A program made the position numbers and the translations under genes. Below the pieces are notes generated by a model. It was not told where the DNA came from and did not search any database. It was given only the letters and a program-made list of their open reading frames with translations. Below, piece by piece: positions 1 to 64,000 of a DNA stretch of 64,000 bases (its first letter is position 1; the number at the start of each line of letters is the position of its first letter). This stretch comes from Bullera alba. Taxonomy: Eukaryota; Basidiomycota; Tremellomycetes; Tremellales; Bulleraceae. The stretch lies in NCBI GenBank assembly GCA_001600095.1, contig BCIX01000001.1:3869198-3933197 (forward strand). Direction: 5' to 3'.

Positions 1-516
1 GGTTGCCGGACGGAGGACCTGGGATGGTCCGTGCGTTGGTGGTGGAGAAACCGACTGCAATATTGTCATGTGGCTTCACACCCGAAGAGCTGCGCTTGCC
101 GACTTGTAAGTTGTCCCTTGCAAGGGCTGTGCTGGGTGTGTACTCACGAAATTCTAGATGGCTCTCTCGCTCACGAGGATGCATTCTCTCCGCTGGCAAC
201 TACCTGCTCAATGTGCGGCAAGGAACCTCATGAGAAGTTATGCCTCACTTGTCCGCCGACATCAATCCCCCATCCGCGTCACGATCATCCGCCAAAATTG
301 GTCAACAATCCAGATGGTATTTGTCCCGTGTGCGTGGTAGAGGTCGCCCCCACGGGCATGCCGACGTGGGAATCTTGCGCATGTGGTATGAGCACGGACT
401 ACCTCCTGCAGCGGCTGAAGCGGAGTACCAATCTGGTGGTGAATACGGAAAGTATAGAGGAGGATCTGCACGCTAGAGGTAGGAAGGTTGCTGCCGAACG
501 AGGACGAACCATGTAA
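1..516 (+). CDS. C-terminal part of a Cys-rich (probable zinc-binding) protein, 5' truncated by window edge
   Basis: Two exons are visible: an open frame from the window edge to about 105, an intron at 106-157 (GTAAGT-like donor, CTCAC branch, TTCTAG acceptor), then an exon ending at the TGTAA stop at 514-516. The joined protein has paired cysteines spaced like zinc knuckles: CSMC, then CLTC, then CPVC, then a CAC pair. A basic C-terminal tail follows. This looks like a zinc-binding module, but I do not recognise the family, and the N-terminal part lies outside the window. The frame continues smoothly across the splice, which supports a real gene rather than a chance ORF. Function is unknown; the metal-binding role is inferred only from the cysteine spacing. 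Confidence 0.6.
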   Translation, partial: GCRTEDLGWSVRWWWRNRLQYCHVASHPKSCACRLVSCPLQGLCWVCTHEILDGSLAHEDAFSPLATTCSMCGKEPHEKLCLTCPPTSIPHPRHDHPPKLVNNPDGICPVCVVEVAPTGMPTWESCACGMSTDYLLQRLKRSTNLVVNTESIEEDLHARGRKVAAERGRTM

Positions 517-655
517 CGTCGAGATCAGCGGGACGACGAGCCATGAGACGATTCACGCCACAAGATAACGAGGATGAGAACGGACAATACTCCTGAACGC
601 GGAATGCATATAATCGTAGTACAGTCCCTGTGGAACTGCTCCGCCCTGATCACTG
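517..655. other. Short convergent intergenic gap
   Basis: This gap lies between the plus-strand partial gene and the minus-strand oxidase. It probably holds the two 3' UTRs. No further feature is seen. Confidence 0.4.
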
Positions 656-2301
656 TTATGTCTGATCATGCCGCCATCCTGTCACTTCCGAGAGATCTTT
701 AGGCCGTAGCCCACCCCGTCCAGTCCCGTTTGGATCTCCGGCACCGGGTCTCCAGCGCCACAGATGCTTGAGATCATGTGACAGCTGGGAAGTGGTGACT
801 GCTTCAGCAACCGATCTTGGCGAAGGGGTCAGGGGAGAGGGCGTACTCACCTTGCCCTCTATCAGATCCGAAACATAATTGCCGACGATGGGCAACATCT
901 TGAAAGTGTGACCCGAATCCCCAGTTGCTAGGACCAACCCTTTCCAAGCTGGATGCTCGCATAACAGCCAGTTTGCATCTTGAGTATCGGTACACCAACA
1001 CATGCCTTGTCGGATCAACTCCCTCCCCTCAAACTGCGGGATACACTTCTTGATGAGGCGTTTGATGTCTTCGAGCCCTTCAGTCGGTATAGTGTCGGTA
1101 GGGTGCGATGCGTGGGATCTGGGAACGGACATGCGAACATCCTCCTTGAGGGGAAATGGTCTGGCGGGCTGGAGATGAGTGTACCCTGGGAACTCGTTAC
1201 ACAGCTTTACCAAGCGGCTCTCCGGTCTGGGCTCGAAGAAGAAGCCCTGTCCCCGTGTCAGGTCACCGCCTCTTCTCTGTCTTGAGTGGGGTATCACCCA
1301 CGTATTCGTTGTTGTACATCGTTGGTACGCTCCGCCACGATTCGGCTTCTTCCTCCGTTAACTGGAGATGGGCGTATATCCAGGCCTGAGACACAGTTGT
1401 AGCGGCCTGCAATACACCCCACCCGGTTACTCTACTCACCTTGGACTCGCACTGCCCTTGCAAGTCTATTAAGACCGGCGACCAGGCGCCTGACGCCATG
1501 ACGACCACGTCCGCCTTCCACTCGGTGCCATCGGCGGTCTTGACTCCAGTACATCTTCTTCCATCTGGCGACAAGAGTAAAGAGGAGAACGTTCCTGATG
1601 TTCCAGTGCTATACTTAACCCCAAGCCGTCTGCACTCTGTGGCCACTGCATCAAGAGCATCGCGAGCAGCTACCCATCCGCCATCACTGCACCATAGCCC
1701 TCTCCAGCCCTGCTAGTCTGGTCAACAGCCATCACGAGACTCATGCCTAAGACCAACCTCAATGTCCGCAGAAGCCAGATGAGGAGCCTTGCGCTTTATA
1801 GCTTCGGCACCGTTGAGCCATTCAACATCCGTCCGGCCTAATGCTCTCATCTTGTCAAACTTCCTCCGTAAGGCTCTGCACCGTTCATTGTCCCCAGTTG
1901 TCAGGTCCATCTACCCAAAAGTCAGTCGTCCTCATAGTTGGAGGAGGTGAATTCCATCACCTTCCCAACGTTGTGGGCGAAAGGCTTGAACAGATCATCG
2001 CCGGTCCACGCGTCCCAGGCTTTGTCGCTCGCTCCGCCAAAGAGGCCGACATTATCTGCACCCGCGATCTTACCATTGATCAGCAGGAGCATGATGAAAG
2101 ACCACTATCTGATCTCACCTTATTCAGATCGTTACCTGCTGAATCGGCTGAAGGGCTATCCCATACGTCCAACACCCTGATATTGGTGAATCCTCTCCTG
2201 GCGAGGTGCAAGGCAGTAGAGGAGCCCATTGTGCCTCCTCCGCCCACAATGAGGATAGCATCCCCCTTGGAAGCCAGTGCCCCTGAAGAAAGCCGAGTCA
2301 T
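656..2301 (-). CDS. FAD-dependent fructosyl amino acid oxidase (amadoriase-like)
   Basis: The predicted protein has 441 residues from seven exons (2301-2119, 2068-1961, 1910-1758, 1712-1440, 1385-1302, 1246-851, 784-656), whose lengths sum to a multiple of three. The N-terminus has a dinucleotide-binding loop (ILIVGGGGTMGSS, about residues 16-28) followed by AGNDLNK, a family hallmark. Towards the C-terminus come FFFEP, the MCWCTDT segment, and LATGDSGHTFKMLP, which closes the FAD site in amadoriases. Known members oxidise Amadori products (fructosyl amino acids) to glucosone, amine and H2O2; saccharopine or pipecolate oxidases are related alternatives. The start is placed at MTRLSS, just before the Rossmann fold. 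The protein ends RHDQT, so the C-terminal peroxisomal SKL-type signal common in fungal members is not seen. It is divergent from the epimerase-like gene at 2830. Confidence 0.88.
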
Positions 2302-2829
2302 GGCTTGATAGAGTGATCGGTACTCAGGTTGGACCAACCAAGAGATCGGATTCTCACAACATGTTGGCAAGACATCTGCAGGGGGTTAGTCGTAGCTCGA
2401 TAGCAGCGGATGTTTTGCTTGGCTGATGACTCCAGCAATTGACGTTCGGAGTTGGCCGATGAGCTCAGGATTGCACTGGTAGGATCTTGAGGAGGAGTAA
2501 GAGTGGTCTACATGTTGACAGGTGCATATATGGATCAGCTGCGTCGAGAGTGCTGCGAGATAGCTTCGTGCACCTGGCATAGCTGCTGTACCGTAGTCGA
2601 CCAGCGTCAAGCAGACTTGAAAGACGAGAACCGCGGTGGTTTGCGTGAAGCGATGGAAGCCTGTAGGATGACGTCAAGCCAGCGTGCTGGTAAGCCAAAG
2701 TGGAGGTTGTCCATGACTCCACGACGCGGAGAACAAGCTGTCCCTAGCTGTCCTCTCATCTTGACTCTGTATCTCTCACTTCATCGACACACATTCAGAA
2801 CATATATATATATATATATATAAATCAAA
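2302..2829. promoter_or_regulatory. Shared divergent promoter between oxidase and epimerase-like genes
   Basis: This 528-bp region separates two divergently transcribed genes, so it should hold both promoters. On the plus-strand side a 20-bp TA tract lies directly upstream of the next gene's 5' exon and could act as a TATA-like element. An everted CCGCGG at 2631-2636 is a possible zinc-cluster contact. The small ORFs here do not look coding. Confidence 0.5.
2802..2821. repeat. (TA)n microsatellite / TATA-like tract
   Basis: An uninterrupted alternating A/T run ends about nine bases before the split start codon of the plus-strand gene. It could be a TATA-type promoter element or simply a microsatellite within the 5' UTR. 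Confidence 0.8.
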
Positions 2830-4080
2830 AGTGAGTTATTCCATGTGCGCTCTTGAGTGGTAGCTCATTATCCTCTTCAACAGTGTCTAAGTCTGCGTCT
2901 TCCGCCTCTGACCGCTCCATCTTCTTGACCGGAGCCACAGGATACGTCGGCGGATCATACCTGCAAATCCTGCTCTCCCTCCCCCAAACCGCAAAGAAAA
3001 TCACCACTCTGGTCAGGAGTGGAGAGAAAGCGAAACTGCTCGAGAGACTACCAGGGGTGGAGCCTGTCGTCGGCAGCTTTGACGACTTGGATCTATTGAC
3101 CCGTTTGGCCGCGGAGCATGATGTGACGATCGAGACTGCGGATTCGGACAACCCGGAGTTGATGGACGCTCTGCTCAAAGGTTTCGAGAAGAGACATGCC
3201 CAGGGTCTCAAAACGGACTTCATCCATGTTTCTGGTACGGGAACACTGGTCGACGAGGCCAAGGGAGAATACCCAACAGACACAGTGAGTCAAACAGTAC
3301 TCCAATCAGTCATTAGCGGCTTGTACACCATACTGACATGCCCAGATCTACACTGATGGTGAACCAAAACTCCCCAATGTGAATCATATCAGCACTCTGC
3401 CCGAATCCGCTTTCCACCGCAAAATCGATCTCGCCATCGTTGCGGCCGACAAGAAGGGCTGGTGTAACAGCTACATCATTCTGCCCGGGACCATCTGGGG
3501 CGACGCCCAGGGCGAGATTTTCGACAAGGGTATCGCCAACCTTCACTCGAAGCAGATCCCTCAGCAGGCCCAAGCGAGTATCGACCGGGGCAAGGCTGGC
3601 ATGGTGGGCAAGGGTGAGTGACTGGCTTTCTGCTTACAGGTGACGTGGTTTACTGAGCTGACGAGACGTCTAGGCTTGAACGTGTGGCCACACGTCCATA
3701 TCGAGGATGTCGCTTCACAATTCGAGACAGTGTACACTGCCTCCTTAGACGGCAAGGCAGAGCACGGCGAGAAGGGCTACTTCTTCGCCACTTCGGGTGA
3801 ATACCGACTTTTGGAGGCCACCCAGGCGATCGGCGAGACACTGGCCAAGAACGGCTTAAGCAAGACTGCCGACGTGGACTCGTTCTCCGAGGATGAGATC
3901 ACCAATATCTATTCCGCGCTGGAGAAGATTGGTGGAAGCAAGTATTACTCTGGAACCAACTCGAGAGCAGAATCGGCTCAGGCCACAGCTCTAGGTTGGT
4001 CTCCCAAACACACCAGCGTAGAAGAGTTCTACAAGTACTGCCGCGATGAGACGGAGCGATTGGGCAAGCAGTCCAAGTAG
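2830..4080 (+). CDS. NAD(P)-binding epimerase/dehydratase-like protein with intron-split start codon
   Basis: The predicted protein has 358 residues. No usable in-frame ATG exists upstream of the Rossmann motif in genomic DNA. Removing a consensus 53-bp intron (GTGAGT at 2831, CAACAG ending at 2883) joins A2830 to T2884-G2885 and creates ATG in a strong context (TCAAAATG). The mature frame then reads MSKSASSAS... followed by the nucleotide-binding motif TGATGYVG (about residues 14-21). Further introns lie at 3285-3345 and 3614-3673, and the exon sum is divisible by three. Later segments YIILPGTIWG and HVEDVA-like HIEDVA resemble extended-SDR/NmrA-type epimerase families. The substrate is unknown and catalysis is not assured. 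The gene is divergent from the amadoriase and convergent with the zinc-cluster regulator. Confidence 0.82.
2831..2883 (+). other. Intron interrupting the initiator ATG
   Basis: The intron runs from GTGAGT to CAACAG, is 53 bp long and has phase 1. It separates A from TG of the start codon. Its length and ends match the other introns of the window. Confidence 0.75.
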
Positions 4081-4138
4081 AGTTCGCTTGACCCATGTAC
4101 AGCATGCATATATGCATAGATACCAGGAGATAGCGAGA

Positions 4139-6829
4139 CTATTGACCGGTGGGGATGACCTGAATGAATTGGACTTGCGAATACTCCAGAAAAGTCAGTG
4201 CCGATCACTTCATCCGGATCTCGACGCAGACTCACCATGCTCCACCAATCCCAGACACTGTCTCCGAGCTCTTCGGGTGACGTACTGGCATTGAATAAAG
4301 CTAGGATAGTCCTAAGCACCTTGCCGCGCTGAGACGAGGTCAGCAAAACTCGACAGCAAAATTCAACGACGGCTCCAAGCCACTTACCATGGCTTCACCA
4401 TTCGACGCAAGATACTCTATGGGTATACTATGGCCAAATGTCAACCTCTGAACGCCGGTAGATCTGCAGTCACACACCTCGACAATGTCTCGTATGCTTT
4501 CTTTGCTATCGTCTCCCTCTGCGATCTGAGGTCTTCTTCAGGATTGAGCGCGGTGCGGAAATCAAGCTGAACATCGTCAGCGAATACCTCCGAGCAGAGC
4601 TAGGAAGTGCACTCACCAGGGCAAACTCGGCGCACATAGCGGTGATGAAGATGTTGGCTTGCTGAATGCCCGCAGTCGCAGCGGAATCGGGGGTAGTGTT
4701 GAGAGTCACGTTGATAGCCTTGGACTTTCCATCCGGACCAATGGTCGTTCGCTTCGCCCGCAAGTCTACTGGCAAGCTGTCCGTAATGGACTGCAGCCTC
4801 GATACAGCATGTTGGACCCATTGGAGCAATGCCAGTGGATCCTGACTCGCCGTCGGGTCGTTGAGCAGCGTGCGATGGCGAAGTTGACATTCTCCCAGGA
4901 TGCGGAATATCTGGACCACGGCAATAAATCCCGCGATATAGTTTGTGAACCCGCCCGCTGTGGAGGAGCTGGATGGCATTACGCCGGTAGATGTGATCCG
5001 CTCGTCTTCAACGTCGAGAGGGAGTGGCGGGACTCCTTCGTGATTATTGAACAGCATATTGCCTCCGTTCATGACGTTTGTCCTGTGAAACCGTCAGCCA
5101 GAGGGTGCATGTCTCGTGCGAGTCTGGCTCACTTGTCTGTTGAATAGACCTGCCAGAAGATCCGCCGGCCGACTTCTATATCGATCAATGAAGTCGCCTG
5201 TGCTGCTTCGACCTGGTTCAGATGCAAGGTGTAGATGATCCGCTGGGCGTCGCTGAACAGGACACTCGTGAGATCGGGCCGATTTGTGGCTTGACTGGAA
5301 AGGATATCCCTGAGCCATTCAAAATCAGTGGATGTCCACTGACGTCAGATAGCGCTACTGACATGGCCGTAGAAGCGGCGAGGATGAGACTCGGTCTGCT
5401 CTGATATTCAAGTTGTATGCGTCGACTGGCCTTCTGACATTGCTGTAATAGTGCCAGGAGTCTTTCTCGCGAGAAATCGCTCGACATGACGTTTATTGGG
5501 CATTGGCAGATTCTGTACGGTCTTCGATCAGCATTTTCGCGATTCCATGTCGAGAGGCTTACGTGTAAGTCACTAGATTACGGTTAGCGAATCTCCAGGC
5601 GGACCGAAATACTCACCAATACTAAAGAGCAACGCCCGGAAAGGTTCGTCCCTCTGATCCCGCCGATGCAGCACATCCATGGCAAAAGTCGGCTTGTGTA
5701 CGAGTGGGACGAGGGAATGCTGGTGCCGCATCCAGAGGGAGAAGAAGAAACAAAACTCGGACCAACTGCCTATGCTCTCGACCTGAGGTGCCGGAGGTGC
5801 ATCTGGTAGCGCACTACTGACATTTAGCTCATTGAGTGATCCCGATTTATCATGTACTCACTTGAATAGCTCTTGCGGTACGATCTGCGGTTGTTGCCCA
5901 AAGCTCCGACTACCAATCTCGACTTGACTGACGTTGGAAACCTCTCCGGTGCCTGGCCTCTGACGAGCAGGCATGTTGTTGTCGAAACTGACATGACTTT
6001 GGCCCCCAGCCGAGAATGCGGGCGAAGGCCCAGTGAGTGGTGAGGGTCCAGTCCGCTGAGCCATGTGAGACGGTGGTGTGGTGTAATCGAAGGAAGGGCG
6101 ACGACTATATACCCCGTGCGTCCACTCTCCGAAGGGGTAGTGGTAATCTGCGGCTTCAAAGGTCATCCTAGCAGAACCGAATATCGAATCTTTGGGTGGA
6201 CCCCAGAAATGAGATTGAGCATTGACATCGTCGCTTTGGTGTATATTATTGTCAGCAGGGGTGAAGTGACCAATGTCAGAGTAGTCTGTTGAGTCGTTTC
6301 GGGCGGATGATCGAGGCGGGGGAGGGGGAGGATAAGAATCGGAATGTGTGATGGATGACAAGGGGATGGCGGGTGAACGAGAATCTCCAACTGGACCACT
6401 GAGTAGCCGTTCTCTGCTAGGTCCACTGCTTGACGGTGGTGAGATGGGCCGAGAAGTGGATCTTCGTTCGGAGGGACTGCGAGTGGCCTTCGACTTGTTT
6501 GCTTTCCTACAGATGATGTCAGCTGGTTCCAATTCACTTCGGTATGGTGACTTACCCTAATGGCCGACCTGAGCGTTTGAACGAGTAGTCGAACGTGCAA
6601 TCGTGACCTGCTCTGTGACACCGACGACAGGGAGCCTTGCGAGAACCAGTTGAGCTCCCTTCCTCGTTCTCCGGTGGCAGACACTTGACCTGGACGATGA
6701 TCAATGCTATATCCCTCACACTGTTCGTTTAAATCTTACCTTGAGCACTCTGCACCGGTCACAGGTTGCAGTCTGCTGCCCACCGCTCGCCGCCAGAGCC
6801 TCGCTCTCCTTTATTGTTACAGCTGGCAT
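4139..6829 (-). CDS. Zn2Cys6 fungal transcription factor with fungal_trans middle domain
   Basis: The start ATG is at 6829-6827 (MPAVTIKES). The first two exons join to give a zinc cluster, CDRCRVLKVKC ... CRRCHRAGHDC (about residues 21-60), with a long loop between the third and fourth cysteines. A Ser/Pro-rich linker follows, then a fungal_trans-like homology region: WSEFCFFFSLWMRH, later DIEVGRRIFWQ (the family's RRxFW signature) and helical repeats to the end. At least ten exons are needed, including a 10-nt microexon at 5563-5572. The most likely stop is the TAG at 4141-4139 after the final splice. Proteins of this type bind CGG-containing sites and often control neighbouring catabolic or metabolite genes. 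It is divergent from the 2OG dioxygenase and shares its promoter. Confidence 0.85.
5563..5572 (-). other. 10-nt microexon inside the Zn2Cys6 regulator
   Basis: Between introns 5573-5616 and 5513-5562, both with good donors and acceptors on the minus strand, only ten bases remain (TGACTTACAC). Including them keeps the frame from the upstream exon ending in FSI to the downstream exon beginning ICQCPINV. Confidence 0.6.
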
Positions 6830-7358
6830 GGCGGCAGTCGTCAGGGAGTTCAGGCCGTTCAGGTGTGGGAAGATAAGATAGCGTTGGAGGAAATCGACCG
6901 AGGTGAGTGGTGACCGTTTGGGCGTATCAGAAACCGGGCGACGACCCGACGACCGATGAAACGGAACCAATTGGGAGTTGGGAGACTACCTTATGACAAG
7001 GCTTAACGATACATGTGTTGTATTGTTGTCATTTGAGATGGCGAGATCACCATGCCCTATCAAGCAAACTGCGCCTCAAGGTCCAAGCAATTGCTCGCAA
7101 TTCCTGCAAATCAAGTCTCCCGCAAATCAATGTGCAAACCCGCAAACGGAGTGTCCATTCCCAAACTCTGAAGCCGCCTCGAACGGCGAAGCGGCTCCGG
7201 TCCCGTCGGTCAGCTGATATGAGGACGACCTTTGTGCGGGCCGGTCCAGCGTCGATCTGATCAAGCGGTGAGGGGTCAGTATATCCTATGTCCTGTAGAT
7301 GATCCCCTTCGAGCTTCCCATTTCCTCCCATGACCCGCATTCCATCTCTCCCATCGCA
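6830..7358. promoter_or_regulatory. Shared divergent promoter with CGG repeats
   Basis: This region lies between the divergent zinc-cluster regulator and the 2OG dioxygenase. Positions 7184-7199 read CGG-N5-CGG overlapping CGG-N2-CCG. These triplets are the usual contacts of Zn2Cys6 proteins, so autoregulation or control of the dioxygenase is plausible but inferred. An in-frame ATG at 7299 is an alternative start for the dioxygenase. Confidence 0.45.
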
Positions 7359-8174
7359 ATGACCAAACAGCCAATCTTCCAGCAACTACCTGAACCCTCT
7401 TCCAAGCAGAGGTTCGAACGCCAGGGTGTGATCATTGTCGATCAGCTGCTCCCACAAGATGAAATTGATCGCCTTCGCGATACGTTCACATCCCAGGTCG
7501 AAAGCGACAACTCGATGGGTCACAACGACAACCTACCCGACGACGATGTACTCCATCGCTACCCCCGATTCGTCCACCCCCATCGTCACCCAGACACGGC
7601 TTTCGGCAAGCTCGCACTTAGCTATCTTACCGATGGGCGGATCATCAAGATTGCCGAAGAGCTGATTGGTCCTGTTCACGGTGCTCAGACCATGTTCTAC
7701 TTCAAACCTCCAAAGGCCAGGGGTCAAGCCATGCATCAAGACAACTTCTTCCTAAAATCACACCCGGAAACCTGCCTGGCGGTGTGGATAGCGATAGACG
7801 ATGCGGATGGTGAGAACGGAGGGCTGGTCGTGATACCAGGGTCGCACAAGAACGAGATCCTTTGCCACGACAGGGCCGCCCCGGCCGATTCATTCTCGTC
7901 AAAGGAGATCCGTCTACCGGCAGACGCGACCAGGTACCAGACAGAGCTCAAGGCCGGCGACGCGTTATACTTTCATGGCGCTTTGGTACATGGTTCTAAG
8001 CCCAATACGAGCGATCGCTTCCGGCGAGCTCTCATCCTTCACTTCATCCCACAGTCCAGCACAGAGGTCGCTTGGTTCTATCAGCCGCTGATCGGCCGCG
8101 ACGGGCAAGAAGTCAGGATCACTGAGTCGGAGCTTGGAGGTCCTTGTGGTGAGGGATGGAGGTCCGAGGACTGA
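7359..8174 (+). CDS. Phytanoyl-CoA dioxygenase (PhyH)-family Fe(II)/2-oxoglutarate oxygenase
   Basis: This intronless frame encodes 271 residues from the ATG at 7359 (context CGCAATGACC). A start 20 codons upstream at 7299 is also open. The double-stranded beta-helix signatures are present: the HQD iron-binding motif in AMHQDNFF, the VVIPGSHKN turn that follows the metal site in PhyH proteins, the distal HG in FHGALVHGS, and an arginine shortly after (RFRRALILHF) for 2-oxoglutarate binding. Family members hydroxylate diverse small molecules, including lipids, natural products and halogenated or phosphonate compounds. The substrate cannot be told from sequence. Its place between a regulator and an ABC exporter suggests a metabolic role shared with its neighbours. 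It is the only gene of its segment without introns. Confidence 0.88.
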   Translation: MTKQPIFQQLPEPSSKQRFERQGVIIVDQLLPQDEIDRLRDTFTSQVESDNSMGHNDNLPDDDVLHRYPRFVHPHRHPDTAFGKLALSYLTDGRIIKIAEELIGPVHGAQTMFYFKPPKARGQAMHQDNFFLKSHPETCLAVWIAIDDADGENGGLVVIPGSHKNEILCHDRAAPADSFSSKEIRLPADATRYQTELKAGDALYFHGALVHGSKPNTSDRFRRALILHFIPQSSTEVAWFYQPLIGRDGQEVRITESELGGPCGEGWRSED

Positions 8175-8905
8175 TCTCGTTGCGCAATCCGGTATGGTTT
8201 TGGAAGACTTGGGTAGTATGTTCTCGAGAGCCAATTGTCATGTATCAATATAGCTCATGCCTCCGGGAGCTGTGATCGGCGGCAGGCCGCACCATACGGG
8301 GAAGCAGTACAGACAAGCTACTACACATTGGCCGCACCACCGAATCAGTGATCACTAGCATTTACTGTCACACGACACGGGTCGCAGAGGTGACCACATA
8401 CAGTTGGGGTCTTCTAGCTCACCACAGGCCGCATGTGTGTAAGTTAAGTTACTGCTGCAGCCAGCAGCTATGGCGGGCTGCGGCTAGCTAACGCCATGTC
8501 CACAGCTGCCTCGAGCTCAGCTGCTCAGCTGCTCTCGCATGATCCCGCAGATGCCCGCCCGTACGACCTGACGCCAAGTGGAGCGGGAGAACTCTTCGGT
8601 AACCAAAGTTGATCCATGCGCGCGCTACGCTATCCGCTCGCTCGTCTAACCCTCGTATGGTGGTGACGCTTTACTCCGAACAGTTTTACCATACAGCTGC
8701 ATCAGATTCAACCACCGCCGAGAAGTCGAGGAGGACTGCATGAACGGATCGTATACCCAGCTTACGGGTGAGGATCAGACGATACTCCGAGCAGACGAGC
8801 TTCAGATGTATCTCACGATCAAACATATATAACTCGGGCCATCATCGCTGGGATCGGCCACCCCTCAAGCTACCTCGTACACATCCTTCGAGAAGGCCTT
8901 CCAAC
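8175..8905. promoter_or_regulatory. Intergenic region upstream of the ABC exporter
   Basis: This 731-bp stretch lies between two plus-strand genes and holds the 3' end of the dioxygenase and the promoter of the exporter. It contains GC-rich CAGCAGCTATGGCGG-like stretches and short direct repeats of GCTGC/CAGCT. No gene is seen. Confidence 0.4.
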
Positions 8906-11900
8906 ATGGCATCACCCTCTCAGATCGAGAAGGGCGACAGGCGTTCCGATGAAGACCGACAACAAATCGACACAGTACAGCAGCCTTACATCCATTCGTC
9001 TGGCCTTCCTAACGCCCTCTACATCTTGTCCTTTGCACCTCCTGTCCCGTCACTCATACGACAACCAGCCAAGTTCTTCTCGCACCCATTGGTCCTTTAT
9101 ACCATCGGCGGACTCGCAGCACTGGTCGCGGGTCTGGGTTTGCCAGCCTTCGACATTGTAACAGGTTACTGGACCAATGGTATCAAGGATCGCAATGCTG
9201 CCCCCGAGGCCCTCATTGCTCGAGGTAGCCAAGCAGGGTGGATCATGACTATGGTCGGCGCAGTATTCGTCTTGGCGTACGGCACTTTTGTCGTTTGTTG
9301 TAAGTGATCTAGCAGTCGATGTACATTACACCGCTGACCCACGTCTAGTCACTATTGCTGGAGTGAAATTGTCCAACCTGGTTCGAGAGCAGTACCTCTC
9401 TGCCGTCATATCACAGGATCAAGCCTTCTTTGACCGAGTGGGATCCGGTGAGATCGCATCTCGGGCCAGTAAAGACATCGACTCAATCCGGACCGGCCTT
9501 GGAGAGAGGCTAGGCTACCTGATATGGGCTAGCAGTACCATCATTGCTGTCAGTACCATCAACCCGCGCATTTTGTAGTCTCAACTGACACTAGCTTAGG
9601 CCTTTGTGTCCGCCTTCGTCCACGTTCCAAGGCTAGCCGGAGTCCTCTTCGCCCTCATCCCTTTCACGATGGCCATTTTCATTGGCGTGGGCTGGTGGAC
9701 GGAAGCGATCGTTGTCAAGCGTGTGCCGATCGACGGCCAGCTGTCATCCTTCACGGAGCAACTTCTCTCATCGATCCGGATCGTCCACTCGTTCGACATG
9801 GGCAAGCCACTCCTACTCAAACTCGAAAACTCGATGCTCAAGCCGCTGAGGCGTTTGACGAGAAAGATTGCTCTGGTAAAAGCGCTTGAACAAGCCTCGG
9901 CATATGGCGCGGGATTCCTGGTCTACTCTCTGGCTTTCTGGTATGGATCGATCGAGGTCACCAAGGGGGCCGAGGTTGGCGACGTCTTGACGGTGAGTCC
10001 ATGCGTACTCATCTTCATTGATCAACTTACTCATCCTCTCCATAGACATTCTACAACTACGTCAACCTGTTCTTTGGATTCGCTACCATGGTTCCCCATC
10101 TCATCGCTACTACGAGCGCCATCTCGGCAATCGGTACTCTCCGACTGCAGATAGAACGAAAGCCTCCCATGGACGTACGAGACCCGCATGGTATCAAACT
10201 CGACCCCAAGACTGGGTGGGAACCATCATTCGAGCTCAAGAACGTCACTTTTGCATATCCGTCACGAGCCACTCAGAAAGCGTTAGACGATGTCAGCATT
10301 CACATCCAAGCCGGACGTTTCACTGCCTTGGCTGGTCCCAGCGGAAGTGGCAAGAGTACTCTCGCAGCCCTCCTAATGCGGATGTACGACCCGGAGACCG
10401 CCACTGTCATGACAGATGCCGACGACAAGATCCTTCAAGCCGTCGAGGAGATTTCCGAGCGGGAACCCAAGACCCGGTTCCACCAGCCAGGGGAAGCGGT
10501 CCAGGGGTCTGGCTCTGTGCTCTTCGCGGGTCATGACATCCGGGACCTCAACCTCAAATGGCTTCGATCTCAGGTTTCGGTTGTCCTCCAGAACCCTCAA
10601 CTGGTAAACGGCACAGTCTTTCACAACATCGCCATCGGCCTCACCAATACCAGTCTATACTACGATATCGACGCGTATACGCCAGAAGCTCTGGAAAAGC
10701 CAACCGGAACCATCAAGCAGGTCCTGGACCGAGTCGAGGAAGCGCTGAGGATCGCCCAAGCCTGGGACTTTGTTCAGGAACTGCCCGACGGACTTTGGAC
10801 CAAGGTATCTTCAGGTCGAACAGGTGCTCTCTCTGGTGGTCAGGTTCAACGTGTTGCTCTCGCACGAGCTTTGGTCCGACAGCCCAGGTGCTTGCTACTG
10901 GACGAAGCGACTTCCGCAGTCTCGGCCGACACTGAGCTACAGATCCAAGAGGCTTTAGCTGAAGAGCAACGTCGCCGAGGAATGACCCTCATCGTCATCG
11001 CTCATCGACTCTCCACCATCGCCGGCGCAAACGAGATCCTGGTCATGCGAGACGGTCGACTCATTCAGTCAGGAACGTATGACGAGCTTACCGACCCCAA
11101 CTGCCCAGACGCCACCTTCCGATCCATGGTAAACGCCACTTCAGTCGAGCAGCTCAAGCCAACTGAATCCGAGACATCATCTACCCAAGCTGGGTCTATT
11201 CACGAAATGGAGAATGGCAAGATGATCGCTGCACACAACGACAACGAGACCGACCCACTGCCACCCGCTTGGACTACCAGCTGGCAGGCTTTCAAACAGC
11301 TGAAATGGCTCATGTCAACCTGTATCGTTCTTGGTGTCATCTCAGGTGCTGCTCTGGTCATCGCTGCTTGGATACATGGTCGAGCGTTGAACTCTCTCAA
11401 CGACCCCAACTTCTCGATAATGCGACCTCAGGTCGACAGATGGGCCCTGTGGTTCTTGATCCTCGCCCTCGTTTCCTTTTGCATCATGCTCACCTATGTC
11501 TTTGGTTTGGAGGACTCTAGCGAGATCATCGTTTCTGATCTAAAAAGAGAATCCCTTCGAGCCCTTATCACCCACGACGTTCCCTTCTTCGAAAAGGCCA
11601 AAGAGGGTCCTGGTGGTCTCGCCGCTGCTGTCACCACCAACGCATCAGCCGTCGGCAACTTTGTCGGTCTTATCTTTGCTCAAGTGGTGATGAGTTGGTC
11701 CAATCTCCTCGCCACGCTCATCATGGCGTTCATCCTCGAATGGAGACTCGCCATCATGGTGCTGCCATCACTGTTCGTCTGTATCAGCGGAGCTTACATT
11801 AGCTTCAGGTGTCTCAAGGTCTTCGAAGGCGACATGGCAGGGGAGACTGATCGACAAGCCAACTTTGTCGCCGATTCCGTCAACTCGGTTCAGACTATCG

Positions 11901-13274
11901 CTTCGCTTACACGAGAGCAAGACATTATCGACGAGTACAGGAATACCTTTCTCTCTCGACCGCTCAACAGGCGATTCTTATTTGGTGGAAGTTTCGCCAT
12001 GGCCATGAGTCAGAGTGTGATCAACTTCTTCTCTGCCCTCATGTACTGGTGGGGCGCAAAGCAGCTCGCCGGGAACAAAGTCGTCAGTCAGGACGCAGCA
12101 TGAGATGACCGTATAGTCAGACTGACGTGACTACAGGGCTTCGCGAACCTCTTCACCGTCATCGAGGCGGTCGTGATCGCTGTCTACGTTTGTGCAAAGG
12201 TCCTCACATATGCCGGCGACTTCACTCGAATGTTCAACTCGATGCGAATCATACAGGCGAGTCAGACAAATGGTAGCGTGGGGACTGTATTGACTGTTCA
12301 CAGGGATGGATCGACGGCGCATCCTACAGGCGAGAGCACGACGACGATTCCTCCACGATCACTACCCGTCACGAGTCTACTATGGAAGGGATCGAGCTGT
12401 AAGTCGAGCTCTACCTCAGCAGGGAGCCGCAACTAACTTGAGTGCTAGACGTGATGTTGAGCTCCGATACCCAACCCGTCCCGATGTCCTGGCGCTCGAC
12501 AAAGTCAGCATCCGTTTGGAACCTGGCAAGGCCTACGCCTTTGCGGGAACATCCGGAGCTGGTAAAAGCAGTGAGTCGATTCGCACCTAATTTAGGACAA
12601 AAAGGCTGACCTTATCGGCAGGTATCCTCGCTATCCTACAACGATTCTACCAACCTACCGGTGGTGCTGTGCTTTTCGATGGCGAAGACATGCGTAATCT
12701 CTCCGTCAAGCGAACCAGAGCTGCCATGGGTTATGTCAGTCAGGAAGCGGTCTTGTTCGAGGGCACCGTTAGATGGAACTTGGTGGCCGGTATCGACGAT
12801 CCAGCAAGCGTGACGCAAGCCGCCATCGAAAAGGCGTGCGAGCAAGCGAGAATCCTGTCCTTCATCCAGTCCCTACCCGAAGGCTTTGAGACCGATTTGG
12901 GTATGAAGGGCAGCCGATTGAGTGGAGGTCAAAGACAGGTGAGCGAAGCGATCGACCCCAGTGCGAATTCACGCTGACCCTGTTCCCTATAGCGAATCTG
13001 CATAGCGCGAGCGTTGTTAAGACAGCCCAAAATCTTGTTACTGGACGAGGCCACGAGTGCTCTCGACCGAGAGAGTGAGGCGTATGTCCAGCAAGCTCTC
13101 GACAGCGCGTCACGTGGAAGGATGACCATCACCATCGGCCACCGACTGAGCGCCATCCGCAACGCCGATGCGATCTTTGTCATGGCCGCGGGTAAAGTGG
13201 TGGAAGTGGGGACGCATGACGATCTGGTGGAGGCTAAAGGCCGATACTTTGAACTGGTTCAAGCACAGCTATAA
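8906..13274 (+). CDS. Full-size ABCB-type ABC exporter (multidrug/Ste6-like)
   Basis: The predicted protein has 1319 residues from nine exons (8906-9299, 9349-9548, 9600-9992, 10046-12082, 12137-12256, 12304-12398, 12449-12570, 12622-12938, 12993-13274), and the sum is in frame. The architecture is TMD-NBD-TMD-NBD. NBD1 has Walker [10 protein letters not shown], signature LSGGQ and Walker [14 protein letters not shown]2 has [16 protein letters not shown] and [10 protein letters not shown] with an H-loop. Catalytic glutamates are present in both, so both ATP sites look competent. NBD1 carries an extra acidic segment of roughly 40 residues between Walker A and the Q-loop. The fifth intron (12257-12303) begins with GC. 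Likely a plasma-membrane exporter of hydrophobic compounds or a lipopeptide; the substrate is unknown. It lies next to two regulators and an oxygenase. Confidence 0.92.
12257..12303 (+). other. GC-AG intron in the ABC exporter
   Basis: The donor is CAG|GCGAGT and the acceptor TTCACAG, 47 bp. Only this splice joins the transmembrane segment ending RIIQ to GWIDG and keeps the frame into the second nucleotide-binding domain. Confidence 0.7.
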
Positions 13275-13529
13275 TCTGGAATGGAACGCAGAAGTGGTTA
13301 CGGCCGTAGAGGTGATGCTTGCATTTAGATGTATCGATGGACCATAGACAGAGCCGAATAATCAAATATAATCCAATGTATATCATAGCATCGCATCGAG
13401 CGAGGGATCGCACTGAGATACTCTCAAGCAGATCATGGGTTCGAGCTAATCTTATCTCGCGTACATCTCGAGCACCAGCTTAGAAGTGAAGTCTACATGC
13501 TGCTACAACAGCATGATGCAGTAGTGTGA
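13275..13529. other. Convergent intergenic spacer
   Basis: This region lies between the 3' ends of the ABC exporter and the tandem-cluster regulator. It is AT-rich and holds AATAAT/AATATAAT stretches that could serve polyadenylation. No gene is seen. Confidence 0.4.
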
Positions 13530-16453
13530 TCAGAATATCGGGAAGAACACGTCTCTCTTCCTCAAAAATTTCTCCCAATCCTTGTAATCCACACCATTGA
13601 ACTCTGCCCAATCGAGTTCGATGAGCCTTTGAAGGCTCTTCGGACACAGATGATACTGCTGTCGAAGAAGCTGCATCAAGTGACCAAGATGCTGACGACC
13701 GTTCGTGTCCGAGCATGCTTCTGCCCAAGAGAGCGGCAGGAGCAGACTGGCGCCAGTCAGTGAAATGTTGATGATAGAATTCGGGACAACGCCTACTCAC
13801 CCGGCACAATCGCCGTCAGAGATTGCCTTCTGAGTGAGGTCACAGATGATCTTGATCTTCTCACGTATCGCGGAGGTGTCGGAGAGCACTTTGTCGTTGA
13901 GGACGGTGTATAGGCAGAGGTCCATACTAGCCTGCAAAGATAGCGAATTGCGATGCACCCATGGATTCGTCTCAGTCTGGAAGGGGTCACGTTGGTAAGA
14001 TGCTCGCTCTCAGTGCACTGAAAGGACTTACCACGAGTTCTTTACGCATGCGTGGTGACGCCGCGAGGTATGCCTTTATCTTCTGGGTCACCGTAATTCT
14101 CTTCGTGTTGATTGCATCCCTGAACTGCCAATGCTTCGATTGGTACATGCGGACTACGTCGATGCTGACATAATCACGTGCGAGAAACGAGACCTGAGAA
14201 CCGCTCCGATCAGCACTAGCGTTGCGCCGTTGATCAGCGGCAGCACGGAGTATTCACCTTGGCGGCAGCATCTAAAGCCGTGCTGCCGATGTTGTCAACA
14301 AGCGCAATAACCTCGATTCGTGAATGGGACTCACTAGTTCCATCCGTATATGATTCTGATGCCATGTAAACTGTCTGTATGGTTGAACGGTCAGTAATCA
14401 CCCCTCAAGTCGTCTTTTCGACGAACCCGATTCTGTTTTCAGCCATGAGTTGTCCCAACTCAGTGTCCTGGGCTCGGCAAAGGTAGTCATGCAACCTGGA
14501 GCTTGATTAGATCACTGGTAGAGAATTTGTCGATCAGAGACGTACCCAGTATCTCGACGCACATGATCTGCTCTACTAAGAATCGCCTGATCTTCGTCGG
14601 ACTGGCAGCGATACACTGTTCGGAACCTCCCTTTTTCACCACCGTCTGCACGCCCAGTTCCACAATAGTCTGCCATTCAGGTTCTCCAATAAGCCGCTGC
14701 GTTTCGGGGCATCAGTCTACGTCTCATGCTAACGCCGGATCGGTCTTACTCACATCACGCGTGGCCAGAGCTAGTACACAGGCTAGTGTCATGTCCACCG
14801 AGGATTCGTCTTTGAGTATGAGATCCAGAATGTCGCATATCTTGAGTCGACGAGTCGTCTCATCTCTCACTTCCTGGCTGATGGATCTGAAGACATCGTC
14901 TTCGACAATAGGCCCGGAGCAGTTCAGCTTGATGCTAAGGTCGCAAGTTGCAAGACTGATCAACGATTCCCGAAACAGATCGTGCAAGATGTCCTCGTTG
15001 GCCGCCTTGACAAAGGCCAATGGCGTCAACATTGTCGTCCAGGGGTTCTCGTTCGGACTGCAAGGCACGACGACCAAAGATTTGACTGTTTCTGTGAAAA
15101 ATCTGCGAAACTGATGATTGTTAGGTCCTTTATACTGATACTGTATGAAACTCACCTGATGCCGGTGGTCGACCGACGGGAAGAAAGAATTGAATCGCTC
15201 TGGGCTCTGCATGACCTGTATCTGACTCTCGTATGCCTCCGATGATGGAACATCTGCGGGACTTTGGGGTGCCGAGGTCACAGCCGAGATATGCCCAGTG
15301 CTCTGCCCAGGGTTCTGCCCAGTGTTCTGCCCAGTGTTCTGCCCGACGTTCCCGACAGTGAAGAGATCACGAAAATCTCGAAGCCCGGAGCCCTCTTCTA
15401 TAGAGGTATCCTCGAGCTGTGTCGGGCTGTTGCTTGGCAGACTAAATATAGCACCAGGAGCGACCGGCTCTTCTGCGTATTTCAGGTTGTCCCAGAACGC
15501 CTGCAGAGGGTCGGGTGGGAAGACCTGATACCCTGTCACAGGTGGCGAGTAACGCGTGAAGAGCAAGGAGGGTGATAGTGGCGGCGGCGTCGTATGTGGG
15601 AACTGGTAGGGGATCAAAGCGTTGATGGCCGATTGCAAGTCGAACTCGCTGGTACTGTATATTCCGTTGAACACAGCTTGCGGATCGGGGTTTCCCGTTT
15701 GATGATTCTGCATTGGCTGGGGATGAGGGCCCATTGAGCTGAGACCCGGGACGAACTGGGGATGGACGGTCGAGGCAGTCCCTCCGACGGGATGATCAAG
15801 CGTTCCCATCGAAGCGGATACTCCGACAGTCTGGGCGAATTGTGCCATTGCGCTAGACTCCCCTGCCACGTCTGCGTGTCGAAAGCCCACAGGTTGAGCG
15901 TGCATTGTTCCAACGAAGGAGCCGTTTGAGTGCCGATGTCCGTTAGATATGGCCTCGGTGGTCGTAGACGTCGGGGCCAGTTGCGGCTGGTACTCCGGGA
16001 AGTAGTCAGGCTGCGGGTCCTCATCTGGAGCAGGGTCGGTGGATGATGTAGAGTTCTTTTCCTTGCTGACGGTCCATTTGCACTGTGAAGGATGAGCAGA
16101 CGCCGAACGGGTGGTTCTGCTACTCACAGCCTCTGGTTCGCCTTTTCTAATACAGTTGCCACAGACTGGTCGCGACTCATCGCATCTCACCCTTCGCTCC
16201 TTGCAGTGCTGGCAGCCGTTACGCGAGCGTCGATGAAAACGGCGGATCCTCCCGTCATCGTCATTGATCGAGGTCGTGTAGTCGCACTGACGGGCAATAA
16301 GTAGGCAGTTCGATTCGATCCTCGTATGCGTACCTGTTCGCCCTTGCGACTGCAGAGAGTACATGAAGGCTTGCGCTGGTCACACTTGACTTTACACTTG
16401 CGACAGTAGGTGCAGGGCCGTGGCCGATCGCTTGCAGGGATGTCGCTGGGCAT
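13530..16453 (-). CDS. Transcription factor with two tandem Zn2Cys6 clusters and a fungal_trans_2-like domain
   Basis: The start is MPSDIPASDRP at 16453. Exon 1 plus the first codon of exon 2 form cluster 1, C-X2-C-X6-C-X6-C-X2-C-X6-C (CTYC...KVKC...SCTLC...C). Exon 2 plus the first codon of exon 3 form cluster 2 with spacing C-X2-C-X6-C-X6-C-X2-C-X8-C (CQHC...RVRC...CGNC...C). In both, a phase-0 intron (16287-16333 and 16083-16127) sits exactly before the codon for the last cysteine. A Ser/Pro/Gln-rich linker with GQNTG repeats follows, then a helical region from about 15110 (FRRFFTETVKSLVVVP, NPWTTMLTPLAFVKAA) typical of fungal_trans_2 regulators. The C-terminus WEKFLRKRDVFFPIF ends at 13530. 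Two clusters in one polypeptide are rare; targets are unknown. Confidence 0.85.
15293..15352 (-). repeat. 12-bp tandem repeats encoding GQNTG-type units
   Basis: About five imperfect copies of a 12-bp unit (GCCCAGTGTTCT on the plus strand) encode GQNT/GQNP/GQST in the linker of the tandem-cluster regulator. In-frame slippage is expected to make this segment length-variable. Confidence 0.8.
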
Positions 16454-17134
16454 GTTGGCTTAGGGCGGGTCGCGGAGACGACAAAGCTGAAGGCTCCTTG
16501 TTTGACGAGAAATTGACGAGCAGCAGTACACTGTCCATACTGCCGTTGTAGGTAGTTAGTCACTCTTAGGACACTCCTATGGATTCTCAGCTGAGTCACC
16601 GAAAGCCATGGACGTCCTCGCTCGCACGCTCGTATAACACGAAACGTGAATGCAGACTTCCGAGTCTCCGACGGCATACTTCCGACGGAGACTGTAATTC
16701 CGTGCCGCGTAATGCTACTGAAGTGCTGAATTCCGGATGACAGTTCTAATCAGTTCTAATCCAGTTTGGCAACTCGTCACTAGTGCTAAAGTACTACAAG
16801 TATATTACTCGTAATAGTTGATCCTCTAGATCTCTAGTTAGCGGCTAACCTTTCTGATACCAGATGGATGTCCGACAATCACGACAGCGTTAGGATGGAG
16901 TCTGATGGAGTAGCTAAGCTTCATGCGTGTATCATCATAGAGTAGAGTAACAACTTCATCGAGGAAGTATGGGCAGCGAGGCTACATATTTGGGGCAACC
17001 AACTAATGCCACGTGGTGTGAGCGTCAGCGTTCTTTGCTGTTCTTTTCAGCTTAACGTCAGCGTAAGTTAGGTCAATCGTCAGCGTGTCAGCGCTGGTCA
17101 GCATTTGGTCAGCATGTGATCGACGACGATCAAA

Positions 17135-17151
17135 TGACTCATCCTGACTCA
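17135..17151. promoter_or_regulatory. Paired TGACTCA (AP-1/Gcn4-type) sites
   Basis: TGACTCA occurs twice, ten bases apart (17135-17141 and 17145-17151). This heptamer is the classical site of AP-1/Gcn4-class bZIP dimers. It lies between a zinc-cluster regulator gene and a bZIP gene, either of which could be controlled from here. Confidence 0.5.
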
Positions 17152-18397
17152 TCATGACCTGGGAATACGTAGGGATAGGTCTGGATCTGTCTGGATAGGT
17201 AAGTAAAGTACGTGACTGATACGTGGGGTAACTTACCGGGGGTAACTTACCGGAGGGTACCGGTAAGTTAATATTTAATCTAGCTCTATCTAGCTCCGCT
17301 GCGAGGCTCTTGCTGGCTCTTGCAACACCCAGCCGGCTTGTATAAGTTACCAGTCTTGTGCCTTGTCAAGTTACCCGAGCACGGATGTAACCTTGGCATA
17401 TAGTCGATCTACGGCTGTAAGTTACCGTCAATCGAGCGTTGAACGTTGAACGTTGAGCTTGCGACAGCGACAGTAACTCAGTGACGATGGGTGTATGCCT
17501 GTGCATGCGATCTATGCAGACAGCTGTTTAGGACATGTGTTTCGCCCAAAGATCTGCGTGTTGCCATGACTTTTAAGTTACATATGCTCTTGAGGCCTTG
17601 AGCAGCCTTGAGCCATCGCCTGCCATCGCAGACTTCGCAATGGATCGGCCAGAGCCTGCCAGAGCTGGCCAGAGGGACACGGGAGGACACGCGGTGCGCC
17701 CTGGTGCGCCGGTGACTTGCGGCGACTGCAAAGCACGGACCCGAAAGTCCAGGCGCTAACCGCGGGCTTTCGTGTTTTCGTTCACTGGAATCAACGGGTC
17801 CTGTTCCTGAAATGGCGTGGGAGCAGAGGGAGTGGGAAAAGTCATCTGCGCTTAACCCTGAGATTCCAGGGAAAGGATGATGATGATGACCCAAACTTCA
17901 TGTCGTCGCATGAAATGGGTGCGAGTTTTAACTCTTTCGCCTTTGCGTCTCCCCCTGCCCTTTGGGAAGTTTCAATTGCACTCACTGGCTGTCACCTGCT
18001 GTTGGTCCGTATGATGACTATCGCCACTGTACACGTTCTTTATATCAGACCCGGCTTCGCTACTACTGTCCATAACCTGTCATCCTACGACACCCATACC
18101 CACGGCGATCAGCTCGATCGACAGTCGGACCTTGGAGATCGTGCAGCAAACCGGTGATTCAACTGGCTTGTCTTCAAGGATCAAAGCTAGGAAAGGCTCG
18201 ACAACGCCATAGAGAGCGCCATTTTGGCACTTCGCACTGTCAAGCCGTACCGCGACTTTGGGCTATAGGCGTCAAGTCTATTCCAGTGGCTCAGTCTCGA
18301 TTGTTCCATCCATCTTTCGAACATCGCCTACCTATCGATAACGACAAGAAAACTCGCAATCGGTGATATACTGGAAACAACGCCAAAGACAGAGGTC

Positions 18398-18421
18398 ATG
18401 CTATCGGCTTCCTCGCCGTGA
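18398..18421 (+). promoter_or_regulatory. Seven-codon upstream ORF before the bZIP start
   Basis: An ATG at 18398 opens a seven-codon frame ending in TGA at 18421, 78 bp before the main start. If it lies in the transcript, it could restrain translation of the bZIP factor. Confidence 0.4.
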
Positions 18422-18498
18422 AAACACATTACACAGTTGACCTTAGGTCAAACGTCACTCGGCCTGAGACGCTCGATCCCATCGAAGCCGATCATTCA

Positions 18499-19871
18499 AT
18501 GTCCAGCGTGTCTGGTTCTTCTTCGAGGGAGAGGACTGCAAACCCGACTTTTGACGGGAGGAGCTCTGTCGAGAAGGCGAATTCAGGACGTCCCTCATTG
18601 ATCTCCCCAGACGCAAGGAAAAGAGAGCGTTCACTCTCCGGCTCATCACAATCGTCACAATCGCGACCGACAAGGCCGGCAATGACAGTTACTGGCCCTT
18701 CAGATGAGCCAGTACCAGTGTCTGGTGGTCGCCACATGGGTACCAGCGGCCCGGGTCCCCACGACAATCAGAATCTACAGCACGACCAGGGCTATGGCGA
18801 GGAGCTTCATCAGGACCAGAGAATCGATATGAGGGAAAGAGAAATGGGCGGATTATCACCGAGTCCGTCTCATCAAAATGGTCATACCGGCTCGAGTCGA
18901 TCATCTGGCGACGATCACTTGACACTGCGACGGCGCGAGGCGAATCGACTAGCAGCACAACGCTTCAGAAGCCGAAAGAAAGGGTATCAGGACAGTCTGG
19001 AGGAGAAAGTACGGCAATTGGAAGACGAGAAGGAGGCATTACACCGGCGTCTGAGCGAGGTCACTGGCATCCCGCATCACCCTACTCCAAGAGTCTCGTT
19101 CGGTCTCCCCACAGAAGACGAAGGCCGCCAAGCAGCCGCCGATCGCCCGGGCAACGGCGGTCGTCAATCGAGCTACAACGGTGACATTGCCACCTCTCCT
19201 GAGCGTCAGACTCACTCGCAAGGTCAAGACCCCGATGTCCGGATTGCTGGGCTGGAAGCAGCCAACAGGCGATTGCAAGACGAGCTTCGGAACTCTCACG
19301 AGGAGGCTGAGGCGCTCCGGCACGAGGTTGACAGGTGGCGTCGTTGGGATCAGGAACTCATGGAAAGGGAGACTCGAATGGAGCAAGAGAAATCATTTTT
19401 CCATTCCGACACCCGAGTAAGTAACCCCATCTTCATCCATTACTTGAACTAACCGCTAACAATTGTCAGCAGACCAAGACACTCGACGTCAGGCCCGCTC
19501 CGCCACTCAGATTGCACTCTCAGCCGTTGTCGATACAGACTTCAACTTATCCCCCACCTTCGCCCTCATTCCCCTTCACTGGCCAGCTTCCCAGCGGCAA
19601 ACCCCTCTCTGCCGGTCACACACATCCTGCGGCATACAGCTCTGCTGACGGCTTCGGCACATTGTCCGGCAGACCACCGCTGTCACCTGGAATCCGCCTC
19701 CCCCCAATCATTTTGCCACCACTTCAAGCGTCCTTGGAGTTGGACAGATCGCCTGTGATCCCTTCGGTCCTCTTGGGAAGCTCTTTTCTGCCCAAGAACG
19801 GAGATCCGCGGTCTCGGACAGGACAGCAGCACGATCTTCCACCTGCACGTGCGCATAGCAGGTCTCCTTAA
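18499..19871 (+). CDS. bZIP transcription factor
   Basis: Two exons (18499-19416 and 19470-19871) encode about 439 residues. The start MSSVSGSSS at 18499 is the first good in-frame ATG. The N-terminal 130 residues are Ser/Gly-rich and disordered. A bZIP follows at about residues 137-190: basic region RREANRLAAQRFRSRKK, with the N-x7-R DNA-contact pattern, then a leucine-repeat coiled coil starting YQDSLEEKVRQLE. A second charged coiled-coil stretch lies before the intron (LEAANRRLQDELRN...). The C-terminal exon is Pro/Ser-rich. The gene probably has a long 5' leader with a short upstream ORF. The bZIP subfamily is not clear to me. Confidence 0.88.
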
Positions 19872-20381
19872 CGAAAAATCACGACAGCCATTTAATTGGA
19901 ACGACCCTGGCGGTCCTACGACAGGCGATACAGCACCCCCTGGAGAAGGATATGCTCGGCGGGCGGGGTAGCGGGCAATCAGTATTTCAAGAAACTACTC
20001 GTACTAGGAGGAGCAAGGGGCATCATTTTGCATTCACTGTCATCAGCATAATCCCAACACAAGTCATCTGTTGCATCATACCAGCAATACACGTCACTGG
20101 GCATGCATCCAGTAGCATAGCAGAAAACACCGTTGGCTATTGTGCGGGCTGAGCAGTTGAAGTCCCGGACTGACTGATCATAATATGGCGAGGATACCTA
20201 ATCAGTTATCAGACGACAGTTCTAATGCAGTCCTCGGAAGCAATTGTCCGTCGCGAACCAGATTAGAAACGAGTAGGCTGCAACTCAGCAATTCGTAATG
20301 CTGAACCTGTCTGCATCAGGCATCTTCAGCAACTCTCGGTATCTGCTCCTTGTCCAGGTCTCGATATACCCATGCAGTATC
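19872..20381. other. Intergenic region upstream of the CDK7-like kinase
   Basis: This stretch between two plus-strand genes holds the 3' UTR of the bZIP gene and the promoter of the kinase. No gene or repeat is seen. Confidence 0.35.
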
Positions 20382-21885
20382 ATGGACATCGCGGCTCAAG
20401 AGAACGTCAGACGGGCCGAACGATGTGAGGGTTCTACGAAGTCGATCACTGAGAGAGCGAGCTGATCACTCCGGTAGGGATCAAGGACAAGAAAATCGGG
20501 GAAGGTACTTTCGCCAATGTGTACAAGGGCTCCGAGAAGGGGACAGGGAGGCAGGGTGAGCGGAGGCTGTGCTTCAGGCTTAGACTATCGTTATGGGGAG
20601 TGGTCTGACGTCTGCATAGTCGCGATCAAGAAGATCAAAGTTGGGGAGATGCGAGACGGGCTGGACATGACGGCGTTGCGAGAAGTCAAATTCTTGCAGG
20701 AACTGCATCATCCGAACATCATAGAGGTGGGTCTCAGCTGAGCTCTAAGATTCTCAGCTACGCTTTGGGATGGCCCAACTGATCCTGTGTGCTAGCTGCT
20801 CGACGTGTACTCCGTGAAGCAAAACATCAATCTCGTGCTGGAATTTCTGGATACAGACTTGGAAGCTATCCTGAGGGACAACCAGCATCTGAAACTGGAG
20901 AACGGCGATTATAAAAGCTGGATGATGATGACTCTGAGAGGGCTCCAGTACATCCACCGACATGGCGTTCTGCATCGGGTGAGTGCGAAACGCAGATTGG
21001 GAGACAGCAGAGCTGACAGAGAGATTCTGGAGTAGGACCTCAAACCGAACAATTTGTTGATTGCAGCCAATGGGGAACTCAAGATTGCGGACTTTGGTTT
21101 GGCTAGGGAATTTGGTGATGCTGGCGATAGGATGACCTGCCAGGTTATCACCAGGTGAGGCGCCGCGTCCACTTCAGGCTTTCGCTAGAATGAGCCTCGA
21201 GACTATTGATTGACTCATCCTCTAGATGGTACCGGCCGCCCGAGCTGTTATGGGGAGCTAGACACTACTCGACGGCAGTGGACATGTGGTCAGTAGGGAC
21301 CATCTTCGTCGAGATGGTATGGAGAGCACCGTTTCTGCCTGGGGAGACGGATATGGACCAGTTGAGGCGGATCTTCATGATGATGGGCTCTCCGACGGAG
21401 AAAGACTGGCCTGTAAGTCGCAGTCACAGGTTGGGTGATACGATCCTGAATGGTAACCATAGGGTCACACCTCACTGCCCGACTACCACACGCCCGCCCC
21501 TGCACCAAAGCAGCAGTGGTGGCATGTTCTTGCATCATTAGGAACCGAAGCCTCGGATCTTTTGCGCGAACTGCTTCAGCTTAATCCGTCCGCTCGACCA
21601 TCCGCGAAAGAGGTACGTGAATGACGCCGGCAAATACTTTGCATATCGCTCAGCTAACTCTTCTAGGCATTGCTCCACCGCTACTTCAAAGCTCTACCGG
21701 CGCCCACGCCGCCAGCCAGTCTGCCAAAACCAACCGCAGAGCTCAGACCAAGAGCTATAGCCCCTGATGAGGTCAACGGCAAGCCGCCACTAGGAGAGAG
21801 CGGGGACGGTAATCTGAAGCGCAAGGCCGAACTGCCTGATGAAAACGGTTTGAGCGGTCGCAAGGTTGCAAGGAAGCTCTTCTGA
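20382..21885 (+). CDS. KIN28: Cyclin-dependent kinase of the CDK7/Kin28 (TFIIH) type; 5' end uncertain
   Basis: Exons joined at introns 20556-20619, 20727-20795, 20979-21035, 21155-21225, 21413-21462 and one near 21613-21666 give a complete kinase domain: glycine loop [18 protein letters not shown], the helix [23 protein letters not shown], catalytic [15 protein letters not shown], an activation segment with RMTCQVITR, and [15 protein letters not shown]. The TALRE helix and LEFLDTDLE track CDK7/Kin28 closely, so the protein should phosphorylate the RNA polymerase II CTD within TFIIH. The C-terminal tail is Pro-rich then basic. The first exon is unclear: the kinase frame has a TGA shortly upstream of ELITPVG and no ATG after it, so a further intron must join an upstream ATG (20372 or 20382). 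Confidence 0.87.
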
Positions 21886-22387
21886 GCGATAGGCTACGAC
21901 CCGCGCCCATGGGCGCCAACACTGCATCTTCATATCTTCATATACCCAGCATTTCTCGTCCATATCTGTACTACGTTGTATCGTATGCACTACTGCATCG
22001 TTCTTACTCAAGCCCTGACCTACAGTGACCTCAAAGTGACCTGCATCGGCCACAGGCCCACAAGTCAGCGACCCGGCGAGCCGCGGAGACGAATTGAGTT
22101 CGGTCGAATTTGATTCCGCACCGAGTGGGCGACGCGCTACGCCGAAGGGCAGACATCATCCCATGTTTTGCTCAGCCTCACTGTTAATCTCGCTCATTCT
22201 TCAACCAAGGCTCTCTTTCACCTCATCTCGACCATCAGTATTGGATACGGCTGGAGATTACTACCTGCTGTGAACTCAGCTTACTCCAGCTCGGACGAAG
22301 CTTGCGCGAAGGAGCCTACCCGAGGCAGGTTTGCGCGGCAGGTTTCACCAGAAACGCCCCCTTTGTCACCATTGCGGCCAAAACACA
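21886..22387. other. Intergenic region upstream of CDC50 homologue
   Basis: This region lies between two plus-strand genes and includes the kinase 3' UTR and the promoter or leader of the flippase subunit gene. Purine- and pyrimidine-rich stretches are present but no gene is seen. Confidence 0.35.
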
Positions 22388-24078
22388 ATGGCCATTTTCA
22401 ATCGCAAGAACAAGAACAAGGTCGATGACAACGCCGCTCCCACGGATAAGGAGAAGGTGAAATGGTCCAAACGACCAGCTAGTCAGTTTACGCCCTTTAC
22501 CTAATGCCCAATGCCTATGGATTACTGATTGACCAATGCCTATTAGACACCGCTTTCAAGCAGCAGCGTCTGAAAGCGTGGCAGCCGATCTTGACGCCCA
22601 AAGCCGTCTTACCGACCTTGTTCATCGTCGGACTCATTTTTGCGCCTATAGGAGCATTGATCGTATGGGGAAGTGGGAAAGTCACGACCATCGAGCTGGA
22701 TTACACAGATTGCGATGAGCAGGCGCCAACAGATGGCACGTTTGCTGCCATGCCAAGTGGCCAGTACAACTGTGAGTAGAGCTTGGGGTATTGACCAATC
22801 CACCGGACTTGGCGATTGCTCCTCTCGATCGCTATCGTTGTCAAAACGCCTGCTAATTGTACACCGTTCCAGACGACCTGAAATCAGGAGCCGACATATC
22901 TGAATCAGCGATTGCCTCGCCTACTTGGTCTTTCAGCAATGTGTCCTCCCGAGCAGTTGGAGAAGAGGCCCAGTGTCAAATCGAGTTTGAGGTTCCGTAC
23001 GACCTCGGTAAGTTCAGATGCCAAATGACCGTCTTAGTGCTCACCAAAAATCGCGCATTCTCCAATATTATAGGACCTGGCGTTTTCCTCTACTACAAGC
23101 TCACAAACTACTACCAGAACCACCGAAGATACGTCCAGAGTATGGACACTGGACAGCTCCACGGCGATGCCGTCTCTGCGTGAGTCATGTGGTACAGACT
23201 CGGCTCAAGAAACTGACATGTCATTCTACAGAAACGACCTGGACGGCGGCAACTGCAAACCTATCACATCGCAAGATGGCAAGCCGTACTACCCATGCGG
23301 ACTGATAGCAAACAGTTTGTTCAACGGTAAGTTGCATGAGATCGTCAAGATTGAAGTTGTCACTGATCGCCGATTCCGTCAGATACATTCCCGTCCGTGG
23401 TTCTGCTCAACCCTCAGAGTGAGCTGCATTGGATCTGGCATTTGACCTAACTGACCTTGTGCTTCGCGTAGATGGCGGCCAGAACGAGACCTACGCTTTT
23501 TCGGAGAACGGGATCGCCTGGGGAGGTATTGCGAACAACTACGCCGATAGACCAGACTATGCCAGTCCACAGGACGTCTTGCCTCCTCCTAATTGGGAGA
23601 GGAGATACCCTGGCGGTTACAGCGAGTTCCCTAACTTGAGGGAAGACGAGCACTTCCAGGTCTGGATGCGTATCGCTGCTCTGCCGACATTCCGAAAGCT
23701 TTGGGCCAGAAACGACAACGACGTCATGAGCCGGGGCCGATATAGGGTAGTGGCCAACATGAGTGAGCGGTACCCGCCTATATGACTATACGTTGAAGCT
23801 GACACCTTTTTAGACTATCCTGTCAAGCAGTTCTCCGGCACAAAGAGCATTGTCATCTCGACCGTCTCGTGGATCGGAGGTAAACAGCCGTTCCTCGGAT
23901 GGGCCTACATCGCCGCTGCCATCCTCTGCGTTTCTCTCGCTGTCATCGGATTGATCAGGCATCTGATTCGGCCACGAAAGCTGGGCGACATGAGTCGTGA
24001 GTCGTCGTGGTTCATCCGATATTAGTTGACACTGACGGTCGGGCAGTCCTGTCTTGGAACCAACCTGGCGCTCATTGA
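22388..24078 (+). CDS. CDC50: CDC50/LEM3-family subunit of P4-ATPase lipid flippase
   Basis: The predicted protein has 398 residues from nine exons: 22388-22481, 22547-22771, 22873-23007, 23074-23179, 23232-23326, 23383-23418, 23472-23762, 23814-23996 and 24047-24078. The sum is in frame. The cytosolic N-terminus carries the family motif NTAFKQQRLKAWQPILTP, followed by TM1 (about residues 52-75). The ectodomain contains paired cysteines and FLYYKLTNYYQNHRRYV, NDLDG...C and PCGLIANSLFND segments. A second TM (LGWAYIAAAILCVSLAVIGLI) precedes the short tail LGDMSLLSWNQP. Such proteins chaperone P4-ATPases and are needed for phosphatidylserine flipping in Golgi/endosomal and plasma membranes. The start ATG has a strong CACAATGG context. 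Confidence 0.93.
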
Positions 24079-24220
24079 TTCGTATAGAATGATCGAGGAT
24101 GTCGTATACACTTGCGAGGCGTCGGTGGCGATTTTTGTTCCTAGATCGATGTCCCGAGGTGTGTACCGTATGCACTTTTCTACAGCTCGGCGGCTTCGGG
24201 ACAAACCAACAGCGAGGTGC

Positions 24221-25926
24221 TCAATACCACATTGAAACGCTCCATCCTGGTCCCGTTCCTTCTCCCCGCATCGCGTGCCACCATCCAGGCGGCATCACGA
24301 GCAAGTCTCCCGGCTCGAGAATCGTCTCCTGTGCTTCTGGCCAGACGTGCTCGAAGAAATCTGGGTATCGCTCCCGCAGCTCGTCTGTCGTTAAATTGCC
24401 GGAGCGGAAGATGGGCACTTTGGAAGTATTGGTCATATACTTTTCCGCGAGGTCGCTCCCGTCTTCCTCGGTATCAGACTGCTCGTCTGGTTCGTGAGAC
24501 TGGCCGTAGGCGTACATGTGAGGTGCGGAGGTAGGCGGAGCGAGCCAGACCCGCTTCTTACCCAGCACTTGAGCGTAGCAGTTGAAGTGAGGATCCTTGA
24601 CCTTGACATCAGCCGAGCTATGGTGAACTACGCACGAGAGTGTCACTCACGGTGTGCGCTGGGCTCACTATACCGGAGGCCGAGTTACCTATCCAGACAT
24701 TGATCGATGGACCATCCGGCACCGGCTGGTACTTTGCTAAACGAAGTGATTCGTCAAGATTCTGAGGCTCAGGCGGCTCGGACCATACGTAGTCTGGCAG
24801 CGAGAATTCCTTCTCCAACTGTGGGAACTGTCGGAAGAGAGTATGCTGAGCCAAATACAGCGGGAGGTCGGGTATCGGCTCGTCGTTCTGTCCCTTGCAG
24901 CCCGGTGAGGTCGCTTCCTGGGGCTCGGCTTGGATGTCGTCGTACCCGGCTCTGGAAAGAAACTGTCGGAAAGGTATGATTCTCTGACCCCAGTCGGTGT
25001 CGACGTACGCGCCACCTAGCTCAACGGGAACGACGCGCCCTTCGCCCACTTGATCCAGGAGATATGATGCGGATGCCCAATACCGCATAGCTGGCCATGG
25101 CGGGGTGGCAGCGGTATCTGATTCGTCGTTGAGATAACCCCTGACCACAAAGGGCGTGGTCGAGTAAGTTTTGGTATAGGAAGTCATGCTAGGAGGTGGG
25201 GATAGCTCCGTAATGGGTGATCGCGCAAAGAGGGATGGGATCACAAGATCCAGTTTTCCGGGTCCGCTCTGCGAAGAGGGAGACAACCGCATCCTCTTGC
25301 TGGGTCGGACATCCAATGAGGCCGACTGGGCAGGTGACTCAGATAGCGGTCCTAGTCGAGGCAAGCCTAGGTCTTGCGCTTGTCGGATCAAGGTGTGAAC
25401 CCATTTCGACCGGTCGGTACCAACGGCACCAGAGACTATAATCGCCAGGTCGAGCCTTCGGACAATGTCCAACCAATAAAACCTTGTATACCCAGCTTCA
25501 CCGACCGGTACCCCTGTCGCAATATCGAGTAGGGACAGGACAATGGAGGAATCGGTGTGCAATCGCAGCCAGTGGGATTGTACACTGTGGAAATCCACAG
25601 AATTGATGTAATCGTTTGACAGCGCCAGCAGCGTTTCCAATTGCGCTTTGAGCCTGCTGTCCTGAGGTCCGCTGGCCGATGGCCTGCCTCCGGCTTGTGA
25701 CTGCACATAGAGCCGGGTCTTGATGTGAATCACCGACTGCGTCAAAGTCGACAAGATGACCGGTCCGCATCTGATCAGATCTGCTGAGAGTCAGTTTCGG
25801 TGTTCGAAGGGGTGACTGAACCCAATTGGGCTGGTGTTCTGCCTCACCTTTCGTGGAAACGTCTTCATCATTGTGGAGCAAGTCACGGAACTGCTCTGCC
25901 AGCTGTACCAGTACCTCGAAGCCCAT
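24221..25926 (-). CDS. JmjC-domain protein of the KDM8/JMJD5 type
   Basis: Three exons: MGFEVLVQLAEQFRDLL... (from 25926), a long exon ending SPAHT at about 24653, and the last exon DPHFNCYAQVLGKKRVW...SVSMWY ending at 24221. The final splice joins HT to D and creates the HxD iron-binding motif. The distal histidine is in MPPGWWHAM and a lysine/tyrosine framework precedes it. LYLAQHTLFRQFPQLEKEF upstream matches the strand order of KDM8-like cupins. The N-terminal half is helical with a Ser-rich, basic insert. Proteins of this group are 2-oxoglutarate-dependent arginyl hydroxylases or, by some reports, histone demethylases or proteases; the substrate here is unknown. It is convergent with CDC50, 142 bp apart. 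Confidence 0.88.
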
Positions 25927-26140
25927 TGGCCGAACAGGTCGCCGCTTTAGCTGATCAGCGGGTACCGGATTTTGTCAATGACAAGTACAACACTGAACAT
26001 GAAACGCCGAGGATGTTTCGAATACCCCACGCCGTTCGCACCGAGATCGACGTCGAGCGGATAAGGTTATCGAATGCACGGCAAATGTCCGATGTTTCCA
26101 TTCCTCGATGTCAACTGCATGTCTACTTTGCTATGATGAG

Positions 26141-29100
26141 CTACGCGCCAAAGAGTCTGAATATGAGGTACAATGTGGAGCATATGAATCTGAAGATAGC
26201 CATGCCCGACACAAAGACTACGCCCGTAACTATCAGCCTTGAACTTTCTACAGAGGTCTTCACGGCACTTACCGAGGATGACTAGCATGTATACGGCAGT
26301 CACGTTCGATCCTCCACCAGTGAAAGTCGCACTGGCGTCACCGCCCGATAAGACCAGACTCGCCAGCAGGGCATTCGATAATGACCACAGCAACAGTAGC
26401 TGGTTCTACATCAGTAACAGTTGAAACCCGTCGCGGGTGACTTACGTTCGTCCTGAAATTGGCCTGTCATCGAGGTATGAGCGAGAGCGAGAGGATCGAG
26501 AAGCGCACTCACATATACATCCTTTTGCTTCTGCTCCGACACTTCTCCCTTTGGAGGCAACTCGTCGGCGTCGACTTTGGCTCGTTTCAATCGAATGTTG
26601 TCCAATGCGTCCTGGTACGCAATGTCGATATCCTGCTGGGCGGATACGAGTGCCACTTCGACTTGGTTGCCAACACCAGAGACGGCTCCGAGCTCGGTGG
26701 GCTCTGCCGCATCCGATCCTTTCGTTCCCCACGACAGATCGTGCCTAGAGAGAGTTAGCTGATGATTGGCAGGATAGAGCCGGTTTCTCTTACAGGTTGG
26801 AGTAGGCGTACTGTCGATCAGTCAGCTTGCGAAATCTTCGTCGTACAACACAGCTTGTCAAATACTCACAATGTTAAGCTGAGTATCAGAAAGTGTTAGG
26901 TCAGTGGTTCCCAGCAGACTCTGGACAGCATACTCACGACGTTGATGTAAGCTGTAAGAGGGTCGATCAGCGATGCTCGGAGACATAGATGCGCTAGCAC
27001 TCACTTGGCGAGAACAGGATATACTGCGCGAAACACGTGAGGATATGCCTATGCCATCAGCTTCACTCCGACAAGCCGCGACTCACCAAGGGTCCATTGC
27101 CAGGATACTGGACACGATGAAAACACCGTACGTCGTGACTAGCGAAACGACCATGTTTGTGAAGACCGGGCTGCCGATATTCTTGACGGCCTGGACAGTG
27201 CACAACACGGCACCGACCAGCATACTAAGGGTAAATATGAGCGACAATCCAGGCGGAGTAGTCGCATTCCGACCTACTACATGGTGAGCACGGCGAACAG
27301 GTAGATAGCAGACTTGTATTTCCAAGGTGATCTGAAGCGACTTAGCGGTATGATCGACCTTTCAGTCAGCTTGACTCACCCCTGGGGTCTGTTCCCCATG
27401 GCGAAGATGAAGCATGCCACCAGTACACCGAGGTATCCGTACTAACAGTCGTCAACTTGCTTGTCGATCAGCTTAGGCATGCGTCACTTACCTGACAGAT
27501 CCGATTCAGCACCCAAATCTTTGGTATACCGAATTGAGGTGCCTCCAATGCACTTGTTAAGATCACCTGGTACCTTCGTCAATACTGGCAGCTTCATCAA
27601 TGTCAATCGGACTCGCGAAGAAGACGTAGAAGTTGGCAAGCGAGAACCACGTGAAAAGGAGGTTGAGCGCGTTGTACACGAATTCCAGCATCAAAGACAC
27701 TTTACGAGGGAACGAGTGATCCGATCGCCAAACTTGTCGAACGTGTATCAACGAGTACACCTAGTATTTACTCAGCGACCTTCTCAGCCTCTCGCCAACG
27801 GAATCAGCTTACTGCGGCGAAGAAGGATCCGTTCAACCATCTAGCAGTCCACTTAGCAAGTTGGTCTTGGTGGGTTCGAGGTCACGATACTCACCGACGA
27901 CGTTGGGCGATAAACTCCGGGATGCTATCGGGACAATCGGTCTCTCCGACGGCGGACTTGACGAACTTGAGAACCCAATTGGCCTTGGCTTTGGCACTTT
28001 GACATGTATCAGTAGACTGTTATCGAGAGTTTGTGACTGGACTTACATGATTTCGAAACACAGGATACGGTCTTCGGCGAGGTACTACCCAAAAAGTCAG
28101 TCAAATCACATCATTCCCTCTAGCCTTCGCAATGCTAGTATGCAGGCAAGACACGTACCCTATCATGGCAGATGTCAGTGGAGCTCCACCACACATTGTA
28201 CAACGACTCACATGTTCGCGGTGAATGTGTCTGCTTTTCCGGTGTTCAGCTGTTCACCCTGGAAGTAAGAAGCCAAGGGTCCCGTTCCATCCGCGTTGTT
28301 CTGCAGAGCGATCCACTGAAGACTAAGTTCAGATCGGAGACCACTCTCCCTCCTACGGTACGTACCCTGTAGGCTGAGAAGGCACCAGGCAGGACTGTGC
28401 AGTATCCGAACAGACTCTCCATTGGCTTGTCGAGAATGTTGGACATCTTGTACTCGAAGCATTGCGCAGCCACTAGCTATTGTTAGCATCGCTCTAGTCA
28501 GTCAAAGCAGTAGGAAGACGTACCCAAGGGGTTGAGCAAACTTCGCCATGTTTTGCCCTTGAACGTAGCAATTTCTCCACAAGCGCCTCCGACCTTGGAG
28601 TTGCGGTCGAATGCCTTCCAGAGGTGATAGAGCGACTTCGTCTCGGGCCGCGTTCCGACATCCAGCAAAATACAGATGTTGGGCTAGGGCACAGGAAGAT
28701 CAGTCAAATGGCAATGATCTAGGATGGCGGACATACAGCCAACAGCGGGGCAAATGCATTGAAGAACCACCGGTGCGAGTTGATCTTCTTGGCCTAAATC
28801 GCTACATCAATGATTGCCTGACATTTCACCAGACTGAGCTGCTCACATTCTTCTCCTTCATACAGAAGATGATTTGACATGGGACGATACCCTTGTCTGG
28901 GTACTTGAAGTGCATGTCTGGGTCCAAGGCGAAACTGGTCGTGTATTCGAACACATGAGCTGTGACTGGTCTGTCCTTTACTTTGCTGGTCATGGCACCT
29001 GAAGAAAGGTCAGCTCTGCACAAACGCAGTGATTACGATCTACTGACCTTCTTGGAAGACACCCAGGGCTGAAAGGCAGTCCAGGACACGGGGGTTGACG

Positions 29101-30526
29101 TTCTTACGACCATCGGCAACAATGCACACAACAACCTAATGCAGTGATCAGCGAGATTCGAGCGTGGCTGGATCCACCAACCTTTTGCCATCCGTCCTTG
29201 CCCCACACACGCGAGTTTTTCCTCCCGCAGAGATGGGAGATATTCTTCATGACTCCGTACAGGGTTCTGCAGAACAACTGAGCGTCTTCATTGTACATTG
29301 TGATAACGATGAACAGCTCGGTCTGCCTTGGCGGGTTGCACAGGTTTTGTCGCAATCGTAGACCAGAAGCAGCAAAGTCATCTGGGTCGGTAGTGACAGC
29401 GGTGTATCTGCAGGTAGTATGTCAGTTGCTAGCGGCAAAGAAGTTTTGACCTGACCTACCTTGTGCTCTTCTGCTCCTCTACACCTTTGACAGGGAGGAA
29501 TTGAGCCAATCTCGTCGGGATAGGCATGTCCACGGCGAAGAAACCATTCGCATCCAGAGTGGCCTTTTGCTTGATTCTCCTATGTCCGGCGGCATTATGC
29601 TCTCTCCTTCCCACTCTACCGGTGGGTGCGGGTCCAAAGTGCTGTGTAGCGGCACTACCCATAATCTGCGCGTTCATATCCGCGAAAGAGAGGGCGTTGG
29701 AGCCTGTTGTAGGGCTTTGAACGTGAATGGCGGGCAGATGACCGATATCACCCAGTTCATCGTTCAAGCCACCCATGGCAGACTTTTCGTCCCAGAACGG
29801 TCCGGTCTCGTAGGGATTGCTGTAGTATTCCTTCTTCTCGTCCCCATCAAAAGCCCGATCTTGAGTGGGATACGTCAACAGTCCCTTCTCCATCTCCCCC
29901 TCTTCGTTGCCTCCATATCGATATCCCTCATCGCCGTATCCTCCATCATAGCTTTTGTCGTAGCCGGGAGATGGTGATTGAGACGCAGCGGGCTGTCTGC
30001 CCACTGGTGTGGCGGTATGGGTAAAGCGGACAGTGTTGGACTGGTGAAAGCCGACATTGACGTCCGGATGGTTCATATCGCTCGGAGGGAGGTATAGCGG
30101 CAGAGGCTGCATATTCACCAGAGGTGGAGGTGACACCATTGGATTCGGCACATTCTCTCCCCTAGATCTCGCCAAGGCCGCTTCGAAGAAGGGCAACGTG
30201 CTACCTCCATGCTGACTGGGCGGGGGACTGAAAGTGTGGTATATACTGGACTGGGGAGGTGGACTGAACACCGGTGCTGGAGGCTGATATGCAGGCCCGG
30301 AAGGTCCATAGCTCAAGTGCGTGGGGACCGGCTGAGCATATTGCGGCTCTCGCTGAAGAAGCCTTTGCTGCGGATTGTCATAAGGAGGAGCGGGGTTGTC
30401 GTATCGATATCCACTGGAAGCATGGCTGACCGCTGACACTGGTGAGGGCGAGGAGACTGGCCGGATGGTGGAGAGTCGGTCTGAGTTCTGCTGCGTCTGA
30501 GGCAGACGTCGAGAGGAGTAGGGCAT
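26141..30526 (-). CDS. Chitin synthase (GT2, division 1, class I-III type)
   Basis: The start is [10 protein letters not shown] at 30526, and more than a dozen exons follow. The N-terminal 356-residue exon is Pro/Gln/Tyr-rich and disordered. The conserved domain follows: [25 protein letters not shown], the acceptor-site region [24 protein letters not shown], and QRRRW split by an intron ([11 protein letters not shown]), the signature of processive chitin synthases. Several C-terminal TM segments ([36 protein letters not shown]) lead to the final exon ending FRLFGA at 26141. The enzyme polymerises UDP-GlcNAc into chitin at the plasma membrane. No myosin motor domain is seen, which fits division 1. 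Which of the several paralogues this is cannot be told by eye. Confidence 0.92.
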
Positions 30527-30825
30527 CTTTGGATCTAGATCTGGGGTTCTTCAGGTACCATCAACCGGAAAATCAGGCAAGCGATCGGTGACGTTCGGGT
30601 ACTGTCCTGAAGTCTGGTTCTCCGAGGATGTCGAGCCTTGTCGGAAGTCGGTGGTCACGTTACTGCCCTGACTGAAGAGGTTGGTGTCGATGCAGATAGA
30701 GTAGATCAATAGATGAGAGTATGCACTCTGTGCTTTGTTTACAAGAAAAGACCAAAACACGAAATCAGGCTCGTCACCGGACGGAAGCAATTTCATTAGG
30801 CGTTCATTACGAGAACGGAACCTAA
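30527..30825. promoter_or_regulatory. Chitin synthase upstream region
   Basis: This roughly 300-bp stretch lies between the MFS gene's 3' end and the chitin synthase start, both on the minus strand. A 92-codon minus-strand frame lies here but has no recognisable features, so it is treated as 5' leader or promoter. Confidence 0.4.
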
Positions 30826-33148
30826 TCAAGTAGCCTCTCTCGCTCCGATTTGTAATTCCTCCTCGTCCTCCTTTTGTGAGCGGTGCTTGTCTAGCTTATG
30901 CCAACCCTCCATGCCCAGCGCGATAATTAGTGCAGCTGATCTACTCGTCAGATCGGACTCTGGAGGGGACAGAGATCATATATCCGACTCACCGGTCGCT
31001 GCGAAAGCCGAACAAGTCCAGAACGCCGCTCGGAGCCCTTTTAGCGTCGCCTCATCCGTCGACCTGCCGGCGGACAAGGCGGCTCTTTCGACGCTTTCCC
31101 TGATTTGAGTGGCGATGGCAAGGCCAACTGCGAAGCCGAGTCGACACGAGGTCTGGAATAGTCCGGCGGCAACACTTTGATCTTCCCTACACGTTTGAAC
31201 ACATCAGCGGAGGTAGAAGATGGTAAATGGGACCTCATAGCACTCACGGACATGCCGTTTGGGAGATGATGGTGGATCCAGCGGCTATGGTCCTGATGAG
31301 AGTTTCAGTCAGCTACTGTTTGTCAACGGCGGTTCCACTGACGCATCTGTGCCATAGATGACGACAAGGAAGGCCCATAAGTCGGCTTGCCAATACGCCC
31401 AGTGTGTCTCCCTCAAAGCGAAGATGACTGATGTTGCACTGGTGTCTCTCTTTCAGCCGCCGAGCTCTATCATTCCACTCGATCATGTCACTTACACTGA
31501 GATGGCGAGGCACACAGAGAGGAGCAGCCGAGAGCTGACTCGAGAAATGGTGAATGCCACGAGAAGCTAAACCAGAAGCGTCAGAACACCCCTTTCATAA
31601 CAACGGTGTGCCAGCTCACTCCTGCCGAAGAACCACTGAAGAAGGTAACGCTGAACTTGAGTCCCGCCTCGAATGGATCCATTTTCAGTATGTCGAAGTA
31701 CAGGTACGAGATGAAGACGAATGCGCTCTGTTTCAAAGAGACAGGTCGAACGCTAGTGAGTCAGCTTTCCCTTGAGGGGGAAGGTGGTAGCTCACGTCTG
31801 TCGCAGCCCAAGCGAAGAGCGAAGCGATGTAGATGACTAGGAGGTTCCGATGCTCCCAGGTCAACAAGCCCCTTGGTATGATCGGTGGTGCTTTCGTGTT
31901 GCCAGGTCGGAGTGCCGCTGTCGACAGCTGCATCGTGCGCCAGACGAATAGACCGAAGAGTATGGCGGAAATCACGAGAAGAGCGGGCAGATCTGATGTG
32001 AGGCCAATGCCATGAGCGAAAGGCGTAAGTCGAGTTGGACGGCTTACTCACAGGGCGCCTTCCACCCATTGTCGGCTGTTTGCGATATCGTCAAGGTCAA
32101 CAGCAATAGAAAGAGACTCGACCCTATCGAGAACGCTCCCAGCCAGTCGACCTTCCAATCCGCTGAAATTGGTGGATCTATTGGTATGAGCTTGTATCCA
32201 ACGACCAAGGGGATGAGGACGATCAAGCCCGAGGTGAAGAAACACGGTCTCCACGTCCATCGGTTGTATCTGATGAAAGCACCAGCTACAATCTCTCCCG
32301 AAGCAGCTCCCGCTGCGCCGCCTTTCTACGGGTCAGCTGGACGTGGTCCATTCGGTACATTACACTCACCGCAAGTGATCGCCACGTAAGCCAAAGTTCT
32401 CTTCCGACCCGCTGGGAAGAGACTGCCTATCAGTCCTGACGATGCAGGCAGCATGATAGCGCTGGACAGTCCGGAGAGACCCCGGCACACGTTGAGACTG
32501 GGTAGGTTCTGCAAAGAGGTCGAATCGTCAACAAAGTGCCCCCTGCCTGAGGTATCGCTTGACTCACGGGCATGAACGTTGACATGACGTTGAAGACGAT
32601 ATGTGTTACGCAACCTAGTAGATACCCCCTCCTCCTGCCGAACATGTCGCACAATCTCCCTGCGATGAGCTGGAAGCAACCCTAAGAACACCGAGACACA
32701 TGAGTGAGTACTGGTAAGAAACGGCTGGATATGAGGATAGCATACCCAGATCAGCATGAATGTCGCTGCCACCCATTGCGTTTCGCTATCGGATTTGTTG
32801 AACTCTTTGGCGATGACGGGCAGGATGAATGACGTCTGAAGGATGATCGCACACTGAGGGGATCCGGAGAATCAGCATTCGGTGTATGACCATGTGTAAG
32901 ACAAGTGGAAGACTCACAGCAGCTGCGAACACCACCAGTTGGGCAAGGCCGAAAATGATCAGTTGCCTGTCAGATAGCAGCTGGATAGGGCCTTCTTCTG
33001 CCTCTTCCCTTGCTGTCTCCTTAGAAGAGGTCAATCCTGGGTTCCCGCTTTCCAGCTCTGGTAGCAGATCGAGATCTTTCACCGACTTGTCGAGACATGA
33101 GACTTTGTCCTCGACGCCGAGTATCTCAAGCTCAGGAGATCTACTCAT
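30826..33148 (-). CDS. MFS drug:H+ antiporter-type transporter
   Basis: The start is MSRSPELEILG at 33148. A hydrophilic, acidic N-terminus of about 70 residues precedes the first TM (QLIIFGLAQLVVFAAA). Motif A is visible as LIAGRLCDMFGRRRG between TM2 and TM3, and motif-C-like glycine-rich TM5 sequence lies in NLPSLNVCRGLSG...ASSGLIGSLFP. Further TMs include SGLIVLIPLVVGYKLI, FSIGSSLFLLLLTLT and LLVISAILFGLFVW. The last exon encodes a charged tail (HKLDKHRSQKEDEEELQ) ending at 30826. The number of segments suggests the 14-TM DHA2 (ATR1-like) group, but I have not counted every one. Substrate unknown; related proteins export drugs, borate or metabolites. Confidence 0.85.
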
Positions 33149-33453
33149 GGGTGCGAGGGGGTGAGCAGCTGGGTGAATGCATTCCTCTCTCTGAATGCTA
33201 CCACTCTTATGCAGATCTTCCAGCCGGCAACTCAGCTCATTACTGATCAGTCCACCGTCGGGAACTCCTCGAACACGCTGTCGTGCCAGGCATCACAATG
33301 GAGTCGATCAATGATCGTCCCCCTCTTCCACACACACACCCGATCTCACTCCCGAATCCTTCGGCTTTATAGAACGAGTGCATTACGGCCATGACTCCTC
33401 GTAACTCACGCCGAGCCCATCGTCCGTCATGAGTAAATGCATACAGAGTGAAA
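33149..33453. promoter_or_regulatory. Upstream region of the MFS gene
   Basis: This 305-bp stretch lies between the 3' end of the antiporter gene and the MFS start, both minus strand. No gene is seen. Confidence 0.35.
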
Positions 33454-36377
33454 TCAATCGTCCCTAGTCTCCGGATCGATCGAGCCCGAACGGAACAATG
33501 CCAATGCTGAATTCCTCTTGAACCCGGGATTCGAATTACCGTAATTGCTCATGCCTGGCGCGGTGTCGCTCGAAGGCGAGCTATCCACCGCGAACCGTAT
33601 ACTCCTTCCTGCAGGTCCTGCAGAGCTGTCTTCGTCTTGTGTTATCGTTCGGGTGATGGGTACCAACTTGCTATTCGAGCTCTGCCTCGAGGTCGGTGGT
33701 GCAAGTAGGGATTGATCGGCGTTACCTCTGCCTTCCTCCATGGCCCTAGTCTCCTTTGCCTCCTCCTCTTCCGCGCTGCGGCCGCTCGACTTCTTGCCAA
33801 ACAGCCGCTGCCTCAATCCTTCTTTCCGCTTGCCGGTGCCGATCTTGATTTTGGGGGGTTTGGAAGATGATGCTGCGCCCGATGGTCCAGGTAGACTATG
33901 ATCGTCGTCGCTAACATCGTCATCCCGATCATTGCTTTTGTTTGCCTGGTCGGTTCTCGCCGTTGTCGATACGTCGTCACTTGATCCTAGATGCGACTCG
34001 CTGCGGGAGCGCGAGTGCATGAGACCCAATCCCAGGTGATCTATCGCCTCTTCACCTCCATCCCTGACCTGCGAAGTTGCATGCTCGATCGACTTGTGGA
34101 GATGCTTGTGCATCGTGGTCAATTCTCCGTGCTGAAGTCGCTGCGGGTGGAAGAATGAGTCCTTCTCGGCCTTTTTGTGTGGGTGGAACGCGTTGCGAAC
34201 GACTTCAACTTCGACCTAAAATGCCGAGTCAGCGCCTGAAGCTCGTCTAGCACAACGTGTCCAGTTGAACACTCACCTCCTCTCCCTCACGGCCTTTTCT
34301 CTCAATCACAAGGTGATTACCCTCTCTGTACTCTGCCAACGGTGGCGTCCTCTCCCCTGCGTCCTCATCTGTCGATCGGTCATCGTCGTCTCCTGCTCCC
34401 TCTCCTTGATGTCCTCGAGATCTGTCTTGCATCTCGATGCTTTCATCCTCAGTCGCTTCCGCATCGCCCTCTCTAACGGCTGCCGTTCTCGAGCTCGAGC
34501 TTCCACCACTCCCACTTCCACTGCCCGCGCTCACTTGACTGCGCAGCGCATTCTTCTCGCTGATCGCTGTATCCGAGCTCTTCTCCGTGTTTCTCAATCC
34601 AAGATCTCCTTCCTCCGCATCGTCATCTCTGTTGACCACGATATCTTGTCCTTGTCCTGGGACGATTCGTCGAGCGTGGGTTGTCCAAGCTGGCTCATTG
34701 TCATCTGCGCGTCGAGTGTCCATAGACAAGTTTCGGGACAAAGTGTAGGTGATGCTGTGAACTCGACGTCCAAGCGAGAAGAAGGGGATGGACAGGCCAT
34801 GCGTGAGGATGGAGCATAGGACCAGGAAGGACACGATAGGCATGATGCTCTCTCGCAGCAAATCGACTTGTTCCGTGTCCACGTCCACTGGGCTCTCCGG
34901 AATACTGGTCTTGGCCAGAGTGCCAATGAAGATGGCTCCGACACCCATCGGACCTGCAAGACGTCAGCCATGAACTAGTATCTAGCGTATAGAGTGACTC
35001 ACCAAACCAGCCAGTGAACGCAGCCTCTCGGAACGTCTTGATGTCTGGAATCCACTTGTACAAGGCCAGAATGATCGGCAGGCGTCGGAGGAGCAGGACC
35101 AGAAGAGCAAAGACGACCAGTCTCCACCATTCGAACTATCGGACGTCAGCGGAGAATCCGGATCCAGCTCTGAGCACTCACGTGTAAAGCCGAGTCATTG
35201 AACGAGTCGAACGGGATGATCGCGCCGATGTAGATGAAAGCAGTGCAGTTGAATAGCAGATCGATGACGTTGGAGAACACTGCGTCTTCGGTGGCTTTGT
35301 TGAAGAAACCGCTATGAGGGCATGAGCGAAGATCTGGATAACAAGGTCGGGTGAACTCACTCCCAAGCGAAAGCAGTTCCGCATGCAAAGGCAGATAGCA
35401 GATCGTCGCTTCCAAGCAGACTGCAGAAGCCTGCGAGAGCACACCCAAGTCAGATCGGCTAGCCAGTGTCGTCACAAGCCTACTCACCTATAGTGAAGAC
35501 CGCGAGACTGATATACTGAGCGACATAAGACTGCCTATCAATGAGCTTCCTGGATTCGGAGAACTGCATGATCTTCCTGGCAATGTATCCGGTTAGAGCT
35601 CCGAGAATGATGCCGAGTACGATCTCGTAGGCGCTGAAGGGAGCAAAGTCAGTGAATGGTCCAAGCTTGCCTTCGAATGACTTACAGAGTGTAGTAGAAC
35701 CAATGACCGACAGCGTGTCCATCGCTCTTGTCCAAAGTTAGGTATAGAGCGATACCCAGGAAAGGGAATGCAGCTCCATCGTTACACCCAGACTCGGCGG
35801 CCAGCATATGTCTAACGTGTGCGGGGACATGTTTGTCGGCGAATTTACCACCAATGACTGCCTGTGCCAAAATAGGATCTGTAGGAGTAACGGCTGCGGC
35901 AATTACCAAGCAAGATAGGAAGTCCAGTTTAGGGAACAGCGCCCACATAAGCAGTCCGGATATCATCCATCCCCACAACATGCCTGGACCGAGGAGGAAC
36001 AACATCGTCTTCCAATGTTTCTTCATGTATGCCTAGTCAGAGTCAGTCTAGCATTCCGAGATGAGGGACGCGTGGGAAAGACGACTTACCTTTGGCAATT
36101 CCACTCCCACTGCGAACACCGACACAGCGATGATGACTCTCGTCACCTCGAGTGTGATTTCATCTGCCACTTCCGAGCTTGCCCAGCCTCTTGGATCGAA
36201 GATTCCAGACACGTAAGGCCCGACGATGATCCCAACCAAGGTTGCAATTGGCGCTTCTCCGATGTATCCCTTTTCCTTAATAACTAGGGAAAACATGCCG
36301 AAGAGGACGACAAAGCCGCCGAGGATGGTGTATGCCAGATGTGGCACGTTGACCTCGAAGGGGCGGAAGGGCGCCAT
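33454..36377 (-). CDS. NHA1: Plasma-membrane Na+(K+)/H+ antiporter (CPA1, Nha1 type)
   Basis: The start is MAPFRPFEVNVPHLAY at 36377. The N-terminal 430 residues are a CPA-type membrane domain with the family motifs TPTDPILAQAVIGG and AAESGCNDGAAFPFL (the ND ion-binding pair). Later TMs include GFFNKA...IYIGAIIPFDSFN and FTGWFGPMGVGAIF. A long acidic, Ser-rich cytosolic tail follows (about 34850 to 33454), with charged runs, a Gly/Ser repeat (SGSGSGGSSSS) and a HPHKKAEKDSFFHP segment, as in fungal Nha1 proteins whose tail tunes salt and pH responses. It should expel Na+/K+ in exchange for protons. Introns are short and consensus. Confidence 0.93.
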
Positions 36378-37816
36378 GCTGAGCGAGTCGAGGTTGTATC
36401 ACCCTGTCGATATAGGAAGCTATGGTTTGGTATGAGCGGAATTGATCAGGTCATCCCTTTGTGATAGACTGATAGGTCGAGAGAGGAAGCACGTCGATGT
36501 ACGCTTCCCTAGTCGTGGTCAAGTGGGGTGATGAGACTGGCACGCGACCAGTGTGTTCTAGTTCTATAGTGTTTATAGCCAAGACAGACCCAAAGGATGC
36601 AGCAAGGTGATGATGAGCGGCAAAGTTTTCGGAGATTTTGAGATCGTTCGGATCACACTAGACAGCACGAGTTTGCGTTCGTGCGGGAATGTATGTTATG
36701 TACGAGGCCAGTCTATCGGTAGCTGGAGTGAGTGAAGGAGGGAGTATGGAGTGGTATGCACGGAAGTGAATCCTAGTAACGAGACCTCTGACAGCAGTGC
36801 TGGACACGATCCAAAAGGCCAAGCCTGTGAGCAGACAGAAAATAGTACACACTCCTACACACTCTCAAATTACCTGAATCGCATAAACCTGGGGCCCTTC
36901 GCGTCCGAGCGGCGAGCTGCTCCAGCATCATCGACCCTGATTCCAGCTTCCCTGAAACGCAGCATCCTCCCCCGTCGGAGTCCAGCGGAGGCCGCACCTG
37001 GCCGCACAGGAATCATGAATCAGACCTGGCTGAAGATGGCCGTGAGAGCTGGTGAGAGCTGGTGAGAGTTGTTGAGATGTCGAGACGCAGACGACATGTC
37101 AACCTGTCAAGCGTCGTCTCCACTATCTTCTGATTTTCACCTCGGGACACCTTGAAACAGCTAGATACCTATCACCCCGAATGCTGTTCGGCTCTCGAGC
37201 GACCACCCTGAGCCCGCCAACGTGCAGATGACTGCATTGGAAGCGGAGGCGATCTTGAGCACTTGAGCGCCGAGCAACCTCGGCGATGGCTTTTTGTCCA
37301 TGGGTGTCGATCTGTATCGATGCACTGGGTCCATGTTGACATTCTCTCGACAGCTTGGGCGCCTGGACGTGGAAAAGAAACCCTACTGAAAGTTGAAACT
37401 GATCATAGCTCTCTCAACCGAAGGGCAAGGCTGCTCGGAGCGACCGACACCAAAGGCAATCAGATAACTCAATACGGACTTTACGCCCTCTGACTGGGTC
37501 ATGCTACGCCATTGCTATTGGCGTCGTCAACGTTCACCGTTACTGATGGGTACCCTCGGGTCTCCTTGGGTCCCTTGCGTGACGGATCGGGTTCCGACGA
37601 TCGTGATGTTGGCCATGGTCTGGCGAGACTTCAGTGCCTTGATCGGCACCACAGCACGCAAAGAGTTCACCTCCTTTGGCTGCCGTTGACGCTGTCCTTC
37701 TCTTCAGGCTATAAAATGTAAAGTCAGTATACTTGGATACAGCCTACTACTTCTTCGGAGACGCACTGACACGACAGTCATTCACTAGCACAGCTGTTGA
37801 CACGTCCAGAATCAAC
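36378..37816. promoter_or_regulatory. Divergent intergenic region (antiporter / small unknown gene)
   Basis: This 1.4-kb region lies between divergent genes. It holds both promoters, a GTGAGAGCTG tandem duplication at about 37040-37070, and several pyrimidine tracts near 37690-37700. No ORF with recognisable features is present. Confidence 0.4.
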
Positions 37817-38451
37817 ATGTCTCCACACGATGTCTACCTCATTGTCAGCCCAGACCCCACCATCAAGCCCCGGGGCGCCGAGGTGAGTCTCAATCTCTTG
37901 ACTCCAGACACACGCTGATCTTTCCCATAGAAAGCTGGCGGTGAGCGATACTTCTACATCAAGTTCGGAGATGAGCTCGGAACAACGAGGTACTCGACTC
38001 ACAATCCCTCATTCAAGTAAGAGTGACGTTTCGACTGCTGGACTCGCCTTATGAGCTGATGTGGATCTACATGGTAGATTGGCACAGAACAACAACACTT
38101 CCGGGTCTGGAACCTATGGGATTCCTGAAGTGGTCCATGGTGAAGACAGCACCAGAGTGGGCAAGTTCCTACAGAAGGGCATCCTCAAGGAAGTACGCTT
38201 GACTCAAGTGAAAAGTAAGTCAACCTTGACACCGTCCTCAAGATCGATACCAACTGATTACAGAGCCGGAATGGTACGATATTTCACCGGGGACAGCCAC
38301 CATCGCCGAGCTCCAAGCCTGGCTGGTGAATTTGATCAACACCTTCCCCACTCAGCGATTTGACGGAGATTCAAGAGGGACTCCCGAGCAGAACACCTGG
38401 GCGTGGATCCAGGCCCTCGTCGTGGAGATCAGAAATAGAGGCTTCGACTGA
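37817..38451 (+). CDS. Small uncharacterised protein (about 158 aa)
   Basis: Four exons (37817-37882, 37931-38016, 38078-38214, about 38264-38451) splice in frame. The protein starts MSPHDVYLIVSPDP and is a compact alpha/beta type: GERYFYIKFGDEL, RVGKFLQKGILKEVRL, PEWYDISPGTATIAELQAWLVNLINTF, and a C-terminal helix WAWIQALVVEIRNRGFD. No signal peptide or TM is visible. I do not recognise the family. The consistent splicing and well-formed amphipathic helices support a real gene. Confidence 0.7.
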
Positions 38452-39205
38452 GTGCAGTAGACAACACACAGGACAGTACTTGACCTTGGTAGCGTTGTAG
38501 CAGATGCAGGCCAACTCCGGAAAGTCCGGGCTCCCTCTATCTCGGCTCCCCGGGAAAGACATTCGCTCATGGAAGCGCGCTACTATTCTCCACTCGCATG
38601 AAGGCACACGATGGCATTGGACGTCGACTTGTAGAGATGATCTCGATGATCAATCGATGATTCATCTGCAGAGATCATTGGCAGACAAGCAGCACCGCTG
38701 GCCGCTCGGCTTCTGACTCTACCAGCTGCTCTGGCCGCTGATCTGCTAATGACGTAAGGTCTCGGTTTCGCCCGCAAATGCTCCACATGACATGTATTTT
38801 CCACCCTCCTCCTCGAAGCCGGATAGCGAGTGAACAAGTCAGATCTATATACCGTCGTAGTTGCTGGTACAGGTATCAAGAAGCCATCTTCCAACCCGAT
38901 CTTCGACCCCCATCGAACGCTGACAGCACCTCAGGTCTCAGGCCTCAAACGCCGGCCTCGACGCTCTGGACGCTGTCATCCAAACTTGCTGCGTGATCTA
39001 CATCGGCCCTGTCCTTCCAGGAACGAGGGGAGGGGGAAGGGAGGAAACGGGAAGGAGTCTCAGAAACGTCAGAATTTGCTGCTTCCTTGCCTCATTGTCA
39101 AAACAGGATCCCCTGGGCACGGGATCTCGTAGCACATCTTCGTCGTACTTCTCTTTGCGACATTAGATGGCTAGTTGAGATACCGGCAAAGACGACAGTA
39201 CCATA
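38452..39205. other. Intergenic region upstream of the YTH gene
   Basis: This 754-bp stretch lies between two plus-strand genes. It includes a GGAGGGGGAAGGGAGG purine run at about 39025 in what is probably the YTH gene's promoter or leader. Several short ORFs have no recognisable features. Confidence 0.35.
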
Positions 39206-41866
39206 ATGTCTTCGACTCACGTCAGGATCCCAACCGAGGAAGGAGGTGAGCGGTCCTTTAGTAAACCACTCTGGCGACATGCTGACACAAATCAGAGGAT
39301 CTGCTCGCGAACATCCATGGGCTCAAGATCACAGACATCCCCCTGGACTCGTCGTTCTACTCGCCGTCTCTGTCGCAAGCATCACGAGAGGATGCTCGGC
39401 ACCAGATGCAGCAGCCGAATTATGGCTTTCAACCTTTCATTCCATACAATGGCAATCCCTATCACCATCCATCCTACAACCCTTATCCCTATTTAAACCA
39501 GCCATACAGCCCGCATGTGAATGCCTATTCCGGTCCTCAGCCCGAGCGGATCTCCCCTCCTTTCCATCATCAACACTCCAATGCCTCGGTCCCTCAGGCC
39601 CCGTCGCAGTGGTCTAGTCCACCGTTGAGCCCATCAGCATCATATGGTCGTCAACTCCACCACGGCCCACCAGGCCCGGCAGACTACACTCAACAACATC
39701 GGTATTATGGATACCACAGTAATCAGACGACTCCATCAACGGCCCCTTCAGCCTGGATGACAACGCCACCAGTACCCCAACAATGGGAGACACCGCCTCA
39801 CAACCCTCAGTACTCTGGCAGTAATCGAGGACGAGCATCGGTCTCTGGACCTCCGAGGAACTACCAGAACCAGGCGACTCGGATGTCTTGGAGCGGACCT
39901 AGCGGACCAAGCAGGCCAGAGGCTGAAGTCGACAATCAGAAGGCGCAAGAGAGAAAGCCATACCATCCCCAGCCGCCTGCCAAACGGTCAGACTGGGTAA
40001 TGTGGGTCGGCAACGTGTGAGTAATGCTGAAGAGGGTTTAGCTATGACTGACCCAGACTCTCAGACCGCCTAACACCAGTCACGAGGAGCTCTGGGGCTA
40101 TTTCAATTCGACGATCCCGCAACTCCCATCAGAGACCGAAACAGAGCCTTGGCTTGGACCCTCTTCCATCTTCCTGATCTCTCGCTCGTCCTGCGCTTTC
40201 GTCAATCTCTCCTCTCAGGCCGATCTGGACCGAGCCGTCAAGTTTTTCAACGGGAAACAGCTCAGACCTTGGGATTCTAGGTGTCCCCGGATGCTATGCA
40301 GGGTGAGGAAGAAGGACGATGACCTCAAATCTGGCGTTGGAGCGCAAAGAGGAACGGGCATGCACATCAACTGGATAAAGGCGCAAAAGCAATCTCGACC
40401 TGATCTAGAGCGACAACCTTCAGAACCTCTATCGCCAACTGTGAACGAGGTCCCACCAGACGAGGAGTTTGCGAGGAGGAGAGAGTCGATCGTTGATGCG
40501 AATGCGGCAAAGGCCAGAGAAAAGGAGGAGGCAAAAGCGGCTGAGGAGAATGCAGATGAGGAAGCAAGGCGACACAAGTCCACGGCGAGCTACGCCAGTA
40601 CGAATTCGAGTTTCCTGGCGAGGAACTTCCCTCAGCGGATCTTCATTCTCAAGTCGAATACCATCGTAAGTGTCACGACGGGTTTCGAAGACCCGCTAAC
40701 TAAATCCTATCAGACCGAGCTGGAGGAGAGTAAGCGCTCAGGGACGTGGAGGACTCAAAAACACAACGAGCCAATCTTGGGTATGTTTACAGTGTACAGA
40801 AATAGCAGGATCATATTGACGACCACCAGACCAAGCCTTCCGGACATCGCAAGAGGTGTTCTTGATTTTCGGAGCCAACAAGTCGGGCCAGTTCTTCGGG
40901 TACGCCAAAATGGTCGAGCCTATTGACAAGGAAAAGGCCGCACGTCAGCAAGCTACGAGTCACAGTTCAAAGTCGAGTATCGCCGGCTTCACCAATAGCA
41001 GTGGCAGTAACAACATCAGCGGATCGTCCAACAGACACCCTGATCAGATCCTCGAGGAAGAAGAGAAAGTGGATCGAAGCAGGGGAGGTTCGGATCCAGT
41101 CCGACCGAGTTACTTTCTCCTTCCGACAAACTCGCATCATGCGGCTACTTCCCCAGGAGAGTTGTCTGCATCACCGGGCGAAGACGGCCCCACTCCTTCC
41201 GGTGTTCGGTCCAACACCGACCCTACGCATCACAAGCCCAAACCAGCCTGGTCGACCCGTCTCCAAGCTCATCACACGATCCCGGGATCGGAGGCGAAGT
41301 CTCACTCGATGGAGCCCAAACAGGTCCAAGTCAACACCCACCCTGCAACCTCGATCAATGCGTCAATCCCTTCGAGCGCAGCTGAGAAGCAGCAGGCTCT
41401 CGGCGGATCGCACAAAGCTCAGCATATGAGCACAGATGGTGTCTTGAGAAAGGATACTATTTTGACCCCAGCGGAGAAGCAGGAACGGTCGCTATCACAT
41501 TTCCCGCCAAAGCCAGCGCAGGATGGGCCATCGGATCAGGCAACATCAGATGCCCAACGTGGGGAGGGGCCGAGTCCCGGTCAGGAGGAGGAGTCGATTG
41601 GACGACCTTTCAAGATCCAGTGGATTAAGATTGGAACTCTGCCCTTCAACCAGACTGGACATTTGAGGAACCCCTGGAACTCGAACCGAGAGGTCAAGGT
41701 GTCCAGGGACGGCACCGAGGTCGAACCAGGTGAGTAGAGTCGTCTTACTGACCCGGATGGTGCGCTTACACTTTGACTAGGGATCGCCCACCAGCTTATG
41801 TCGGAATGGGACAAGGTCCCTGATGTTCAGAGCATACCCGAGGTGTTGACATATGCTGCTGTGTGA
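39206..41866 (+). CDS. RRM + YTH-domain RNA-binding protein with a YTH domain split by a long insert
   Basis: The predicted protein has 804 residues from six exons (39206-39245, 39296-40016, 40065-40665, 40714-40780, 40830-41729, 41781-41866), and the sum is in frame. An N-terminal Pro/Tyr/Gln-rich region is followed by an RRM-like unit (WVMWVGNVPPNTSHEELWGYF ... SCAFVNLSSQADLDRAVKFFNG). The YTH domain starts at RIFILKSNTI, runs through GTWRTQKHNEPILDQAF and VFLIFGANKSGQFFGYAKM, breaks for roughly 240 disordered residues, and resumes at FKIQWIKIGTLPF and HLRNPWNSNREVKVSRDGTE. YTH proteins bind N6-methyladenosine or, as for fission-yeast Mmi1, sequence motifs. The first cage tryptophan is present; the second would fall in or near the insert. 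Confidence 0.9.
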
Positions 41867-42382
41867 AGAAAGCACAGTTCAAACACCACATACACGATTC
41901 ATGGTGTTCACCTTGAGGCTTGTCCTGTGTCTCATCTTGGGAGCAAATCATTCAAATCTGCATATAGCTCCCCATCTTACATTCTGGTATAATCCACTCT
42001 TGTACCCTACATACACGCACCAACTCTCCATCTGTTGACATACACGATGCACTCTGCTTGCTTGAGCAGATGAACTAGCTTTCCACGCATCATCTGCAGC
42101 TGTACCGGGTAGTCGTAGTTGTCGCCGTAGCTGCGTGTGACTCTGAGCCTCTCTGGGCGGATCTTGCCATTCGCCACTCGGCTATCCGATCGGGCAAGAC
42201 CGACAGTCGCGTTGGTCCTTTCAGGTCATCTTCCTTACTCTACTGTCCAGTACGTCCATCTGTTACACCTCGCAATCACCGTTGATCTCGAACACCATCT
42301 GTTCACTCACTGCTGTCCTCTCTCGCCCATCAGCGTCGTATATAGCTCGTGTCGAGCCCCTCCGCTCACCCAGTGCGACGCC
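41867..42382. other. Intergenic region upstream of the SLC35F6-like gene
   Basis: This region lies between two plus-strand genes and holds AT-rich 3' UTR sequence and a promoter with CT-rich stretches. No gene is seen. Confidence 0.35.
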
Positions 42383-44188
42383 ATGGCCTCCGCAATGGGC
42401 GTCTCTACGCTGGTCGTTGGGATGTTTGTCTCAGGCTGCGCCAACAGTCTCTTGTGAGTGGCGTCGAAGTACTTTTGCCTACACAGGAGTCAGCTGACAT
42501 GGGGCCGTAGGACTAAGTACCAGGACAAGGAGTGTGTAGAGAATTGCGAACCTGGATCGCCAGGAGTCCCTCTAGGTTTCGAGCAACCAGTGAGGGCTTA
42601 GACAGAAATGAAGGTTGTCGATATGCTAACGAGGCTTCCTTCGCAGGTATGGCAGACTTTAAAGTGAGTAGATCTGCGGTAGAGCATAAGACAAATGGAA
42701 TGAACACGAGGGCCATCTTGCTGATTGCTACTACAGCATGTTCATTGGCGAATTCCTCTGTGTGATACCCCTGCTCATCTCCTACCACACTGAACAGCAA
42801 CGTCAGCGGAAACTTCCACAAGGCTCGACTGTCAACCAGGCGTCGGTCTTTACGCGTATTCTAGCTAGGCTACCCCTGGGGACAGGCTCGACTGCGCATC
42901 CCAATGGTTATGCCGCGGTCGGTGAGGAGGAAGCAGATGAGGAAGATGAGTTACTGGATGAGCATGACGATGTCGCAACAAAGCTCGACCACGGCGACAC
43001 GCTGTCTGGATGGAGGGTGTGTTGGATGTGGTTCCCTGCTTTCTTTGATAGTGAGTGGGCTTTGCAGACCCTTCACAGCGTAAACGTTTCTGTGGTCATT
43101 GCTAGTGACGACAACCGAACATGCGCTAATGCTAAACCTTCAGTTTGCGGCACGACACTCATGAATGTTGGACTGATTCTCACTCCTGTATCAATTTACC
43201 AAATGTCGAGAGGCGCGTTGGTACTTTGGGTGGGAGTTCTTTCGGTCATCTTCCTCCGGAGACGGTTGTTCCTCTATCAGTGGAGTTCGCTCATCATCGT
43301 CACGATGGGCGTGTGCCTGGTGGGATTGTCTGGAAGTCTGGTCAAGAAGCAGGTGGAGGAAGAGCTTCCGCCATCCTTCACCGCCGTCGAGCTCGTAGAG
43401 CGTTTTGTCAGCGTCCTCAGCAGAAGAGGCGATGAGGATCCGGCAAAGGTCGCTGTAGGGGTAGCTCTAATCTTGTTCGCTCAGATCTTCACCGCATCGC
43501 AGTTTGTGAGTCTCCACTTCACGGACATACACTTTCGACATCGCTTGATCACTTATGGGTATCTCTAGGTGGTCGAAGAGAAGATCATGTCTCGATACCA
43601 CGTCGAGCCATTGGCCGCCGTGTCCCTCGAAGGCTTCTTCGGCTTGGTTACCACGCTCATCGCCACGCCATTCCTTCATCTCCTCTTCGCCGACAGGTCG
43701 CCCTACTTTGACGTCCCGAGGGGCTGGCACCAGATCGTCAACACGCCTAGCGTCTACTTGTCCTGTTTTGCAATCATGTTCTCGATCGGTTCGTTCAACT
43801 TTTTCGGTCTGAGCGTTACCAGCAGAGTCAGTGCAACGACAAGGAGCACAATCGACACGTGTAGGACCCTTGGCATCTGGGTGGTCAGCCTCGGTGTTGG
43901 ATGGGAGAAGCTAGTTTGGCCATTCTCCCTGTTGCAGGTGGTTGGCTTTGGACTGTTGGTGTAAGTGTCTCTAGTCATTTCGCGGAATCGCCGAGTTGCC
44001 TTTTGCTGATACTTCGCCTTAGATATGGCACCTTCGTGTTCAATGGCCTCTTGCAGCCGCTCTGCTTCAAACCGCCAACGGGCATCCAACTGCCCAATGA
44101 ATCGGGCCTCGAGGAGACGGGCGAGGTCCCAGCGGCTTCGACCAATCGAGCGGGCTACGATGTCGTCCCGTCTTCTGAGAGGGACTGA
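42383..44188 (+). CDS. DMT-superfamily transporter, SLC35F6-like
   Basis: The start is MASAMGVSTLVVGMFVSG at 42383 (TM1). After two short exons come NMFIGEFLCVIPLLIS (TM2), an acidic cytosolic loop (GEEEADEEDELLDEHDD), and the conserved stretch FPAFFDVCGTTLMNVGLILTP followed by VSIYQMSRGALVLWVG and RRRLFLYQWSSL. This matches the order seen in SLC35F6 proteins. Later segments VALILFAQIFTASQFVVEEK, SLEGFFGLVTTLIATPF and STIDTCRTLGIWVVSLGVGWEK complete about ten TMs. The C-terminus is hydrophilic. Relatives reside in lysosomal, vacuolar or mitochondrial membranes; the substrate is not established. Confidence 0.88.
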
Positions 44189-44580
44189 GCAAGTACCTAG
44201 ACTATTCATATTTGCGTCTAGTTCTGAGCTTGGATCACGGTCAATGTACCTCATGAACTATGCAATTGAGCCTGTACGATCGTTCAAGTGGACTTCGCAG
44301 AGGTGAACAACGTCGGCCATCGTATACTCGATTCCGGCGATCGCGATTGTTGCGGCTAAAACGATTCCCGCGAATCGCACTTCGATCTCTCGATTCCCTT
44401 TCTGACTGCATGCCATCGAGCCTATCCCTAGCTGACGTCAGACTCAGACAGCAGTGATAGGTGTCTCCACCATGCCTCTGCCTCATATAGAACGGGGCAT
44501 CAAGCTCTCAATGGATCTTCCTTACCCGCCCAGCATCACTCCATCCTTTCCTCTCATCATCAGCTTGAATCTCAACCAAA
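44189..44580. other. Intergenic region with divergent GCGAAT-rich core
   Basis: This 392-bp stretch lies between two plus-strand genes. Around 44330-44400 it carries repeated CGATTC/GCGAATC words, including ATTCCGGCGATCGCGATTG. It is probably a promoter; no gene is seen. Confidence 0.35.
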
Positions 44581-45447
44581 ATGACTACCCAGAACTTGGT
44601 GCGTGCCGTCTGCTCTCCATTAAATTCTCGTGGTCCATACTGACTCTAGCTAGAACACCGGTCCTCTCAGATCCTCTGGCCACAAGGAAGCTACTGAAGA
44701 CCATGCGACTATCGCTCAGATGAAGACGTCGGTGGGTCATCCATCGCCCTGATCGTGGCGCCGTTAGATTCTTGGCTGATATCTTTCGATTATAGGGCGA
44801 TGATGCCAACCCAGAGGCTCTGTTGCAGAACAGGATCCTGGACAACAGCCAAGTCTCCCGAGCTGCGCTCTATGACGAGTCGGACTTCTTGTGTATCGCC
44901 TCTTCCAGCAAGCGATTCAAGCTCGAGCCCGATGACGTCCGAAAGGTGGGTACAAGTAGTTCCACAACCCAGACAGAGAACCCCCTGCCCCCAATCCATG
45001 CACGAGTGAGGCGTCGAGCTGATTTGCGTGCCATATGCTAGGTACTCGATGGCATGTTGACCTTTGCGCGACAAGGCGACCCCACTGTCGCCGGAGGCGC
45101 AGGCACTCCACCCAAGCACCTCAGCCTGGGAGACGAGGGCAAGGCCGATGTCAGGGATGGTAACCAGGATTACATTGTCGCCGAGCTGAACGGCAGGGTG
45201 AGTGCATCTGAGCACTACTCCTCTGAGCTCTTTGCCCGGACCCAGCTGATATCTATACCTCTTCTAGATCGTCATTGCTGCTCGAACCGCAAAGTACGTG
45301 CTTCTTGTCGAAGCGGTGGAGGGAGCCAATCAGTCCTCTTTGGAGATTACTGTTCAGTCCTTCCAGGAGGGCTTGCAGAAGTTGACGTGAGTGGTGTGTC
45401 AAAGACCATCAAGGGGGAGGCAGCTGACTTGTGGTATCAGCTTGTAA
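44581..45447 (+). CDS. Small uncharacterised conserved-looking protein (about 175 aa)
   Basis: Exons 44581-44598, 44654-44731, 44796-44945, 45042-45197, 45268-45386 and 45441-45447 join in frame; the last contributes only C TTG TAA. The initiator context CAAAATGACT is strong. The N-terminus is hydrophilic. The middle, YDESDFLCIASSSKRFKLEPDDVRKV, and the C-terminal alpha/beta stretch (DYIVAELNGRIVIAARTAKYVLLVEAVEG) suggest a small folded domain, but I do not recognise it. If the last intron is retained, translation stops at TGA 45388-45390 and the protein loses one residue. Confidence 0.65.
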
Positions 45448-45785
45448 AGAGCTCGTCAGTCAGAAGTAATACCACTATGCAATGAAGTCGAAGAGGCGAT
45501 GAACCGGCATCTAGCAATCAGAGCCGACTCCAAGTATCAGTCATTGACCGTATAGCATGGATACTCAAAACTCAGCTCGTCCTCGGGAGGTCCATGGGCG
45601 CAAAGCGAAGCTCATTGAATCGATGCCAATGGCCAACATCATCACCAACGGTAAGCCTAGCGGGTGCAAAGAGATGCAGGGATCGACCGGACACTTCCTC
45701 CGGTCACCCCTCATGGATGCACATCATCACACCTCCTCGTAGCTGCATCAGCTCCACCTTCGACGCTGAATACTCTACGGCGACA
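45448..45785. other. Convergent spacer before the acidic repeat gene
   Basis: This 338-bp stretch lies between convergent 3' ends. It is probably UTR; no gene is recognised. Confidence 0.35.
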
Positions 45786-47033
45786 TCAAACCTCATCGGC
45801 CTGCTTGTCTTCAGTGCCGTCACTTTCGGCCAACGACACCTGCTTGGTTTCAGCACCATCACTCTCGCTCGGAGCCCGCTCTCCTTTTTCGTCGTCAGTT
45901 TCGTCGCCTTTGGCCAGAGGTGCTTGATCGGTCTCGGCACCGTCACCCTCGTCCTGAGACACCTGCTGGGACTCAGCACCGTCAATCTCGTCCTGAGGCA
46001 CCTGCTCGGGCTCAGCACTATCACTCTCGCTCGGAGCCCGCTCTCCTTTTTCGNNNNNNNNNNNNNNNNNNNNNNNNNNNNNNNNNNNNNNNNNNNNNNN
46101 NNNNNNNNNNNNNNNNNNNNNNNNNNNNNNNNNNNNNNNNNNNNNNNNNNNNNCCTGCTGGGACTCAGCACCGTCAATCTCGTCCTGAGGCACCTGCTCG
46201 GGCTCAGCACTATCACTCTCGCTCGGAGCCCGCTCTCCTTTTTCGTTGTCAGTATCGTCGCCTTTGGCCAGAGGTGCTTGATCGGTCTCGGCACCGTCAC
46301 CCTCGTCCTGAGATACCTGCTGGGACTCAGCACCGTCAATCTCGTCCTGAGGCACCTGCTCGGGCTCAGCACTATCACTCTCGCCCAGAGGCCATTTCCC
46401 TCCCTCCGTGTTCCATCTTTCAAACCCGGACTTGAGCGCACTGTCAGACCAGTCCTTCAGGTGCATTCCCCCGTTGGCGTCGGTGCTTACGATCTTGAGC
46501 TTATGGCCCGTGAAGGTGCTGTCGCCGTTGATGGAGAATGTGCCTTGGAGCTGCTTGTTCAACATACCCGCCAAAACCTCCTCCTGGTCGTCAAATGAAA
46601 GTGCCGATACGCTCTTCCAAGCCTTGGTATCCAAGACTCCGCCCACCGTGTAGGCGGCCGATGTGGCGACTTTGTCGTACTCTCCCTGGAGGGGATGGTC
46701 ATGATCGAGGATCAGGACGGAGGGCTGAGCACGGTTCCCATTCTCGTCGTAACTGGTAGTGGCAACACTCCATGTGGCAGGCTTGGAAGTACCTCCAGAG
46801 AGGCCGGCGGATGGTGCCAAGCTGTTGATCTGTGATTTGATCTGATTTGATTGTCAATCAGTCTTCCCAAATGTGGATCGAGGGTGAGTTACAGTGGTGA
46901 TCGTCGCGATTGTTGAGAAGAAGGCAAAATTGTCACGCTCAGCACGTATATATGAAGAAACTGCAGTGACAGATCTAAAACACGATGAGTTGATGACGCG
47001 AGAGATCCTTTGACGAGTGCTCCCCCAGACCAT
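45786..47033 (-). CDS. Acidic tandem-repeat protein interrupted by an assembly gap
   Basis: The best model has two exons: 47033-46893 (MVWGSTRQRISRV...) and 46829-45786, separated by an intron at 46830-46892. There is no ATG at the start of exon 2, so the upstream exon is needed. After a globular-looking head of about 160 residues (AYTVGGVLDTKAWKSVSALSFDD, GTFSINGDSTFTGHKLKIVS) the protein becomes an Asp/Glu/Gln-rich array built on a 54-residue unit (ESDSAEPEQVPQDEIDGAES...), itself made of related 13-14 residue subunits. The run of 100 N lies inside the array. The start is uncertain, copy number is unknown and function is unrecognised. Confidence 0.6.
45800..46400 (-). repeat. 162-bp tandem repeats (54-residue acidic unit)
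   Basis: Almost identical copies of a 162-bp unit flank the N gap; the segments before and after the gap match nearly base for base. Smaller 39-42 bp sub-repeats encode variants of DGAExxQVxQD. The assembly probably collapsed or broke here. Confidence 0.9.
46054..46153. other. Assembly gap (100 N)
   Basis: Exactly 100 undetermined bases lie inside the tandem-repeat region. The round number suggests a placeholder of unknown true size. Confidence 0.99.
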
Positions 47034-47467
47034 GCTCTGTGACCTTCTGTAACACCTTCGCATGTAGATGAGTGTGGCAGTGGACAGAGAGTGGCGGATC
47101 GAAAGGAGACCTTGAGACATTCTCTTGTCAACTGTGAAGTGCGAACAGCAATGCGTACGCGCCGCTCGAGTCCCATAAGTCGCGGTGAACCTCGGTCCGA
47201 GACCGAGAGCAACGAGCCCGTCCTTTCTCATCGCCGAGGAGACAGCTCATAAGCCACACTGCCATGCAAGCAACCAATCCGCGACCTAAACCGCTCGATA
47301 CTGGTTTGCCCAAAACTCCACGGAAATGCATAAGCGATTCAAAAGAATGTCTAATAACAAATCTCCAAAGCTGTTCTGGTAGGGTTTTCTCATCTCGAAG
47401 CAGCACCGGGTATCTCACTCCACTCCTGTCCTATCCAATCCACCGCTCTCAGCATCGAGACTACGCT
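47034..47467. promoter_or_regulatory. Upstream region of the acidic repeat gene
   Basis: This stretch lies between the 3' end of the secreted-protein gene and the proposed start of the repeat gene, both on the minus strand. The open frame of exon 1 extends further upstream to about 47231, so the start could lie earlier. Confidence 0.35.
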
Positions 47468-48619
47468 TTACGAGCAGGCACCGGACTTGCAGTAACCGTT
47501 GGACTGGACGATGATGTTGGGGTCGTCCTGGCCACCGAAGTTGTCGTTCTTCTCGGTGCCGACACACTTGCTGAACATGGCGCAGGTGAGGACTCCGGGG
47601 GTGTGCTTGGGCAGGTCCTCCTCGGTGTCGTTGACATCTAGGGAAGGGTCAGCGAGATGAACGACTACATATCAGAGGGAGCGTGGTAGATACTCACCGT
47701 AGTAGGTGTTGACGAACACACAGCCCTCGATGTTGTCACAGGCGGCCAAGCAGTCGGAGACGGTGTTGGCGAGAGTGTAGGTCATGTACGAGGCGTCCTG
47801 GAGAGCGGCACCGACAGTCTGACCGTACCAGTAGCCGTTGGGAGCAACGATGGTGTAGTTCTGGTACTGCACCTGGTAGTTGTTCTGGCAGACGGGGTAC
47901 TGGGTTGGGTCGACAGTGGTGGTGGTAGCTGGGGGAGCAGCGGAGGTGGCGGAAGGAGAGACCTGAGCCGAAGATGGGGCGGCGTCGGAGGGGGCGGCGG
48001 CGGACGAAGCAGCGGCGGAGGAGGCAGCGTCAGATGGGACGGCGGCGGAGGAGGCAGCGGCAGACGAGGCGGCGGCGGAGGAGGCAGCGGCAGACGAGGC
48101 AGCAGCGGAGGAGACCGGGGCGGTGCTCGAGGGGGCGGCAGCGGAAGAGCTTGGCTTGGTCGATCCCTTGTTGGGCACCCAGACGATGGTGCAGGTCTGC
48201 TTGGTGAAGCATCCCCAGATGTTCCAGAGACTGCAGGTGGAGGCGACGCACTTGGTTTGGAAAGAGCCGCCGTTGGACCAGCCGACTGGGAACGAGTGGG
48301 GTGGGTTGCACTTGGCAGGGAGAGGTGCCTTGGGGTTACCGCCGTTGCAGACCTTGTACTGGCCCTTTTGCCAGGTGTTGCATCGGACCTTGTCACCACC
48401 ATCCCAGTATGGGAGTGTAGCCCATTGACCTTGGTTGGATGGCTTGTTCTTGCCGCACCAGGCACCGGGGGCCGAGTCGTGTTCCCATGGTTTGCCGGAA
48501 GCACCGTAGTTGGGCTTGTTGCAGAGACTGTTGCCTCGCTCCTCGATTGGGCCGGCGGAGACGAGGGGGCTGGCGAGAGCCGAGATGAGAACAACAGCGG
48601 TGGAGAAGTTGATGAACAT
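47468..48619 (-). CDS. Secreted Cys-rich protein with Ala/Ser linker and PAN/apple-like C-terminus
   Basis: The predicted protein has 363 residues from two exons (48619-47698 and 47637-47468). A signal peptide is evident: MFINFSTAVVLISALASPLVSA, cleavage after about residue 22. The first folded part (residues 25-150) has many Cys, Trp and Gly residues. A linker follows made of repeated SSAAA units. The C-terminal domain (about residues 245-363) has YTLANTVSDCLAACDNIEGC and VLTCAMFSKCVG, a cysteine pattern like PAN/apple modules of basidiomycete cell-wall or fruiting-body proteins. Codons are strongly C-ending, which suggests high expression. It is probably an extracellular or wall-associated glycoprotein; no catalytic motif is seen and the family is not certain. 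Confidence 0.8.
47940..48165 (-). repeat. Ala/Ser-coding low-complexity repeats
   Basis: GCGGCGGAGGAGGCAGCGG-like units on the plus strand encode SSAAA blocks in the secreted protein's linker. The same stretch produces long open frames on both strands that are not genes. Confidence 0.85.
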
Positions 48620-50259
48620 TGTGGAGGGTGTTTGGGGAGGTTGGTCGGGTTTAGAGAAGAAGGTAAGGAGGTCGGAGGGGAGGGTTGGTCGGTGAGGGCT
48701 TAGGAAGCGGAGAGTGAGTGTTCACAAGTAAGAAGAGTAGATGTGGATGAAGAAGTCAGTCGAGGCGAGGTGACCCTCTTCTTATAGACGATCGCTAGCT
48801 TCGAGCGGACACGGTCTTCCACACGCTTCGGCGAATGCGAACTCCGCCATCAGGGATGAAGCTGGATGAAGCCTTCCCGGATGCCGACAACGGCATGAGC
48901 GACGTGCGAAGCCCAGCTAAGCCAGACCGTTGGTCAGATTTAGCACAGATCGACCATCGGGCAAGTTGGCCCGAGCCCCGACGCGGTCTCACGCAGTCTC
49001 ACGCTGTCTCGGACCCAGGGGTTCACGCTCAGCGCTCACGCTTTACCTAAATTCAGCACACAATCTTCTTACATCGTCCTCACTGGCAGTGAAAGACACC
49101 GAGCGACTAATGAGGAGCTCGTAACTTACAGGCTCGTCTAGGCTCGTACATGCCGCACTTACGTGAGACCGGGTTCGGTTCCTTTAGGACTCTTGAGGAT
49201 GACTAGGGATGACTGTGGATGACCGACTGATGACCGTGTTTCGGGAGCCCGGGACACGTAGCACTGGTGAGACATGATTAATTGATTGTCCTCTCGAGAG
49301 CTTTGTCCGTTCCGCGATCCGGATCGCCCTGAGACGCTTCCCGTCAGCTCAGAAGCGCTCAGAACAGCTCCTGGTCCCTTCAGGTCCCCTAACCAGAGTA
49401 TGCCGTGACATCCCGTCCATGTTGCTCCATGCTTCACGCTGAGATCGGCTGGATTGCAGAACGAGAGGGAAAGAGGAGGATAGAGGGGGCACCTGGGAGA
49501 ACGGGTGCTGAAGGGTCAGATGGGAAGACGAGGGAAGAGCTCGAGGATCGAGGAAGCAAAGGGAAGTGAGAGGGACTGAGAGAGAACCGGAAAACCTGAG
49601 ACAGCCTGAGACATTAGACCTTGTGATTCAAAAGATCCCGGTGACAAACCGCTCACGGCATTCCGGCCGGAACGGGTGATTCAGGGTGATTCTCAGCGGG
49701 TTCCTAGATTGCCGATCTCATTCAATCTCGTAAGACAGCGGAAGACCTCGGAAGACGGGGTGGAAAGCGTAAGATGCTCGCTGGCGGATCTCGAGCATGG
49801 CCTCTCATGGCCTAGCATGGCCGGGCAGAGCAAAGCTGCGGCTATGATAGACCTATGTAGCTGGTCTAGGAAGCACTGGCCAGTGGCAGCTATAGCTGGA
49901 GTCTCAGGTATGTAGACGGTCGTACGCGTTACACTGTCATAGATCTAGGCGGTAGTTCTCTCCTGCATATAGGCATAGCCAGGACCACCCTAGGCCTTCC
50001 TAGGCCACCCTTCGAGAGTCCGGACCCACCTGCGACCCGCTGCATCCGGCACCCAAGCACCCGAGCACGCACCTTGCGCCAGCGTGCGATGGCGTTTAAT
50101 CAGTGGTGATACATGTTATCTACACCATGCATCAATCTAGACTGTGACTAACTACTAAACTGTAATGGCGTTGCCACATGAGGCAGGAGACAGGATGTTG
50201 TCTGCCGTCGACCGGCAGCCCCAACGTCAACGTGTGAAACGCGCCCTCATGCGACCCGA
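48620..50259. promoter_or_regulatory. 1.6-kb intergenic region with short duplications
   Basis: This region lies between the secreted-protein start and the 3' end of the alcohol dehydrogenase. It has purine-rich runs (49465-49560) and local duplications such as TCTCACGC repeated near 48988-49010, GGCTCGTC/GGCTCGTA near 49130-49150, and CATGGCCT/CATGGCC near 49798-49825. No gene is recognised. A long promoter for the probably abundant secreted protein is likely. Confidence 0.45.
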
Positions 50260-51592
50260 TCAAAGCTGGCCGCCGTGGTGAGGGTTGACCAGGACGAATC
50301 GGTACCTGGGCTCTCCCCGCTCGAAAGCGGGAATAGCCTCGTTCACATCCTTCATGTCGTACTTCTTGATCCAAGGCTTGACGCCTTTCTCGGCAGCGAA
50401 CTTGAGCATGTCGGGAATGGTCGTGGTCGGGGAGCCAATCGCCGATCCCGTGAAGTGAACGTTGGTTGTGATGAAGTTGAAGGCGGACACCTTGGGGATC
50501 GAGTCGGCCTCGGCGGCTCCGACAAGAACGAAAGTGCCTCCTGGTCGGATGAGGTTGATGAATGCGGCGAGCGGGAGCTTGGGGTCGTCTGCAGCGGATC
50601 AGCATTACACTTGTCTAAATTTAGCCCTGATAAGGACTCACTCGAAGTGCAGACGATCAGATCGAGCGATCGAGCGTGGTCCTTGCAGGCCGCCTTGGCG
50701 TCGTCCCCGGTGACAATCACCTTGTCGGCACCGAGCGCCTTGATGTCGTCCATCTTCCTGTCACTGTGAGTGATGGCAGTCACGTTGGCGCCCAGGGCTT
50801 TGGCGAAGAGAACACCAAAGTGGCCCAAACCGCCTGCAGGAAGATCAGTATGGGGATATCACGCGTAATGTCCTCGTTGACATACCGATACCGACGATAC
50901 CGACGTCCTTAGCGGTTGTACCGGCGCCGTACTGAGTGAGAGGCGAGAAGAGAGTGGCTCCACCACACATCATGGGAGCGGCGACAGCTGGGTCGAGTCC
51001 TTCGGGGATAGCGACGGTGAATCGGGATGGACCTCGCCAGAAGTTGGCATAACCACCGTACGACTTCTGTCCTTTGGCCTCCTCCTGTCGAGAGAACTTG
51101 CCGCCGTAGGTTCCGGTCATACCACCGGCACAGTACTGCTCTCGGCCTAAACAGCTGATAAGCTTCTGAGGCGTCTCGGTGAAGCGCGTCATGACGCACC
51201 GGCATCGCACCATTGACAGGCCTGGCACGAGTCACACTGAGCACCAACACCAGCGATGTCTCCGACCTTCAGGTTCTTGACTTTGCTTCCCACTCGGATG
51301 ACCTCGCCGACAATCTCGTGTCCGACGACTTGGGGGTACATTCCGCTGGCTTCAAGGTCACCCCAACCGGAGGACGCGGTGTGGACATCGGATCCACAGA
51401 CACCGCAGTACTGAATCTTGACTGAGGAATGGTCAGATCAGGTCACAGCGTTGTCACGATCATCTTTTACTCACTCTCGACGTCGTCCTCACAGAACGTC
51501 TTTGGCTCGTACTTGTGCCACTTGAAGTTTCCCTTGACAGAGTCGGCCCCGAAGGCTCCCCAACCCTCGTAAGTAACTTCCTGGTTCGACAT
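50260..51592 (-). CDS. Zinc-dependent alcohol dehydrogenase, cinnamyl-alcohol dehydrogenase (ADH6-like) type
   Basis: The start is MSNQEVTYEGWGAFG at 51592; five or more exons follow. The catalytic zinc site is in QYCGVCGSDVHTA and VVGHEIVGEV. The structural zinc site CDSCQACQWCDAGREQYC is completed only when an intron inside it (about 51145-51198) is removed. The cofactor fold GGLGHFGVLFAKALGANV follows, with a basic/serine-containing loop (HSDRK) that usually goes with NADP(H). The C-terminus FERGEPRYRFVLV is the family ending. These cytosolic enzymes reduce a broad range of aromatic and aliphatic aldehydes. Physiological substrate not determined. Confidence 0.92.
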
Positions 51593-52057
51593 CTTGTGTA
51601 TTGGCTTTTACTTGTCACTCGTTTTAGTTGATGCTGATATGGACGAGGGAATGGAGAAAGAGCAGAACAGGATTAGATTCGTATCCTGATATTGCGTTTC
51701 GTGACGACAGACTTTATAGCAAACACGACGAGGTGGAGGTTTGTACTCGAGTATGCATCATCAAATGCCGCCGGTGTCCGAGGTGGGCAAGTGGAGGGAG
51801 AGCTTTTTGATCAGGATGCTAAGCTTAGCTTAGTCGTAATGACGATGATGCAGTTCGAAACTCCACCTTCCCAGGGGAATGGCTCTGGATGGCTGTAAAC
51901 TGCCGCCTCCACCATGCAGTCCACCCCGATTTTTCGTCGGCTAAGTGGAGGCAAATGACGTTTCATACACAGACTATCCCGCTCAAACGCCCTCCACCGC
52001 GATCATCACCAGAGTCCAGAGCCAGCAGATCCAGGCAGATCCCTTGTTAAGCTGAGC
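51593..52057. promoter_or_regulatory. Upstream region of the alcohol dehydrogenase
   Basis: This 465-bp stretch lies between the start of the dehydrogenase and the 3' end of the next minus-strand gene. AAGCTTAGCTTAGT near 51820 is a short direct duplication. No gene is seen. Confidence 0.35.
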
Positions 52058-53647
52058 TCAATGCTCCGAGATTGGCGGAAGTGCCAGTATCCTATCGTTG
52101 TCCTCCCACATCCTCCTTGTCATAACCGGAGCGACCCATCTAAACGCTCGTACCTCCTCCAAGCCAAGTAGCGATCGTTGCTCGGCGGTCAGCTCGTCGA
52201 TGTGGATCGGCACCAGCGCGGGGTTCCGACGTTCGATGTCTTCCTTCTTTTCACCCAGAAGCAGACTGCCCGACGGCATGACTGCGAAATACCTCGGATA
52301 GGGTCCAAACGTCATTATTGCCGGCGGCATCGGTGCACCCCTTGGAGTGAAATGACCGGCCCAGTCGTCGAACGAGGTCGGTCGGGCGTCGTCGGCCTTT
52401 TCTGCGGCAGTGGAGTTTGAGATGTCTTCTTTGGTGTCAGGCTTTTCCAAATCACCTCCACCAGTCGCAGTAATGGGCGGTGTCAACGGTATTCTGATAT
52501 TGGTGCCCGCCTCGGCCGAATCGACTTCGATGGTATTCTGCACAGGTTCCCGGTCTGCGGGAGCCTGGGCCAGGGCTTCATTGGCAATTTCGGCTCGAAG
52601 TGGAGTCGCGCTGCGTCGAACGCCGACGGGCTGGCCGGTCCTTGGGTCGATGGCACCGGGCGTCCTTTCGGGAGGTCGATAAGAACCGGTATGCGCTACA
52701 GTGGGGGACTGCGGTTGCTTCGGCCTTGTGGCCCGGGCCACCGTTCTTTGTGACAGGTCAGTATCAGTTCACGCTCCATCGATGCAGTCATTCCAACTGA
52801 ACGCACTTGCCGTCGTTGGTACGGATCACCGACTCAATTTTGGATCGCTTCGACGACTCGGGAGCCTCCATCCTTGGCGAAGATTCACTGGCGCGCTTCT
52901 TGATGCCGTTAGGCGCGGATGTTGGGGCGATAGTAGGAGGTGATGACGGGGACCAATCGTCCGCGGGTGCTTCGTCCGATGCCGCTGATCCCGCATCAGA
53001 AGCAGCTGGTCCTGGTTTAGCAACCCCAAACCCCTTTTTGACGAGCTATGAAGGAGTGTCAGACATCTGCTTCACGGTAGAAGAACACACTCACAAGGAT
53101 GTTCTCGGTGTCCAGGGTATGCTGGTTCACCCAGACTTCACTGATGGCAGAGAAGCTACCGAATTGCTTCGGATCCCTCCTCTGCTCTGTCTATCAGTTC
53201 ACTAGCTCGTCCGACCACGATGGTACGACTCACCGCCACCTCGATCACCTTGTCTGCCAACACCTCGGGTGCAAAGAGGATAACCACGTTTTGGTACCGA
53301 TTTCCTCCCACCTGCTTGCTCGACATTGGCTTGATGGTTTCCTAGAAAGTCAGGACGTCAACAAGGATTGCTTTACCCACTTGGGTCGACATACTCACAA
53401 TCTTGCCAAACACCGAGTATACACCTCGAAGAAGCCTTTCATCCACCGGGGCCTTGACATCCCACAGTTGGACATCCGACGAGCGGTAGAAGATGTGGCG
53501 GTTCTGGTCGGCTTTATACTTGGAAGCCAGGAGTCGGGGATATGGGATTTGGTACTCGGCGTACCACCCATCTCCGCCCGTGTCGCCGTAGTACCTCGGT
53601 GTTTTGACGTTGATCTGGTCGACCTCTCTTGGAGCCATTTGGGCCAT
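52058..53647 (-). CDS. Uncharacterised, probably nuclear protein
   Basis: The start is MAQMAPREVDQINV at 53647. Exons join through IETIKPMSSKQVGG, TEQRRDPKQFGSFSAISEVWVNQ and LVKKGFGVAKPGP to a long C-terminal exon. The N-terminal 150 residues look folded, with an alternating strand/helix pattern (VYSVFGKIETIKP, YQNVVILFAPEVLADKVIEVA) reminiscent of an RRM-like ferredoxin fold; this is inference only. A disordered acidic/Ser-rich middle follows, with a basic KKRASESSPRMEAPESSKRSK stretch that may be a nuclear signal. The C-terminus (MTFGPYPRYFAVMPSGSLLLGE, FRWVAPVMTRRMW) is again folded-looking. I do not recognise the family. Confidence 0.7.
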
Positions 53648-54452
53648 ACTGCTGTGTTGCCTTGAAATTCTCAGCCTGAGGAGGATAGAGGAAATCAAGG
53701 AGCAGAATTTTCAGTACTAGTTCCTCAGCCGGTCGGGCTGGGTGCGGGCGAGTTAGTCAGGTACCATCAGCTTGGACCGTGTGTGTCTGGTGTCACGCGT
53801 CGAATATGATCGACACGCGTCGAGTTCTGGACTGATGGTGCATGTCAATAGCTCTACAGTTCTCTACAGACAACTCTGGTGGAGACCATGTGCCTGTATG
53901 CCTGCGGCAGGACGCATGCAAAGAGAGATGTCATTTGAGTCTAGTCTGTGTCAGGATTTGGGTGTCATCCACCCGTCACATCCTAGTCAGCCCAGGCACA
54001 TCACGTGACCCTGATTGTAGACTCGTAGACACCGTATACATACTTTAGCTACGATCCGCTACCTGTGATTCCTCACCACTATACAGAGTGCTGAGAGTCA
54101 CAGGTCGTGACAGTCTGTAGTTGGCCTGTAAGATAGAGCTGGGCCCGTAAATAGCTGTTTCTGAAACGGCCTGGCCTGCATGCTTATCGGACGCGTCGCG
54201 CGCTTGATTGCAAGTCGCTAAACTCGCTAGGCGCTACCCGCGAGACCAAGACGGAATCAAAATTTCGAGCTATGACGCGTGCTGGACCGGCAATGACATG
54301 CGAAGTGAGTCGTCTACGCAGAGAGACGAACTGGTCTCACCTTCCCATACCATCCTTCTTACCTTCCTACCTGTACTTCACCCAGCCCTCTTGCCTCTTC
54401 GTCCACAGTCCTTATTACACATCTGACTACACCAAGCGTATCATCGCCCACC
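53648..54452. promoter_or_regulatory. Divergent intergenic region
   Basis: This 805-bp region lies between divergent genes. It has a duplicated GACACGCGTCGA-type phrase near 53790-53825 and CT-rich stretches just upstream of the plus-strand start. No gene is seen. Confidence 0.4.
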
Positions 54453-56507
54453 ATGGAGTCGGGCAAGATCCAGGAAGGAGCACAAGACCTCACTACAAGG
54501 CTGATCTCGCTCAAGAGGTGAGCGAACGGCGGGAGAGAATGACCTCTGGGATTGAGCGTTGAGCTGACCCAACCAAGGTCTGAAGTGCATGAAGCTATTG
54601 ACCAATACTTCAGCGTGAGTAAATGTTCAAGAGGCGTGTGAAGTGCCCGGGACAACTATCTGACGTCCTTGTAGCAATCGGCGGCTTTGGACAGTCGATA
54701 CCTGAAGGTTATAGGAAGGGACCGTCTGAAAAGACAGGCAGACTTATTCAATCAGGGTTTCAGCAAGAGTACCCTTGTGAACAAGCCAACAGTCGATGAG
54801 TGAGTGGTGCTCCGAATCCTCCGGATCCCCTCGTAGTCGTCTCTCTCGTTACACCCATCTTCTGCTTTACACTTCCTTCAGGCGGAGTGCGAAGTGGAGT
54901 CCTCAAGCTGACCCACACCCAGTGATGAGCACACGATTGCATTCACCGTTAAACGACAGGTCGACACCTCCAAGCTCTTCTACCTGGTCAAACATATCCC
55001 CTTTGTCGGTCGACTTGCCACCTCCAACCAGGAAATGCACTTTGACGCCAAGATCACCTTGAGCCCAAGTGATCAGAGCAAGAAAGACGACTCTTCGACC
55101 CTCTACGTGAGCAAGATCTGGATCGACAGTCAGGAGAAGGCGCCACTCATCGCACGACTGTGAGCAATTCTTCTACCCTACTCCCTCATTCCTTAGCATA
55201 GACTGACGTGAAAATCTTAGCATCTTCAATACCACGCAACCGCTGCACAAGCCAATCGCCGTGGTGGTGGCCAAAGTCGCCGAGATTGTCATGGACCAGC
55301 CCAACCCTGTATCGCCATCAGGTATTCTAGGCCTCGCATTTCACACCACTGGTGCTCTCACTGGGTGGACCATTGGCAAACTTCACGACGCTGGAGGTTC
55401 CGTTCTCAGCCACGTTCCCGGCTTCCAGAAAGTGTCGCACATGGTGACCAACCCGGACTGGCTTCCAGATTCCCAGAGCCAGCTTCCCGAGTGAGTCACA
55501 AGTCCGAGACTCGACTGCCTTTGCTGATTGACTTTAGCTGGTCCAACAAGGCCATCTCTTCTGCCGTAAACCTCGGTCACTCTGCCGAAGCTCGTGCCCG
55601 AAAGATGGGTGTGCCCGTGGATCAAGCCAGGGACACTTTCTACAAAGCTGTCGATGAGGTAGAACAGCGTTTCCACCTCCAATCCAAGGGCCAGGAGCTG
55701 AAAGACAAGGGTGAGTGCAACGTCTGCATACGACTCGACACATAACAAGTATCTGACCCTTCTTCAGCTGAGAAGGGTGCACACGATCTCGCCGATCAGG
55801 TCCGCACAACGACCACCAGCCCGGATATCGACCGCGGAGAACATGAACGATTCGACAGCCAAGATGAGGAGGAGGAGGTGGAAGACGTGAAGACACCTCT
55901 TGGGAGGACGAAGCCTCTGGCAGAAGAACCATCGAGCCAAGCAGGGGACAGCAAGGACGCGGTGGAATCGGCTGTCAACCACCTCGCAGACGTGCCGACC
56001 ACACCTCTCGGCGGACATGACCCCCTGGCAAACAATGCTCCCAGCTACGCGGTCGCCGTTGCGGAAGGCGAGGAGACGTCTCACGATGACCATAACAATG
56101 ACCAGGTCGATGAGCCAGCCGACGGTGCTACAACCCCCTTCGGCGGTCACAACCCACTCGCCTCAAATGCCGCTAGCTACGCGAAAGCAACCGAGAAAGG
56201 TGATCACCCGGACAAGCCCACTGCTCAAGACTCTGACATCCCCACAACTCCATTGGGCGGTCACGATCCACTAGCTGCCAACGCCCCGAGCTATGCCAAA
56301 GCCGCCGAGGAGGGAGCCCACCCCGAAACCCAATCAAACGACGCTCCATCCGCTGGTCAACAAGCCCAGTCTGAGACCGATTACCTCCAAGCTGGAACCA
56401 AGCAGCATCACCAGGAAGAAGAGTACGACGGTGCGACCACTCCATTCGGCGGACACGACCCGCTGGCCGCTGGAGCGCCGAGCTTTGCTCAAGCTGCTGC
56501 CAACTGA
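54453..56507 (+). CDS. Uncharacterised protein with C-terminal PLGGHDPL repeats
   Basis: The predicted protein has 548 residues from seven exons (54453-54517, 54578-54614, 54675-54799, 54923-55159, 55221-55490, 55538-55710, 55768-56507), and the sum is in frame. The first 330 residues look folded: helix EVHEAIDQYFSQSAALDSRYLKVIG, strands FTVKRQVDTSKLFYLV and SKIWIDSQEKAPLIARL, and a Gly-rich hydrophobic stretch (GILGLAFHTTGALTGWTIGKL) that could touch a membrane. The acidic tail holds four clear copies plus a degenerate first copy of a motif TTPLGGHDPLAxNAPSYAKA, spaced by 30-50 acidic residues. The regular spacing suggests a repeated peptide docking site. No family recognised. Confidence 0.75.
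55890..56495 (+). repeat. Dispersed TTP[LF]GGHDPLA coding repeats
   Basis: Four well-kept copies, near 55998, 56130, 56245 and 56437, plus a degenerate one (KTPLGRTKPLAEE) near 55888, encode TTPLGGHDPL followed by A-x-x-A-P-S-Y/F-A. The spacers differ in sequence while the motif stays nearly invariant. Confidence 0.85.
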
Positions 56508-56973
56508 ATCTCCGTGTTTGACGGCTTTGGGTTCGGTCGATTCCTCGGCAACCCGTCGTTTGACATGATCGCGGAGTGAGGTGCAAGGGGATTGAAAGCT
56601 GTTGTAAGCAATATACGAAATACGTCGATCAGACTGAGGGAGTGGGATGACGGAGGAGGGCGCACCTGATAGTCAGGAAGTTGATACTGATAGCATATAG
56701 ACAAGAACGGGTACAAGTCTTTGACCATTGTGTATGAGTAGTTCAGGTTCAGGTATCATGTATCATATTTCCACTCTGCCACTCTGCCACAAACGACGTC
56801 TCTGTGGCAGACCTTTGTGGGTTTGAAGGCTTTGAGGTCAAAGGATCTGTCCGTAACCAGTCCACTGGAAGCCGAGCTCACGCTGATAAAGTGATAAGTA
56901 CTGACCAAAGACTACCAGGAGGAGCGTCTTCTCATACCACTCTCACCTTCCAAGAGTTACTACACAACTCACG
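56508..56973. other. Intergenic region between two plus-strand unknowns
   Basis: This region holds a 3' UTR and promoter. CACTCTGCCACTCTGCCAC near 56773 is a short tandem duplication. No gene is seen. Confidence 0.35.
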
Positions 56974-57768
56974 ATGAGTCAACAGACCTACCCCGCAGAT
57001 ACCATCGCCTCGCTTTCAGCCGCCATGGCAGGGTCGACTCTTTGCAAAGTCCCGTCGCACGTACCCCCGCATCCTGTGGGATCCGAAGAGGCCAACAAGA
57101 TGTCTGCACTCGCTTCAAGCTCGAAAACGGGTGTGCAACCAACTGCAGAAAACGACACAGTTGACGAAGATCAAGAAGTCCCATCAATTTTACAGACTGA
57201 CGAGCACGAGGTTCAAACGCAAGCCGGGGGATCTGGGTCTCTATCTCCGATCAAAGATGATGACCATAAAGATCTAGTGTCCGAACTCTACCTTTGCACC
57301 GAAATCTCTCAAGAGCCCGGCGAAGAAGGTGACGTGGGGTTCGGGACTATCACCAACCGGAGGCTACAAGCCAACCCCTTACAGGAAGCTTTCGACGAGC
57401 ACGTCGAAAATTGGTCGAAGAAGTTGGAGATCGATTACTCTTCCGACGAAGAAGGAGGTCAGAGAGACAACGTAGCCACAGAGCCCAGCGTTTTGTTGAC
57501 CATTGCTACTAAAGCTCTTTCCAAGCACAAGCGAGCCTTTTCCCGAAGTCGTCTGGACTGTGGTCCAAAGGCTAGTGAGCGCAATCTGGCCTGGAGGGTC
57601 CGAAGTGTGTTTGGAGACAAATTCAAGGACCAAAGAATCAACCTAGTCAGAAGATTGCCGGACCGCACAGTCCAACCTTGGTCGGATGAAGAGCTGAACG
57701 AAGAGCAAGAGCTTGCGGTCCGATACCTAACAAGGGCCAATTCAACTCAGTCAGGCTCAGCATCGTGA
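56974..57768 (+). CDS. Uncharacterised acidic protein (264 aa), intronless
   Basis: This is a single open frame from MSQQTYPADTIASL (context TCACGATGAG) to TGA at 57766-57768. The first 130 residues are acidic and disordered. The second half has predicted helices: NPLQEAFDEHVENWSKKLEID, VLLTIATKALSKHKRAF, and a conserved-looking basic stretch ERNLAWRVRSVFGDKF ending in an acidic helix SDEELNEEQELAVRYL. There is no signal peptide or TM. The family is not recognised. Lack of introns is uncommon here, but length, codon quality and start context favour a real gene. Confidence 0.6.
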   Translation: MSQQTYPADTIASLSAAMAGSTLCKVPSHVPPHPVGSEEANKMSALASSSKTGVQPTAENDTVDEDQEVPSILQTDEHEVQTQAGGSGSLSPIKDDDHKDLVSELYLCTEISQEPGEEGDVGFGTITNRRLQANPLQEAFDEHVENWSKKLEIDYSSDEEGGQRDNVATEPSVLLTIATKALSKHKRAFSRSRLDCGPKASERNLAWRVRSVFGDKFKDQRINLVRRLPDRTVQPWSDEELNEEQELAVRYLTRANSTQSGSAS

Positions 57769-57953
57769 GCAACGATTGCGAGAGACAGCGCGGAGTTCAG
57801 CTGGAGAGCAGATAGTTCTTTAACGTAGGGATGCATGTGCCCAGTGAGACGCTGTTGTAATATCAGCAAACATACATCTGTGACATGCTACTCTGGTAAC
57901 GCAAGGATACAATGTCGGCGTGACGTCTTCAGACTCGGCTACTTCTTCTTCTT

Positions 57954-59642
57954 CTACTGCTCGTTGACAAACACCGCGGCCATGCCCTTCCAAGCTGCCG
58001 TCAGTACCGTTCCATACGGATGCGACGAATCACTCACCATTCCACTTCCAATACACATGCTTGTGACGAAGATCTTGCTCTTCTCCCGCTTGGCCTGGCT
58101 CATGGCCGTGGCGACCTGTCTCGCACCGGTACAGCCCAATGGATGACCAAGGGCAATAGCTCCGCCGACGGGGTTGACCTTTTCGAATGGAATCTTGAGG
58201 TGCTGAACCGACATGACGGCCTGCGAGGCGAAAGCCTCGTTGATCTCCCAGAAGTCGACATCGTCCTTGCTGATACCGGCTTTCTCGAGCGCCTTGGGAA
58301 TGGCAAAGGCTGGTCCGATACTACAATGAGGAGTTAGCTGATGTGAGACTGCTTGAAGTAGCTGCCAGCAGGACTACTCACCCCATGACCTTGGGTGGGA
58401 CACCGACGACGGCGCTGCAGACGTATTTACCGAGGATGGGCAGACCCAACTTCTGGGCGACGCTTCGTCTGGCAAGGAGGACAGCGGCGGCACCGTCCGA
58501 AACTTGCGAGGCGTTACCGGCGTGAGTGTAGCCGTCCTTGCTGAAAGCGGGCTTGAGCTTGGCCAGCGACTCTTTGGTAACACCGGCTCGGATACCATCG
58601 TCAGAGTCGACAATGATCTCCTTCTGGTCTCCAGTCTTTGGGTCGGTGAAGCTGACCTGGGAAGGGTAAGCCGACTGAAGAAGTCTTGTGTCAGGGAGAG
58701 CTCACCTTGACTGGGACAATCTCATCCTTGAACTTGCCGAGCTTCTGGGCCTCGGCGGCTTTGGCGAAACTATTGGCAGCAAAGGTGTCCTGGACATCTC
58801 TCGAGACATTGTACGCCTTGGCGACGTTCTCCGAGGTGATACCCATGGGAATGAGGCAGTCTGCAGACTCTGGGTTCGACAAAACAGCATCGGACATTCT
58901 CTCGGGCATGACACCAGCACCGTAGTGAGCGGTCATATGCTCGACACCGGCACCTGCAACGCGTAAGGAGGTTTACCTTGAGGATCCAACGCGAGAACGG
59001 GCTTACCAATTCCAATGTCAATCTCGCCGGACTTGATCTCGTTGGCGATCTGGCCGAGAGTCAGTATGGGTAGGAGATTGCACTCTGAGGAAGACTTACC
59101 TGGGCGATGGCAGTCAGACCTGATGAGCACTGTCGGTTGACAGTGTTGATGGGAACTCTGCATTGGGCCATCAGGGACCGTCCGCGATAAGTCGCGTGTG
59201 AAGACTCACGTGTAAGGGATACCGGCGTATAGCATGGCCATTCGAGCGACCGTAGCACCACCGCCTGGAGGCAGAACATTTCCGACAGAGATATCTCTGA
59301 GGTGGACGTTAGTATTGCGAGCCAAGAAGGGGTATCGCGGTATAGATAAGCGGGGTTCACTCACTCGATCTTGCTCGGGTCTACTTTTGATCGTTTGATG
59401 ACTTCGGTGAAGACAGCAGCGAGGAGGTCCTCGGGTGCACAGTCTTTGAAACCACCCTTCTTGGCCTAAGTGATCGTGGTGTTAGCTGTGCGTCAATGCT
59501 ACAACCTCGGAGCTCGACTTACCCTTGTCACGGGGGTCCTCACGGCGCTGACAATGACGACATCGTCTGACGAGTTGAGGAGGAGCTTTGCCCTACCGAG
59601 GGAGGGGAGTGCGTTGGTGATGGTGGAGAGAGCGGAGGACAT
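57954..59642 (-). CDS. 3-ketoacyl-CoA thiolase (acetyl-CoA C-acyltransferase), peroxisomal type
   Basis: The start is [16 protein letters not shown] at 59642; about eight exons end at 57954. Catalytic features are all present: the nucleophilic cysteine in [20 protein letters not shown], the histidine in [16 protein letters not shown], and the second cysteine in [16 protein letters not shown], which is restored only after removing the last intron. The enzyme cleaves 3-ketoacyl-CoA to acetyl-CoA in beta-oxidation. The closing motif is of the peroxisomal (ACAA1/Pot1) type, but neither a clear PTS2 nonapeptide near the N-terminus nor a C-terminal SKL is visible. It is convergent with the acidic unknown protein and divergent from the SDR-like gene. 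Confidence 0.93.
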
Positions 59643-60130
59643 TTTGTTCTGTCTGGCAAAGTCTAGTGATTGCAGATGGATGATGAAGAGAGAGAGAGAG
59701 ACTTTGACAAAAGAAGTTCTGGCCGCCGTGTCTTTGAATACCAGCCAGCACACTCGCCACCGGTAAACAACAGGGGGAAAGATAGCCGGTCAGGGGGGCC
59801 GAGTCAGAGGAGTATTATCATGCTCACTCTGGCACGGCCAAGCTGGCAGGCAGCGTAATATCAGGCAGGCTGATATTTCAAGCCCGAAGACCGAGCAGGC
59901 GAGCAGCAGGCGGTGCGCGGTGTGGTTGCCCAGAAAGTCAAAGTCATGTCACTGCTGCCACGTACGCGTGTACAGTATTCGGTGCGGTAGTAGCAGTGGA
60001 TCTCTGCTCACCACCTCTTTGGCCTGCCGATACTCTCGGACGAAGCGACAAAGTATTCCAGAGGCGCACCCAACTGGACGAATAACAAGCGTTGGACGGA
60101 CGAACGATCATCTTCAGAGCTCATCTCGTC
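59643..60130. promoter_or_regulatory. Shared divergent promoter (thiolase / SDR-like)
   Basis: This 488-bp region lies between divergent genes. A GA microsatellite (about 59689-59700) lies in the thiolase 5' leader. Short duplications such as GGCAGGCAGCG and GGCAGGC are seen near 59850-59870. No gene is seen. Confidence 0.4.
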
Positions 60131-61636
60131 ATGCCCGTCCATTCTGCAGCGACCTATCTGTCCAATGTCGACCCGGGGCACTTGATGCTCGCAGCATCGA
60201 CTATAGCAGGAGCGACATATGCCAAGGCCAGGGCTGGAGGGAGGAAATGTACCTGGGAGCGAGACTGGGCTGGGAAGATGATCATGATTGTGGTGAGTGG
60301 GATGTCCACAGAGCTGACTTGGGCGTCAGCCCAGTACGGCTTTTACTGAAGCCTGTCATCAGGCCCCACCGACATCGACAATACTGTCGCTCATTGACTA
60401 TCTACTACATCTGCCTCGACCGCCTCAAATCTTGCTACTGCCGCCATACTCCTCTCCATTGCCCGATGAGCTACTTACCCTGTTGAATACGATCCGACTC
60501 ACGTTGACGAATCCACTGGCACAACTTCACTGTGATGCTCTTCCCCGGACACCAGTCGGCGTGCGAGATTTCGTCTCGAAATGGGGTAAAGTGGAGCAAG
60601 GAACAACAGGTGAAGGAGGCCGCAGAATCGACGCGATTGTCCTCGGATCAGGATGGGAGGTGGACTCTACTCCAATACCAAAACCCACTTCCAATTCAAG
60701 TGAGACTGTGGACGACTCGAAGAAGCAACGTCAATGGACGATACACGAGTATCACTACCACTTCATCACCTCTCTCATCCCCGCCCTCCTACGTCAACCA
60801 CCCGAGCGGAACATCCGTTTAATATCGCTACTCTCGCCAACGTACTCCACCGCTTTGCCTACATTACAGGGCAAGCCGCCCAAAGTCGATTCTGCGATGC
60901 AGATATCAGGAGCCAAAAGTATCACGACAATGTTGCTCAACAACCATGTCCAGTTGATCTTGGATATACTGTCGGCAGCCGCGCTGAAAAAAGTCAAACC
61001 GGTTCCAAACCCGGTCGAGGAGGAGAAGGGTCTGAAGACGCGGGAAGACGGCGTTCAGAGTAATATTATGACTATTGGCGTTGTCATGCCGTGGACGAGG
61101 GATGAGGTCATCAGACCGGTTTTGGGTGTAGACGACGGCTGGCTCCGCTGGTTCTTGTGAGTGCGACCCCAATCTCCCGCTCAGGTGTCAATCCCACTGA
61201 CTCTGTGATCCCCCAGATGGATCCTCTTTTTCCCCATCATGGTCATTTTCACCCCTTCACCTCGAAAATCGATTCAGTCGATCATTTACGCTCTGCAGGC
61301 ACCTGTACGATATGGCCCGCTGGATCTGACGGTCAAACCCCTCGATCCGGTCTCTGAGCCTGGCACCAAGAGCAGGAAGAGCAAAGACGATAGTGCGGTC
61401 AGCGGAGATCCACGTCGGAGTGCCGTTGGCGCCGGGGATATCGTCAGAGACTGCTCAGTCGCAGAGTGAGTTTCTAATAGGCTATATCTTACACACCACT
61501 TCGGCTGATAAGATCTAGTATGCCTCCTGTGCTGTCGGATCCGGCATTGTGCAAAATCACATATGAGGCTTTGGAGAAGGAGGTGGAGAAGGGAGTCAAG
61601 GATGATGCCAAGCGGGAGAAGGCATTTGGCAACTGA
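60131..61636 (+). CDS. Degenerate short-chain dehydrogenase-like protein with membrane segment
   Basis: The predicted protein has 440 residues from four exons (60131-60292, 60363-61156, 61217-61465, 61519-61636). The overall order resembles retinol-dehydrogenase-type SDRs: RIDAIVLGSGW where the NAG motif would be, HYHFITSLIPALLRQ like the substrate-side helix NHLGHFLLT, NIRLISLLSP before the catalytic region, and a C-terminal WILFFPIMVIF membrane stretch followed by SIQSIIYALQAP. The TGxxxGxG cofactor loop and a YxxxK pair are not obvious, so enzymatic activity is doubtful. The DUF1776/YNL181W-like fungal SDR group is a candidate family. The start at 60131 is the first ATG in frame. Confidence 0.6.
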
Positions 61637-61867
61637 ACGGACCTAGCCAGCGCCGGCTGAGCTGGACACCTATAGATCACGATCGATACCCTGCAGACTT
61701 CATACCCCGCCATGAAATTCACGAAACGACCCCTTTGATGCGATGTATACATGATTGTGCACGTGCACTTTTGCCCATTCCCACAATCTCGATCCCGACC
61801 CATCTTCCTGAGGGTCTCTATGTTCTCGCTCTTCTATACAAGCAATCCGACCCCGCGGAAATGCGGC
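61637..61867. other. Convergent spacer
   Basis: This short region lies between the 3' ends of the SDR-like and DAD1/OST2 genes. No feature is seen. Confidence 0.35.
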
Positions 61868-62428
61868 CTATCCGAGGAAGTTGTAGGCGAAGACATGGAG
61901 GACGATGCTCGCTGCGCAAAAGTCGGCAAAGGCCCTGTTATTGTTCCAAATTCAGCTGTAGTCTGTATGAGGAGGTAACGAGATAGCAAAACTGACCGTT
62001 CTTGGGAGACCTGCTTGAACTCCGTATCCCTGCCCGGAGCGACCTGCGCCCTGAGACCTGCCAGCAGGACGAATTGACCAATGACCGAACCGAAGCTAGT
62101 AACCCATGTCAGTTTGACCGACCACCTCCACACTACACCACAAGCCTCCTTCCTCTGCGAGGCTGCTGAAGGAATCTGGGCGCAACACTCACCCGCCTGC
62201 GAATGCGTGGAAGGGATGACTTGTCACCAAGACTCGGTATGCGAATTCCAGAATGCCAGTGACCACGAGGAAGAGCAGGAAGCAGTCGATCAACTTGATC
62301 CGTGGAGGCGTGGTGGAGGTGTAATTTGAGATGAGGCTATTGAACGAGTTCTGGAGTTGCTGCTTGTTGATCTGTCCTAGCTGGGAGGTGGACGAAGACG
62401 AGGTGGACTGGGTGGTGGAGGTGGACAT
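61868..62428 (-). CDS. OST2: Oligosaccharyltransferase subunit DAD1/OST2
   Basis: The predicted protein has 133 residues from three exons (62428-62193, 62095-61997, 61934-61868), and the sum is in frame. A Ser/Thr/Gln-rich N-terminus precedes the conserved core: TPPRIKLIDCFLLFLVVTGI (TM1), then HPFHAFAGGFGSVIGQFVLLAGLRAQV (TM2), then the family ending ERAFADFCAASIVLHVFAYNFLG (TM3). This matches DAD1/Ost2 throughout. The protein is an essential ER membrane subunit of the complex that transfers N-glycans to nascent polypeptides. Confidence 0.95.
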
Positions 62429-62878
62429 GGCGACAGGTGCTGGCCGGTAGGTGATGAAGCAGGTATGAGGAGCAAGGATTGCAGGTTAACGACTCGAGCA
62501 GCCTGACCGTTGTTTGTCGATACTGTGATGAGAGTGTCCCTGGAATATGCTGAGTGCACGTTGTAGACGGTACATTAGACATGCGATCACTGTGCTAGTG
62601 TGCGTGCGCTGTGCGGAGGATGCAGCCAGCGAGCAGCAACCTGAAACGTGGCGATAAGTGAGGGTGAGGATTAAGTTAGCCGGGTTCGGCCTCAAAAGTC
62701 GGGCCATGACATCGATCAAGGAGGTGCTTGTCCTGCTGTCTTGAGTATCATCACCGGCGACATCCAGTCCTACTACTTTCACCACTCGCATCACCATCAA
62801 TACTCAGCTGGGACATACGCTAGCGTATTGGAATAAACCCCAGCAAAGACTAGCCTCAAACAGAACTGAAGCGACAAG
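62429..62878. promoter_or_regulatory. Shared divergent promoter (OST2 / COA3)
   Basis: This 450-bp region lies between divergent genes for an ER and a mitochondrial protein. GTGTGCGTGCGCTGTGCGG near 62598 is GT-rich. No gene is seen. Confidence 0.4.
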
Positions 62879-63639
62879 ATGTCTTCAAGTTCGCGTCGTG
62901 CCGTCGATCGGTCATATCACCCTCGAGGGGGCCTGGTGAGTCGTTCGCAGCGCTTCAGACGCAGGCCAGCGTTAGATTGACTGACCCCAATATCCTAGGG
63001 GATGTCTGCTTCGCTGCAGAGAGCCCGAGCGCCGTTCTTTTACCGAAATATGATTGTAGGAACCATAGTGGCTGGTTTCATCGTTGGAGTGTACAGTTAC
63101 TCCATCTCTGCCGTCAAGCAAGATGACTTTGTGAGTCATTTCCCCCGTCGATTCTACCTCGGTACGATGAAGCTGATCCCATATTCACTTAGTCCGACGT
63201 GGAAGACTTATTGCCGCCTTTGGAGCAAAGACAACAGATGAAGTCGATAGAAGATGAAATGCGGGAGAAGGGACAGAATCCATACCCCACAACTCCGCTC
63301 TCGCCCAATAACCCATCATCACTCTCGGCAAGATCGTCAAAGAACGCGGACATCCCATACTCTGTCTCCTCGGCATCCGCCAATTCTAGAGGTTTACCCG
63401 GTCAGCCTGGCACGTCGCTGGGTTCATCGTCGACAGATTTAGGAGATGTCGCTGGACGACCAAGGGAAAGCTGGGTTATGAGTCTGCTGCCGAGTAGGCT
63501 GGATAAATCGGAATGGGTCCAGAGGAGGGGTTGGGTAGAGGAGGGCAGAGGGAATGTGTTGGTTTGGGGTGCGCCAAGTGTCGACAACATTGGAACAGTT
63601 CACGATAGCAAGCAAACAAGAGGACCCAGATTGGTCTAG
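62879..63639 (+). CDS. COA3: Cytochrome c oxidase assembly factor COA3 with long C-terminal extension
   Basis: The predicted protein has 211 residues from three exons (62879-62935, 62999-63130, 63193-63639). The core, residues 20-70, reads RARAPFFYRNMIVGTIVAGFIVGVYSYSISAVKQDDFSDV: a short basic stretch, a single TM and the VKQDDFSDV motif of COA3/CCDC56. This inner mitochondrial membrane protein works in early COX1 maturation and its translational feedback. The C-terminal 140 residues are Ser/Pro-rich, apart from a more ordered WVMSLLPSRLDKSEWVQRRGW segment. The length is about twice that of compact family members. Confidence 0.88.
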
Positions 63640-63773
63640 AGAAGAGGATGTTCCCACACGTATAATCCTTCATCGTCGGGATGCAACTATAGCACCATTC
63701 GCAGGCCCAAGTTCCGTTATGGTTGAACACCGTAAGACTTTCATGCCCGATATACCCATCGAGGACAAACAAA
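63640..63773. other. Convergent spacer
   Basis: This short 3'-3' region lies between COA3 and the truncated gene at the right edge. Confidence 0.35.
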
Positions 63774-64000
63774 TCAGGTATACATCCCGTCATAATCTTC
63801 GCGGGAGGCCCGAGGGGGTATGGCAGGAGGTGGCAAGAATGGCGGGTTCCGAAACTCGTCCTGCTGTTGCCTGTACCAAGGCCCCGGGTCTTCCGGCACC
63901 TCGTCCTCCTCTTGAATCGGTGGAAAGCCCTCATCGGGTCCTGCTCCCACTGCCCATCTACCTTCTTCCGCCTCCTCTACCGTTTCTGGCGGTATCACCT
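63774..64000 (-). CDS. C-terminal end of an unrecognised gene, truncated by the window edge
   Basis: An open minus-strand frame enters from the right edge and ends with TGA at 63776-63774. The visible 75 residues are acidic and Pro-rich (EVPEDPGPWYRQQQDEFRNPP, PPPAIPPRASREDYDGMYT). This looks like a disordered cytosolic tail. The rest of the protein is outside the window, so no family can be given. Confidence 0.5.
   Translation of the reverse strand, partial: VIPPETVEEAEEGRWAVGAGPDEGFPPIQEEDEVPEDPGPWYRQQQDEFRNPPFLPPPAIPPRASREDYDGMYT

What the first reader, a model, noticed from the sequence alone, without database searches (positions are those of the whole stretch)
16083..16453. Two tandem Zn2Cys6 clusters, each interrupted by an intron at the same place
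The regulator has two complete six-cysteine clusters about 20 residues apart. In both, a phase-0 intron of 45-47 bp falls exactly before the codon of the sixth cysteine. Matching intron position and phase points to an intragenic exon duplication. Almost all fungal zinc-cluster proteins have one cluster and bind as dimers; a tandem pair in one chain could read two CGG half-sites as a monomer.
Basis: partly seen in the sequence, partly recalled or inferred. Interest (0 to 1): 0.8.

Follow-up and report, generated by a model that had tools for sequence, protein, structure and literature searches.

The report
Fungal regulator with two zinc clusters
A basidiomycete fungus carries a gene regulator with two zinc-bound DNA-binding modules in a row instead of the usual one; annotated relatives have only the second, so the first looks like an add-on, and probably not a copy of its neighbour.

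Summary
On the minus strand a predicted 11-exon gene (16453-13528, 800 aa) encodes two complete Zn2Cys6 clusters 23 residues apart, then a Fungal_trans_2 (PF11951) domain. Introns 16333-16287 and 16127-16083 are both phase 0, directly before the sixth cysteine codon.

A tandem pair in one chain is the best gene model. Intragenic duplication is not supported: cluster 1 scores better against five other clusters of this genome than against cluster 2, and the two introns show no likeness. Four named homologues (three Kwoniella, one Naganishia) have only the cluster matching cluster 2, so cluster 1 looks like a lineage-specific gain. The same intron site occurs in what appears to be another PF11951 gene (C4:694601), so it can be shared without a copy inside this gene. 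Another gene of this genome (L021) does look like a true in-gene cluster duplication.

Exon 2 (159 nt, phase 0-0) is skippable: the product would carry one complete hybrid cluster. No RNA evidence exists here for any splice form. Two-cluster proteins, discussed among PF11951 proteins, are on record in ascomycetes, so this is a new variant of a known kind.

The parts
13528..16453 (-). Predicted gene, 11 exons, 800 aa: two Zn2Cys6 clusters plus Fungal_trans_2 (PF11951, residues 404-792)
   Evidence: Exon model; Pfam; colinear to the last residues with Kwoniella P0002 and P0003. No RNA evidence.
16334..16453 (-). Exon 1 (120 nt): start codon and Cys1-Cys5 of cluster 1 (best solved match HAP1, with an extra Cys)
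16287..16333 (-). Intron 1, 47 nt, phase 0, GTACGC..GTCAG, directly before Cys6 of cluster 1
16128..16286 (-). Exon 2 (159 nt, phase 0-0): Cys6 of cluster 1, 23-residue linker ending RRFHRRSRNG, Cys1-Cys5 of cluster 2
16083..16127 (-). Intron 2, 45 nt, phase 0, GTGAGT..CACAG, directly before Cys6 of cluster 2
15156..16082 (-). Exon 3 (927 nt): Cys6 of cluster 2 and a spacer that is poorly conserved in the relatives
13528..15110 (-). Exons 4-11: Fungal_trans_2 (PF11951) region
16362..16364 (-). Out-of-frame ATG inside exon 1 that, if intron 1 is retained, opens a frame through exon 2 with cluster 2 but not cluster 1
   Evidence: open frame 14724-16379 minus; codon checked; use as a start is inference
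17227..17426 (.). Group of GGTAAsTTACC-like palindromes about 0.8-1 kb upstream of the ATG; possible operator, unproven

Best explanation
The gene is an orthologue of a Tremellomycete PF11951-type zinc-cluster regulator whose ancestral DNA-binding module is cluster 2 (HRRSRNGC..). In this lineage the 5' end gained a second module, cluster 1, from another zinc-cluster gene rather than by copying cluster 2; the acquired piece carried an intron at the same site. The product is one chain with two unlike zinc clusters joined by a 23-residue linker. Shown: both clusters, the junctions as sequence, the single cluster in annotated relatives, and the unlikeness of the two clusters. Inferred: that exons 1 and 2 are spliced together in vivo, that both clusters bind zinc and DNA, and that cluster 1 broadens or lengthens the site read by cluster 2.
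For: Complete clusters and phase-0 junctions. Two Zn_clus stretches and PF11951 in one spliced frame. P0002, P0003, P0004 and P0005 match cluster 2 and much of the downstream region but have one cluster. The ranking of cluster 1 against other clusters and the unlike introns favour a different source. In the genome search no other place matched the protein beyond its cluster region. Exon 1 follows an in-frame stop, and six open frames tested between it and the bZIP frame at 18367 match no Pfam family.
Against: No transcript evidence. A 28-residue domain gives weak trees: cluster 1 joined a large group that includes cluster 2, with support 0.000, so kinship is not excluded. None of the five clusters nearest to cluster 1 has its intron at this site, so no donor with the intron was found. 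The nearest relative P0001 begins inside intron 1 and is silent on exon 1. Donor 1 (GTACGC) departs from GTRAGT at two positions, as does intron 6 and more than the other eight. A crude codon score did not favour exon 1's frame.
Confidence: 0.6

Rival explanations
1. Intragenic exon duplication: an exon carrying Cys1-Cys5 and its intron was copied within the gene, and the two copies then diverged.
For: Same intron site and phase in both clusters. That exact site is otherwise seen in 1 of 25 other resolved interrupted clusters, so independent coincidence is unlikely. The tree attaches cluster 1 next to a large group that includes cluster 2, though with no support.
Against: Cluster 2 only ties for sixth best match of cluster 1 among 50; the cluster-2 profile ranks cluster 1 twentieth of 29; identity is 13 of 35 residues with flanks and 40 of 81 bases ungapped; intron insides are no more alike than shuffles. 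The third gene with this site (C4:694601) also seems to be a PF11951 gene, so the site may be old in the family.
Confidence: 0.17
2. The tandem pair is old in this gene, and annotators of Kwoniella and Naganishia missed the first short exon.
For: Those four proteins start only 29 to 73 residues before the cluster, and short first exons can be missed.
Against: All four models have a start of their own and no cluster 1. 0 of the 18 distinct database proteins found show two clusters by pattern: 17 show one, P0001 is uninformative.
Confidence: 0.13
3. Exon 1 is a leader or alternative first exon: the working protein has cluster 2 alone, made from the inner ATG at 16364 when intron 1 is retained.
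For: The frame is open from 16379 through intron 1, exon 2, introns 2 and 3 to 14724. Donor 1 is not strong. Intron retention in Zn2Cys6 transcripts is documented in A. nidulans (PMC8396895, passages).
Against: Exon 1 keeps a cluster over Pfam's cut-off, which suggests selection on its protein. The inner ATG is not the first.
Confidence: 0.1

Closest known systems
Tremellomycete PF11951 zinc-cluster regulators (Kwoniella IAT40_003055, IAU59_002936, L201_006994)
   Same: Cluster 2, its HRRSRNGC lead-in and the downstream region; P0002 and P0003 are colinear to the C-terminus; PF11951 was confirmed here in P0002
   Different: One cluster only, by annotation; P0004's model departs near its C-terminus
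CCG_02279 and CCM_00582 (Tolypocladium guangdongense and Cordyceps militaris; PMC6471507, section 3.3 read)
   Same: Two C6 zinc domains in one predicted protein, described in the paper's passage on DUF3468 (PF11951) proteins
   Different: Ascomycetes; their patterns are C-2-C-6-C-5-C-2-C-6-C and C-2-C-6-C-6-C-2-C-6-C, whereas here cluster 2 has eight residues before Cys6. Sequences were not compared, and that these two carry DUF3468 is implied by the passage, not stated.
L021 gene of the same genome (C3:1010998-1011291) and relatives P0019, P0020
   Same: Two adjacent clusters in one frame
   Different: Its clusters are each other's best match (19 of 33 residues with flanks), no intron inside, 31-residue gap, no PF11951 found in P0019 or P0020
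HAP1/CYP1 DNA-binding domain (1pyc, 1hwt)
   Same: Best solved match of cluster 1, E 3e-5
   Different: Cys in cluster 1 where HAP1 has Arg (alignment); HAP1 has one cluster (recalled)

Membership tests
Zn2Cys6 (PF00172) cluster, cluster 1 | Six cysteines C-x2-C-x6-C-x6-C-x2-C-x6-C over the gathering score | tested here: met
   25.7 bits unspliced against cut-off 21; spliced motif; extra Cys at position 7, the only such case among 48 genome clusters compared
Zn2Cys6 (PF00172) cluster, cluster 2 | Six cysteines over the gathering score | tested here: met
   28.5 bits; C5-C6 gap of eight residues
Fungal_trans_2 (PF11951) regulator family | C-terminal PF11951 domain over cut-off | tested here: met
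   34 bits against 21, residues 404-792
Classical GAL4-type coiled-coil dimer | Linker and coiled coil directly after the cluster | tested here: inconclusive
   By eye the sequence after cluster 2 is Ser/Asp/Pro-rich; no coiled-coil program was run
Intragenic cluster duplication | The two clusters are each other's nearest relatives | tested here: not met
   control L021 meets it; short domain, tree unsupported
Monomer reading two half-sites | In vitro binding of a two-triplet site by one chain | not testable with these tools
   needs protein and binding-site selection

The most novel reading that the evidence does not exclude
The introns make a built-in switch of DNA-binding identity. Exon 2 is a symmetric cassette (159 nt, phase 0-0) cut at the same codon of both clusters. 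Including it gives two unlike clusters. Skipping it fuses Cys1-Cys5 of cluster 1 to Cys6 in exon 3, one complete HAP1-like hybrid cluster (Zn_clus 29.0 bits), on the same regulatory domain. Retaining intron 1 can give cluster 2 alone from the inner ATG. One gene could thus make three DNA-binding versions.
Probability: 0.1. Interest if true: 0.75.

Novelty: new variant of a known kind. Interest (0 to 1): 0.42.

Why it matters
Zinc-cluster proteins are the largest regulator class of ascomycetes such as A. nidulans and nearly all there carry one cluster. A regulator that gained a second, unlike cluster while annotated relatives kept one is a natural before-and-after pair for asking how a new DNA-binding module changes the sites a regulator reads. 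The intron placement also gives a simple RNA test for splicing that swaps DNA-binding modules.

Tried and rejected
A codon score trained on a few frames of the window was uninformative: exon 1's own frame scored lowest of its three forward frames and exon 2, which carries the conserved cluster 2, also scored negative. The region search 1-100 was meant to reach cluster-1 relatives; it returned no protein with two clusters. The DNA comparison of the two L021 clusters was out of register and is not used. Literature searches for two-cluster proteins listed 6, 7, 12, 22 and 2 papers. I opened passages of eight papers: PMC7295025 (a P. ostreatus septin-domain protein with two cluster domains), PMC10305253 (it cites an Alternaria factor with two Zn2Cys6 domains), PMC6471507, PMC4192604, PMC12997857, PMC6767844 and PMC10512309, which were about other matters, and PMC8396895, which came. 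The search on intron position listed two papers, not opened; one search listed one. The rest I saw as listings only. CGG-like triplets around 17227-17270 were considered as sites for the tandem protein; nothing here can test that. The first hand-made exon models had incomplete or one-base-wrong later junctions, corrected; exons 1-3 did not change.

Rows dropped: one search examined 63 of the 73 genome matches (25 intact, 27 with one resolved intron, 11 unresolved); the other ten were eight matches below the cut-off and two second halves of matches already listed. The 11 unresolved could hold further cases of the site. One search used 48 of the 52 resolved genome clusters; four with doubtful splicing were left out. 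One search used 24 of those 48, picked by hand, plus three relatives, HAP1 and GAL4; four of its 29 (cluster 2 and the three relatives) also belong to the profile. The introns come from a simple GT..AG scoring and were not all checked by eye.

Full report
Where it is. The window lies at C1:3869198-3933197 of an unnamed 19.4-Mb genome in seven contigs. The closest named protein matches are Kwoniella and Naganishia, both Tremellomycetes, so the host is probably one too; this is inference.

The observation. On the minus strand the ATG at 16453 opens exon 1 (16453-16334). Removing 16333-16287 and 16127-16083 gives MPSDIPASDRPRPCTYCRKCKVKCDQRKPSCTLCSRKGEQ|CDYTTSINDDDGRIRRFHRRSRNGCQHCKERRVRCDESRPVCGNCIRKGEPEA|CKWTVSK (bars mark the introns). 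Both introns are phase 0 and both directly precede the sixth cysteine. The whole model has 11 exons and 800 residues, with two Zn_clus stretches (48.6 bits together) and Fungal_trans_2 at residues 404-792 (34 bits). The cluster-1 exon on its own is over Pfam's cut-off. There is no RNA evidence; the model rests on splice signals, open frames and colinearity with relatives.

Relatives. Two protein searches with this protein (14 hits, 12, 18 distinct proteins) contain no two-cluster protein: 17 have one cluster by pattern, and P0001, an unnamed protein 90% identical over 79% of the query, starts within intron 1 and cannot speak to exon 1. Kwoniella P0002, P0003, P0004 and Naganishia P0005 match cluster 2 and its lead-in RFHRRSRNGC; P0002 and P0003 align to the last residues, while the models of P0004 and P0005 depart towards the C-terminus. 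The conserved module is therefore cluster 2, and cluster 1 is the extra one. The caveat is that these are annotated proteins, and I could not read the DNA upstream of their genes.

Is cluster 1 a copy of cluster 2? Pairwise scoring against 50 other clusters (47 of this genome, three of relatives) places five clusters from other genes ahead of cluster 2, which ties for sixth. A profile of cluster 2 and four relatives ranks cluster 1 twentieth of 29. The tree in that call attaches cluster 1 beside a large group that includes cluster 2, but with support 0.000, so it decides nothing. Identity is 13 of 35 residues with flanks and 40 of 81 bases. The insides of the two introns are no more alike than shuffles (310 of 1000 reach the score). 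Against solved structures cluster 1 matches HAP1/CYP1 best and cluster 2 matches RSC30 and Cep3. By contrast the two clusters of L021, another tandem gene in this genome, are each other's best match, and the pair is kept in P0019 and P0020, the only two proteins found for it. The method can therefore see a duplication where there is one, although an old duplication in so short a domain could be erased.

The shared intron. Among 63 cluster matches examined, 27 had one resolved internal intron. Three of these lie directly before Cys6 in phase 0: both clusters here and C4:694601. The last seems to belong to a PF11951 gene, judging by a family match about 2 kb downstream (C4:696817). C1:1152104, also followed by PF11951 matches, has its intron one codon earlier. 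The coincidence is real (one of 25 other interrupted clusters), but the site recurs in the family, and a cluster taken from a related gene with that intron explains it as well as an internal copy. Against this, none of the five clusters nearest to cluster 1 showed its intron at this site, so no donor was identified.

Function. Cluster 2 with PF11951 is presumably the ancestral working unit. Cluster 1 keeps the six ligands and most basic residues but has Cys where 25 of 48 clusters in this genome have Arg, inside the stretch that in GAL4 contacts DNA (recalled), so its binding may be weakened or altered. My best account is an add-on module that extends or changes site choice; one chain reading two triplets is possible but untested. 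Because both introns sit at the same codon, skipping exon 2 would leave one complete hybrid cluster in frame; I keep this as the boldest open reading.

Known or new. Two-cluster proteins are rare but recorded. A. nidulans has 332 Zn2Cys6 domains against 331 such factors (PMC8396895, passages). CCG_02279 and CCM_00582 have two clusters and are described among DUF3468 (PF11951) proteins (PMC6471507, section 3.3). I therefore file this as a new variant of a known kind.

Noticed in passing
L021 (G000:C3:1010998-1011291): A second two-cluster gene in the same genome, with no intron inside the clusters; its clusters are each other's nearest match and the pair persists in P0019 and P0020. It is a better example of duplication within a gene than the window's pair.
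   Followed up: partly
window 17227-17426: GGTAAsTTACC palindromes: two exact copies 14 bp apart, plus four with one or two mismatches within 200 bp, upstream of the regulator; five exact places in the whole genome (reversed-pattern control: 8); 15 in the window at up to two mismatches against 6.9 expected.
   Followed up: partly
window 10046-13274: ABC transporter frames (ABC_membrane and ABC_tran found in 10046-12103; later frames not scanned) on the plus strand, ending about 250 bases from the regulator's 3' end.
   Followed up: no
window 18367-19452: bZIP regulator frame on the plus strand, divergent from the zinc-cluster gene and sharing the roughly 2-kb upstream region.
   Followed up: no
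window 6570-6641: Weak partial Zn_clus match (18.1 bits, below cut-off) on the minus strand.
   Followed up: no
window 16127-16083 and 15155-15111: Introns 2 and 3 are each 45 nt with no in-frame stop, so their retention keeps the frame; P0001 is such a read-through.
   Followed up: no
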